Positions 1 to 47,928 of a stretch of 47,928 nucleotides of DNA are shown here, piece after piece. The stretch covers positions 1-47,928 of the forward strand of contig JAIEPJ010000172.1 in the NCBI GenBank assembly GCA_019749835.1, given 5' to 3'. The translations under genes were made by a program, and so were the position numbers. This stretch comes from Phreatobacter sp. (GTDB taxonomy: Bacteria > Pseudomonadota > Alphaproteobacteria > Rhizobiales > Phreatobacteraceae). The notes beneath the pieces are model-generated. The model was not told the origin of the DNA. It saw nothing but the letters and a program-made list of their open reading frames with translations, and did no database searches. Position 1 is the stretch's first letter; each line of letters opens with the position of its first letter.

Positions 1-1986
1 CACCACCGAGGCGTCACGCTGGCGGATGCCCATCCAGTCCTCGCCGCGCAGCGAACTCGCCGAGCGCGTCGGCACGATGCGCGGGATGGAGAGGGTTCCC
101 GTTTCCGAAATCCGCCACAGGCCGCCGCCGGTGGCGCGCACCAGCGGCTCGAGCAGCCGCAGGGTCGAGGTGACGTCGGTGAATTCGCGCGGGTTGGGCG
201 GGCCGACATTGATGAGGCGGGTCAGCCGCCCGGCCTGGGCGCGCCAGAGACCGAGCTCGGTGATGTCGACCTGGCCGCGCCACAGGCCCGGTTCCGCATC
301 CTGCATCGCCACGGTGAGGCTGGTGCCGGAGGGGCGGGTCAGCGTCACGGTCTCGGGGCGCTCGGCCATGGTCTGCAGCTCGACGGCGAGCTGGCGGCCG
401 CGCACGGCGAGGCGCAGGCTCTCCTCCTCCAGCTCCGGCTCCTTCATCAGCCAGTGCGACAGGCGGCGCAGCAGTTCCAGATGCGGCCCGCCGCCCTCGT
501 AGCCGCGGGCCCAGAGCCAGATATGGTCGGACAGGAGAAGGGCGACGCGGCCCTCGCCCTGGCGGGTCAGCATCAGCACGGGGCGTGAATCCGGCCCGTC
601 CATGACGGTCATGGCGCCCTGGGCCGGCTGCCGGCTCTCGATGAGGCGGAACCAGCGGCTCCATTGCGGATTGCCCTCGGCGACCATGCCGGGCAGCGAG
701 CGCGTCACCGGATGGCGACGGCCCTGGTCGGAGACGCGGGCGTGGAAGGGCCGCTCCATGACCTCGCCGGTGGGGGCGGCGGGCAGGATGCTCTCCAGCG
801 GCGTGTCGTTGATGGAGGCCGAGGTGGCGTGCTCGGGGCCGGCCGCGATCAGCAGCGCGCCGCCGTTGCGGACATAGCGGGCGATGTTCTCGAAATAGAG
901 CAACGGCAGCACACCCTGCTGGGCGTAGCGGTCGAAGATGATGAGGTCGAACTCGCGGATCTTGATCTGGAAGAGCTCGCGGGTCGGGAAGGCGATGAGC
1001 GAGAGCTCGTTGATCGGCGTGCCGTCCTGCTTTTCCGGCGGGCGCAGGATGGTGAAGTGGACGAGGTCGACGCCGGCATCGGACTTCAGCAGGTTGCGCC
1101 AGGTGCGCTCGCCGGCATGGGGCTCGCCGGAGACGAGCAGCACGCGCAGCTTCTCGCGGATGCCGTCGATGACGACCACGGCGCGGTTGTTGATGGGGGT
1201 GAGCTCGCCCGGCAGGCCGTCCACCTCGATCTCGACAATGTTGGCGCCGGCATGGGTGATCTGCACCGAGATATTGGTGGTCGTGCCGGTCGTCACGGTG
1301 CGGCGCTCGATGACCTCGCCGTCGCGGCTGATGGTGACGGCGGCCTGCGCCACCGCGCCGCCGGTGCCATTGTCCTCAACGCGGAAGCCGATCGTCTGGT
1401 TCTGCTGGACGATGCCGAAGCGCGGCGTCTGGGTCAGGACGACCCGGCGGTCCCGGTCGGTCGAGCGGCCGGTGACGAGCGCATGGACCGGCGCCGTGAA
1501 GCCGATGGCGGCGGCCTGGGCGGGAACGTCATGAACCTGGCCGTCGGTGACGAGGATGGCGCCGCCGACGCGCTCGGCCGGCACATCCGAAAGGCCCGAG
1601 CGCAGCGCCTCGAAGAGATGGGTGCCATCCGTCTGCCCGTCGGAGGCACCCGCATCGATCCAGCGCACCTCGAAGCCGGGCGAGCGGGCGAAGGCGCGCT
1701 CCAGGGCGGCCTTCGCTTCATCGGTCATCCGGGTGCGGTCGGCGAGCGACTGGCTGGCGGAGCGGTCGAGCACCACGGCGACGACCGTCTGCAGCGGATC
1801 GCGGTCCTCCTGCGTGAAGACCGGGTTGCAAAGCGCCATGATGGCCAGCGCCATGGCGGCGATGCGCCACCATGCGCCGCGGGTCCGCGACAAGAGGAGC
1901 AGCCCGGCGACGAGGGCTGCGGCGAGCGCGGCGAGGCCGAGTGCCCAGAGCGGGACGATGGGCGACCAGACGATGCCAAGGGTCAT
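1..1986 (-). CDS. Large membrane protein with VWA/glutamine-amidotransferase-like regions (3' end cut by window)
   Basis: An uninterrupted frame of 662 codons reads from ATG at 1986 down to base 1 with no stop, so the C-terminus lies outside the window. Two hydrophobic segments at about residues 11-32 and 40-55 anchor the N-terminus. A VVLDRSASQS motif at about 71-80 looks like a degenerate MIDAS of a von Willebrand A fold, and the middle resembles the class I glutamine-amidotransferase-like domain of large membrane proteins encoded in moxR clusters. It starts 3 nt after the DUF4159 gene ends, so it is the last visible gene of the operon moxR-DUF58-DUF4159-this gene. No enzymatic activity is assumed; family knowledge suggests an envelope or chaperone role with MoxR. 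About 30-40 C-terminal residues, normally including a last membrane helix, are probably missing. Confidence 0.8.
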   Translation of the reverse strand, partial: MTLGIVWSPIVPLWALGLAALAAALVAGLLLLSRTRGAWWRIAAMALAIMALCNPVFTQEDRDPLQTVVAVVLDRSASQSLADRTRMTDEAKAALERAFARSPGFEVRWIDAGASDGQTDGTHLFEALRSGLSDVPAERVGGAILVTDGQVHDVPAQAAAIGFTAPVHALVTGRSTDRDRRVVLTQTPRFGIVQQNQTIGFRVEDNGTGGAVAQAAVTISRDGEVIERRTVTTGTTTNISVQITHAGANIVEIEVDGLPGELTPINNRAVVVIDGIREKLRVLLVSGEPHAGERTWRNLLKSDAGVDLVHFTILRPPEKQDGTPINELSLIAFPTRELFQIKIREFDLIIFDRYAQQGVLPLLYFENIARYVRNGGALLIAAGPEHATSASINDTPLESILPAAPTGEVMERPFHARVSDQGRRHPVTRSLPGMVAEGNPQWSRWFRLIESRQPAQGAMTVMDGPDSRPVLMLTRQGEGRVALLLSDHIWLWARGYEGGGPHLELLRRLSHWLMKEPELEEESLRLAVRGRQLAVELQTMAERPETVTLTRPSGTSLTVAMQDAEPGLWRGQVDITELGLWRAQAGRLTRLINVGPPNPREFTDVTSTLRLLEPLVRATGGGLWRISETGTLSIPRIVPTRSASSLRGEDWMGIRQRDASVV

Positions 1987-1989
1987 GGC

Positions 1990-4839
1990 TCAGTTCCCCA
2001 GCCGTTCGAGCAGGGCGGGCACATGCACCTGGTCCGTCTTGTAGTTGCCGGTCAGCGCATACATGACGATGTTGACGCCGAAGCGGAACGCCAGTTCGCG
2101 CTGGCGCGCCTCGCCCTGCACCGGCAGCAGGGGATTGCCCTGGCGGTCGACCGCCCAGGCGGAGGCGAGGTCGTTGGACGAGATGATGATGGGCGAGACG
2201 GAATCTGAGGCGCGGGCGGGCCGGGCCGCTTCCTCGTCCGTTGCCGGCGGGATGGCCTCGACCCAGGTCGTGCCGTCGGTGTAGCGACCGGGAAATTCCC
2301 GCAGGATGAAGAAGGCGCGGGCGAGGACGTGGTCGCGCGGAACGGCCTCCAGCTCGGGAATGTCGAGGCCGGCGAGGATGCGGCGCAGCGTCGCCTGGGC
2401 CGGGCTCGTCTGGCCGGGGCGCGCGGTGAGGGCGTCGCGGGTGTCGAAGATCACCATGCCGCCCTGTTTCATGTAGGCGTCGAGCTTGAGCAGAGCCTGC
2501 GGCGTCGGCTCCTCGGCGCCCGCCACCACCGGCCAGTAGAGGACGGGAAAGAAGGCCAGTTCGTCGCGGGCGATATCGACGCCCTGCGGCTGGGCCGGCT
2601 CGAGCGCCGTGCGGGCGGAGAGGAACCGTGTCAGGCCCTCGAGCCCGGCGCGGGAGACGTCGTCGACATCGCGCGATCCGGTGATGACATAGGCGAGGCG
2701 GGTCGCCTGCGTCGCACGGAGGGCGGCGTCGTCGGCGGCATTGCCGGTGGAGACGATCGGGCGCTCCTGGCCGCGCCGGGTCTGGGCCTCCGCCACGGGC
2801 GCGGCGAGCGCCATGGCGCCGCCGAGAAGGATAAGCAAGGCGGCGGCGCGCCGGCGCTGGCCGAAGGACAGGCGCGCCAAGCCACCGGCGATCAGGAAGA
2901 CGATGAGGCCATCGGCGAGGAGGAGGATCAGGGCGGTCACCACCAGCGGGGAACGGAGATCGACGGGTTCACCCAGACGATATCGCTCGATCATGGCATT
3001 GAGGGGACGGACGTCGAGCCGTTTCAGCCTGTCGTCGGGCGCCAGCACATTGACCGCGATCGTGCCTTCCTGCGGGCCGTAGAAGCCCGGCGGATAGTCG
3101 AAGGTGGCGGCCTCGCGCCAGTCGGCGGGAATCGGCTTGGCCGTGGCGGGAGGACGCACGAAACCACCGAAGCCGTCGAGAACTCGCGTCGGGCTGACCC
3201 GCTCGCTCGCCCGCGGCTGGCCGGGAACGGCGGCGAGCCCTTCGGCGGCCGGCCGCCCCGCGGCCGACAGGCCGGCGATCCGCTTGAGCATGTCGACGAA
3301 GGCGCCGGAGATCGGCAGATCCGACCACGAGGTGTCGGCGGTGATGTGGAAGAGGATGAGAAGGCCCTGGCCGCGCTTCTCCGCCGTTACGAGCGGGGTG
3401 CCGTCGGCGAGCTGCGCCCAGGTCTTGTCGGCGAGGAGGCCGTCGGGCTCGGCCAGGACCTGGCGGCGTACCCGCACGTCGGCCGGCACGGCAATGTCGG
3501 CAAAGGGGCTCTCGCGGCTGAAGGGCGCGAGGCCCTGCGGTGTCTCCCAGGACAGGGCGCCGCCGAGCTGACGGCCGCCGCGCCGCAGCCGGACCGGCAC
3601 GAGGTCGTCGTTCTGGGCGCCGGCGAGCCGCGTTCCGGCGAAGCGCAGCAGGATGCCGCCATTGTCGAGGAAGCGGTTCAGCGCGTCGCGCGCCACCGGC
3701 GTGACGGTGCCGACATCGGTCAGCACGATCATCGGCACCCGCCCCTCGATGAAGCGGACGATGGCCTCGGAGGGCGACGCCCCTTCGACGGTGCGGATGT
3801 CGGCGAAGGGGTCGAGCGCACGGCCGAGATAATAGGTCGGCGACAGCAGCGGCTGCGCCGTGTCGGCGGTCGCCCCGGAGACGACGCCGATGGTGCGGCG
3901 TGCCCAGCGCGAATCCACGAGCTGGACGGCGCCGGCCGACCGCTCGGACAGGATGTCCATCCGGGTGATCTCGTTGCGGATCTCCACCGGCAGTTCGAAC
4001 CGCAGGTCCGCCTCGGTCTTGCCGTCCTCGAAGGCAAAGGCGGCCTCGCCGAGCGGCAGGCCGCGGCTGTCGAGAGCCCTGACGCGGCCGGGCTGGGCGG
4101 GCCCGCCCTCGGCGCGCAACACTTTCGCGGTAAAGCCCCCGGCGGTGTTGGTGGCTCCGGTGAGGGCGAGCGGTGCCGGCGTCCCGCCGTCGAAGACGGT
4201 GACGCTGCGGCCGCGAACGAGCGGCGCCAGCTGCCCGATGAAGGCCTCCGAGCGGCCGGTGTCGACGCCGTCGGTGAGCCAGACGATCTCGGCCTCCGGC
4301 TGCGCGGCGAGGAACTTCTGCAGCGCCGGCAGAATGGCGCTGCGGTCGGGTGTGTGCGGCAGCGGCTCGAGCGAACGCAGACGCTCGCGCACCGCGGTGG
4401 GGGTCTCCAGCGCGATGTCGATGACCGGGCGCGCTGTCGGCACCAGCGCGACGGCGCGGCCGGCGCTCTCGGCCGAGGCGACGATCTCTGCCGCGACGCG
4501 CTGGCGCTGCTCGAAGGAGGCGGCCGAGGGCCAGCCGTCATCCATCATCACGAGGACGGGACCGCGCGAGCCGGAGGTCGCGGCGGGCGGGTTCCAGAGC
4601 GGGCCGGCCATGGCGAAGATGATGATGGCGGCCAGCAGCAGCCGCAGCAGCGTCAGCCACCACGGGCTGTTGGAAGGCGTCTCCTCCTTCGGCGCGATGT
4701 CCATGAGGATGCGCGTCGGAGGGAACCGGACACGGCGGGGACGCGGCGGCACGAGCCGCAGGAGCCACCACAGCGCCGGGAGCGCGGCGAGGGCGAAGAG
4801 GACGAGCGGCGATGCGAAGGCGAGGGGGAGGCCGAGCAT
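1990..4839 (-). CDS. BatA-like / DUF4159 domain membrane protein
   Basis: The protein has 949 residues. The start is placed at ATG 4839, where the start codon shares one base with the stop of the preceding DUF58 gene; the frame is open further upstream but there it only overlaps that gene. The N-terminus MLGLPLAFASPLVLF followed by PPRPRRVRFPP is typical of the aerotolerance-regulator (BatA) N-terminal domain. Membrane segments lie at about 8-28 and 60-80. A VWA-like region follows (VLVMMDDGW, about 93-101, with a poor MIDAS), then a membrane pair at about 627-680 and a C-terminal DUF4159 domain from about 700 to the end. Proteins with this architecture sit beside MoxR and DUF58 in many alphaproteobacteria. 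The role is unproven; by analogy with Bat operons it may help assemble or protect envelope complexes. Confidence 0.88.
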   Translation of the reverse strand: MLGLPLAFASPLVLFALAALPALWWLLRLVPPRPRRVRFPPTRILMDIAPKEETPSNSPWWLTLLRLLLAAIIIFAMAGPLWNPPAATSGSRGPVLVMMDDGWPSAASFEQRQRVAAEIVASAESAGRAVALVPTARPVIDIALETPTAVRERLRSLEPLPHTPDRSAILPALQKFLAAQPEAEIVWLTDGVDTGRSEAFIGQLAPLVRGRSVTVFDGGTPAPLALTGATNTAGGFTAKVLRAEGGPAQPGRVRALDSRGLPLGEAAFAFEDGKTEADLRFELPVEIRNEITRMDILSERSAGAVQLVDSRWARRTIGVVSGATADTAQPLLSPTYYLGRALDPFADIRTVEGASPSEAIVRFIEGRVPMIVLTDVGTVTPVARDALNRFLDNGGILLRFAGTRLAGAQNDDLVPVRLRRGGRQLGGALSWETPQGLAPFSRESPFADIAVPADVRVRRQVLAEPDGLLADKTWAQLADGTPLVTAEKRGQGLLILFHITADTSWSDLPISGAFVDMLKRIAGLSAAGRPAAEGLAAVPGQPRASERVSPTRVLDGFGGFVRPPATAKPIPADWREAATFDYPPGFYGPQEGTIAVNVLAPDDRLKRLDVRPLNAMIERYRLGEPVDLRSPLVVTALILLLADGLIVFLIAGGLARLSFGQRRRAAALLILLGGAMALAAPVAEAQTRRGQERPIVSTGNAADDAALRATQATRLAYVITGSRDVDDVSRAGLEGLTRFLSARTALEPAQPQGVDIARDELAFFPVLYWPVVAGAEEPTPQALLKLDAYMKQGGMVIFDTRDALTARPGQTSPAQATLRRILAGLDIPELEAVPRDHVLARAFFILREFPGRYTDGTTWVEAIPPATDEEAARPARASDSVSPIIISSNDLASAWAVDRQGNPLLPVQGEARQRELAFRFGVNIVMYALTGNYKTDQVHVPALLERLGN

Positions 4840-5777
4840 CAGACGCCCCCGACCCGGGGGCCGATGTCCCGCGACCCGGGCCCCATCTGCTGATGCAGCG
4901 CGAGGATGGCGGTGGCCGGCGGCTGGTCGGTGCGGTGGATGCCGAAGCTCCAGCCGCGGCTGTCGCATTCCTGGCGCAGCGCCGCGCGGTGGGCGGCGAG
5001 CCGCGCGACGTAATCGTCACGCCAGGTCTCGGCCCGGCCGGCGGTGATGGTCAGGCTCTCCTCCATCTCTTCGAACTCGACCCGACCTTTGTACGGGAAG
5101 GTCTCCTCGATCGGATCGTTGATCTGCAGGACATGACCGCGCGACCCGGACGAGGCGAGGCCCTTGACCTCGTCGCGGAAGGCCTCGACCGGCACGAGGC
5201 AGTCGGAGAGGATGACCACCTCCGACAGGCGCGAGACCGGCGCGCGCGGCGGCAGGCTCGCGGCGGCGAGGTCGGGAACCGACAGCAGGGCATCGGCCAT
5301 GCGGTCGATGATGGCGCGGCTGGCGGTCGGTCGCATGATGCCGGGAATGCCGACCCGCTCGCCGCCGCGCACCATGATCTCGGCGAGGGCGAAGGCGAGG
5401 ACGATGCAGCGGTCGCGCTTGGTCTCCCAGGCAAGGGGCGAGACGAATTGCATGGAGGCGGAGCAATCCGGCCAGATCCACACCGTGTGGGCCGCCTCCC
5501 ATTCGCGCTCGCGCACGTAGAGATGCTGGTCGCGGCCCGAACGGCGCCAGTCGATGCGGCTCGCCGGCTCGCCGCTGGAGAAACGGCGGAACTGCCAGAA
5601 ATTCTCGCCCGACCCGGCGCGCCGGCGACCGTGCAGGCCGTGGACGACGGTGGAGGCGACGCGGCGGGCCTCCAGCACCAGGCGCGGCAGGGCGGCCGCC
5701 AGCATCTCGCCGTCGCGCATCAGCCGACTGGCGTGATCCTCGCGACTGTCCGTCTGGGCGAGGTCGAACAGGGCCAT
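4839..5777 (-). CDS. DUF58 domain-containing protein
   Basis: A 312-residue soluble protein with no evident signal peptide or membrane helix. It carries the DUF58 signature region RRRAGSGENFWQFR...SRIDWRRSGR at about residues 50-80 and, shortly after, a DCSASM motif that matches the D-x-S-x-S MIDAS of von Willebrand A folds. DUF58 proteins are regularly encoded directly downstream of MoxR AAA+ ATPases and are thought to be their partners, perhaps linking ATP-driven remodelling to a client protein. The gene starts 3 nt after moxR ends and overlaps the DUF4159 gene by one base, so translational coupling is likely. The substrate is unknown. Confidence 0.92.
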   Translation of the reverse strand: MALFDLAQTDSREDHASRLMRDGEMLAAALPRLVLEARRVASTVVHGLHGRRRAGSGENFWQFRRFSSGEPASRIDWRRSGRDQHLYVREREWEAAHTVWIWPDCSASMQFVSPLAWETKRDRCIVLAFALAEIMVRGGERVGIPGIMRPTASRAIIDRMADALLSVPDLAAASLPPRAPVSRLSEVVILSDCLVPVEAFRDEVKGLASSGSRGHVLQINDPIEETFPYKGRVEFEEMEESLTITAGRAETWRDDYVARLAAHRAALRQECDSRGWSFGIHRTDQPPATAILALHQQMGPGSRDIGPRVGGV

Positions 5778-5780
5778 GGT

Positions 5781-6782
5781 TCAGCTGATCGGCTTGACCA
5801 GGGAGGCGATGGTCTTCTCCACCGTCAGCCCGTCGGCGCGGGCGGAGAAGGAGAGCGCCATGCGGTGCTTGAGGACCGGCTCGGCCAGCGCCACGACATC
5901 GTCGATGGAGGGCGCGAGACGGCCATCGAGAAGGGCGCGGGCCCTGACGGCGAGCATCAGCGCCTGGGAGGCGCGCGGGCCGGGACCCCAGGCGATGGCG
6001 CCCGCGAGTTCGCCCTTGGCGGCGCCGGGGCGGGCGGAGCGGACGAGCTGGAGGATGGCTTCGACCACGGAATCGCCGGCGGGCAACCGGCGCACCAGGC
6101 GCTGGGCCGCCATGAGATCCTCGGCGCTCAGCGCCTGTTTCGGACGTGATTCCTCCGAACCCGTGGTGTCGAACAGGATCTTCCTTTCAGCCTCGAGGTC
6201 CGGATAGTCGACGTCGATCTGCATCAGAAAACGGTCGAGCTGGGCCTCGGGCAGGGGGTAGGTGCCCTCCTGTTCCAGCGGGTTCTGGGTGGCGAGAACG
6301 TGGAAGGGCCGCGGCAGGTCATAGGTCTCGCCGGCCACCGTCACATGGTGCTCCTGCATGGACTGGAGCAGGGCCGACTGGGTGCGCGGCGAGGCGCGGT
6401 TGATCTCGTCGGCCATCAGGAGCTGGGCGAAGACCGGGCCCTTGACGAAGCGGAAGGCGCGCTTGCCGCCCGCCGCCTCCTCAAGCACCTCGGAGCCGAG
6501 GATGTCGGAGGGCATGAGGTCGGGGGTGAACTGGATGCGCCGGGCGTCGAGGCCGAGGACGGTGCCCATGGTCTCCACGAGCTTGGTCTTGGCGAGGCCC
6601 GGGAGGCCGACGAGGAGCGCGTGGCCGCCCGACAGGACCGTGATCAGCGCCCGGTCGATGACGGATTGCTGGCCGAAAATGACGGTCGAGATATGGCTGC
6701 GTGCCGTGCGGATCTGGGCGGCTGTCGTCTCCGCGGCACGAACGATGGCGTCTTCCATGCGTTCAGCGGTCTCGGCGGTCAT
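5781..6782 (-). CDS. MoxR family AAA+ ATPase
   Basis: A 333-residue MoxR-type ATPase. Visible motifs are Walker A GLPGLAKTK, a Walker B region LLMADEINRASPRTQSALLQ, the MoxR sequence VATQNPLEQEGTYPLPEAQLDRF with its sensor Asn, and a C-terminal lid domain. A GTG at 6788 is also in frame, but AGGGAG lies about 5 nt upstream of ATG 6782 and directly abuts the GTG, so ATG 6782 is preferred. This is the first gene of the four-gene operon running left. MoxR proteins act as chaperone-like remodelling ATPases with DUF58/VWA partners; here the partners are the next three genes. It is divergent from the DUF1285 gene, sharing a 148-nt promoter region. Confidence 0.93.
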   Translation of the reverse strand: MTAETAERMEDAIVRAAETTAAQIRTARSHISTVIFGQQSVIDRALITVLSGGHALLVGLPGLAKTKLVETMGTVLGLDARRIQFTPDLMPSDILGSEVLEEAAGGKRAFRFVKGPVFAQLLMADEINRASPRTQSALLQSMQEHHVTVAGETYDLPRPFHVLATQNPLEQEGTYPLPEAQLDRFLMQIDVDYPDLEAERKILFDTTGSEESRPKQALSAEDLMAAQRLVRRLPAGDSVVEAILQLVRSARPGAAKGELAGAIAWGPGPRASQALMLAVRARALLDGRLAPSIDDVVALAEPVLKHRMALSFSARADGLTVEKTIASLVKPIS

Positions 6783-6930
6783 GGTCACTCCCTTCGAGGC
6801 TGCGTTTCATCGCAGTGCATCATGGCCCAAGCGTTGCGGCGGGGATAGTCGAGACTTACGTTCGTCACAGGCTTCGAGCGAGAGTCAGGCCTTTTTGGGA
6901 AGTTTTTCACTCAATCGTGAGGTGCCGAGG

Positions 6931-7521
6931 GTGACCCCTGTCATGTCCCCGCCGGGCGGGCTCGACGCCATCGCCGCGCAGGTCCGCGGCGGCGGCGGAG
7001 GCGCGCCTGTCCATCTGTGGAACCCGCCCTATTGCGGTGACCTCGACATCCGGATCGGGGCGGACGGCACCTGGTACTACCTGAAGTCTCCGATCGGCCG
7101 CATGCCGCTGGTCAGGCTGTTTTCCTCGGTTTTGAAGCGTGAAGACGGGCGATTCTTCCTCGTCACGCCGGTCGAGAAGATCGGGATCATCGTCGACGAC
7201 GCGCCCTTCGCGGCGGTCGAGATGCGCGTGGAGGGGGATGGCGGCGACCGGCGCGTCGCCTTCCGCACCCAGGTCGACGACTGGATCGAGGTGGGCGAGG
7301 ACCATCCGATCCGGTTCGAGAAGGAGGCCGGCACCGACGGCGTCAAGCCCTATGTGCATGTGCGCGGCGACCTCTGGGCGCGGGTGTCGCGCGCCCTCTT
7401 TCACGATCTCGCGAGCCTCGGCGAAGTTGCCGCCCGGGACGGGCGGAGCTGGTTCGGAATTTCCATTGCGGGAACCTTCTATCCCATGGTGGATGCGGCC
7501 GAGATCGAGGGCCTGACGTGA
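6931..7521 (+). CDS. DUF1285 domain-containing protein
   Basis: A protein of about 196 residues. The segment VHLWNPPYCGDLDIRIGADGTWYYLKSPIGRMPLVRLFSSVLKRED is characteristic of DUF1285, a small cytosolic family of unknown function found widely in Proteobacteria. The frame is open far upstream, so the start must be chosen. GTG 6931 has GAGGTG at 6919-6924, about 7 nt before it; ATG 6943 is the alternative, with a less well spaced GAGGG. The stop overlaps the GTG start of the Nudix gene (GTGA), so translation is coupled. The family often sits with Nudix and CCA-adding enzyme genes in this order of bacteria, as here. No catalytic motif is evident. Confidence 0.85.
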   Translation: MTPVMSPPGGLDAIAAQVRGGGGGAPVHLWNPPYCGDLDIRIGADGTWYYLKSPIGRMPLVRLFSSVLKREDGRFFLVTPVEKIGIIVDDAPFAAVEMRVEGDGGDRRVAFRTQVDDWIEVGEDHPIRFEKEAGTDGVKPYVHVRGDLWARVSRALFHDLASLGEVAARDGRSWFGISIAGTFYPMVDAAEIEGLT

Positions 7522-8174
7522 TTCCCCTGTCGTCCGACGCATTCAGCATGGTCGTCACCCGTCGCCTGTCGCTGACCGTGCCGTCGATCCGCCAGGACCT
7601 GTTCGGCGGTCTCGGCAACGCGCCCGACGCCGGTGACCACACCGTCAACGAGGGTCTGCCGGCCAAGCCCGCGGCGGTGCTGATCCCGGTGATCGCCAGG
7701 CCCGTCCCCACCATCCTGCTGACCCAGCGCTCCAGCGACATGCCGGACCATTCCGGCCAGATCGCCTTTCCCGGCGGCAAGATCGAGCCGGGCGACGCGA
7801 CGCCGCTGGATGCGGCGCTGCGCGAGGCCGAGGAGGAGGTGGGACTGTCACGCGATCACGTGCGCCCGCTCGGCTATCTCCTGCCGTTCCTGTCGCGGAC
7901 GGGATATCTGATCACGCCGGTGGTCGGGCTCGTCTCGCCGCCCTTCGCGCTGACCTTGAACCCGCGCGAGGTGGCTGACGCCTTCGAGGTGCCGCTCGCC
8001 TTCCTGATGGACCCGCGCAATCACCAGAGGAAGTCGCGCGACTTCAACGGTCAGACGCGGCATTTCTATGCCATGCCCTTCGAGGACCGCTACATCTGGG
8101 GAATCACCGCCGGGATCCTGCGCAATTTGTGGGAACGCCTGAGCGAGGAATCGGAGGCCGGAGGCGAGACATGA
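7518..8174 (+). CDS. CoA pyrophosphatase (Nudix hydrolase, NudL/YeaB type)
   Basis: A 218-residue Nudix hydrolase starting at GTG 7518, inside the stop codon of the previous gene. The block ILLTQRSSDMPDHSGQIAFP followed by GGKI matches the UPF0035/NudL signature. The Nudix helix ends in REAEEEVGL, which supplies the REuxEExGu metal-binding glutamates, and PGDA fills the position seen in NudL relatives. Such enzymes hydrolyse CoA and its derivatives to 4'-phosphopantetheine and 3',5'-ADP in the cytosol, probably for turnover of oxidised CoA. Its end overlaps the next start codon by ATGA, so it forms a tightly coupled unit with the small membrane gene and the CCA-adding enzyme gene. Confidence 0.92.
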   Translation: MIPLSSDAFSMVVTRRLSLTVPSIRQDLFGGLGNAPDAGDHTVNEGLPAKPAAVLIPVIARPVPTILLTQRSSDMPDHSGQIAFPGGKIEPGDATPLDAALREAEEEVGLSRDHVRPLGYLLPFLSRTGYLITPVVGLVSPPFALTLNPREVADAFEVPLAFLMDPRNHQRKSRDFNGQTRHFYAMPFEDRYIWGITAGILRNLWERLSEESEAGGET

Positions 8175-8452
8175 GGATCGTGGTCAATCTGGCGCTCTTC
8201 GTCTTGCCCTTCGTGCTCTATTTCATCTGGTTGCACGTCAAGGAGAAGAGCCCCTTCCTCAAGGAGCACTGGGACCGCCAGCCGGTGATCTGGCTCGGCC
8301 TGTTCGGGATCATGCTCGGCGGCGGCTATTTCCTCTATCACCTCGCCTATCAGGTGCGGGATCCCAACGTGGTCTATCGCCCCGCCCAGGTCGAGAACGG
8401 CGTCTTCCATCCCGCCCGCATGGAGCGGCGGACCGAGCCGGCGCCGCGATGA
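8171..8452 (+). CDS. Small membrane protein, DUF6111-like
   Basis: A 93-residue protein starting at ATG 8171, in a 4-nt ATGA overlap with the Nudix gene; it ends in another ATGA overlap with the CCA-adding enzyme gene. It has two predicted membrane helices, NLALFVLPFVLYFIWLHV at about 5-22 and VIWLGLFGIMLGGGYFLYHL at about 39-58. A soluble tail ends RDPNVVYRPAQVENGVFHP. Proteins of this size and position between Nudix and cca genes are known in Hyphomicrobiales as DUF6111; I assign the family from position and pattern, not from a search. Function unknown. The coupled overlaps argue strongly that it is real. Confidence 0.85.
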   Translation: MRIVVNLALFVLPFVLYFIWLHVKEKSPFLKEHWDRQPVIWLGLFGIMLGGGYFLYHLAYQVRDPNVVYRPAQVENGVFHPARMERRTEPAPR

Positions 8453-9693
8453 GCACCCTGCCGCCCCGGCCGGGCTGGCTCGCCGCAGGAGACGTGCCGC
8501 GGCTCATTCGGGCGATCGGTGTCGAAGGCGATGCCGTGCGCGTCGTCGGCGGCGCGGTGAGGAACTGGCTCATCGGCCTGCCGCCGGGCGATATCGACCT
8601 TGCCACCACGGCCGAACCCGGCCTCGTCGCGGCCCGGGCAGGCGGCGCCGGGTTCAAGGTCGTGCCGACCGGGATCGCCCACGGCACCGTCACGATCGTG
8701 GTTGACGGCACCGGCTACGAGGTGACGACCCTGCGCCAGGACATCGTGACGGATGGACGCAGGGCAGTCGTGCGTTTCGGTCGCGACTGGGAGGCGGATG
8801 CGGCGCGGCGGGACTTCACCATCAATGCCATGAGCCTGTCGGCGGATGGCGAGCTCTTCGATTATTTCGGCGGCCGGCGCGATCTTGCCGACGGCAAAGT
8901 GCGGTTCATCGGCGAGGCGCTCACCCGGGTGCGCGAGGATCGGCTGCGCATCCTCCGCCTGTTCCGCTTCCACGCCATCTATGCCCGCGGCGAGGTCGAC
9001 CGGGCGGCGCTGTCGGCCTGTATCGCGGAGCGGGAGGGGCTCGCCGACCTGTCGCGCGAGCGCCTTCGCGCGGAGATCATGAAGCTCGTCGTGGCCCCGC
9101 GCGCGGGCGCGACGCTGCAGGCCATGGCCGATTGCGGCCTCCTCGGCCAGGTGCTCGGCGGCGTGCCGCTGGCCGCCGGCGTCGACAGGCTGGCCGCCGT
9201 CGAGGCGGGGCTGTCGATAGCGGCCGATCCCGTGCAGCGCCTGGCTTCTCTCGCGGTTCTGACCCGTGAGGATGCGCTGCGGCTGCGTGAGCGTCTGGCC
9301 CTGTCCAATGCCGAATTCCGCCGTCTGGACGGCATCGGTCATGGCTGGCGCCTCGATCCTGCGGCCGGCCTCGCCGCGGCCAAGCAGCTTCTCTATGCGG
9401 TCGGGCCGCGCGGCTTTCGCGACCGGGTCCTGGTCGGTTTCGCACGTTCCACGGCTGATCCTGCCGAAGCGGCCTGGCGCGATCTGCTCGCCCTGCCGGA
9501 GCGCTGGACGGCGCCGCATTTCCCAGTCTCGGGCGAGGACCTCCAGCGCCGCGGCTTCGCCGCCGGCCCCGACCTGGGCACCGTTCTCGCCATGATCCGT
9601 ACGCGCTGGATGGCTGCCGACTTCCCCGTCGCGCGGGACCGGGTCGCCGCGCTGCTGGACGAGGTTCTCGCGGAGCGTGGGGGCGAGGGCTGA
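8449..9693 (+). CDS. cca: CCA tRNA nucleotidyltransferase / poly(A) polymerase family
   Basis: A 414-residue class II nucleotidyltransferase that adds or repairs the 3'-CCA of tRNA. N-terminal catalytic core: VVGGAVRNWLIGLPPGDIDL, with the GG of the active site and the D-x-D metal ligands; the Asn after GGAVR is usual in alphaproteobacterial members. Next come RRDFTINAMSL and the RVREDRLRILRLFRFHA head/neck motif. The C-terminal half is helical body and tail. Length fits the family. It is the last gene of a run of ATGA-coupled genes. Some family members act as poly(A) polymerases; in an organism with one copy the CCA role is expected. The short gap to 9829 holds no obvious terminator. Confidence 0.93.
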   Translation: MSTLPPRPGWLAAGDVPRLIRAIGVEGDAVRVVGGAVRNWLIGLPPGDIDLATTAEPGLVAARAGGAGFKVVPTGIAHGTVTIVVDGTGYEVTTLRQDIVTDGRRAVVRFGRDWEADAARRDFTINAMSLSADGELFDYFGGRRDLADGKVRFIGEALTRVREDRLRILRLFRFHAIYARGEVDRAALSACIAEREGLADLSRERLRAEIMKLVVAPRAGATLQAMADCGLLGQVLGGVPLAAGVDRLAAVEAGLSIAADPVQRLASLAVLTREDALRLRERLALSNAEFRRLDGIGHGWRLDPAAGLAAAKQLLYAVGPRGFRDRVLVGFARSTADPAEAAWRDLLALPERWTAPHFPVSGEDLQRRGFAAGPDLGTVLAMIRTRWMAADFPVARDRVAALLDEVLAERGGEG

Positions 9694-9828
9694 GGCGCTG
9701 GCGCCAGCCTCGCGAGGTAGTTCTAGCAACCATCTCGTGCCAATTAATTGATAGGCAAGTTTTTTTTGATTGATTTCATCGGCAAGCCTCTCCGCTCGGA
9801 GCAGGTCACCCGGTGGTCTTTTGGCGAT

Positions 9829-12141
9829 ATGGCGTTCGTTCAGGGCAAGTCATCGAGCGACATGATGCGCGAGTTGCCCGTCGAAGTTTATGTTTCGATG
9901 GTCGACTCCCTCTACGAGGATGTGCGCTCGCTGCTGCTCGGCGTGGTCGCCGCCCTGGCCGGAACGATCTATACGGCGCACCTGACCGGCCATCCGCTCC
10001 TGATCGCGTTTCCCTTCGCCATCGTGCTCATCGGCTTCGTGCGCACCCTGAGGATGGTCGCCTATCGGCGCGTGCGAGCCGACGTCCTGACCTATGAACA
10101 GGCGCTTCGCTGGGAGCGCGAATACACGATCGGCGCCAATCTCCTGGTCTTCACAATCGGCCTGTGGTGCTTCGCGACCTTCAACCTGACCCAGTCCATG
10201 GCCGCCCACCTGTTCTGCGTCTCGGTGGCGCTGTCCTACATGGTCGGGGTCACCGGCCGTAATTTCGCCAACGGACCCTTCGTCGACAACCAGATCGCCC
10301 TGCTTTGCGCGCCGCTGGTGGTGGGCATGATGATGACCGGCGTCTGGGACTACATGGTCCTTGCCTGTTTCGCGATCCCCTTCTTCGGCAGCGTGCGCAG
10401 CATTGCCCGCAGGCTCCGCGAGATCCTCCTCAACGCCATCATCGCCAAGCGCGACGTGTCTCTGCTCGCAGACCGCTTCGATACCGCCCTCAACAACATG
10501 CCGCACGGCCTCGCCATGTTCGACGCCGAGGGTCGCCTCGTGGTGGTGAACCGGCGCTGGGCTGAAATTCTGCCGCTCGATCCCGACAGCCTGGCGCAGG
10601 GCGCCCGCGCCGAGGCGATCGTCGCCGCCTATGTCGATCTTGGTATCCTCGGCGAGCGTGACGCCGGCCGGGTCCTCGATGCGGTGGCACGGCGCGTCCA
10701 TGGGCTGGCGCGCGAGCAATTCGAGCTCCAGGCCAATGGCTGCAATGTCGATCTGACCTTCCAGCCGATGGAGACGGGCGGTCTTGTCGTTGCCATCGAG
10801 GACATCACCGAAAAGCGCCGCACCGAGGCGCGGATCGCCCATATGGCGCGCCACGATGCACTCACCGGCCTGCCGAACCGCTCGCTGTTCCATGAGCGTC
10901 TGGAAACGGCCCTTGCCATGACCACCGACGAGGACATGCTCGCGGTGCTGTTCGTCGATCTCGATCATTTCCAGCAGGTCAACGACACGCTCGGCCACAC
11001 GGCCGGCGATGCGCTCCTTGTGGAAGTCGCCGACCGGCTGCGCTTCGCGGTGGGCGAGAACGACGTGGTCGCCCGTTTTGGTGCCGACGAGTTCGTCATC
11101 CTCCAGAACGGCGCGCGCAGCGTCAACGACGTCACGACGCTGGCCGCGCGGATCATCGAGACCATTGCCGACATCGTGCAGATCAACGACAAGCCGATCG
11201 CCAGTGGCGCGTCGGTCGGTATCGCGCTGGCGCCGCGCGACGGGCGTGAGCCGGATCAATTGCTGAAGAGTGCCGACATGGCGCTCAGCCGCGCCAAGGC
11301 GGGTGGCCGCGGCATCCTGCATTTCTACGAAGAGGAAATGGATCATCAGGCGCAGGCGCGCCGGGCAATCGAGATGGACTTGCGCAAGGCGATCCAGAAC
11401 GAGGATCTGGCGGTCTATTTCCAGCCCATGCTCGATCTCAAGTCGCTGACCATCTCGACCTGCGAGGCCCTCGTCCGCTGGCCACACCGCGTCCGCGGCA
11501 TGATTTCCCCGGCGGAGTTCATCCCGATCGCCGAGGAAACCGGGCTTGTCATCGAGCTCGGCCGTCAGGTGCTGCGCAAGGCCTGCCGGGCCTGCGTCGC
11601 CTGGCCCGACCGGATCCGCGTCTCGGTCAACCTGTCCTCCGTCCAGTTCGAACGAGACGACGTTGTCGCTCTGGTCGCCGAGACCCTGAGGACGACCGGG
11701 CTTGACCCCGACCGCCTCGAACTCGAGATCACCGAGACCCTGCTGCTGCAGGACTCGGAGGGTGTTCTCTCCGTCCTGACGCAGTTGCGGGCGATGGGTG
11801 TCAGGCTGGCACTCGACGATTTCGGCACGGGCTATTCAAGCCTGAGCTATCTGCACAAGTTCCCTCTGGACAAGGTGAAGATCGACCGCTCCTTCGTCCG
11901 CAACATCACCAGCGACCGCAAGGCCGCCAAGCTGCTGCGCGGCGTGACGCGGCTGGGCTCGGAACTCGGCCTGTCGGTTGTCGTCGAAGGCGTCGAGACG
12001 CTGGAACAACTGAAGCTGATCGACGCGCCGGGTGTCGTCAGCGAGGTTCAGGGCTTCGTCCTCAGCCCCGCCATCCCCGATGACCAGCTGCGGGCCCTGA
12101 TGGGTCGATCCGGCAAGGATCTTCTGGCGCGCGCCGCCTGA
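9829..12141 (+). CDS. Membrane PAS-GGDEF-EAL protein (c-di-GMP turnover)
   Basis: About 770 residues. Order: a hydrophobic N-terminal sensor region of several helices (about residues 30-200), a PAS domain (about 220-335, NNMPHGLAMFDAEGRLVVVN), GGDEF (about 345-510) and EAL (about 525-765). The GGDEF signature reads GADEF at 11080-11094 (residues 418-422), and the upstream I-site RxxD is replaced by GEND, so cyclase activity and product inhibition are doubtful. The EAL domain looks complete: CEALVRW, ELEITET, LDDFGTGYSSLSYL, KIDRSFV, VVVEGVET. A phosphodiesterase, possibly with GTP-tuned GGDEF, is the best guess. The start is uncertain: TTG 9748, ATG 9829 and ATG 9862 are all in frame with weak ribosome-binding sites. 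Confidence 0.9.
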   Translation: MAFVQGKSSSDMMRELPVEVYVSMVDSLYEDVRSLLLGVVAALAGTIYTAHLTGHPLLIAFPFAIVLIGFVRTLRMVAYRRVRADVLTYEQALRWEREYTIGANLLVFTIGLWCFATFNLTQSMAAHLFCVSVALSYMVGVTGRNFANGPFVDNQIALLCAPLVVGMMMTGVWDYMVLACFAIPFFGSVRSIARRLREILLNAIIAKRDVSLLADRFDTALNNMPHGLAMFDAEGRLVVVNRRWAEILPLDPDSLAQGARAEAIVAAYVDLGILGERDAGRVLDAVARRVHGLAREQFELQANGCNVDLTFQPMETGGLVVAIEDITEKRRTEARIAHMARHDALTGLPNRSLFHERLETALAMTTDEDMLAVLFVDLDHFQQVNDTLGHTAGDALLVEVADRLRFAVGENDVVARFGADEFVILQNGARSVNDVTTLAARIIETIADIVQINDKPIASGASVGIALAPRDGREPDQLLKSADMALSRAKAGGRGILHFYEEEMDHQAQARRAIEMDLRKAIQNEDLAVYFQPMLDLKSLTISTCEALVRWPHRVRGMISPAEFIPIAEETGLVIELGRQVLRKACRACVAWPDRIRVSVNLSSVQFERDDVVALVAETLRTTGLDPDRLELEITETLLLQDSEGVLSVLTQLRAMGVRLALDDFGTGYSSLSYLHKFPLDKVKIDRSFVRNITSDRKAAKLLRGVTRLGSELGLSVVVEGVETLEQLKLIDAPGVVSEVQGFVLSPAIPDDQLRALMGRSGKDLLARAA

Positions 12142-12504
12142 AATCCGGAAGCAATACTGACGTTACGTCATCGGTATTCACACCAAAGACTTCCAGCGGG
12201 TTGAAGGCCACCCCTCTGCGTCTGCCGGTAGCAGAAGGGCTTTGCGCTGCACCGCGACCGGGACTGACGGCGCTGGCGCGGGTCCGTTGCGGAAAAATTG
12301 AATCTCAGGATCGCGAATTCTCCGCGAAGTCGCAAGGTTCATGCTGCAAGACGGCTGTTTAGATCCCGTTGATCCCCGTTTCCATCACGACGCGCCGCCG
12401 TGCTGTTGCCGCGGCCATGCCGCGATGCGGCAGAGTAGAGACACGGCGCCGAGGGCGGTATCATCATAACGATCATTGTATTTAACTGCGTTTCTGCGAA
12501 CGCA

Positions 12505-12519
12505 TTAACGATGATTTAA
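12505..12519 (+). promoter_or_regulatory. CtrA box 1 (TTAA-N7-TTAA)
   Basis: TTAACGATGATTTAA at 12505-12519, followed by C, is a perfect TTAA-N7-TTAAC site, the full consensus of the alphaproteobacterial cell-cycle regulator CtrA. It lies 86 nt before the chosen start of the FeeM-like gene. CtrA is known to bind such direct repeats and to activate or repress depending on position relative to the promoter. Confidence 0.75.
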
Positions 12520-12537
12520 CCAAACGCTTCCCACCGG

Positions 12538-12552
12538 TTAAAAAAGCATTAA
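12538..12552 (+). promoter_or_regulatory. CtrA box 2 (TTAA-N7-TTAA)
   Basis: TTAAAAAAGCATTAA at 12538-12552, followed by C, is a second perfect box exactly 33 bp downstream of the first, about three helical turns, so both would face the same side of the DNA. It ends 52 nt before ATG 12605, a position compatible with overlap of a -35 element as in CtrA-activated promoters. Confidence 0.75.
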
Positions 12553-12604
12553 CATCGACCTCACGTTAGCAGCGGGTGTGAACGCTTCTCGTGGGGCATG
12601 GCAG

Positions 12605-13336
12605 ATGACGACGGTGAATGCCGAAGGCTCGTTTTCACGGAACGTCGCCGATCTCATCGGCCGGATCGCCTACCGGCGGATCCAGTCTGACGAGGACCGC
12701 CGCGCCGTTTTTCGTCTGAGATACGAGTGCTATCTGCGCGAGGGTGCGATCGCGCCGAACGAGACGGGCCTGTTCGAGGATGATTTCGACAGCGCTCCCA
12801 ACGTCTCGATCTTCGGCCTCTATATCGATGGCGTCCTGGCGAGTTCCATCCGTGTGCACGTGGCGACAGCGGACATGCCTTTCGCGCCCGCCCTGGCCGT
12901 TTTCGGTGACATCCTCGGCTCCCGCCTTGCCGCCGGCGAGACCATCGTCGACCCGACCCGCTTCGTCGTGGACCATGAACTCTCCCGGCTCTACCCGGGG
13001 CTGCCCTATGCGACCGTGCGCATGGGCATGCTGGCCTCCGAACATGCCGAGGCAGACTATGCCCTCGCGACGGTCAGGACCGAGCACCGGGCCTTCTACC
13101 GCCGCCTGCTGTTCATGGAACCGGTGGGCGAGCCGCGCCTCTATCCGAACCTGAAGAACCCGATCAATCTGATGGGTGTGTCCTTTCCGCTGATGCGGCA
13201 AAGGGTCTACACTCGCTATCCGTTCATGGCGTCGACGCGGGACGAGCAGGAGCGTCTGTTCGGTCCGCGCCGCCCTCGCGCCCCCCGGCGCGACCATGTC
13301 GCGGTGTCGGTGGCGGGAGAAGCCGCCGCCGCCTGA
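12605..13336 (+). CDS. N-acyl amino acid synthase FeeM / autoinducer-synthase-like protein
   Basis: A 243-residue cytosolic protein of GNAT-like fold. The N-terminal part resembles acyl-homoserine-lactone synthases and FeeM: RAVFRLRYECYLREG, then EDDFDSAPNVSIFGLYIDG and SSIRVHVAT correspond to the conserved Arg, the acidic D-x-D-like cluster and the Arg strand of that superfamily. Later regions (DPTRFVVDHELSRLYPGLPY, AEADYALATVR) fit the FeeM catalytic core as I know it. Expected chemistry is acyl transfer from acyl-ACP to an amino group; the product is unknown. ATG 12605 is chosen (GGGG upstream, downstream of both CtrA boxes); GTG 12578 is an in-frame alternative. The promoter carries two CtrA boxes, and a small gene follows after 19 nt. 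No LuxR-type receptor is nearby. Confidence 0.65.
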   Translation: MTTVNAEGSFSRNVADLIGRIAYRRIQSDEDRRAVFRLRYECYLREGAIAPNETGLFEDDFDSAPNVSIFGLYIDGVLASSIRVHVATADMPFAPALAVFGDILGSRLAAGETIVDPTRFVVDHELSRLYPGLPYATVRMGMLASEHAEADYALATVRTEHRAFYRRLLFMEPVGEPRLYPNLKNPINLMGVSFPLMRQRVYTRYPFMASTRDEQERLFGPRRPRAPRRDHVAVSVAGEAAAA

Positions 13337-13355
13337 AACGTCGGGAGGCCAGGGG

Positions 13356-13598
13356 ATGAGATCCGGCAGCCGCAAACCTTTCGACGCGTTTCGCCGCGCG
13401 CCAGGATCGGGAAACCGGGCCTCCGACGGCTGGAAACGCGAAACCTTCGTGCTGCCGCGGGATGCGGCCCGCATCAAGGCGCGGGAAATCCTGGATCGCT
13501 TTCCCCGCGCCGCCTATCTGACCGAGGTCGAGTTCTGGCGTGAACTGGAGGACGGACGCATCGAGTTCACGATGCGTCGCCTGCCGACGTCGGACTGA
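13356..13598 (+). CDS. Small hypothetical protein, likely cotranscribed with FeeM-like gene
   Basis: An 80-residue basic protein starting at ATG 13356 with an excellent GGGAGG seven nt upstream, 19 nt after the FeeM-like gene, so cotranscription is very likely. The N-terminal third is rich in Arg and Ser (MRSGSRKPFDAFRR). The rest (WKRETFVLPRDAARIKAREILDRFPRAAYLTEVEFWRELEDGRIEFTMRRLP) reads like a small alpha/beta domain. No signal peptide, membrane helix or known catalytic motif is seen. I do not recognise the family. Its constant position would suggest a helper of the synthase or simply a passenger gene. It is convergent with the YodC-like gene (7 nt between stops). Confidence 0.8.
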   Translation: MRSGSRKPFDAFRRAPGSGNRASDGWKRETFVLPRDAARIKAREILDRFPRAAYLTEVEFWRELEDGRIEFTMRRLPTSD

Positions 13599-13605
13599 GG
13601 GCCGC

Positions 13606-13848
13606 TCAGGCGGCAGCCTCTTCCTCTTCCTCGTCCTTTTCGCCGTCTTCGTCGCCGTCCTCGTCGTCCTCGCCCTCTTCCTCTTCGAGGTCGATGGCCT
13701 GGAGGGCGACGACGGGAATGGCCTCACGGAAGAGGTCGCCCTCTTCGCCGAGCCAGATGCAGGTCGCCTCGTCGTCGCTGATGGCGGTGACCGTCAGCGC
13801 CTGGCCGCCGGATTTCAAGGTCACGATATCGCCGGGTGTGATCGTCAT
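13606..13848 (-). CDS. YodC-like DUF2158 protein with acidic tail
   Basis: An 80-residue protein. ATG 13848 has a strong AGGAGG just upstream, so earlier in-frame starts are rejected. Residues 1-50 (MTITPGDIVTLKSGGQALTV...CIWLGEEGDLFREAIPVVALQ) match the small YodC/DUF2158 beta-barrel domain: a GDIV-L-SGG start, then an xxCxW strand. The last 27 or so residues are almost entirely Glu and Asp, ending EEEEEAAA, which is not part of the usual domain. Function unknown; the domain resembles small SH3-like barrels. The acidic tail suggests binding of a basic partner or nucleic-acid mimicry, which is inference. Its leader contains two alternative hairpins (13902-13938). Confidence 0.85.
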   Translation of the reverse strand: MTITPGDIVTLKSGGQALTVTAISDDEATCIWLGEEGDLFREAIPVVALQAIDLEEEEGEDDEDGDEDGEKDEEEEEAAA

Positions 13849-13901
13849 GGGTGCCTCCTGTGGTGCGAGGCAAACCCTAGCGGGGCTCCGTGACGGGCCC
13901 A

Positions 13902-13938
13902 TCACAGCTATGGCCGGCGAGGGCTGTGACCCTCGCCG
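13902..13938 (-). other. Two mutually exclusive hairpins between the FAH-fold gene and the YodC-like gene
   Basis: On the minus strand CGGCGAGGG (13938-13930) pairs perfectly with CCCTCGCCG (13923-13915) around a 6-nt loop, while TCACAGC (13929-13923) pairs with GCTGTGA (13908-13902). The two stems share bases, so only one can form. No U-run follows, so it is not a standard terminator; it may be a 3' end, a processing site or an attenuator in the YodC-like leader. Confidence 0.5.
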
Positions 13939-13944
13939 TCCGTG

Positions 13945-15117
13945 TCAGGCACGACGGCGCGACAGGCTCGCCATCAGGCTGCGGATGCCCTCGGTCCAGG
14001 GCGGGCAATCGGTTGTCAGGCGGACGCGGTTGGTCAGGCTGCCGAGACTGTCGCTGGCGATGGTGACGATGTCGCCGAGCTTGTGGGTGAAGCCCTTGCC
14101 TGGCTCGCCGCGGTCCTTGATCGGGGCGAAGAGCGTTCCGCAATAAAGCACAAGGCCGTCGGGATATTGGTGATGCGGGCCGATTGCCTGGCGCGCCAGG
14201 TCCTCGACGTCGCGGGAGATCGCTGCCATGTCGCTGCGGCCGTCGAGGACGAAGCCGTCCTCGCCCGTGACGGTGAGGGAAACCTTCATGGTCCTGACGT
14301 CATCGATCCCGAAGGTCCGATCGAACAGGCGCACGAAGGGGCCTAGGGCGGCCGAGGCATTGTTGTCCTTGGCCTTGCCGAGAAGCAGCGCGGAGCGGCC
14401 TTCGACATCGCGCAGATTGACGTCATTGCCGAGGGTGGCGCCGACGATGCGTCCGGCAGAGGAGATGACCAGCACCACTTCCGGCTCGGGATTGTTCCAG
14501 GTCGAGACCGGATGGATGCCGACATCGGCCCCCGTGCCGACCGAGGCGAGAACCGGTGCCTTGGTGAAGATCTCGGCGTCCGGGCCGATGCCGACCTCCA
14601 GATATTGCGACCAGAGCCCGCGCTCCTGGAGGTGCTTCTTCAGGGCCGCGGCCTCCGGCGAGCCGGGCTTGAGGCCCTTGAGCTCGCCGCCGATGATGGC
14701 GCCGATCTCGTCGCGGATGGCCGCGGCGCGTTCCGGTACGCCCTTGGCCTGTTCCTCGATCACGCGCTCCACCATGGAGATGGCGAAGGTGACGCCGGCG
14801 GCCTTCACCGCCTGCAGATCGACGGGGGAGAGGAGGAAGGGGGCCGCGGCGTCGCGGCCGGCGGGGATGGTGTTGGCGAGAATGGCTGCGAGGTCGCCGA
14901 TCCGCTCGCCGGTCACGCCCGCGAGGGCTTCGGCTGGGTTGGCGGTATCGAAGAGATCAGATGTTGTCGGGAAGGCGCTGGTGACGTCGAAGACACCTTC
15001 GGCGCGCACCGCGACGACCGAGGGGCCATAGCCCGGCCTGAAGATGCGGCCGACGAGCGTGCCCGCCGTGCCATCGGCGGGAAGGGTGGTGGTGGCGGAG
15101 AGGGCGAGGGCGCTCAT
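13945..15117 (-). CDS. FAH-fold dehydratase, XylX-like (2-keto-3-deoxy-pentonate dehydratase candidate)
   Basis: A 390-residue fumarylacetoacetate-hydrolase-family protein. The C-terminal domain carries WNNPEPEVVL (metal-site glutamates), GNDVNLRDVEGRSALLL, KAKDNNASAALGPF and HQYPDGLVLYCGTLFAP. These closely follow, from memory, Caulobacter XylX, which dehydrates 2-keto-3-deoxy-xylonate to alpha-ketoglutarate semialdehyde. The N-terminal region (SPVDLQAVKAAGVTFAISMVERVIEE) also fits that 390-residue subfamily rather than short FAH isomerases. The start overlaps the SDR stop by ATGA. With the SDR and aldehyde dehydrogenase upstream it forms what looks like an oxidative, Weimberg-type sugar-acid segment, but a sugar-acid dehydratase of the IlvD/EDD type is missing, so the true substrate is open. 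Confidence 0.75.
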   Translation of the reverse strand: MSALALSATTTLPADGTAGTLVGRIFRPGYGPSVVAVRAEGVFDVTSAFPTTSDLFDTANPAEALAGVTGERIGDLAAILANTIPAGRDAAAPFLLSPVDLQAVKAAGVTFAISMVERVIEEQAKGVPERAAAIRDEIGAIIGGELKGLKPGSPEAAALKKHLQERGLWSQYLEVGIGPDAEIFTKAPVLASVGTGADVGIHPVSTWNNPEPEVVLVISSAGRIVGATLGNDVNLRDVEGRSALLLGKAKDNNASAALGPFVRLFDRTFGIDDVRTMKVSLTVTGEDGFVLDGRSDMAAISRDVEDLARQAIGPHHQYPDGLVLYCGTLFAPIKDRGEPGKGFTHKLGDIVTIASDSLGSLTNRVRLTTDCPPWTEGIRSLMASLSRRRA

Positions 15118-15860
15118 ATGCAGCGTCCGCCGTCGACTTCCAGCACCACGCCGGTGAGGAAGTTGCCCGGATCAGCCGCGAGGAACAAGGCGGCATCGGC
15201 GATGTCCTTCGGCGTCGACAGGCGCCCCATGGGGATCGATGCGATGAATTTCTTGCGCATCTCCGGCGTGTCCTCGCCCATGAAGGTGCCCAGCAGCGGC
15301 GTGTCGCCCGCCACCGGGGCCAGGGCGCAGACGCGGATCTTGTCCGGCGCCAGTTCCACCGCCATGGACTTGGTGAGCAGGTTCACCGCGCCCTTGGAGG
15401 CATTGTACCAGGCGAGGCCGGGACGCGGCCGGATGCCGGCGGTGGAGCCGACATTGATGATGGCACCGCCGCCGTTCTGGCGCATCACCGGGATGACGGC
15501 ATGGGCGAAGTGGAAGATCGACTTCACATTGACGTCGAAAACGCGGTCGAAGGTCACCTCATCGACCTCGAGCATCGGCTGGTTGCGGTGTGAGGTGCCG
15601 GCATTGTTGACCAGCACGTCGACCGTTCCGAAGCGCTCGACCGCCTTGGCGACGGCACGCTGGACGTCCTTCGCCTTGGAGACGTCGCACTTCATGCCGA
15701 AGGCCTTGCGGCCATAGGGCTTGGCGGCCGCCTTGGCGCCCTCCTCGTTGAGATCGAGAACGACGACCCGGGCGCCTTCCTTCGCGAAGGTCTCGACGAT
15801 GCCGAGACCGAAGCCCTGGGCGCCGCCCGTGACGATGGCGACCTTGTCCTTGAGACGCAT
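15114..15860 (-). CDS. SDR family NAD(P)-dependent oxidoreductase
   Basis: A 248-residue classical short-chain dehydrogenase. Motifs: the cofactor loop TGGAQGFGLG, an Asp at the end of the second strand (VVVLDLN) favouring NAD+, the NNAG motif, catalytic Ser in NVGSTAG, and Tyr-x3-Lys in WYNASKG. It ends in the typical LEVDGGRCI. ATG 15860 follows GGGGGA at good distance; upstream in-frame ATGs lack this. It lies 97 nt after the aldehyde dehydrogenase gene and overlaps the XylX-like gene by 4 nt. Neighbours suggest oxidation of a sugar or hydroxy-acid, for example an aldose to its lactone; the sequence alone does not fix the substrate. Confidence 0.9.
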   Translation of the reverse strand: MRLKDKVAIVTGGAQGFGLGIVETFAKEGARVVVLDLNEEGAKAAAKPYGRKAFGMKCDVSKAKDVQRAVAKAVERFGTVDVLVNNAGTSHRNQPMLEVDEVTFDRVFDVNVKSIFHFAHAVIPVMRQNGGGAIINVGSTAGIRPRPGLAWYNASKGAVNLLTKSMAVELAPDKIRVCALAPVAGDTPLLGTFMGEDTPEMRKKFIASIPMGRLSTPKDIADAALFLAADPGNFLTGVVLEVDGGRCI

Positions 15861-15957
15861 GGTTTCCCCCTGATGCGTGGATGCTTGTTGGGTGATTGTC
15901 ATCGCAATTTCTTCAAGCGAACCGCTACCCGCTTCGCTCGAAAATGCGTCCGGCCGC

Positions 15958-17436
15958 TCAGCCGTGGTTGATGACGACGGTCTTGGAGGCGGAGAACTCA
16001 TAGAGCGCCTCGAAGCCCTTCTCGCGACCGTGGCCGGATTTCTTGACGCCGCCGAAGGGCAGCTCGATGCCGCCGCCGGCGCCGTAGCCGTTGACGAAGA
16101 CCTGGCCGCAGCGCATGGCGCGGGCCACCCGCATGGAGCGCTTCGCGTCGCGGCTCCAGACGCCGGCCACGAGGCCGAAATCGGTGCCGTTGGCGAGGCG
16201 GACAGCGTCCTCCTCGTCGTCAAAGGGAATGGCAGAGAGGACGGGCCCGAAGACCTCATCGCAGGCGAGGCGGTTCGACCGCGGTACCGGGCCGAACAGC
16301 GTCGGCGCGACGTAGTAGCCGTTCGGCGGCAGGTTTGGCGCGAACTGACCCTCGGCGAGAACGGGAATGCCGTCGGCGCGGGCGCGGGCGAGAAAGTCCT
16401 CGACGCGCTTCTTCTGGCCGGGGGTGATCATCGGGCCGCAGTCGAGGTCCATGTCCCAGGCGCCGACGCGCACGGTGCTGAAGCGCTCGGCGACGCGCGC
16501 CACGAGTTCGTCATAGGCGGGGCGTTCGACCAGCATGCGCGAGCCGGCCGAGCAGGTCTGGCCGGCATTCTGGATGATGGCGTTGACGAGGCTTGGCACC
16601 GCCGCGTCGAAATCGGCGTCCCTGAATACCACCTGGGGCGACTTGCCACCGAGCTCGAGCGTGCAGCCGATATGGTTCTTCGCCGCCGCCGCCTGGATCA
16701 GCGTGCCGACCTCCGGCGAGCCGGTGAAGGAGATGAAATCGATGCCGCGGTGGGAGGAGAGGGCCGCGCCGGCCTCCTCGCCGAGGCCGGTGACGAGGTT
16801 GAGGACTCCCGGCGGGAAGCCGACCTCGAGGGCGAGCTCGCTGATGCGGATGAGCGAGAGACAGGCATCCTCCGCCGGCTTCACCACGCAGGTATTGCCG
16901 CAGGCGAGCGAGGCGGCCACCGACCGGCCGAAGATCTGGGCGGGATAGTTCCACGGGACGATGTGGCCGGTGACGCCGTGCGGATCGCGCACCACGGCGA
17001 CGGTGTAGCCGTTGAGGAACGGGATGGTCTCGCCATGCACCTTGTCGGCGGCGGTGCCGTAGAATTCGAAGTAGCGGGCGGCCGCTGTGATGTCGGCCTT
17101 GCCCTGCCGGGCCGGCTTGCCGGTATCGACGCTCTCGAGGAAGGCAAGCTCGTCATGGTTGGCGAGGATGGCCTCGCCGAGCTTGCAGAGAAGGCGGCCG
17201 CGCTCGGTGGCGGTCATGCGGCTCCAGGGCCCCTCCTCGAAGGCCTTGCGGGCAGCGGCGACGGCCTGGTCGATATCGGCGGCGCCGCTGCGTGGCATCT
17301 GGGTGAGCACGGCACCGTCCGAGGGGCCGATCACGTCGAGGGTGGCGCCGCCGAGCGCGGCGACCGACCGGCCGTCGACGAGATTAAGGAAGCGCGGGGA
17401 CATGGCGCGGGCGGCGGGACTGGTCTGGATGCTCAT
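15958..17436 (-). CDS. NAD(P)-dependent aldehyde dehydrogenase
   Basis: A 492-residue aldehyde dehydrogenase of standard length. Active-site features: PWNYPAQ (oxyanion Asn), catalytic Glu in LELGGKSP, catalytic Cys in NAGQTCSAGSR, the cofactor loop FTGSPEVG, and a C-terminal ELPFGGVKKSG. The start ATG 17436 has GGAAGGGA upstream; the frame stays open above this but without translation signals. It is the first gene of the operon with SDR and XylX-like dehydratase. In a Weimberg-type route the fitting reaction would be alpha-ketoglutarate semialdehyde to alpha-ketoglutarate. Betaine-aldehyde-like or other semialdehyde substrates are possible; the family call is firm, the substrate inferred. 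Confidence 0.92.
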   Translation of the reverse strand: MSIQTSPAARAMSPRFLNLVDGRSVAALGGATLDVIGPSDGAVLTQMPRSGAADIDQAVAAARKAFEEGPWSRMTATERGRLLCKLGEAILANHDELAFLESVDTGKPARQGKADITAAARYFEFYGTAADKVHGETIPFLNGYTVAVVRDPHGVTGHIVPWNYPAQIFGRSVAASLACGNTCVVKPAEDACLSLIRISELALEVGFPPGVLNLVTGLGEEAGAALSSHRGIDFISFTGSPEVGTLIQAAAAKNHIGCTLELGGKSPQVVFRDADFDAAVPSLVNAIIQNAGQTCSAGSRMLVERPAYDELVARVAERFSTVRVGAWDMDLDCGPMITPGQKKRVEDFLARARADGIPVLAEGQFAPNLPPNGYYVAPTLFGPVPRSNRLACDEVFGPVLSAIPFDDEEDAVRLANGTDFGLVAGVWSRDAKRSMRVARAMRCGQVFVNGYGAGGGIELPFGGVKKSGHGREKGFEALYEFSASKTVVINHG

Positions 17437-17566
17437 GGTCTTCCCTTCCGAGCGGTGGTCGGCCTCGGGCCGCGGCAAATCGGGCCGGCACGCTAGCCTC
17501 TCGGCCCCATCTTCCGAAAGAGGGGCACCGCATGGGAGCCCTTCCGCGGCGCCATCGGGGCTGTGT

Positions 17567-18238
17567 TCAGAAGCGCGCGGCGATCTGGGCGAGGCCAAGA
17601 ACGCCGCCGATCCCGACCCCGATGCCGAGCAGGAACAGCACGAAGGCGCCCAGACCCGAGAATCGGACGCCCTGCCGGGGTGCGGGCGCCGCGGCGGGTG
17701 GCGGTGTCGTCTCCGACCTCGCGGCGGCCGCGCCGGCCAAGGTCTGTGCCGCTTCTGGCGGGCCGATTCCCTGCATCGCGGCGGCAAAAACAGGAGGCAG
17801 ATCGGCCGGGGGCAGGGCGGGGGCGAGATCCGTCGAGGCCGGCGGCAAGGCCAGGAGGCGCTCGCGCTCGATCAGCCTGCGGGCGATATAGGCGGTGACG
17901 CGGTCGACGACGGCGGCAACGTCAGGGCTCTCGACCATGACGCGGCGGCCCTCGCGCGTGTCCTGCAGGAATCGGTAGCTGCGCTTGTCGCGCGCCATCT
18001 CGACAAAGGCGATCATGTCGATCCACAGGCGCGGAGTCGCGCCGGGCGTCACCGCGACGTCGAACAGGTCGACCCCCCGGGGCACATCGGCGAGCATCGG
18101 CTTCAGCCGATCGTGCAGGATGTCGAGCCGGGCGATGTCGGCCTCGCGCAGGGCGACCACCACGCCGGTGCGCTCGGCCTCGTCGATGCGGATGGCGCGG
18201 ATCGTATCGGTCAGGCTGGGGACGGGCTTGGGGTCCAT
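17567..18238 (-). CDS. Hypothetical protein with C-terminal membrane anchor
   Basis: A 223-residue protein of unknown family. ATG 18238 has GAGG five nt upstream. Residues 1-135 form a mixed globular domain (LWIDMIAFVEMARDKRSYRFLQDTREGRRVMVES). Then comes a Pro/Ala-rich linker (about 136-195) and a single hydrophobic helix near the end (GLGAFVLFLLGIGVGIGGVLGLAQI, about 195-219). There is no signal peptide, so the soluble domain should face the cytosol with a tail anchor in the inner membrane. It stands alone: 130 nt lie between it and the aldehyde dehydrogenase start, and it is divergent from the outer-membrane protein gene. I see no catalytic motif. Confidence 0.75.
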   Translation of the reverse strand: MDPKPVPSLTDTIRAIRIDEAERTGVVVALREADIARLDILHDRLKPMLADVPRGVDLFDVAVTPGATPRLWIDMIAFVEMARDKRSYRFLQDTREGRRVMVESPDVAAVVDRVTAYIARRLIERERLLALPPASTDLAPALPPADLPPVFAAAMQGIGPPEAAQTLAGAAAARSETTPPPAAAPAPRQGVRFSGLGAFVLFLLGIGVGIGGVLGLAQIAARF

Positions 18239-18696
18239 GGGAACCTCGCGGATGGATGGCCGGCGGGACCGGCTTGGTTAACCGCATTTAAGCATGTCCA
18301 CAGGGCTGTCCCAAATCGATGGTGGGATAAGCCCGGCGAGCGGCGAGCCGCCCCGCGATGCTACGCTGGCCGCTCCCGCCTTCCGTCTGGTCGGGATGCT
18401 GTCCGCCTGTTACCGCGTACTTGTGGTCTCCTATCGTTCTCTTCAGTCAAGCGGTGGTTTATTCGCATAATTTTCTATGTCATTACAGATCATGCACGGC
18501 GTCTGAAGGTCTATTGCGCCATCGTAACGCCTTTCTGTCCCAGGCTACCGGAGTACGAAATCTCGTATACCGTGGTTTTTTGCGCCCGTGCGACGTCGCA
18601 ATTGCTTTGTTCTTTTGGGAACCGATTTGGGAGGGAGGGGTTCTGAACTCTGGTAGCCGGGGTCTTCGTCCTCAGGCTCTTCAAGGGACGACACAT
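18239..18696. other. Long intergenic region before the outer membrane protein gene
   Basis: This 458-nt gap holds no supported gene, although the OMP frame is open well upstream; that part lacks a start with a ribosome-binding site. Composition is AT-richer from 18410 to 18640 than the surrounding genes, as expected for promoters and a long leader. A promoter-like element at 18618-18642 is listed separately. TTAA-N6-TTAA near 18280 misses the CtrA spacing by one base. Confidence 0.5.
18618..18642 (+). promoter_or_regulatory. Possible EcfG-type general-stress promoter for the OMP gene
   Basis: GGAAC at 18618-18622 and GGTT at 18639-18642 are separated by 16 nt. The general-stress sigma factor EcfG of alphaproteobacteria is known to use GGAAC-N16/17-CGTT, so only one base differs. 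Transcription would start near 18648, giving a leader of about 49 nt before ATG 18697. Confidence 0.35.
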
Positions 18697-19455
18697 ATGA
18701 AAAAGCTCCTCCTTGCCGGCGTCGCCGCCGCCACGCTCTCCACCGCCGCCATCTCCTCCGGTGCGCTGGCCGCCGATATCGGTGCGCCGCGTCTGGCGGT
18801 GTCCGAAACCATCATCGTGCCCGCCGCGTTCACCTGGACCGGCTTCTATGGCGGCATCCATGTCGGCTACGGCTGGGGCCGTTCCAACTGGACCTTCCAG
18901 CCTCCCGGCAGTTCCACATCGCCCTCCACCAATGGTGTGTTCGGTGGTGGCCAGATCGGCTACAACTTCCAGATCAACAACATGGTGCTTGGCATCGAGG
19001 GCGACGCCTCGGCGGCCGATCTCAGCGGCTGGCGGGCCTGCCCGAACGCTGCCTTCACCTGTGCCTCGCGGGCGAACTTCCTGGGAACGATCCGCGGCCG
19101 CGTCGGCTATGCCTGGGATCGGACGCTGATCTATGCCACGGGCGGCGTCGCCTTCGGTACGTTCCGCCACCGTACCTATGATGCGGCAACGGTCACGCAG
19201 GTCGGATCCTTCAGCAATTCGCGTGTCGGTTACGCGCTGGGTGCAGGCCTGGAATATGCCTGGACGCCGAATGTGACGACGAAGCTCGAATACATGTACT
19301 ACGACTTCGGCTCCTCCACCCAGCAGGCGGGCCTCGGTTCGCTCGATCCGACCGGCTTTGCCAGCACGCGCATCCGCAACGACGTCCATACCGTCAAGAT
19401 CGGCCTGAACTACCTGTTCTCGACGGGTCCGGGTGCTGTGGTTTCGCGCTACTGA
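18697..19455 (+). CDS. Outer membrane beta-barrel protein (Omp25/RopB-like porin family)
   Basis: A 252-residue protein. The start ATG 18697 has AAGGGA nearby and begins a clear Sec signal peptide (MKKLLLAGVAAATLSTAAIS...ALA, cleavage about residue 25). The mature part has the WTGFYGGIHVGYGWG opening and alternating amphipathic strands (GVFGGGQIGYNFQ, FLGTIRGRVGYAWDRTLIYATGGVAFG, VGYALGAGLEYAWTPNVTTKLEYMYYDFG). It ends in a strand closing near the C-terminus. This is the OmpA-like/Omp25 barrel family abundant in rhizobia and Brucella, structural in the outer membrane. A terminator follows. The gene is monocistronic. Confidence 0.92.
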   Translation: MKKLLLAGVAAATLSTAAISSGALAADIGAPRLAVSETIIVPAAFTWTGFYGGIHVGYGWGRSNWTFQPPGSSTSPSTNGVFGGGQIGYNFQINNMVLGIEGDASAADLSGWRACPNAAFTCASRANFLGTIRGRVGYAWDRTLIYATGGVAFGTFRHRTYDAATVTQVGSFSNSRVGYALGAGLEYAWTPNVTTKLEYMYYDFGSSTQQAGLGSLDPTGFASTRIRNDVHTVKIGLNYLFSTGPGAVVSRY

Positions 19456-19482
19456 GCACCAGCCTCGACGCATGGCGCGAGA

Positions 19483-19506
19483 GGGTCGCCACCGGCGGCC
19501 CTTTTT
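19483..19506 (+). terminator. Rho-independent terminator of the OMP gene
   Basis: GGGTCGCC (19483-19490) pairs with GGCGGCCC (19494-19501) with one G-U pair and a 3-nt loop, followed by five T. It sits 27 nt after the OMP stop and just before the convergent trmL stop. Confidence 0.85.
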
Positions 19507-19510
19507 CGTC

Positions 19511-19975
19511 TCAGCCCATCGGGAAAGCAGCCAGTTGCCGCAAAGCCTCGCCGGTCACCATGGCGGTGGCAACCGCGACGTTGAGCGAGCGCAGGCCGGG
19601 ACGCATGGGCACGACGATGCGAGCATCGGCGACCTCGTGGACGGCTTGCGGTACACCGGCCGATTCGCGCCCTGCCATCAGCAAGTCGCCGGGCCTGAAG
19701 GTGAATTCGGTGTAGGGACGCGCGCCCTGCGTGGTCATCAGCACCAGCCTGCGACCGTCTTGCCGCCGCCAGGCGTCGAAGGACGCCATGTCGTCATGGC
19801 GTTTCCAGGCGACATGGTCGAGATAATCCATGCCCGAGCGACGAAAAGCCTTGTCGGAGACCGGGAAACCGGCAGGCTCGATGATGTCGACGTCGATGCC
19901 GAGACAAGCAGCTAGCCGGAGGATGGTGCCAGTGTTCTGGGCGATGTCGGGTTGGTAGAGAGCAATGCGGATCAT
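19511..19975 (-). CDS. trmL: tRNA (cytidine(34)-2'-O)-methyltransferase TrmL
   Basis: A 154-residue SPOUT methyltransferase. The start MIRIALYQPDIAQNTGTILR is the TrmL opening, with Asn for the family motif 1. The knot region contains MAGRESAGVP and MRPGLRSLNVAVATAM, the SAM-binding trefoil motifs. Length equals Escherichia coli TrmL (about 157). It methylates the 2'-O of the wobble C or cmnm5U in tRNA-Leu. ATG 19975 is chosen because conserved sequence begins there; an earlier in-frame ATG at 20023 adds an unconserved leader. The gene is monocistronic, convergent with the OMP gene and divergent from the bc1 operon. Confidence 0.92.
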   Translation of the reverse strand: MIRIALYQPDIAQNTGTILRLAACLGIDVDIIEPAGFPVSDKAFRRSGMDYLDHVAWKRHDDMASFDAWRRQDGRRLVLMTTQGARPYTEFTFRPGDLLMAGRESAGVPQAVHEVADARIVVPMRPGLRSLNVAVATAMVTGEALRQLAAFPMG

Positions 19976-20285
19976 CGATCCAGAGTGACCCACAGTTTTT
20001 CTGTACGGAAGACCCCGCGTCACGGTTCACCGCTCATACGAAGGTGCTGTGCGGCGCAATGCCATGTTCACAACCGCACACTGGACATCACCTTATAACG
20101 GTGCGAATAAGCGGCGCCGATCATGGTTCCCGCGCGGATTCCACCAAGCCCTCGGGCTATTTCGGCGTGGCGGCGCCGCCCCTGAAGGCTGCCGCGCGCC
20201 GGATCAGGTGGCGCGGTTGCGCTCCGCGCGCGATCGGCGCGATCTGGTCCCCATGACGGGCCGACGAGCGAAAGGACGAAGAGAA
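19976..20285. other. Divergent promoter region, trmL / bc1 operon
   Basis: A 310-nt gap before the Rieske gene. The Rieske frame is open back to 20049, but that part is Arg-rich, unconserved and lacks a ribosome-binding site, so it is probably the leader of the bc1 operon. An AT-rich patch (CCTTATAACGG near 20091) may be a -10 region, but I cannot assign a matching -35. Confidence 0.45.
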
Positions 20286-20831
20286 GTGGCAAGCGTTCAA
20301 CATTCCGAGGGTGATCGCCGCGATTTCCTCTATCTGGCGACCGGGGCGACCGCAGCCATCGGCGTCGGTGCGGCGATCTGGCCCTTCATCAGCCAATTGG
20401 CTCCTGATGCTGGCACGATCGCTGCCGGCGCGCCGATCGAGATCGATCTCGCCGCGATTCCCGATGGCGGCCAGATCAAGATCCTGTGGCGCGGCAAACC
20501 CTATTTCGTCCGCAACCGCACCGATGCCGAGATCAAGGCTGCCGTCGACGTCAACGTGGCTACGCTGCGCGATCCGCAGCCCGACGCGGCGCGCGTTAAG
20601 GAGGGCCGTGCCAAGTGGCTGGTCATCGCCGCCAACTGCACCCATCTCGGCTGCGTGCCGCTCGGCAACCAGGGTGACTATGGCGGCTGGTTCTGCCCGT
20701 GCCACGGCTCTCACTTCGACACGTCTGGCCGTATCCGCAAGGGTCCCGCCCCGACCAACCTTCCCGTTCCGCAGTACACCTTCATCAGCGACACGCGCAT
20801 CCGCATCACGGGTGCGGCGGCGACCGTCTGA
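20286..20831 (+). CDS. petA: Ubiquinol-cytochrome c reductase iron-sulfur (Rieske) subunit
   Basis: A 181-residue Rieske protein of the bc1 complex, inner membrane with the cluster domain in the periplasm. Twin-arginine motif and single helix near the N-terminus: [20 protein letters not shown]. Cluster ligands: CTHLGC and CPCHGSHFD. The first Cys/His pair and second Cys/His pair are intact, as are the disulphide cysteines. GTG 20286 is preferred because the short acidic stretch before RRDF matches known family starts; ATG 20253 is in frame and would add 11 basic residues. It is the first gene of petABC and takes electrons from ubiquinol to cytochrome c1. Confidence 0.95.
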
Positions 20832-20857
20832 CGCCCGGATCCAGAGGTAACTCGACC

Positions 20858-22174
20858 ATGCAGGGTCATTCGCACTACGTACCGACGTCGGGCATTGGCA
20901 AGTGGATGGACTCCCGTCTGCCCGTGCCGAGGCTGGTCTATGACAGCTTCATTGCCTATCCGGTGCCCAAGAACCTCAACTACTTCTACACGTTCGGCGC
21001 CATCCTCTCTTTCATGCTGGTGTCCCAGATCGTCACCGGCGTGGTGCTGGCGATGCACTACACCGCCCATGTCGACCTCGCCTTCAACTCGATCGAGAAG
21101 ATGATGCGCGACGTCAATTACGGCTGGATGCTGCGTTATCTGCACGCCAATGGCGCTTCGATGTTCTTCGTCGCCGTCTACGTCCACATGTTCCGTGGCC
21201 TCTATTACGGGTCCTACAAGGCGCCGCGCGAGGTCCTCTGGATTCTCGGCGTCATCATCTACCTCCTGATGATGGCCACCGCCTTCCTCGGCTATGTTCT
21301 GCCATGGGGCCAGATGTCCCTGTGGGGCGCCGTCGTCATCACCAACCTGTTCTCGGCGATCCCGCTGGTCGGTCCGACCGTGGTCGAGTTCCTGTGGGGC
21401 GGCTATTCGGTCGACAATCCGACGCTGAACCGCTTCTTCTCGCTGCATTACCTGCTGCCGTTCATGATCGCTGGCGTCGTCGTGCTGCACGTCTGGGCGC
21501 TGCACGTCACCGGCCAGAACAATCCGACCGGCGTCGAGGTGAAAGACATCAAGAAGGACACCGTGCCCTTCACCCCTTACGCGACGATCAAGGACGCGGT
21601 GGGCCTCGTCTTCTTCCTGATCCTGTTCATGTGGTTTGCCTTCTTCCAGCCGACCTATCTCGGCCATGCGGTGAACTTCGTGCCGGCCGATCCGCTGGTG
21701 ACGCCGCCGCACATCGTGCCGGAATGGTACTTCCTGCCCTTCTACGCGATCCTCCGGGCCATCACCTTCGACATCAACCTGATCATCTTCACGATCCCGT
21801 CGAAGCTCGGCGGCGTGCTGGCCATGTTCGCGGCCATCGCGGTGCTGGCCTTTCTGCCCTGGCTCGATACCTCGAAGGTGAAGTCAACGGCCTACCGGCC
21901 CATGCACAAGCAGTTCTTCTGGGCCTTCGTCGCGGTCTGCTTGATCCTCGGCTGGCTCGGTTCCAAGCCTGCCGAATACCCCTACACGGTGTTGTCGCTG
22001 ATCTTCACCGGCCTGTACTTCGCCTATTTCCTCGTCGTCCTGCCGCTTCTCGGCCTGTTCGAGACGCCCCGCAAGCTCCCGGCCTCTATCGCCGACTCGG
22101 TGCTGGGCAAGGTGCGGTCGGGTGGCGCGCCGGTCACGGCAGGGGCTGCGGCAGCACCGCAGACCAAGGGCTGA
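20858..22174 (+). CDS. petB: Cytochrome b subunit of the bc1 complex
   Basis: A 438-residue integral membrane cytochrome b, 26 nt after the Rieske gene, ATG preceded by AGAGGT. Two bis-His haem pairs are visible: in the second helix ([28 protein letters not shown]) and the fourth ([21 protein letters not shown]). The Qo-site PEWY motif occurs in [17 protein letters not shown]. The length and eight-helix layout fit the full-length proteobacterial cytochrome b. In some relatives (Bradyrhizobium) b and c1 are made as one fused fbcH product; here they are separate genes. The C-terminal tail is short and Ala-rich. Confidence 0.96.
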
Positions 22175-22200
22175 GGCGAGAGAGAGATTAAGGAACCACG

Positions 22201-23040
22201 ATGATGAAGCGTTTCTCTCTCCGCATGGCAACGGCCGGGCTTGCAGGCCTGGTCATCGCCTCGATCGGCCCCGCACAGGCCGCCGAGCAGGTTGCTCCGC
22301 CGCGCTTTAACTGGGCGTCGTCCGGCATCTTCGGCACCTTCGACCGGGCCCAGCTCCAGCGCGGCTTCCAGGTCTACAAGGAGGCCTGCGCCGCCTGCCA
22401 CAGCATCAACCTGATGTCGTTCCGCAACCTCGCCCAGCCGGGCGGGCCGGAATTCCCGACTGCGCAGGCGGCAGCCATCGCGGCCGACTGGATGCACAAG
22501 GTGCGCGAGATCGGCGATGACGGTCAGCCCACCGAGCGCACGCCGCGCCTGGCGGACCGGATCCCCGGTCCTTTCGCCAACAAGAAGGCCGCCGAGGCTG
22601 CCCATGGCGGCAAGGCACCGCCGGACCTGTCACTGATGCCGCGGGCGCGCTCCTATGAGCGCGGCTTCCCCTGGTTCCTGACCGATATCTTCACGCTCTA
22701 TCAGGAGCACGGCGCCGACTATGTGAAGGCCTTCCTGACGGGCTACGAGGAAGGCAAGGAGACCCCGCCGGGGACGCACTACAACAAGTATTACCCCGGC
22801 AATTTCGTCGCCATGCCGAATGTCCTCCAGGACGGCATGGTGACCTATTCGGATGGGTCGCCGCAGACGGCCAAGCAATATGCCGCCGACGTCACCGCCT
22901 TCCTGATGTGGACGGCGGAGCCGCACATGGAGCAGCGCAAGCGCATCGGCTTCCAGGTGCTGCTGTTCCTGCTGGTCCTCGGCGGCCTGACGTACTTCAC
23001 CAAGAAGAAGGTCTGGAAGAATGTCGAGGGGCACGCCTGA
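22201..23040 (+). CDS. petC: Cytochrome c1 of the bc1 complex
   Basis: A 279-residue cytochrome c1, 26 nt after petB. It has a Sec signal peptide (MMKRFSLRMATAGLAGLVIASIGPAQAA), the c-type haem motif CAACH at about residues 64-68, a plausible axial Met in NFVAMPNVLQDGMV, and a C-terminal membrane anchor (IGFQVLLFLLVLGGLTYFTKKKVW). The soluble domain lies in the periplasm and passes electrons to cytochrome c. ATG ATG at the start leaves a one-residue ambiguity. A strong terminator closes the operon. Confidence 0.96.
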   Translation: MMKRFSLRMATAGLAGLVIASIGPAQAAEQVAPPRFNWASSGIFGTFDRAQLQRGFQVYKEACAACHSINLMSFRNLAQPGGPEFPTAQAAAIAADWMHKVREIGDDGQPTERTPRLADRIPGPFANKKAAEAAHGGKAPPDLSLMPRARSYERGFPWFLTDIFTLYQEHGADYVKAFLTGYEEGKETPPGTHYNKYYPGNFVAMPNVLQDGMVTYSDGSPQTAKQYAADVTAFLMWTAEPHMEQRKRIGFQVLLFLLVLGGLTYFTKKKVWKNVEGHA

Positions 23041-23070
23041 GGCGTAACGCTGCGCCGGTGACTTGACGAA

Positions 23071-23093
23071 GGGCCGCGTGAGCGGCCCTTTTT
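23071..23093 (+). terminator. Rho-independent terminator of the petABC operon
   Basis: GGGCCGC (23071-23077), loop GTGA, GCGGCCC (23082-23088), then five T. It lies 30 nt after the cytochrome c1 stop and separates the bc1 operon from mtnP. Confidence 0.9.
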
Positions 23094-23182
23094 CATGGGG
23101 CAAGCCTCGTAACGTCATGCAGCCTTCGCACGAATCCGGTGCGTGCGGAACGAAAGCTAGGCACCGGACAGGGAGATGCAGG

Positions 23183-24058
23183 ATGACCAGAGCCGTACTC
23201 GGCGTGATCGGAGGCTCCGGCATCTATGACCTGCCGGGTCTCGAAGGGCTCGAGGAGATCGCCGTGTCCTCGCCCTGGGGCGAGGCCTCAGACGTCCTGC
23301 GCCGCGGGCGGATCGGCGCCACCGAGATCGTCTTCCTGCCGCGGCACGGCCGGGGGCATCGCTTCAGCCCGTCCGACATCAACTACCGCGCCAATATCGA
23401 CGTGATGAAGCGGGCCGGGGTCACCGACCTCGTGTCGCTATCGGCGGTGGGCTCGTTCAAGGGCGATCTGCCGCCCGGCCATTTCGTGCTGGCGGACCAG
23501 TTCGTCGACCGGACTTATCTCCGCCCGTCGAGCTTCTTCGGCAAGGGCTGCGTCGCCCATGTGGCCTTTTCCCATCCGGTCGCGCCGCTGCTGCAGAAGC
23601 GGCTGGCGGCGGCGGCCGAGGCGGAGGGCATTGCCCACCAGATCGGTGGCACGGCGGTGTGCATGGAGGGACCGGCCTTCTCCACCCTGGCCGAGAGCCT
23701 GTTCCACAAGGGCCAGGGATGGGACCTGATCGGGATGACCTCCATGCCCGAGGCCAAGCTCGCCCGCGAGGCAGAGATCTCCTATGCCTTCGTCGGCATG
23801 GTGACGGATTTCGATGCCTGGCACGAGGAGGTGGGCCCGGTGGACGTCTCTCAGGTGATCCACCACCTGCATTCCAACGCCGACAAGGGCCGCCGTCTCG
23901 TGGCGCGGCTCGCCCGCGACTTTCCCGCCGCGCACGAGCCCTGTCCGATCCATTCCGACCGGGCGCTCGAACACGCCATCATCACCGCTGCCGAACACCG
24001 TGACCCGGCACTCGTGGCCAAGCTTGACGCCGTGGCCGGCCGCGTTCTGGCGCGCTGA
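23183..24058 (+). CDS. mtnP: S-methyl-5'-thioadenosine phosphorylase
   Basis: A 291-residue member of the MTAP/PNP family. Motifs: VIGGSGIYDLPG (phosphate loop), LPRHGRGHRFSPSDINYRAN, CMEGPAFSTLAES, and IGMTSMPEAKLAREAEI with the base/ribose contacts. The GMTSMPEA form (not GMSTVPE) and DFDAW later favour methylthioadenosine over inosine or guanosine. It splits MTA, the by-product of polyamine (and acyl-homoserine-lactone) synthesis, into adenine and methylthioribose-1-phosphate. ATG 23183 has GGGAG upstream; earlier in-frame starts overlap the bc1 terminator. The apt gene, which recycles adenine, lies 377 nt downstream on the same strand. Confidence 0.93.
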   Translation: MTRAVLGVIGGSGIYDLPGLEGLEEIAVSSPWGEASDVLRRGRIGATEIVFLPRHGRGHRFSPSDINYRANIDVMKRAGVTDLVSLSAVGSFKGDLPPGHFVLADQFVDRTYLRPSSFFGKGCVAHVAFSHPVAPLLQKRLAAAAEAEGIAHQIGGTAVCMEGPAFSTLAESLFHKGQGWDLIGMTSMPEAKLAREAEISYAFVGMVTDFDAWHEEVGPVDVSQVIHHLHSNADKGRRLVARLARDFPAAHEPCPIHSDRALEHAIITAAEHRDPALVAKLDAVAGRVLAR

Positions 24059-24062
24059 GGCG

Positions 24063-24299
24063 TCAGAGCCAGCCGAAGGGGCCGCCGAAATAGCCGTGGC
24101 GCCAGGCTCCGAAACCCCAGAAGAAGATGGCGCCGACCAGGTTGAGGATAAGAGCCACCGCGATGAAGGCGGGAATGGCCGCCAGCGCCGCCTTGAAGAA
24201 GAAGCCGACCAGCCGGGTGAATGGCACGTCGATGGCGGTGACGGTGATCGGGGTCGGCTGGTAGGGGGCCGGGCCGGCCGGTGCCTGCGGCATGGTCAT
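24063..24299 (-). CDS. Small membrane protein, unknown
   Basis: A 78-residue protein on the strand opposite to mtnP and apt. ATG 24299 has GGAGAG upstream; ATG 24293 is a less likely alternative. The N-terminal 30 residues are Pro-rich, then a strongly hydrophobic hairpin-like stretch (LVGFFFKAALAAIPAFIAVALILNLVGAIFFWGFGAW) spans the membrane once or twice, and a short GGPFGWL tail follows. I do not recognise the family. It is convergent with mtnP (4 nt between stops) and divergent from apt. The coherent hydrophobic profile and ribosome-binding site support a real gene. Confidence 0.7.
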   Translation of the reverse strand: MTMPQAPAGPAPYQPTPITVTAIDVPFTRLVGFFFKAALAAIPAFIAVALILNLVGAIFFWGFGAWRHGYFGGPFGWL

Positions 24300-24435
24300 C
24301 GTGTCTCTCCATCGTCCTGGTTCGGCATTGCCGCGCCGTGGTCCGGCGGGTTTGCGTATGCGCTAGAGTTAGAAGCGGCGCCGACGCGGCGCCAATGAAT
24401 TCGCGGTAAGGTTTCGCCGCCGACGGAGGGACAGC

Positions 24436-24975
24436 ATGGCCGAGGACGAGGATCTCAAGGCAACGGTGCGGACGATTCCGGACTACCCCAAGCCGGGCAT
24501 CATGTTCCGCGACATCACCACGCTGCTCGGTGATGCCCGCGCCTTCCGCCGCGCCGTCGACCTCCTGGTGCAGCCCTATGCCGGCGGCAAGATCGATCAG
24601 GTGGCCGGCATCGAGGCGCGCGGCTTCATCCTCGGCGGCGCAGTGGCCCACCAGCTCTCCGCCGGTTTCGTGCCGATCCGCAAGAAGGGCAAGCTGCCGC
24701 ACCAGACCATCCGCATGGCCTATGCGCTGGAATATGGCACCGACGAGATGGAGATCCATGTCGACGCCATCCGCCCTGGCGAAAAGGTCATCCTGATCGA
24801 TGATCTCATCGCCACGGGCGGCACGGCGGAGGGCGCGGTGAAGCTCTTGCGCCAGATCGGCGCGGAGGTGGTGGCCGCCTGTTTCATCATCGACCTGCCG
24901 GACCTGGGCGGGGCGGGCAAGCTCCGAGCCATGGGCGTGCCGGTGCATACGCTGATGGCCTTCGGCGGGCATTGA
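24436..24975 (+). CDS. apt: Adenine phosphoribosyltransferase
   Basis: A 179-residue type I phosphoribosyltransferase. The N-terminus [25 protein letters not shown] is the adenine-recognising hood of APRT. The PRPP-binding motif [18 protein letters not shown] is complete, and [16 protein letters not shown] is also family-typical. It makes AMP from adenine and PRPP in the cytosol. ATG 24436 has GGAGGG five nt upstream. It follows mtnP with only a small antisense membrane gene between, an arrangement that fits salvage of the adenine released from methylthioadenosine. Confidence 0.95.
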
Positions 24976-25089
24976 GGGGCGCATCACCAGATGGGACGGA
25001 TGGTCCCGCTTGCCCCTCGAGGTCTCGGATGGAGCCCGCGGCGCTGACGGCTGCTCCGCCACGTGGGCCCCTGGTCTGTTGCCGGAGGC

Positions 25090-25992
25090 TCATAGCCGCC
25101 AGGGGCTGTCGCTGAACCTGGCGCTGACGAAGTCGAGGAAGGCGCGCACCTTGGGGAGCCTCTGGCGTCCCGGGGGAAAGACGAGGTGCATGGGAACCGG
25201 ATCATCGACATGGGTGTCTGCGAGAAGCCGTACCAGGCGCCCCTCGCGGATTGCCGGGGCGGCCAGCATGTCGCCGATGCGCGCGATGCCCAGATCAGCG
25301 AGGGATAGGGCCAAGGCTCCTTCTGCCGTGCCGATGCGGACCGGTCCCTGCACGGTGATCTGGCTGAGCTGGCCGTCCTCCCGGAAGGGCCAGCGCGCCA
25401 TGTCCGGTGTGGTGGTGATGGCAAGGCAGGCGTGACGGGCAAGGTCCGCCGGCCTTTTCGGAACGCCGTGGCGCTCAAGATAGGCGGGGGATGCGACAAT
25501 GACGCGGCGGACCTCGGCGAAGCGACGGGCGGCTAGGCGCTCGTCGGTTACCGGCCCGGTGCGGATGGCAACGTCCAGTTCCTCGCCGACGACGTCGCAT
25601 ATGCGGTCCTCGACCGTCAGATCGAGACGGATATCCGGATAGGCGGCGCCGAAGGCGACGAGGGCGGGGGCGAGCTGGCGCATCGCGAAGCTGATGCCGG
25701 AGTTGACGCGGAGCCTGCCCTGGGGACGCCCGCCGCTTGCCATCGCCATGGATTCGGCATCATCGATCGCGCCGATGATGCGGCGGGCGGCATCGAGATA
25801 GTCCTGTCCGGCCGGAGTCGGGACGATGCGCCGGGTTGTGCGTTCGAGCAGGCGGACCCCGAGCCGCTGCTCCAGCCGTGTGATGGCCTTGGAGACGGCC
25901 GATGGCGTCACGCCGAGATGCACTGCGGCGGCGGTGAAACCGCCGCGGTCGACCGCAGTGACCAGAATCTCCATCGCTTCGGCACGGTCCAT
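25090..25992 (-). CDS. LysR family transcriptional regulator
   Basis: A 300-residue LysR regulator. N-terminal winged helix: AMEILVTAVDRGGFTAAAVHLGVTPSAVSKAITRLEQRLGVRLLERTTR. Two-lobed periplasmic-binding-like effector domain follows (LRVNSGISFAMRQLAPALVAFGAAYPDIRLDL). This is the CrgA/DsdC-like group often controlling a divergent gene. ATG 25992 has TGGAGG six nt upstream; the extra 39 codons above are dropped. The nearest divergent start candidate is the doubtful frame at 26100. The effector and targets are unknown. Confidence 0.9.
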   Translation of the reverse strand: MDRAEAMEILVTAVDRGGFTAAAVHLGVTPSAVSKAITRLEQRLGVRLLERTTRRIVPTPAGQDYLDAARRIIGAIDDAESMAMASGGRPQGRLRVNSGISFAMRQLAPALVAFGAAYPDIRLDLTVEDRICDVVGEELDVAIRTGPVTDERLAARRFAEVRRVIVASPAYLERHGVPKRPADLARHACLAITTTPDMARWPFREDGQLSQITVQGPVRIGTAEGALALSLADLGIARIGDMLAAPAIREGRLVRLLADTHVDDPVPMHLVFPPGRQRLPKVRAFLDFVSARFSDSPWRL

Positions 25993-26099
25993 TAGTGCCT
26001 CCAGTTCCAGAATGAAGGGAACAATAGCCTGATTATCGATCGTGCGGAACAGGCCTAGCCTTCCTCGGTCACCATGATGGTGGCGCGGGAGACTTCGCG

Positions 26100-26372
26100 A
26101 TGGACCCACTGAGCAATCAACGGGACGGCTTCAACTATGAGGAAGCGCGCCGCCGGGCGCAGCGCGAGCGTGCGCTCGCCTGGCGTTCCGGGTGGCGATG
26201 GCTTTGGCAACAGTTCAGGCGCACGCCGCGCCCTCACAGCGGCACGAAGACCGATCCGTCGAAGGCGAAGACCAGTTCGCCCCGCTGGTTCTCGCCGGTG
26301 TTGAGGGAGAAGACGATCCCCCAGCCCGGGCGCGAGGCCAGCGGCCGCTTGGACACATATTCGGTGAAATAG
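26100..26372 (+). CDS. Doubtful small frame divergent from the LysR gene
   Basis: A 90-codon frame with GGGAG about 8 nt before ATG 26100. The first 45 residues are rich in Arg and Trp (MDPLSNQRDGFNYEEARRRA, then RSGWRWLWQQFRR), a composition seen in some short rhizobial proteins. Its last 139 nt lie antisense to the first MaoC-fold gene, where the sequence looks like a shadow of that gene. A short real protein could end earlier only by a frameshift. I list it because it fills the otherwise empty gap between LysR and the hydratase genes and would be the classical divergent target of the regulator. Confidence 0.25.
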   Translation: MDPLSNQRDGFNYEEARRRAQRERALAWRSGWRWLWQQFRRTPRPHSGTKTDPSKAKTSSPRWFSPVLREKTIPQPGREASGRLDTYSVK

Positions 26373-26695
26373 GTCACCGTGTCGCCGGCACGGACCGGCC
26401 GCGGCCATTTCAGGTTCTTGAAGCCGCCGGAGGGGCCGTTCCATTGCGGCGGCAGGCCCTTGGCCGCGCGGTCGGCGGCGACGCGCTGGGACTGCTCGAC
26501 GCGCATGCGCATCCAGACGCTGCCGGTGTGCCAGCCGGAGGCCACGAGGCCGCCGAAATGGGTGGCGGCGCCGCCTTCCTCCGACAGGTGGAAGGGCTGG
26601 GGATCGTAGAGCCGCGCGAAGGCGATGATGGCCTCGGGCGTGAAGGTGTAGGCGCCGAGACGCTCCCGTTCGCCGAGGACGATATCGTCATACAT
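26234..26695 (-). CDS. MaoC-fold (hot-dog) dehydratase, second of pair
   Basis: A 153-residue single hot-dog-domain protein. The active-site region is YDPQPFHLSEEGGAATHFGG followed by GLVASGWHT, the form of the (R)-hydratase motif with Asp and His conserved but DPQPFH instead of the classic DxNPxH. The remainder (WPRPVRAGDTVTYFTEYVSKRP...SLNTGENQRGELVFAFDG) is the standard hot-dog helix and sheet. Members hydrate enoyl-CoA or related acyl-CoAs. ATG 26695 is one base from the stop of its upstream paralogue, so the two are coupled. The two proteins are clearly related and may form a heterodimer. The acyl substrate is unknown. Confidence 0.9.
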   Translation of the reverse strand: MYDDIVLGERERLGAYTFTPEAIIAFARLYDPQPFHLSEEGGAATHFGGLVASGWHTGSVWMRMRVEQSQRVAADRAAKGLPPQWNGPSGGFKNLKWPRPVRAGDTVTYFTEYVSKRPLASRPGWGIVFSLNTGENQRGELVFAFDGSVFVPL

Positions 26696-26696
26696 G

Positions 26697-27167
26697 TCAG
26701 GCTGCGTCCTGGCTGCGCCGGGCAAAGAAGATCGGGTTGGTCTGTTCCATGACCACCTCGCCCTTCTGGTTCATCAGTTCGAAGCGGAAACGCACGACGC
26801 CGCGGTCGGGCCTGGAGGCGGAGGGGCGCGCCTCAAGGATCTCCCGCCGGACCGACAGGACGTCGCCGGGAAAGACCGGGCGGATCCATCTGACCTCGTC
26901 GATTCCGGGCGCGCCGATGGAGGTCGACCCGTCCATGAAGTGGTCGAACATCAGCCGCATCATGATCGCGCAGGTGTGCCAGCCGGAGGCGGCGAGGCCG
27001 CCCAGCATCGATGCACGCCCGGCTTCCTCGTCGAGATGGAAAGGTTGCGGATCGAACTGGCTTGCGAAGGCGATCACCTCCTCCTTCGTCACCAGATAGG
27101 CGCCGAAGGTGGTGATCTCGCCGGGGACAAAATCCTCGAAGGCGGGATAGGGCTTGGCTGGCATCAT
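26697..27167 (-). CDS. MaoC-fold (hot-dog) dehydratase, first of pair
   Basis: A 156-residue hot-dog protein, paralogue of the next gene: FDPQPFHLDEEAGRASMLGG and GLAASGWHT correspond position by position to the downstream copy, and VRWIRPVFPGDVLSVRREI matches its WPRPVRAGDTV segment. The Asp-x4-His pair of the hydratase active site is present. ATG 27167 and ATG 27164 are both possible starts, with only a weak GGATG upstream. It is the first gene of a two-gene unit running left toward the LysR gene. A role in a CoA-thioester catabolic step is inferred from fold and context only. Confidence 0.9.
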   Translation of the reverse strand: MMPAKPYPAFEDFVPGEITTFGAYLVTKEEVIAFASQFDPQPFHLDEEAGRASMLGGLAASGWHTCAIMMRLMFDHFMDGSTSIGAPGIDEVRWIRPVFPGDVLSVRREILEARPSASRPDRGVVRFRFELMNQKGEVVMEQTNPIFFARRSQDAA

Positions 27168-27292
27168 GGCATCCGGCGCGGTGGTTGTTCCGCCTTATGC
27201 CGGAAACGGAGGCTTTCGTCCCGCTGGACCTTCGGCAGGGTGGGGGCCAGGACGCGTCATCCGTGGCATGGGGATCTCCCACCGTAACCCTG

Positions 27293-27384
27293 ACGTCATG
27301 CCCGACCTCGTGCCGGGCATCCACGAATTGGCGGATGGCGTTGGTCAAGTCGAGGATGCCTGGGACAAGCCCGGGCATGACGAC
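27293..27384. repeat. Rhizobial-type intergenic palindromic element
   Basis: The left arm (CGTCATGCCCGACCTCGTGC..., 27294 on) and the reverse complement of the right arm (CGTCATGCCCGGGCTTGTCC..., from 27381 back) are close copies, both continuing into (C/A)GGGCATCC. The centre (about 27322-27350) forms the loop. GTCATGCCCGG..GGGCATCC palindromes of about 100 bp are common between genes of Bradyrhizobium, Rhodopseudomonas and relatives. It lies downstream of ychF (27425), where it could serve as its transcript end. Only one copy is noticed in this window. Confidence 0.75.
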
Positions 27385-27424
27385 GAAGGACAATGCGGCG
27401 AACTGGGACGGAGGCCCCGCCGTC

Positions 27425-28522
27425 TCAGTTGGCGAAGCGGAAGTGCAGCACGTCGCCGTCCGCGACGACATATTCCTTGCCTTCGAGGCGGAGCTTGCCG
27501 GCGTCGCGGGCGCCCGCCTCGCCGCCCAGCGCCGTGTAGTCGGCGAAGGCGATGGTTTCGGCCCGGATGAAGCCCTTCTCGAAATCGGTGTGGATCACCC
27601 CGGCCGCTCCCGGCGCCTTGGTGCCCCTGGTGATGGTCCAGGCGCGTGCCTCCTTGGGGCCCACGGTGAAATAGGTCACGAGGGCGAGGAGTTCGTAGCC
27701 GGCGCGGATGACCCGGTTGAGACCGGGCTCGACGAGGCCGACCGCCTCGAGGAAATCCTTCTGGTCCTCGGCCGCCATGACGGCGATCTCGCTCTCGATC
27801 TTGGCGGAGACGACGACAGCCCTGGCGCCCTCGGCCCTGGCCCGCTCGAAGACGCGGGCAGAGAAGCTGTTGCCCTGGTCGGCGGAGGCCTCCTCGACGT
27901 TGCAGACATAGAGGACCGGCTTGGAGGTCAGCAGGTTCAGCATCTCGAAGGTTTTGGCCTCCTCCGGCTTCACCTCGGTCATGCGGGCGGGGCGGCCGTC
28001 GCGCAGGTGGACCAGGGCGCGGTTGATCAGATCGACCTGCTCCTTGGCGTCCTTGTCGCCGCCCTTGGCCTTCTTCTCGAGGCTGACGACCCGCTTTTCC
28101 AGGCTCTCGAGGTCGGCGAGCATCAACTCGGTCTCAATGGTCTCGATGTCGGCGATCGGGTCGACCTTGCCCTCGACATGGGTGATGTCGCCGTCCTCGA
28201 AGCACCGGACGACATGGGCGATCGCGTCGACCTCACGGATATTGGCGAGGAACTGGTTGCCGAGACCCTCGCCCTTCGAGGCGCCGCGGACGATGCCTGC
28301 GATGTCGACGAAGGTGATGCGGGTCGGGATGATCTGCTGTGACTTGCCGATGGCCGCGAGCTGGTCGAGGCGCGGGTCGGGCACTGCAACGTCGCCGACA
28401 TTCGGCTCGATCGTGCAGAACGGGTAATTGGCCGCCTGCGCTGCCGCGGTCTGCGTCAGGGCGTTGAAGAGGGTCGACTTGCCGACGTTCGGCAGGCCGA
28501 CGATGCCGCATTTGAAGCCCAT
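27425..28522 (-). CDS. ychF: Redox-regulated ATPase YchF (Obg-like)
   Basis: A 365-residue translation-associated P-loop ATPase. G1 is GIVGLPNVGKSTLFNALT, G3 is DIAGIVRGASKGEGLGNQFL, and the G4 position reads YVCNVEE instead of NKxD, which in this family gives ATP over GTP preference. A coiled coil lies in the middle (about 125-200) and the TGS domain is at the C-terminus (WTITRGTKAPGAAGVIHTDFEKGFIRAE). Length is standard (363 in E. coli). It lies 64 nt downstream of pth, same strand; ychF-pth pairing is widespread and links both to ribosome function. Confidence 0.96.
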   Translation of the reverse strand: MGFKCGIVGLPNVGKSTLFNALTQTAAAQAANYPFCTIEPNVGDVAVPDPRLDQLAAIGKSQQIIPTRITFVDIAGIVRGASKGEGLGNQFLANIREVDAIAHVVRCFEDGDITHVEGKVDPIADIETIETELMLADLESLEKRVVSLEKKAKGGDKDAKEQVDLINRALVHLRDGRPARMTEVKPEEAKTFEMLNLLTSKPVLYVCNVEEASADQGNSFSARVFERARAEGARAVVVSAKIESEIAVMAAEDQKDFLEAVGLVEPGLNRVIRAGYELLALVTYFTVGPKEARAWTITRGTKAPGAAGVIHTDFEKGFIRAETIAFADYTALGGEAGARDAGKLRLEGKEYVVADGDVLHFRFAN

Positions 28523-28586
28523 GGAAGGTCCGATCTCAAGCTGTGGCGCCTTGTCGAATGCAAGGCGAGGGGTGTCAAGGGCGGGG

Positions 28587-29210
28587 TCAGGCTTTCGGTA
28601 CGTCCTTCGCCTCGCCGGGACGCTTCACCTCGCCCCAGCCGCGTCCCTCCATGGCGAGGTGGATGCGGTTCTGAAAGGCGGCGTCGTCGCCGGCGGCGAG
28701 CATCTCGGCATGGTCGGCGCAGGCGTCGCAGAGGTCCTCGACCCAGGGCATCTCGGCCTTGGCGAAGTCGTTCAGCACATAGGCATGGACAAGCGCCTTG
28801 TCGCCGGGATGACCGATGCCCATGCGCACGCGGCGATAATCGTTGCCGCACTGGGCGGTGATCGAGCGCAGGCCGTTATGGCCGGCATTGCCGCCGCCGG
28901 TCTTCACCCGCAGCTTGGCGGGAGGAAGGTCCAGCTCGTCGTGGAAGACGACGACCTCGGCAAGGTCGATCTTGAAGAAGCGCATGGCCTCGCCGACGGC
29001 CCGCCCGCTCTCGTTCATGAAGGTGCCCGGCATCAGCAGCAGCACCTTGTGGTCGCCGACGGCGCCTTCCGCACACAGCCCCTGGAAGCGCTGCCGCCAG
29101 GGACCGAAGCGATGGCGGCGGTGGATCGCCGCGGCCGCCATGAAGCCGATATTGTGCCGGTTGTTCTGGTACTTCGCCCCGGGATTGCCGAGGCCCGCCA
29201 TGAGGATCAT
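28587..29210 (-). CDS. pth: Peptidyl-tRNA hydrolase
   Basis: A 207-residue Pth. Catalytic and binding residues: Asn in GLGNPG, catalytic His in RHNIGF, Asp in [10 protein letters not shown], and Asn in [12 protein letters not shown]. It frees tRNA from peptidyl-tRNAs dropped by ribosomes. ATG 29210 is chosen because AAGGA lies 3 nt before it; ATG 29201 would leave a long gap. The C-terminal tail ([18 protein letters not shown]) is longer than in E. coli, common in alphaproteobacteria. It follows rplY on the same strand, with a terminator-like hairpin between, and precedes ychF. Confidence 0.95.
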
Positions 29211-29246
29211 CGGTCCTTGTCCGTCAGCTGCCGAGGGTCTGGCCTC

Positions 29247-29279
29247 AAACGAAAGGGGCGCCCCGCTTGAGGGCGCCCC
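29247..29279 (-). terminator. Terminator-like hairpin after rplY
   Basis: Read on the minus strand, GGGGCGCCC (29279-29271) pairs perfectly with GGGCGCCCC (29263-29255) around a 7-nt loop, and is followed by TTTCGTTT. It lies 38 nt after the rplY stop and about 40 nt before the pth start, so it may reduce readthrough into pth-ychF. Confidence 0.75.
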
Positions 29280-29316
29280 GATGCGGGAAACATGCGGGGC
29301 GCAGGGCCCCGACGGA

Positions 29317-29931
29317 TCACTTCTTGGCGGCAGGTGCCGGGGCAGCCGCCGGAGCGGCAGGCTCGGCTTCGGCCGGCGCCATGATCGACAGGATCGTGAC
29401 GTTTTCCTTGGTCGCCGGGCGGGTGCCGGCCGGCAGCTTGATATCGGCGATATGCAGCGTGTCGCCGATCGCCATGCCCGAGATGTCGATCTCGACGCCA
29501 TCCGGGATATGGTCGGCGTTGCACAGCAGCGACAGCGAGTGGAGAACGATGTTCACCGAGCCGCCGAGCTTCACGCCGGGGGCGGTATCGGCACCATGGA
29601 TATGGATCGGAATGTCGACGCTGATCTCGGCACCGGCGCCCAGGCGCAGGAAGTCGACATGGACCGGCGTGTCCTTGACCGGGTCGAGCTGGTAGTCGCG
29701 CGGGATGACGCGGTGCTTCTCGCCCTCGACCTCGAGGGTGAAGACGGTCGACTTGAAATGTCCGGCGTAGATCCGCAGGTGAAGGGTCTTGTAGTCGAGC
29801 GAGATCAGCACGGGGGGCTTCTTGTCCCCGTAGATGACGCCGGGCACGCGGCCCAGACGACGTTCAGCGCGTGCGGCCCCCTTGCCGCCCTTCGCGCGGA
29901 CCGTCGCCGACAACGTTTCGTTGGCAGCCAT
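29317..29931 (-). CDS. rplY: 50S ribosomal protein L25 (general stress protein Ctc type)
   Basis: A 204-residue L25 of the long Ctc type. The N-terminal 5S-rRNA-binding domain ([31 protein letters not shown]) is followed by the C-terminal TL5-like domain ([38 protein letters not shown]). The tail is Ala/Pro-rich, ending [11 protein letters not shown] 29931 has GGAGAA upstream; earlier in-frame codons are unconserved. It binds 5S rRNA at the central protuberance. The rplY-pth-ychF order is conserved in many alphaproteobacteria and groups translation housekeeping functions. Confidence 0.95.
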
Positions 29932-30059
29932 GGTCGTGTTCTCCAAATGAAAGACCCGTGGCGGGAGCCTCCAGGGGTGCGGAGAATGCCACGGGACGCC
30001 GGCCTATAGCCGAAATGGGGGGGAGGGGCAAGGGTCGGGGTCCTGTCCGGCGGCACGCC

Positions 30060-30542
30060 TCATCCTGCCGGCAGCACCTGGTACATGTCCGCGAAGATCT
30101 GCCATCCGCCCGGGGTCTTCTTGACGTGCACCATGGAGCGCACCCGCCGGCGGAGGGGGTCGCGTCCCGCCGGGCCGATCTCGACATTCCAGACCCAGAG
30201 CATGACCGCGTTGTCCTCGCCGCCGTCGACCCGCGCCTGGACGAGGGTCATCCGCGTGTCGGCAGCGGCGAAATTGCGGGCATAGACCGCCCGGATCTGA
30301 TCGCGTCCGGCGGCGACCGGACCTTCCGGCATCATCAGGACGGCGCGTTCCGCATAGAGGGCGACGATCTTGTCGGCATTGCGCTCGGCCATGGCGGCGG
30401 TGAACTGGCGCACGAGTTCCTCGGGCCCGGCGGGGCCCTGCTGGGCCGAAGCGCGCGGGCCGGCGAGCATTGTCATCCCCGCCACCGCAGCCGCCAGGCC
30501 GGCGCTCCAGCCACGGCGGGACATCCACCTGCCTTCCGGCAT
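30060..30542 (-). CDS. Secreted SnoaL/DUF4440-like protein
   Basis: A 160-residue protein. ATG 30542 has an outstanding GAGGAGGGA just upstream, so the longer open frame is rejected. The N-terminus is a signal peptide with Arg-Arg (WMSRRGWSAGLAAAVAGMTMLAGPRASAQ); whether Sec or Tat cannot be decided by eye. The mature part is an NTF2-like cone fold of the SnoaL/DUF4440 type: LVRQFTAAMAERNADKIVALYAERAVLMMPEGP, with a final strand pair (RSMVHVKKTPGGWQIFADMYQ). It should act in the periplasm; the ligand is unknown. It is divergent from another secreted unknown (175 nt between starts). Confidence 0.82.
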   Translation of the reverse strand: MPEGRWMSRRGWSAGLAAAVAGMTMLAGPRASAQQGPAGPEELVRQFTAAMAERNADKIVALYAERAVLMMPEGPVAAGRDQIRAVYARNFAAADTRMTLVQARVDGGEDNAVMLWVWNVEIGPAGRDPLRRRVRSMVHVKKTPGGWQIFADMYQVLPAG

Positions 30543-30717
30543 TCTTCCCTCCTCTTGCAACAATGGGAACGGTCGACGAAACCAGTTCGACACACCGGGC
30601 TGCGATCGTCGACAAGGAGCCAGGGCCAGCCTCCCCGATGATCGGGTCGAAACTGCCCGCTCCATGTTTCCGTCCGGCGTCGGGCGCGCCGGACAGGTGC
30701 AATGAAGGAGTAGAGAC

Positions 30718-31209
30718 ATGCGGGCCGCTCTGATCATCGGAATGGCGCTGACGGCGTCGGGCGTTGCGGAGGCGGGACCGGTCTTTGACCGCCTGACGGG
30801 ATCGTCGGCGAGGACCGATCCCTGTTTTGCCCGCGCCTATGACGGCGAGCACCTTCGGCGCAATCCGCAGCAGCGGGTGGTGCGGATCCATCTGTCACGC
30901 GCGCGCGTGGAGGTCGCGGAGGAGAACCGGCCGCAGCGCTTCACTGTCCGCGTCGGCTTCCGCCTGCGCAACGACCGCGACGTCTACGAGACCAATGCCA
31001 TCTGTACGGGGGGAGGCACCCTGGCCGAGTGCGCGGGGGAGGGCGATACCGGTGTGTTCCGCCTGATCCTCGCCGGCGAGGCGCTGCGCCTCGAGGTGGA
31101 GCGGCTGGAGGTCGAGGGCGGACGCGGGTCCAGTCCCGACCTCGCCCGCAGCGACGACCGGGTATTCCTGCTGCGCCCCGCTTCTGCAGCCGCCTGCGCC
31201 GCTGGTTGA
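30718..31209 (+). CDS. Secreted hypothetical protein
   Basis: A 163-residue protein with a short signal peptide (MRAALIIGMALTASGVAEAG, cleavage about residue 19). AAGGAG lies about 8 nt before ATG 30718. The mature part is mostly beta-like with paired Cys (C36, and ICTGGGTLAEC at about 96-106) and a final Cys near residue 160. Segments RNPQQRVVRIHLSRARVEV and RFTVRVGFRLRNDRDVYETNAIC suggest a small sandwich. I do not recognise the family; similar short exported proteins are frequent in Hyphomicrobiales. It is convergent with the YfhO-type gene (4 nt between stops). Confidence 0.78.
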   Translation: MRAALIIGMALTASGVAEAGPVFDRLTGSSARTDPCFARAYDGEHLRRNPQQRVVRIHLSRARVEVAEENRPQRFTVRVGFRLRNDRDVYETNAICTGGGTLAECAGEGDTGVFRLILAGEALRLEVERLEVEGGRGSSPDLARSDDRVFLLRPASAAACAAG

Positions 31210-31213
31210 TGGA

Positions 31214-33646
31214 TCAACTGTCGCGGCCGAGGACGCCGTCGAGGGCCGATTTCAGGTTTTCCAGCGACAGCGGCCGGTAGGTGAAGACGACGCGGCTGGC
31301 ACCGGCCGGCACCTCGACGCCGCGGAACAGGATGTCGGAGCGAAGCAGCGGCTTGCGCTCGCCGTTCACCTCGACCTCCCAGCCCGGATACCAGGGCTCG
31401 TGCAGGCTCAGGACAGTGGAGACGCGGGCATCCACGGCGATCTCGATGCGGTCGGGGCGCCAGGCGGTGATCTCCGCCTTGCCGGGCGAGCGCATCAGCG
31501 CCTGGACGGCAGGGGAGAGCGTCGCAGCGGCTCGGCTGTCCCGCCCTGCCGTTATCGGCGCCTGAGCGCTTGCGGCCGCGGCGGCGCGTGCCGGGCTCAG
31601 GTCGTCGTCGTCATCGATCATCACCTCAGACGTCCCGTTGGAGGGCGGAAACAGTCCGGCATCGACGAAAGCGTCGGCATCCGCGACCCGGACGATACTG
31701 GCCAGCGCGACGCGCGGCGCGGCGTCGGGCAGGCGATAGATCCAGGCGGTCGGACCGGCCATGATCGTCTCGACCGTCGACCATTGGGCAAGATGCGGCA
31801 TCCGTTCGATCGGCCGGTCGAGCACGATGTATTCGAGACCGAGGAGCCTGCCGAGATCGCAACTGTAGCCAGGGAACGATGTCGGGAAGCGGCGATGGAA
31901 CACGGTGTAGGGGCTCTCGCCCGGCGCGACCAGCCGATCATAGGCGCCGATCCGCAGCGGGTTGTAGCCGTTGGTGGCCTCCAGGCCATAGACCATCGCC
32001 GCGTTTTGCCAGGGCCCGCCCAGGCCGACGATCTCGACACGGGGACGCCCGCCCGCAACGCCGCTGCGCTTCATCTCGCGGGTGAGCGTGGCGATGATCT
32101 GTGCATCGCGTCCCGCAGGTTTCTCCAGGAAGGCATAGGTTGCGCGCGGCTCGGCGTTCATCGAGGAGGCAGCGTTGCGCAGCACGAGTTCGCCCGCAGT
32201 GAAGGCGACGGCGAGGCTGGCGGCCGCAAGGCGCAGACGCGGGGTCTTCGGCCAGGCCAGCAGGACGGCGAGGGCGACATAGATCGGCGCCACCTTGGCG
32301 ATGGCAAGCGCGGAATCCCAGCCCTTGCCCGAGAAGCTGGAGAAATGCACCGCCCAGGCGAGGACCGAGACCACGGCGAGAGCGAGTGGCACGGCGACTA
32401 GCCGGTTCACCCGCGGCAGCCCGTTTCGGACATAGTCGGCGACGAGGAAGCCCGAGAGATAGGCAAAGGCCACGACGACACCGAAGAGGCCGCCGACCGG
32501 CCGGCGGAACTGGGAGACGCCCGGGGCGTATTGGAACAGCAGGGGGAAGAGCGGCGTGTAGCGTCCGAGCGCGTAGCAGAACGCGACGAGGGCGACGGCG
32601 GCGAAGACCCGGCGTCCCGACGCCACCAGCCGGCCGCCGGCGAGGCCGTGCCAAAGCACCAGCAGCGCGGTGAGCGAGCCGGCGAAGAGATAGTTGAAGG
32701 CCCGGTCGGTGCTGTCGATCCCGGGTCGGGTTCCGTGGCTCGGTCCCCAGTCGCCCGTCGCGCTGGGCTGCAGCGCGCCGAACACGTCCGGCACGAGGAA
32801 ATTCGCGAAGTTGACCGGGTACCAGGAGGACATCAGCGCATAGCCGAGGTCGATGCCGGGGCGGTTCGAGAAGGCGGCGAACTGGGCAGTGAGCAGAAGC
32901 GGGACGGCCATCAGCGCGACGCCGAGGATTGCCATGATGACGAAGAGGTGCAGCCGGCCGAGCAGGAAGCGCCAGGGCTCCGGCTGCGTCACCACCTGCC
33001 GGATCGCCATGACGGCCAGCAGTACGGATAGCAGCATGGGCGTCTGCGTCCGCCCTAGCGCGATGACGACCGCAACGAGGGTGAAGCCGATCGCCGCGAG
33101 GATGGAGCGGCGGCCGAGGGCGATGTCGAGCAGCAGCAGCGCCAACGGGAACAGGCCGAAGGCGGTGATGATGCCGACATGGGCCATCCCTCCCGACACA
33201 ACGCCGCCGAGCATGAAGATGGCGGCCGCCAGGACGGACCCGGCCGCTGGCCAGCCGAGCCGGTGGCCATGGACGACGAGGGCGAGTCCGCCAACGAGCA
33301 GGTGCGCAAAGACGATGAAATCGAAAGCGAACATGTTCGGTTCGGCATCGAACCAGGCCCAGATCAGGAAGGGCGGCTGGAAGATCAGCGACTGGGGGTC
33401 GGCAATGCTCGGATGGCCGGCATAGTGATAGGCGTTCCAGAACGGCGTGGCGCCGGAATGGAGCGAGGAAGCGAGGAAACGGAAGAAGGCGTAGAACTGG
33501 TTCTTGGAATCCCAGGGTACGACGAGGTCGTAGAGCCACCATTGCAGCCAGGCGGCGATCCAGATCGCGGTGACGGCTGCGAGTGCGGCCCACAGACCGG
33601 CCCGGGGCGAGCCCGACAGCCGCGACATCCAGGACTTCGGGGGCAT
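31214..33646 (-). CDS. YfhO-family multi-pass membrane protein
   Basis: About 810 residues with a dozen or more hydrophobic helices in the first 500 residues and a C-terminal extracytoplasmic domain of about 300 residues. The WDSKNQFYAFFRFLASSL and PFWNAYHYAGHPSIADPQS motifs near the first helices, and the ending LHEPWYPGWEVEVNGERKPLL...FRGVEVPAGASRVVFTYRP, are typical of YfhO/GT-C-like proteins linked to envelope polysaccharide or lipid glycosylation. The start is uncertain: ATG 33646 and GTG 33703 (with GGGGGG before it) are both possible. An acidic run (MIDDDDDLSP) lies in the C-terminal domain. No other glycosylation genes flank it, so the acceptor is unknown. Confidence 0.82.
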   Translation of the reverse strand: MPPKSWMSRLSGSPRAGLWAALAAVTAIWIAAWLQWWLYDLVVPWDSKNQFYAFFRFLASSLHSGATPFWNAYHYAGHPSIADPQSLIFQPPFLIWAWFDAEPNMFAFDFIVFAHLLVGGLALVVHGHRLGWPAAGSVLAAAIFMLGGVVSGGMAHVGIITAFGLFPLALLLLDIALGRRSILAAIGFTLVAVVIALGRTQTPMLLSVLLAVMAIRQVVTQPEPWRFLLGRLHLFVIMAILGVALMAVPLLLTAQFAAFSNRPGIDLGYALMSSWYPVNFANFLVPDVFGALQPSATGDWGPSHGTRPGIDSTDRAFNYLFAGSLTALLVLWHGLAGGRLVASGRRVFAAVALVAFCYALGRYTPLFPLLFQYAPGVSQFRRPVGGLFGVVVAFAYLSGFLVADYVRNGLPRVNRLVAVPLALAVVSVLAWAVHFSSFSGKGWDSALAIAKVAPIYVALAVLLAWPKTPRLRLAAASLAVAFTAGELVLRNAASSMNAEPRATYAFLEKPAGRDAQIIATLTREMKRSGVAGGRPRVEIVGLGGPWQNAAMVYGLEATNGYNPLRIGAYDRLVAPGESPYTVFHRRFPTSFPGYSCDLGRLLGLEYIVLDRPIERMPHLAQWSTVETIMAGPTAWIYRLPDAAPRVALASIVRVADADAFVDAGLFPPSNGTSEVMIDDDDDLSPARAAAAASAQAPITAGRDSRAAATLSPAVQALMRSPGKAEITAWRPDRIEIAVDARVSTVLSLHEPWYPGWEVEVNGERKPLLRSDILFRGVEVPAGASRVVFTYRPLSLENLKSALDGVLGRDS

Positions 33647-33875
33647 GGCATGCGGTATGTGCGCGCCGCGACCGGCGGCACCAACCCAAACTTGCAACGA
33701 CACTTCAGCCCCCCGGGACCGGATGATGGTCCGCGGCAGTCACTGAAACGTGATCGATCGTGTTTTTCAAGTGATTTGTCCGCGGCTGTGGACCAGTGAC
33801 CACACCGCAGATTTACCGGACGTGAACGGCGCTGCGGGTTGCAGCGGCGGGCCCGGACGGCGATAAGCTTCCCCC

Positions 33876-35288
33876 ATGTCCACCGCAGAGCGCGCCCGAT
33901 CCACCCATGGCGGCCTCAGAGGCCTGATCTCCAACGGGGCGATCCGGCTGCGCGCCCTGGCAGAGACCGCCGGCAAGCGCTTCAACGACCTGATGCCGAA
34001 AGGGCTCTATGCCCGCTCCCTGATCATCGTCATCGCGCCGATCGTCATCCTTCAGTCAGTGGTCGCCTATGTGTTCATGGAACGCCATTGGCAATTGGTG
34101 ACCCACCGCCTGTCGGCCGCAGTCACCCAGGATATCGCGGCGCTCATCGACGTGCAGCGCACCTATCCGCAGGATCGCGACTACGCGACGCTCCGGCGCC
34201 TCGCGCGCGAGCGCCTCAGCCTGCTGCTGGAGATCCTGCCGCCGGAGCCGCTGCCGCTGCCGGGACCCAGGCCCTTCTTCGACGTGCTGGACGCCGCCCT
34301 GTCTCGCGAACTGGCGCTGCAGGTCGGCCGGCCCTTCTGGGTCGACACGGTCGGCAATTCGGCGCTGATCGAGATCCGCATCCAGCTCGAGGACGGCAAG
34401 ATCATGAAGGTCTTCGCCCGCCGCGGCATGGCCTATGCCTCCAACAGCCACATCTTCCTCGTCTGGATGGTCATCGCCTCGCTGGTGCTGATCAGCATCG
34501 CGATCCTCTTCCTGCGCAACCAGATCCGCCCCATCCAGGCCCTGGCTTCCGCTGCGGAGGATTTCGGCAAGGGGCGCGACGTCGCCGGCTTCCGGCCGCG
34601 CGGGGCGAGCGAGGTGCGCCAGGCCGCGCTCGCCTTCATCGAGATGCGGCGCCGGATCGAACGGCAGATCGACCAGCGCACCACGATGCTGGCGGGCGTC
34701 AGCCACGACCTGCGCACCATCCTCACCCGATTCAAGCTGGAACTGGCGCTGCTGCCGGAAGGCCCGGAGACGGAGGCGCTGCGCCGCGATGTCGACGAGA
34801 TGGGGCGGATGGTGGAGGGCTATCTGTCCTTCGCCCGCGGCGATGCCGGCGAGGCGCCGGCCATGACGGACATCGAGGCCTCGCTGCGGGATATCGGCAA
34901 TGACGCCGAGCGCACCGGTGCCAGGACCTCCGTATCCTTCCACGGCATGGCCACGGTGAAGGTCAGGCCCGATGCCTTCCGCCGCTGCATCTCCAACCTC
35001 GTGGTCAATGCGGCCCGTCACGGCGACACGATCGCCATCGCCGGCCATCGCGACCACCGCTGGCTGACCGTCACGGTCGATGACGATGGACCGGGGATCC
35101 CCGCCGACCGGCGCGAGGACGTGTTCAAGCCGTTCATGCGGCTCGACGATGCCCGTAACGTCGATGACGGCGGTTCGGGGCTCGGCCTCGCCATCGCCCG
35201 CGACATCGCTCGTTCTCATGGCGGGGAGATCACGCTCGGGGACAGCCCGCTCGGTGGCTTGCGGGCGACCGTGCGCGTGCCGGTCTGA
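33876..35288 (+). CDS. EnvZ-like sensor histidine kinase
   Basis: A 470-residue inner-membrane histidine kinase. Two helices (SLIIVIAPIVILQSVVAYVFM about 48-68, and IFLVWMVIASLVLISIAILFL about 192-212) frame a periplasmic sensor domain, followed by HAMP (about 213-265). The H box is AGVSHDLRTILTRFK, the N box NLVVNAARHG, G1 DDGPGIP and G2 GSGLGLAIARD. This OmpR-pair type kinase normally follows its regulator gene, but here the upstream neighbour is a divergent YfhO gene and the downstream one a convergent membrane protein, so it is an orphan in this window. The signal is unknown. Confidence 0.93.
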   Translation: MSTAERARSTHGGLRGLISNGAIRLRALAETAGKRFNDLMPKGLYARSLIIVIAPIVILQSVVAYVFMERHWQLVTHRLSAAVTQDIAALIDVQRTYPQDRDYATLRRLARERLSLLLEILPPEPLPLPGPRPFFDVLDAALSRELALQVGRPFWVDTVGNSALIEIRIQLEDGKIMKVFARRGMAYASNSHIFLVWMVIASLVLISIAILFLRNQIRPIQALASAAEDFGKGRDVAGFRPRGASEVRQAALAFIEMRRRIERQIDQRTTMLAGVSHDLRTILTRFKLELALLPEGPETEALRRDVDEMGRMVEGYLSFARGDAGEAPAMTDIEASLRDIGNDAERTGARTSVSFHGMATVKVRPDAFRRCISNLVVNAARHGDTIAIAGHRDHRWLTVTVDDDGPGIPADRREDVFKPFMRLDDARNVDDGGSGLGLAIARDIARSHGGEITLGDSPLGGLRATVRVPV

Positions 35289-35303
35289 CCCCCCGTTTGG
35301 CTG

Positions 35304-35849
35304 TCAGGCGGCGGCCGACAGGTCATCGCCCGTCCAGCGGCGCCGTGCCGCCAGAACCACGTCATGGGCGAAGAGCGACAGGTGGCCGGCAGTGATGGCC
35401 GCGGACAGCGCCATGCCGAAAAGCCAGTAGCCCGGCATGGACGAGAGCGCATTGGAGGGCGAGGGAATGCGCGAGGCCTGGTCGAGCAGCGGCTGCGCCA
35501 CAACCGACAGGACGACGAGGCCGGCGACGCCGGCCATCACCACGGCGGTGGAGCGGATATTGGCGAGGGGCGTGCTCGGCCCCATCAGCGGGCGAAGGGC
35601 GCCGACCAGCACGAGGGTCAGGACGACGGCCCAGGAGACCGCGTGCATTCCGGCATAGACCTGCGCCTCGAACAGGCGGTTGGCCGCCAGCAGCACGTCC
35701 ACCCGGGCGATTAGCGTGTCGGGTGACATCCAGAAGATGGCGAGGCGGTAGTTCGGCACGGGATCGATCAGGCCCCAGCCCGTTGTCAAGGCGGCGAAGC
35801 CGGCCGCTGCGAGATAGATCCCGCAGAACGTGATGACGAGGCGTCGCAT
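35304..35849 (-). CDS. Hypothetical membrane protein with four helices
   Basis: A 181-residue protein. ATG 35849 has GGGAGA five nt upstream, so the upstream codons are dropped. Hydrophobic helices lie at about 3-22, 65-87, 100-118 and 140-160, with an extracytoplasmic loop after the first (LIDPVPNYRLAIFWMSPDTLIARVD). The C-terminus is basic (LAARRRWTGDD). I do not recognise the family. It is convergent with the histidine kinase (15 nt between stops) and divergent from an NTF2-like gene, and a perfect CtrA box lies 64 nt before its start. Confidence 0.75.
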   Translation of the reverse strand: MRRLVITFCGIYLAAAGFAALTTGWGLIDPVPNYRLAIFWMSPDTLIARVDVLLAANRLFEAQVYAGMHAVSWAVVLTLVLVGALRPLMGPSTPLANIRSTAVVMAGVAGLVVLSVVAQPLLDQASRIPSPSNALSSMPGYWLFGMALSAAITAGHLSLFAHDVVLAARRRWTGDDLSAAA

Positions 35850-35912
35850 GCCATTCTCCCGCAGTCCCCGCCGGGACCCTAGGAGCCGCACCCGGTGCCG
35901 GCAACGATAAGG

Positions 35913-35927
35913 TTAAGAATTGGTTAA
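35913..35927. promoter_or_regulatory. CtrA box in the divergent region
   Basis: TTAAGAATTGGTTAA at 35913-35927, followed by C, is a perfect TTAA-N7-TTAAC CtrA site. It is 64 nt upstream of the membrane protein start (35849) and 87 nt upstream of the NTF2-like start (36014), so it could act on either gene. Confidence 0.65.
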
Positions 35928-36013
35928 CGGCGATGCCCGTATCGGGCTTTCGGGGGAATTGCCGCAGCGGCTGACGGGCCTAGCCTGGGGTCGACAGAAC
36001 GGGAGAGTGCTCC

Positions 36014-36430
36014 ATGTCCGCCACCGATGCGATGCCCGCCGCGATCCGCCACTGGCATGCCGTCGCCGAGGCGCGCGATGTCGCCGGCCTGGAGGCCCTG
36101 CCGGCTGCGAATGCCGTTTTCGAGAGTCCGGTGGTGCATACGCCACAGGTGGGCCGGGCCATCGTCACGCGCTATCTCGCCGCGGCCTTCCAGGTGCTCA
36201 ACAACGAGGGATTCCACTATCCCAACCAATGGTTCGGCGTGCGCTCGGCGGTGCTGGAATTCGCCACCGACATCGATGGCATTGCCGTCAACGGCATCGA
36301 CATGATCACCTGGGACGAGGTCGACCGGATCACCCATTTCAAGGTGATGATCCGGCCCCTGAAGGCGATCAACCTCGTCCACGAGAAGATGCGCGCAACG
36401 CTGATGGCGATGGGCCCGCGACCCGCCTGA
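36014..36430 (+). CDS. NTF2-like (SnoaL) family protein
   Basis: A 138-residue cytosolic protein with the cone-shaped NTF2-like fold: an N-terminal helix pair (IRHWHAVAEARDVAGLEALP), the strand FESPVVHTPQVGRAIVTRYLAAAFQVL, and the sheet AVLEFATDIDGIAVNGIDMITWDEVDRITHFKVMIRPLKAIN. GGGAGAG lies six nt before ATG 36014. The family includes isomerases, hydrolases and binding proteins; no catalytic dyad can be assigned by eye. It is convergent with the first small Cys-rich protein gene. A CtrA box lies in its upstream region. Confidence 0.85.
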   Translation: MSATDAMPAAIRHWHAVAEARDVAGLEALPAANAVFESPVVHTPQVGRAIVTRYLAAAFQVLNNEGFHYPNQWFGVRSAVLEFATDIDGIAVNGIDMITWDEVDRITHFKVMIRPLKAINLVHEKMRATLMAMGPRPA

Positions 36431-36439
36431 GCCGGCGCG

Positions 36440-36712
36440 TCAGCGGTTGCAGACGGTGGGGGCAGAGACCGGCTGGCCGGCCGGGCGGAACTTGAAGACC
36501 TGGGAGCCGCCGAGCAGCTGGCCGTTCGGGACCCAGTCGCCGGCGATGGTCATGGCCGGCGGGCTGGCGGTGCAGAGGCAGGCGCCGCAATAGGTGATGG
36601 CGCGGGTTCCCATGGACTGTGTCGGCGATTGTCCGGGGCCGGAGGCCTGGGCGGAGGCGGCGAAGCCCGCGGCGAGGACGAGAGCGGCCGTGGCGGTGCG
36701 GATGAGGGACAT
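36440..36712 (-). CDS. Small secreted Cys-rich protein, copy A
   Basis: A 90-residue exported protein. ATG 36712 has GGAGA seven nt upstream. The signal peptide is MSLIRTATAALVLAAGFAASAQAS. The mature protein has the motif YCGACLC (C42, C45, C47), a PxM then GDWVPNG segment (GDW 58-60) and a last Cys at 88. The neighbouring gene encodes a paralogue with the same Cys pattern, so four cysteines are conserved: disulphides or a metal site are likely. I know no family that matches. A promoter-like element shared by both genes lies about 60 nt upstream. Confidence 0.75.
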   Translation of the reverse strand: MSLIRTATAALVLAAGFAASAQASGPGQSPTQSMGTRAITYCGACLCTASPPAMTIAGDWVPNGQLLGGSQVFKFRPAGQPVSAPTVCNR

Positions 36713-36773
36713 GGTCTGTCTCCGGGATGGCGGCGCTTGAGCGGGGCGGCCGCTTGACGATGAACTTGACCAT

Positions 36774-36801
36774 GGGTCGCGGGGAAACCGCGAAAGGTTC
36801 A
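36774..36801 (-). promoter_or_regulatory. Shared ECF-type promoter element, copy A
   Basis: On the minus strand TGAACC (36801-36796), 16 nt, CGACCC (36779-36774), then ATGGTCAAGT. The same arrangement occurs at 37274-37247. The outer blocks are identical while the middle of the spacer differs, as for -35 and -10 elements. It is placed 62 nt before the start of the copy A gene. GACC-N3-GGTC at its downstream end is also palindromic and could be an operator. Confidence 0.55.
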
Positions 36802-36825
36802 CAGGCTGGCGACAGAATGTTCGCC

Positions 36826-37089
36826 TCAGCCGCGGGGGGCCGACCGGCAGGCGGAGGCAGTCTGGGCGGGGTCGCGGGGATGGTAGCGCAGGGTGATGCG
36901 ATCGCCCATGCGGCCGGAGGGGCGCCAGTCACCGGGAACGGCCATGTCCGGCCGTTCCTCGTCACAGAGGCAGCCGGTGCAATAGAGGACGGCGGTCGTC
37001 TGGTGACGCGGCGCGTCGCCGGCAAGGCCCATGGCCCCAACGAGCGCGAAGCCTGCCGCAGCAAGCGTGGAGAGAGGCGAGACGGGCAT
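36826..37089 (-). CDS. Small secreted Cys-rich protein, copy B
   Basis: An 87-residue exported protein, paralogue of copy A. ATG 37089 is preferred (AAGG about 9 nt before); ATG 37110 is in frame. The signal peptide is MPVSPLSTLAAAGFALVGAMGLAG. The mature part has YCTGCLC (C37, C40, C42), then PDMAVPGDWRPSG (GDW 53-55) and C81 near the end, aligning with copy A through most of its length. The predicted cleavage and short mature length (about 60 residues) suggest a periplasmic or secreted factor. Function unknown. Two promoter candidates lie upstream. Confidence 0.75.
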   Translation of the reverse strand: MPVSPLSTLAAAGFALVGAMGLAGDAPRHQTTAVLYCTGCLCDEERPDMAVPGDWRPSGRMGDRITLRYHPRDPAQTASACRSAPRG

Positions 37090-37123
37090 CGGAACGACCT
37101 TCCGGTGCAATGACCACCGTCAG

Positions 37124-37149
37124 AACAGCGCGGCAAGGGTAAAGGTTCC
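37124..37149 (-). promoter_or_regulatory. Possible EcfG-type promoter for copy B
   Basis: On the minus strand GGAAC (37149-37145), 17 nt, TGTT (37127-37124). This is one base from the EcfG consensus GGAAC-N16/17-CGTT. Transcription would begin near 37118, about 29 nt before ATG 37089, which also argues against a start at 37110. Confidence 0.35.
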
Positions 37150-37246
37150 CTTAAGATCCGCTTTCGCAGTTGGACATCCCGGCGAGAGGCGCCGTGTCGC
37201 CTGGGATCGTCGCGAAGAGAGGCCCTGAAGCCACCCACTTGACCAT

Positions 37247-37274
37247 GGGTCGCGGCGTTGTGGCGGAAGGTTCA
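37247..37274 (-). promoter_or_regulatory. Shared ECF-type promoter element, copy B
   Basis: TGAACC (37274-37269), 16 nt, CGACCC (37252-37247) on the minus strand, followed by ATGGTCAAGT as in the other copy. It directly follows the aspartate aminotransferase terminator, so it would start a new transcript toward the copy B gene, with a leader of about 150 nt. Confidence 0.55.
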
Positions 37275-37276
37275 AC

Positions 37277-37304
37277 AAAAAACCCGCCCCGGTGCGGGGG
37301 CGGG
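37277..37304 (-). terminator. Rho-independent terminator of the aminotransferase gene
   Basis: On the minus strand CCCGCCCC (37304-37297) pairs with GGGGCGGG (37290-37283) around a 6-nt loop, followed by six T (37282-37277). It lies 32 nt after the aminotransferase stop. Confidence 0.9.
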
Positions 37305-37335
37305 CTTCTCGGCCGTCACGGAGGCGGCGGGAGGC

Positions 37336-38577
<1,242 letters not shown>

Positions 38578-38696
38578 TTATGACCACGGCAATCAATCCC
38601 GCAGCGCCTCGGCATTCCGGCGGGACGTTTAGTCGCGCCGGCAAGGGCGAACAAGCGAAAAACATTCATAGAAGCCATCATCCTGGAGGGACCCCC

Positions 38697-39698
38697 ATGA
38701 CCAACGGCACCTGGACGACGCGCCGCAGCGCCATCCTCGGTCTCGGCGCGCTCGCCGCCACCCCCGCCCTGATCCGCAGCGCCTCGGCCCAGGCCTGGGC
38801 ACCTGCGCGTCCGGTCAAGCTGGTCGTCGCCTATCCGGCCGGCGGCCCGACCGACGGCATCGCCCGCATCGTGGCGCAGGACCTGTCGACGACGCTCGGC
38901 CAGCAGGTGGTGGTCGAAAATGTCGGCGGCGCCTCCGGTTCGATCGGCACCCGCCAGGTCGCCAAGGCCGATCCGGACGGCCATACGATCACCTTCGGCA
39001 ACAACCAGACGCACGGCAACAACATGTTCCTGCTGAAGGAGCCGGGCTATGACGCTGTGAAGGATTTCGCCCCGCTGGCCGGCGCCGGTGCCTTCGAGCA
39101 TATCTTCGTCGTCAAGAACGATCTGCCGGTGAAGACCATCCCCGAGCTCATCGCGCTCGCCAAGTCGAAGCCCGGCGAGCTCAATTATGGCTCGACCGGC
39201 GTCGGGTCCGGTTCGCACCTGTCGACAGAGCTTTTCATGGTGCGCACCGGCATCAAGATGACGCATGTGCCCTATCGCGGCGCCGCGCCACTGGTGCAGG
39301 ACATCGTCGGCAACCGTATCGATGTCGCCAATTCCACGATGGCCAGCGTCTTCACCCAGATCCAGGCCGGGACGCTGCGCGGCATCGCCATCGGCTCGCC
39401 GCAGCGCAACGCCCAGTTGCCGAACGTGCCGACGCTGCGCGAACAGGGCGTCGCCAATGCGGATGCCGAGAGCTGGACCGGCTTCTTCGCGCCGGCGGCG
39501 ACCCCGCAGCCGGCCCTCGACCGCCTGTCGCGGGAGATCCTCGCCGCGCTCGGCAAGCCGGCCGTGGTGGAGGCCATCACCAAGCTCGGCTTCACCATCA
39601 CGGCGCGCGACCCGGCGGCGTTCCGTCCGTATCACGCCCAGGAGATGCAGACCTGGGCAGAGATCATCCGCGCCGCCAACATCCAGCCGGCGGGCTAG
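38697..39698 (+). CDS. Bug-family tripartite tricarboxylate transporter substrate-binding protein
   Basis: A 333-residue periplasmic binding protein. It has a Tat-like leader (MTNGTWTTRRSAILGLGALAATPALIRSASAQ) and the Bug-family core: PVKLVVAYPAGGPTDGIARI, the ligand loop VENVGGASGSIGTRQVAKA, and NYGSTGVGSGSHLSTELF...MTHVPYRGAAPLVQDIVGNRID. GGAGGG lies six nt before ATG 38697. No TctA/TctB membrane genes are next to it, which is usual for this expanded orphan family. Ligands are generally small carboxylates; this one is unknown. It is divergent from the aminotransferase gene. Confidence 0.93.
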   Translation: MTNGTWTTRRSAILGLGALAATPALIRSASAQAWAPARPVKLVVAYPAGGPTDGIARIVAQDLSTTLGQQVVVENVGGASGSIGTRQVAKADPDGHTITFGNNQTHGNNMFLLKEPGYDAVKDFAPLAGAGAFEHIFVVKNDLPVKTIPELIALAKSKPGELNYGSTGVGSGSHLSTELFMVRTGIKMTHVPYRGAAPLVQDIVGNRIDVANSTMASVFTQIQAGTLRGIAIGSPQRNAQLPNVPTLREQGVANADAESWTGFFAPAATPQPALDRLSREILAALGKPAVVEAITKLGFTITARDPAAFRPYHAQEMQTWAEIIRAANIQPAG

Positions 39699-39794
39699 TC
39701 AGCCCGTTTCCGAAATCTTCAGACGGCCATGGCTTCATGCGGACGCGCCCGATCGCGACCGCATGAAGACCCCCGCGCTGTCCAAGAGGTTTCG

Positions 39795-40787
39795 GTGAGC
39801 CCCACCCCTGCCGCTGCAATTGCCGATGCTGTCGACGCCGTCCGCACCGACTGGCGCGCCGTTCCCCGTGCGATGGGGAGGCCGGCCCTGGCCATCTGGG
39901 CGACGGTTGCCACCCTCGCGCTGCTGGTCGCCGTCACCTTTCCGCTGGCCGGCCTGACGCTGTCGCCGCGTGACATCGCCCTCAATGCCGCCCTGTCCAC
40001 GGTGCTGCTGGCCGGGGCGGCCTTCTACACCTGGGTCCGGCCCGACGAGAGGATCGCACGGCTGCTGCACGCCGCCCCGCAATTCGTGCTGATGACCTTT
40101 CTCGGCGGGGCCCTGTCCTATTCGGCCATGGCGACGACCCTGCCGCTCTGGGATGCGACCTTCGACGCGATGGACAAGGCGCTCGGCTTCGACTGGCCGG
40201 CTCTTCTCGCCTGGACCGGTCGCCATCCCGACCTCGCGCTGATCCTCAAGCTTGCCTATGCCTCGATGCTGCCGCAGATGGCCGTCGTGATCGTCGCGCT
40301 GGTCACCATGCGGGCCTTCGGCGAACTCGACCGGTTCATTCTCGCTTTCGGCCTCGCGGCGCTGATGACCATGGCCATCTGCGCCGTGACGCCGTCGCTC
40401 TGCGCCGGCTATTTCTACCGGGATGCGGTCGCGGCCCAGCCGCATCTCGGGCTGACCTGGAACTCGGTGGCCCATGTGCTGGCGCTCCGGTCGGGCGAGA
40501 TGACTTTCGTCTCCATGGCGACGGCGGAGGGTATCGTCACCATGCCGAGCTTCCACACGGTGAGCGCGATCCTGTTCCTCATCGCCTTCTGGCACGTGAA
40601 CTGGCTGCGCTGGCCGGGCCTCGTTCTGAACGTCGCCATGCTTGCCGCGACGCCGATCGTCGGCGGCCATTATCTCGTCGATCTCATCGTCGGCCTCGCG
40701 GTCGCCCTGGCGGCGCGCTGGCTGGCGGTGCGCGTGATCCCCACCGCAGCCGAAGAGGCCATGCGCCACGTTCGGCCCACCGGCTGA
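39795..40787 (+). CDS. PAP2-superfamily membrane protein (Aur1/Ipt1-like)
   Basis: A 330-residue protein with about six helices (for example ALAIWATVATLALLVAVTFPLAG and FVLMTFLGGALSYSAMATTL). The C-terminal part carries PSFHTVSAILFLIAFWH and GGHYLVDLIVGLAVALAARW, the two His-bearing phosphatase motifs of PAP2 enzymes in the form seen in inositol-phosphorylceramide-synthase-like (Aur1) proteins. GTG 39795 is chosen because AGAGGT precedes it; ATG 39729 has no ribosome-binding site. It probably dephosphorylates or transfers a lipid phosphate at the outer face of the inner membrane. It follows the binding-protein gene by 96 nt and precedes the GST gene by 32 nt. Confidence 0.85.
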   Translation: MSPTPAAAIADAVDAVRTDWRAVPRAMGRPALAIWATVATLALLVAVTFPLAGLTLSPRDIALNAALSTVLLAGAAFYTWVRPDERIARLLHAAPQFVLMTFLGGALSYSAMATTLPLWDATFDAMDKALGFDWPALLAWTGRHPDLALILKLAYASMLPQMAVVIVALVTMRAFGELDRFILAFGLAALMTMAICAVTPSLCAGYFYRDAVAAQPHLGLTWNSVAHVLALRSGEMTFVSMATAEGIVTMPSFHTVSAILFLIAFWHVNWLRWPGLVLNVAMLAATPIVGGHYLVDLIVGLAVALAARWLAVRVIPTAAEEAMRHVRPTG

Positions 40788-40799
40788 CTTCGTCGCAAT

Positions 40800-40817
40800 C
40801 GTTCGCTATAACGAACG
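40800..40817. promoter_or_regulatory. Inverted repeat directly before the GST gene
   Basis: CGTTCG (40800-40805), spacer CTATAA, CGAACG (40812-40817) is a perfect 6-bp inverted repeat ending 2 nt before ATG 40820. CTATAAC inside it resembles a -10 box. It may be an operator over a promoter or a small hairpin hiding the start codon. Confidence 0.4.
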
Positions 40818-40819
40818 GC

Positions 40820-41461
40820 ATGAGCCTGATCCTCCACGCCATGCAACGTTCGGCCAATTGCTACAAGGTGCGCCTTCTCCTGGCGCATCTCGGGCTGCCT
40901 TTCGTGCTGAAGGATGTCGATTTCCTGCGCGGCGATACCCGCACACCGACGTTCCTGGCCATGAACCCGCTCGGCCGCGTGCCGGTCGTCCAGCTCGACG
41001 GCGATACCGTGCTGGTCGAATCCAATGCGATCCTCACCTATCTTGGCGAGGGCACCGATTTCGTGCCGCAGGACAAGGTCGAACGCGCGATCATGATGCA
41101 GTGGCTGTTCTTCGAGCAGAACGCCCATCACCCCTCGATCGGTGAGGCCAGATTCTGGATGTCGCTGGTCCCGGGCGGCCGCGAACTGAAGCGCGATCTC
41201 ATCGACGACTGGATGGAACGGGCCGAGCGGGCGCTCTCGCGCATGGAGACGCAGCTGGCGGCAACCCCTTACATCGCCGGTCACCGTTTGACGCTCGCCG
41301 ATCTGGCGCTCTATGCGAACACGCATCTCGCCCACGAGGCCGACATCGACCTTGCCCTGTTTCCCGCGGTACGCGACTGGGTGGCGCGGATCGCTGCCCT
41401 GCCGGGCCATGTGGGCATGGACTGGCGCCCGGCGCCGCTGGAACAGACGAGGGCGCCATGA
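40820..41461 (+). CDS. Glutathione S-transferase family protein
   Basis: A 213-residue GST. The thioredoxin-like domain (about 1-80) opens MSLILHAMQRSANCYKVRLLLAHLGLPF with the catalytic Ser/Asn-Cys region after the first strand, and contains NPLGRVPVVQLDGDTVLVESNAILTYL with the cis-Pro and the glutathione-gamma-glutamyl motif ES. The all-helical C-terminal domain follows, with IAGHRLTLADLALYANTHLAHEAD as N-capping box. The product probably conjugates or reduces small molecules with glutathione in the cytosol. It is coupled to moaE by an ATGA overlap; the pairing has no obvious biochemical meaning. Ribosome binding upstream is weak and replaced by an inverted repeat. Confidence 0.92.
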   Translation: MSLILHAMQRSANCYKVRLLLAHLGLPFVLKDVDFLRGDTRTPTFLAMNPLGRVPVVQLDGDTVLVESNAILTYLGEGTDFVPQDKVERAIMMQWLFFEQNAHHPSIGEARFWMSLVPGGRELKRDLIDDWMERAERALSRMETQLAATPYIAGHRLTLADLALYANTHLAHEADIDLALFPAVRDWVARIAALPGHVGMDWRPAPLEQTRAP

Positions 41462-41913
41462 CGGTCAGGGTGCAGCGCGAGGATTTCGATCTCGGCGCCG
41501 AGGTCAGGCGGCTCACCGCCGGTCGTGTCGAGGTCGGGGCGGTTGCGACGTTCACCGGCCTGTGTCGCGGCCAGACCGGGGCGACGACGGTCGGTGCCAT
41601 GACCCTGGAGACCTACGAGGCGATGGCCCTCGCCGAGCTGCAGCGGATCGAGGACGAGGCGCGCAGCCGCTGGCCGCTGACCGACGTGCTGGTCGTTCAT
41701 CGGTTCGGGCGGATGGAGCCCGGCGACAACATCGTGATGGTCGTGACGCTGTCCGAACATCGGCAGGCCGCCTTCGCCGCCGCCGAGTTCATCATGGATT
41801 TTCTGAAGACGCGGGCGCCGTTCTGGAAATTCGAGGAAACTGGCGAGGCCGGGGGCTGGGTCGCGGCCAAGGACGGCGACGATGCGGCGGCCGATCGGTG
41901 GACGTCGTCCTGA
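41458..41913 (+). CDS. moaE: Molybdopterin synthase catalytic subunit MoaE
   Basis: A 151-residue MoaE. Features: an early VGAVATFTGLCRGQ, the central MTLETYEAMALAELQRIEDEAR, and HRFGRMEPGDNIVMVVTLSEHRQAAFAAAEFIMDFLKTRAPFWKFEE with the active-site Lys residues and the dimer loop. With MoaD it inserts sulphur into precursor Z to make molybdopterin. The start overlaps the GST stop by 4 nt. moaD, normally the partner gene, is not in the window. The gap to the next gene (41914-42106, 193 nt) shows no clear terminator. Confidence 0.94.
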   Translation: MTVRVQREDFDLGAEVRRLTAGRVEVGAVATFTGLCRGQTGATTVGAMTLETYEAMALAELQRIEDEARSRWPLTDVLVVHRFGRMEPGDNIVMVVTLSEHRQAAFAAAEFIMDFLKTRAPFWKFEETGEAGGWVAAKDGDDAAADRWTSS

Positions 41914-42106
41914 CGCGGGCATGTCCGCGCCGCCGACGTGGGGGCGCGATTTGTCCGAACTTCCGCAGCGGTCTTAACCCGACGCAAATGATGAAGCCGG
42001 TTTGTTGCCGGACGCCTGATTGTTTTAGTCAAAACTGGAGGAGATTGCCCTTAAGTCGGATCCATTCGGACCTCGGGCGTCCGTCCGGGGAAGCTTGGCG
42101 ATCGCG

Positions 42107-43894
42107 ATGATGGACACGGCGGACAGCATGACGGCCTATGGCCGGGGCTTGAACAGTATTCCCGTCCGCTTCGCGATGATGAGCTTCGTCCTCGCCAGCC
42201 TGTGCAGCGGTGCCCTCATCCAGATTCTGGCGACGGTCTGGGACCATGCCATGCCATGGTACGCCATTGTGGGCATCGCGATCGGCATCGGTTTCATGCC
42301 GGCGGCGATCACTTTCCTTGCCGCTTCGCAACTCAGCGGATCCATCGTGGCGCTGCGCCGCTCGACCGAGGCTATCGCCGCGGGCGACATGAATGAGCGG
42401 GTCGAGATTGACTGCGCCTGCGAGGTCGGCGGGCTCGCCGACAGCTTCCGCAAGATGGTGGCCCGGCTGAACGCCAACATCTTCCGCATGAACGTGCTGG
42501 CCCACACGGATATGGTCACCGGCCTCCCAAACCGGGTGGTCATCAACCACATCCTGGCGCTTCCCGCCATGCAGGGCACCCAAGGCGACTTCCATGGCGC
42601 CCTGTTCTTCATCGACCTCGACGGCTTCAAGGCGGTGAACGACACCTATGGCCACAGGGCCGGGGACGAATTGCTGCGCCAGGTCAGCCAGCGCATCGTG
42701 GTCGAGGGGTTCGGCCGCAGCCTCGAACAGATCGAGAGCTGCACGACGACTTTCGGGGAACTCTGCGAGACCTGCCCGAAGGAACTGGTCTTCGCGCGTT
42801 TTGCCGGCGACGAGTTCGTGGCATTCGTGCCGGGCGATGCCAGTATCGACAAGGTGCGTCTGCATGCCGATGCCATCGTCGAGGCCATGCGTCGTCCTTT
42901 CAAGGTCTTCGGCAACGACATCCAGGTGGGGGCGAGCATCGGCATCGCCCGGGCGCCGATGGACTCGGCCCGCGGGTCCGAGCTGCTCTCCCTCGCCGAC
43001 TTCGCCATGTATGTCGCCAAGGAGAAGGGCAAGAACAACGCCGTGCTTTTCGATCAGGAACTGCGGGCCCTGGCGCGCGACAAGGCCGAGCTCGAGGCCG
43101 ACCTCCGCCGTGCGATCGCCGATCAGTTGCTGCATGTCCATTTCCAGCCGAAGGTCAGTGCCGACGGCCTGTCGATCATCGGGGTCGAGGCCCTGCTCCG
43201 CTGGACCCATCCCACCCGCGGTGCGGTATCACCCGTCGTCTTCGTCGCCCTCGCCGAAAAGGCGGGTTTGATGCCGGCGCTCGGCACATTCGTCTTCGAG
43301 GCCGCCGTGCGCCAGCATCGCGCGTGGGCGAGCGAGGGGCTCGTCATCGCCATGGCGATCAATGTCTCGCCGAGCCAGTTCGAGGACCCGCACTTCGTGC
43401 GCGGTGTTCTCGGCATCATCGGCGCCAGTGGTGTCGCGCCCGAACTGATCGAGGTCGAGATCACCGAGACGGTCCTGACCAACGACTATGCCGAAACGGC
43501 CGAGAAGGTGCGTCTGCTGCGCCAGGCGGGCGTGACGGTGTCGATCGACGATTTCGGCGTCGGATATTCCAACCTGTCCCAGCTGGCGCAACTCTCGGTC
43601 AATGCGCTGAAGGTCGACCGCTCCCTCATCCTGCGCATCGGCCAGGACCCGAAGGCGGAAGGCATCATCAAGGCCGTTATCGACATGGCCCACGCCCTCG
43701 ACCTCAAGGTGGTCGCCGAAGGCATCGAGACTCCCTACCAGGCTGCATTCCTGCGCAAGGCGGGCTGCGACGCGATGCAGGGCTTCCTGTTCGCCACGCC
43801 GATGGACCCGGGACGGCTTGGGCAGTGGGTCGCCGGCCGCAGTGCGAACCTCGTCTCGCGCCTCCAGTCCGAAGTCCGCCACGCCCTCGCCTGA
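42107..43894 (+). CDS. Membrane HAMP-GGDEF-EAL protein with Cys insertion
   Basis: About 595 residues. Two N-terminal helices (about 20-75), HAMP (about 75-130), GGDEF (about 135-305) and EAL (about 320-580). The GGDEF signature is AGDEF at 42803-42817 (residues 233-237). Just before it lies an unusual insertion containing C212, C220 and C223 ([17 protein letters not shown]), replacing the region of the inhibitory I-site. The EAL domain is intact: [43 protein letters not shown]. It is likely a phosphodiesterase whose GGDEF part senses GTP, metal or redox state. The start is uncertain: TTG 42095 (GGGGAA nearby) and ATG 42107 or 42110. Confidence 0.88.
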
Positions 43895-43969
43895 CGACCC
43901 CGCGGTCCCGCCGCGATCCTGTCCACAGGCCGCTTCGATCGCCGCCGCGGAAAGTGCTATGGCTCGCCC

Positions 43970-45877
43970 ATGCGCTTTCCGCCATCGTTCCTGGACGAGA
44001 TCCGGCAACGCCTCCCGGTGTCGGAGGTGGTGGGAAAGCGCGTCAAGCTGAAGAAGCAGGGCCGCGAATGGCGGGGCCTGTCGCCCTTCAACGCGGAGAA
44101 GACGCCGTCCTTCTACGTCAATGACCAGAAGGGCTTCTACCACTGCTTCTCGTCCGGCAAGCATGGCGATCAGTTCCGCTTCCTGATGGAGACCGAGGGG
44201 GTGAGTTTCCCCGAGGCGGTGGAGCGGCTGGCGGGGGACGCCGGCCTCGCCATGCCGAAGGTCTCGGTCGAGGAGGTGCAGCGCGCCGAGAAGGCGAAGA
44301 CCCTCTATGACGTCATGGAACTGGCAGCGAAGTTCTTCGAGGCCCAGCTGCAGGACCGCGCCGGCGCCAAGGCGCGCGGCTATCTCGCTGGCCGCGAACT
44401 CAGGGCGCCGACCCAGGTCAAGTTCCGCATGGGCTATGCACCGGCCGAGCGTTTCGCCCTGAAGGAGCATCTCGGCGCCAAGGGCGTCTCCGTCGCCGAC
44501 ATGATCGCCGCGGGACTGCTTGTCCATGGCGACGACATCCCCGTTCCCTATGACCGGTTCCGTGACCGCGTCATGTTCCCCATCACCGATCTGAGGGGCC
44601 GCGTGGTCGCCTTTGGCGGCCGGGCGCTGGAGAAGGACGTCCCGGCCAAGTACCTGAACTCGCCGGAGACCGATCTCTTCCACAAGGGCTCGCTGCTCTA
44701 CAATGCCCATGCCGCGCGCGAAGCTGCCCACAAGGCGAACCGCGTCATCGCCGTCGAGGGCTATGTCGACGTCATCGCCATGGTGATGGCCGGCTTCGGC
44801 GAGACGGTCGCCCCGCTCGGCACGGCGCTGACCGAGGGCCAGCTCGACCTGTTGTGGAAGATGGCGCCGGACCCGGTGCTGCTCTTCGACGGCGACAAGG
44901 CCGGGCGGCGCGCCGCCTACCGCGCCGTTGACATCGCCCTGCCGCTCCTCAAGCCGGGCCGCAGCCTCCAGTTCGCCGCGCTACCCGAGGGCCAGGATCC
45001 CGACGATCTCATCCGCTCCTCCGGCCGCGAGGCCATGGATGCCGTACTGGCCCAGGCCCAGCCGCTGGCGAGCATGCTGTGGCAGCGCGAGACCGAGGCG
45101 GGAGTCTTCGGCACGCCGGAGAAGCGCGCCGCCCTGGAAGCCCGCTTCGCCGAGGTGGTGGCGACGATCGGCGACGAGAATGTCCGCCGCCATTACCGCG
45201 ATGACGTCTTCGGCCGCCTCTCCGACCTGTTCCGGCCCATGCAGCGGGAGCGGCGCGGCGGGCCGGGTACGCCGAGCAGGGGCGGAGGCCGGGGCTTCTC
45301 GTCCTTTGCGGTCCCGGACCACCGACCATCGCCGGCGCTTGCCTCCAGCGCCCTGGTGCGCGGGCCGCGTGCCGCCCTGCCGATGCGCGAGGCGCTCATC
45401 CTCACTGCACTGCTCAACCACCCCTGGCTGATCGACGGCCAGGAGGAAGATATCGCCGCGCTCGACCTGCGCCATCCGCAGGCGGAGAACCTCAAGGCGG
45501 CTCTCCTCGACGTGCATGCCCAGGGCGTCGCCGGCGAGGAGGGCGCCTATCAGGAAGCGCTGGTGGCCGGCGGGCACGGGGTGCTGGTCGACCAGGTCCG
45601 GGCGACGGTCTCGCTCAAGGCGGTGTGGGGGGCCATGCCGGAGGCGGCGAAAAGCGACGTCGAAGTGACGTTCGGCCAGCTCTTGGCCTTGCATCGGAAG
45701 AAGCAAGCGCTAATTAAGGAAATCCGGGATGCCGAGCGAGCCTTCGGCGACGACCCGACCGAAGCAAACGAGCACTGGCTTCTCGACGCCAAGCGGCGGG
45801 AAGCGGAACTCGTAGGGACCGAGGCCCTCGTCGAGGGGTTCGGATCGCAATCCGGGCGGGGAGGTCGCAGCGCTTGA
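43970..45877 (+). CDS. dnaG: DNA primase
   Basis: A 635-residue DnaG that makes RNA primers for replication. The N-terminal zinc-ribbon region is present (GREWRGLSPFNAEKTPSFYV, then GFYHCFSSGKHGDQF) but the usual CPFH...CFGC reads SPFN...CFSS, so three of four zinc ligands are replaced. The RNA-polymerase core and Toprim domain are intact: VEGYVDVIAM (catalytic Glu) and LLFDGDKAGRRAAYRA (D-x-D). A Gly/Arg-rich linker (about 425-445) leads to the helicase-binding C-terminal domain. It lies upstream of rpoD, the conserved macromolecular-synthesis arrangement. Confidence 0.96.
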   Translation: MRFPPSFLDEIRQRLPVSEVVGKRVKLKKQGREWRGLSPFNAEKTPSFYVNDQKGFYHCFSSGKHGDQFRFLMETEGVSFPEAVERLAGDAGLAMPKVSVEEVQRAEKAKTLYDVMELAAKFFEAQLQDRAGAKARGYLAGRELRAPTQVKFRMGYAPAERFALKEHLGAKGVSVADMIAAGLLVHGDDIPVPYDRFRDRVMFPITDLRGRVVAFGGRALEKDVPAKYLNSPETDLFHKGSLLYNAHAAREAAHKANRVIAVEGYVDVIAMVMAGFGETVAPLGTALTEGQLDLLWKMAPDPVLLFDGDKAGRRAAYRAVDIALPLLKPGRSLQFAALPEGQDPDDLIRSSGREAMDAVLAQAQPLASMLWQRETEAGVFGTPEKRAALEARFAEVVATIGDENVRRHYRDDVFGRLSDLFRPMQRERRGGPGTPSRGGGRGFSSFAVPDHRPSPALASSALVRGPRAALPMREALILTALLNHPWLIDGQEEDIAALDLRHPQAENLKAALLDVHAQGVAGEEGAYQEALVAGGHGVLVDQVRATVSLKAVWGAMPEAAKSDVEVTFGQLLALHRKKQALIKEIRDAERAFGDDPTEANEHWLLDAKRREAELVGTEALVEGFGSQSGRGGRSA

Positions 45878-45989
45878 CTTGTGTCGGCAAAACGGACGTG
45901 TCACGACCGCACAGGGCAGACGGGGCGGAATGCCATGGTTTACCATGTCTTAAGGACGTGGGCCTTAGGGCGGTGATGTCAGATGTGAC

Positions 45990-46026
45990 GGGGGCGCGCT
46001 GATGGGCGAGCGCAGCCCCTCTTTTT
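45990..46026 (+). terminator. Terminator-like hairpin between dnaG and rpoD
   Basis: GGGG-GC-GCGCT (45990-46000) pairs with AGCGC-AG-CCCC (46009-46019) with a symmetric internal loop and an 8-nt loop, followed by TCTTTTT. It lies about 113 nt after the dnaG stop and 78 nt before the rpoD start, so it may end the dnaG transcript or partly attenuate rpoD. Confidence 0.6.
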
Positions 46027-46103
46027 GCGTTGAGGCGGGCCCTGAACCCGCCACTGGCGCGTCATGCGGGCCGCTTGCGGCGCGTGAGGGATGGACGGTC
46101 TAG

Positions 46104-47928
<1,825 letters not shown>

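Follow-up and report, generated by a model that had tools for sequence, protein, structure and literature searches.

Predicted CtrA sites before a FeeM-type acyltransferase gene that is paired with a GGDEF-EAL gene in Phreatobacter and other Hyphomicrobiales

The window analysed here, a whole contig (C316) of 47,928 bases, belongs to a draft genome of 4.43 Mb in 326 contigs that is 85.3% complete, and it is assigned to a Phreatobacter-like member of the Hyphomicrobiales. It carries a gene for a FeeM-type acyltransferase, preceded by two matches to the TTAA-N7-TTAAC motif of the cell-cycle regulator CtrA and, further upstream on the same strand, by a PAS-GGDEF-EAL gene (Table 1). The ATG at 12605 is the likely start codon of the FeeM-type gene because all 12 proteins of the genus share M, T and N at positions 1, 3 and 5. 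The hydrophobic N-terminal region of the PAS-GGDEF-EAL protein gives it, by eye, the look of a membrane-bound protein. Directly after the FeeM-type gene lies a short ORF which, among the representative loci described below, occurs in Phreatobacter only, and this is followed on the opposite strand by a gene for a DUF2158 protein whose tail is acidic.

Table 1. Coordinates of genes, putative regulatory sites and other features in the window
Feature	Position	Strand	Remarks
PAS-GGDEF-EAL gene	9832-12141	+	PAS_7, GGDEF and EAL domains; mechanical ORF from 9748, start uncertain
Conserved promoter block	12502-12553	+	Spans boxes 1 and 2 with a GCTT[T/C]CCA-like spacer; invariant columns in 12 genomes
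Putative CtrA box 1	12505-12520	+	TTAACGATGATTTAAC; exact match to TTAA-N7-TTAAC; perfect in 12/12 genus genomes
Candidate -35	12516-12521		TTAACC; 3′ half of box 1 and the next base
Putative CtrA box 2	12538-12553	+	TTAAAAAAGCATTAAC; exact match to TTAA-N7-TTAAC; perfect in 6 genus genomes, 1/9 mismatch in 6
Candidate -10	12539-12544		TAAAAA; overlapped by the 5′ half of box 2
FeeM-type acyltransferase gene	12605-13336	+	243 aa; distant AHL-synthase relative; PF21926, 155.9 bits, E 9.7e-46
ORF after the FeeM-type gene	13356-13598	+	80 aa
DUF2158 protein gene	13612-13854	-	Acidic tail
ORF downstream of the third site	35304-35891	-	195 aa; no Pfam match
Third TTAA-N7-TTAAC site	35912-35928		Perfect match

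Several sets of genomes are used for comparison. The genus set consists of 12 genomes, which are the whole sample of the family and represent a single genus. The order sample comprises 150 evenly drawn genomes of the Hyphomicrobiales, 145 of them outside the genus. Named genomes are represented by the loci of the best 80 of 288 relatives of the FeeM-type gene, from which 36 representatives, two of them Phreatobacter, were picked at 75% identity. Six genus loci within the named set (L027 to L032) are also part of the genus set, and the counts from these two sets are thus not independent.

The match of the acyltransferase to the FeeM family compares with a curated cut-off of 27 bits, and the Pfam scan found neither Autoind_synth (PF00765) nor any other family besides PF21926 at E <= 1; a search of NCBIfam returned a single match, far under its cut-off. 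When the single sequence was compared with solved structures nothing meaningful was found for this protein. A profile of 32 sequences has EsaI as its best match among solved structures (E = 3e-4), followed by three more AHL synthases (E 0.035-2); the solved structure of FeeM itself, which we take to be 2G0B, is not among these four matches of the family profile. All 32 aligned rows share seven residues (R39, Y43, D59, D62, R83, D116 and R119), whose counterparts in the EsaI alignment are R, F, D, D, R, E and R. The catalytic residues of LuxI are presumably R24, F28, W34, D45, D48, R68, E97 and R100, and the FeeM-type proteins have no conserved tryptophan at the position of W34. Profile comparison with three LuxI fragments from the genus is colinear but weak. 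The original prediction had described the gene as autoinducer-synthase-like, which holds only at the level of the superfamily; membership of LuxI is not supported by the Pfam scan, in which PF21926 is matched and Autoind_synth is not.

FeeM is reportedly an N-acyl amino acid synthase (work attributed to Van Wagoner and Clardy, 2006), and the protein encoded in the window shares its Pfam family with FeeM, so that a like activity is predicted from the family match. The enzyme would take a fatty acyl group from acyl carrier protein and link it to an amino-acid-like amine, and a product of the N-acyl-amino-acid type is moderately favoured. Each of the 12 genus genomes holds one orthologue (57-100% identity), and the nearest named records are Phreatobacter metagenome-assembled genomes (L027, 94% identity across the protein). 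Outside the genus the distribution is patchy: a FeeM-type match occurs in 19 genomes of the order sample, five of them in the genus, and clear orthologues (E <= 4.2e-38) are found in 12 of the 145 others. A class-wide search of 385 genomes gave a match in eight, two of which belong to the order, and 13 plasmid records hold a relative with less than 60% identity, some of them annotated as acyl-homoserine-lactone synthase or GNAT.

The FeeM-type gene is rarely found without the c-di-GMP-related gene next to it. A GGDEF-EAL homologue adjoins it in 77 of the 80 named loci (the best 80 of 288), with one end separated by 47-461 bp from the point where the FeeM match begins; the two genes are on the same strand in 74 loci and on opposite strands, divergently arranged, in three (L033, L035 and L039). 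Two loci (L048 and L088) have no such neighbour, and in L104 there is no room for one at the contig edge. Among the non-Phreatobacter representatives the gene is present in 33 of 34 (L048 being the one without), 32 times recognised through its N-terminal part and once, in L077, which is cut by the contig end, through its C-terminal part. A match to the N-terminal part was detected in 29 of the 150 genomes in the order sample; these include all 17 with a strong FeeM-type match, in which the two genes always adjoin, on the same contig and within about 3 kb. Mere carry-over of a shared neighbourhood was rejected as the cause of this pairing, since seven of the eight other window neighbours tested are confined to the two Phreatobacter representatives (labels by eye for the nudix, MoxR-like, 107-aa ORF and CCA transferase genes; also the 80-aa ORF, the DUF2158 gene and the FAA-hydrolase-like gene). 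The eighth, SDR-like by eye, is also matched in L034 and L090.

In an alignment of the GGDEF-EAL proteins (76 of 78 sequences after a length filter) the positions examined of the EAL signature, which marks c-di-GMP phosphodiesterases (EAL, N, E, DD, K and E), are invariant in all 76; the assignment of catalytic roles among these residues is our assumption. Within the GGDEF motif, the mark of diguanylate cyclases, the D and the E are likewise present in all 76, the first G in 71 and the second G in 69, the remaining seven, which include the window protein, having A. Some members of the subfamily occur without a FeeM-type gene, and seven of 12 such stretches (E <= 6.5e-19; the other five matches are weaker) were taken for comparison (L149 to L155). 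In all seven the neighbour is an enoyl-CoA hydratase-like gene (six by Pfam, L150 by tblastn), which suggests a theme of acyl metabolism for this GGDEF-EAL subfamily. Functional coupling of the acyltransferase to the GGDEF-EAL protein appears probable from this genomic context, and the enzyme and its neighbour would then act in one pathway, tying a lipid or a signal to c-di-GMP.

Whether such a product is a signal bears on how the locus is read. The enzyme may instead make a membrane amino-acid lipid, or acylate some other compound of the cell surface, at a time set by the cell cycle, and we rate this as a little short of an even prospect. It agrees with the Pfam family being that of FeeM and with the distribution of quorum-sensing genes in the genus, in which LuxR-type receptors occur in five of the 12 genomes, LuxI in four and neither in seven, against the FeeM-type gene in all 12. 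The conserved pairing with a c-di-GMP enzyme, however, suits signalling, and the solved relatives of the profile are AHL synthases. The production of an acyl signal is possible. If a signal is made, it is unlikely to be read in general by a receptor of the LuxR type because LuxR is found in only five genus genomes and the FeeM-type gene in every one; the GGDEF-EAL partner is, we infer, the obvious candidate.

The two boxes before the FeeM-type gene are exact matches whose starts are 33 bp apart, as the original prediction had it, the one amendment being that the second ends at 12553 and not at 12552. In the window the TTAA-N7-TTAAC pattern has five strand matches, corresponding to three distinct places, and zero matches were obtained in 100 dinucleotide shuffles of the window. 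The surroundings had also been described as AT-rich, and A+T is indeed 59% in 12470-12560 against 33% window-wide. In the source genome the pattern has 23 strand matches at 17 distinct places (a hand count) compared with three for the reversed pattern. Chance as the origin of the boxes was rejected on the window shuffles, on the genome-wide count against the reversed pattern and on the order-wide controls given below.

Conservation before orthologous genes had been proposed as a check, and both boxes precede the orthologue in all 12 genus genomes. With the loci oriented to the strand of the gene, box 1 is perfect throughout; box 2 is perfect in half of the genomes and departs from the motif by one of nine positions in the others, and the 33-bp spacing is kept in every case. 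When the 12 sequences are anchored on box 1, 15 of 19 columns are invariant in box 1 with its three preceding bases, nine of 17 in the spacer and eight of 16 in box 2; the flanks are poorly conserved (0/30, 1/27, 0/26 and 1/20 columns invariant).

Conservation extends to the wider order. Outside the genus, each of the 12 clear orthologues is preceded, within 500 bp of the match and with either strand accepted, by a site that departs from the motif at no more than one of nine positions; neither of two remote matches (E 2e-13 and 1.4e-11) has one in the same interval. In the named set the best 8-base core within 300 bp upstream was scored for 79 of the 80 loci (L104, at a contig edge, was left out), and in 76 of the 79 the best box differs from the core by no more than one base: 54 are perfect, 22 have one mismatch and the remaining three have two. 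Among the 36 representatives the corresponding numbers are 20, 14 and two. Shuffling of these 36 upstream regions (200 rounds) gave means of 0.12 perfect sites and 2.64 within one mismatch, with maxima of 2 and 8, and the controls, 177 regions upstream of further ORFs from these loci, have one perfect site and 14 with one mismatch; the A+T-rich controls (GC <= 0.58, n=28) have none and six, respectively. Inheritance confined to the genus was rejected as the cause of the boxes, as they are present before orthologues elsewhere in the order. The best of the class-wide matches from outside the order, L141, shows no box in 400 bp when one core mismatch is allowed.

Over 400 bp upstream, the GGDEF-EAL gene of the window shows no box of its own even with one core mismatch allowed. 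The upstream regions of the GGDEF-EAL genes in 29 representatives have no perfect box and 11 within one mismatch, a count that weighs against the reading favoured here. The seven stretches without a FeeM-type gene hold no perfect core box; in L149, L150 and L151 there is a one-mismatch site before the enoyl-CoA hydratase-like neighbour.

A third perfect site in the window, absent from the original prediction, lies upstream of an ORF on the minus strand (Table 1). Its core is found within one mismatch in 11 of 12 genus loci, nine of them perfect, and this site is therefore probably a further CtrA target, to judge by its conservation, with no function assigned to the ORF.

The regulator itself is encoded in 11 of the 12 genus genomes, as a protein with 93-94% identity to the search bait, a sequence that we take to be that of CtrA. 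In the source draft genome ctrA was not found (best match 41%), and ChpT (PF10090) is present. The gap is likely one of assembly because the window contig stops 12.6 kb upstream of the FeeM-type gene and ctrA lies 20.6-23.4 kb upstream of it in the nine genus genomes that have both on one contig; in G004 and G010 the two genes are on separate contigs. CtrA is also encoded in all 12 FeeM-bearing genomes of the order sample outside the genus. A general linkage of ctrA and the FeeM-type gene was rejected: in other families the two are on the same contig but at least 394 kb apart in four of the 12 genomes and on different contigs in eight. All 11 Phreatobacter loci compared (L113 to L123) keep a site with one core mismatch, GTAACCCTTCCTTAAC, about 373 bp upstream of ctrA, and CtrA autoregulation is likely.

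Elsewhere in the source genome, motif sites lie 17 bp from an ORF with a flagellar rod domain, 28 bp from one with a rod-binding domain and 61 bp from a HAMP-domain ORF. Twenty proteins beside motif sites, a subset of the neighbours, were scanned, and the remainder have unrelated domains or none; most are thus not typical CtrA targets, which counts against the CtrA reading. The conservation described above makes direct regulation of the FeeM-type gene by CtrA very likely all the same. Of the proposal that production of an acyl signal is placed under CtrA, the part that concerns control is well supported by conservation, and the part that concerns the signal is unproven, the gene being FeeM-type and not LuxI.

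Phosphorylated CtrA would bind both boxes in the promoter of the FeeM-type gene and switch it with the cell cycle, and binding at the two sites would be cooperative because 33 bp correspond to about three helical turns. A paired arrangement is not restricted to Phreatobacter. Loci mostly of Bradyrhizobium, Rhodopseudomonas and Afipia (L036, L037, L043, L068 and L081 among them) have an extra half site, TTAACC-N-TAA, at a distance of exactly 34 bp upstream from the main box. At offset -34, TTAA is found in 39 of 76 loci and, with Phreatobacter set aside, in 14 of 32 representatives; at other offsets outside the box the maximum is 12 of 76. Most of these 14 representatives have CTTTGC at -13. 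The 33-bp pair of Phreatobacter and the 34-bp half site elsewhere therefore make a layout of two predicted sites at 33-34 bp a feature of two groups.

The positions of the boxes relative to the candidate promoter elements suggest a mode of control. TTAACC-N17-TAAAA[A/T] is kept in all 12 genus genomes, with TAAAAA, without a final T, as the candidate -10 in eight of them; outside the genus no conserved -10 is apparent by eye some 17 bp beyond the box. In Phreatobacter, CtrA at box 1 on the -35 would activate the promoter and CtrA at box 2 on the -10 and start would limit it, and the two together would yield a pulse of expression. This dual activation and repression is the model that we prefer, if tentatively, on promoter geometry. 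The geometry resembles that of the hemE promoter Ps of Caulobacter crescentus, which likewise has two CtrA sites, at -35 and -10, which are cooperative there, as described in the cited portions of PMC11264516; it drives a different gene, its second site is TTAA-N7-CTAA, and the placement in Phreatobacter is deduced from spacing. The pilA promoter of the same species resembles the present one in its multiple CtrA sites, of which Site 2 lies 31 bp from Site 1, and its extra sites delay and limit expression and govern sensitivity to the CtrA level; unlike the FeeM-type gene, pilA has four CtrA sites and encodes no acyl synthase (PMC11264516, same portions).

Two simpler modes have to be weighed against this model. 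CtrA at one box may drive transcription while the second box merely boosts affinity, as would fit the Caulobacter data in which a full TTAA-N7-TTAA near the -35 accompanies activation by CtrA (PMC4287350, in the portions cited) and the upstream pilA sites that increase sensitivity to the CtrA level, although those same sites lower and delay output (PMC11264516). Such plain activation is possible if somewhat doubtful, the nearer box lying over the candidate -10 and start in Phreatobacter and no conserved -10 being seen downstream of that box. Alternatively CtrA is a repressor only, with the box nearest the gene over the -10 and expression following once CtrA is gone. If the CTTTGC at -13 of the Bradyrhizobium and Rhodopseudomonas type is taken as a -35, the main box has its 3′ half at about -10; Caulobacter half sites over the -10 accompany repression (PMC4287350, as above), and at hemE Ps repression is strongest with both sites intact (PMC11264516). 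Box 1 of Phreatobacter, however, places TTAACC at -35 spacing from TAAAA[A/T], which is an activator-like position relative to a start site that is itself predicted, and repression by itself is rather unlikely. That another protein with a TTAA-like motif reads the sites and CtrA is uninvolved is very improbable: CtrA binding is here a prediction and one-mismatch sites are commoner in A+T-rich promoters (six of 28 controls), but perfect cores precede 20 of 36 representatives against one of 177 controls, the same motif stands before ctrA and two flagellar-domain genes, and both spacing and half sites are kept in the genus.

The closest published parallel is found in Dinoroseobacter shibae, where CtrA sites are present at the genes for acyl-signal synthases of luxR2I2 and luxI3, two perfect ones preceding luxR2, and where expression of luxI2 and luxI3 is strongly reduced in ctrA, chpT and cckA mutants (PMC4046655, in the parts cited). 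Those synthases are of the LuxI type and have LuxR partners, unlike the FeeM-type enzyme, and a later model for the same organism connects CtrA, quorum sensing and c-di-GMP (PMC6473078, cited part). The former source describes CtrA sites before autoinducer synthase or binding genes as scattered in the Alphaproteobacteria and, in that part, as absent in Rhodopseudomonas, whereas the Rhodopseudomonas FeeM-type genes examined here (L036, L037 and L052) have a perfect core. TTAA-N7-TTAA has also been reported at promoters of Methylosinus sporium (PMC12403871, cited part). The literature searched, which takes in few subscription journals and excludes the supplementary tables of published CtrA studies, a possible place for such a target, held no paper joining CtrA with FeeM or an N-acyl amino acid synthase, none on an N-acyl amino acid synthase with GGDEF, none linking the CtrA regulon to an autoinducer and an acyltransferase, and none on Phreatobacter with CtrA. 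CtrA control of LuxI-type synthases is thus already published, and for the FeeM type no paper was found in that literature.

Overall, the explanation that accounts best for the locus, and that we regard as quite probable from comparative genomics, is that CtrA directly regulates an acyl-amino-acid-type synthase which is coupled to c-di-GMP turnover. The original observation of the boxes is right and stronger than had been claimed, and the conserved c-di-GMP partner gene, newly seen here, is judged more interesting than the discovery of the boxes. A more speculative extension, which we consider unlikely, is a loop apart from LuxI-LuxR in which a FeeM-type product timed by CtrA is sensed by the PAS-GGDEF-EAL protein, which would alter c-di-GMP; c-di-GMP would in turn feed back on the CckA-CtrA pathway. 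If true, such a loop would be a module common to those Hyphomicrobiales that have the gene pair, including the seven of 12 Phreatobacter genomes without LuxI and LuxR. CtrA control of the FeeM-type gene would itself enlarge the CtrA regulon of the Hyphomicrobiales by a conserved acyl-conjugate synthase that is paired with a c-di-GMP enzyme; in the cited part of PMC4046655 the control of LuxI-type genes by CtrA is scattered, whereas a box with at most one core mismatch stands before nearly all FeeM-type orthologues examined (76/79), those of Rhodopseudomonas included. The pairing opens a direct test of whether acyl conjugates report the state of the cell cycle by way of c-di-GMP.
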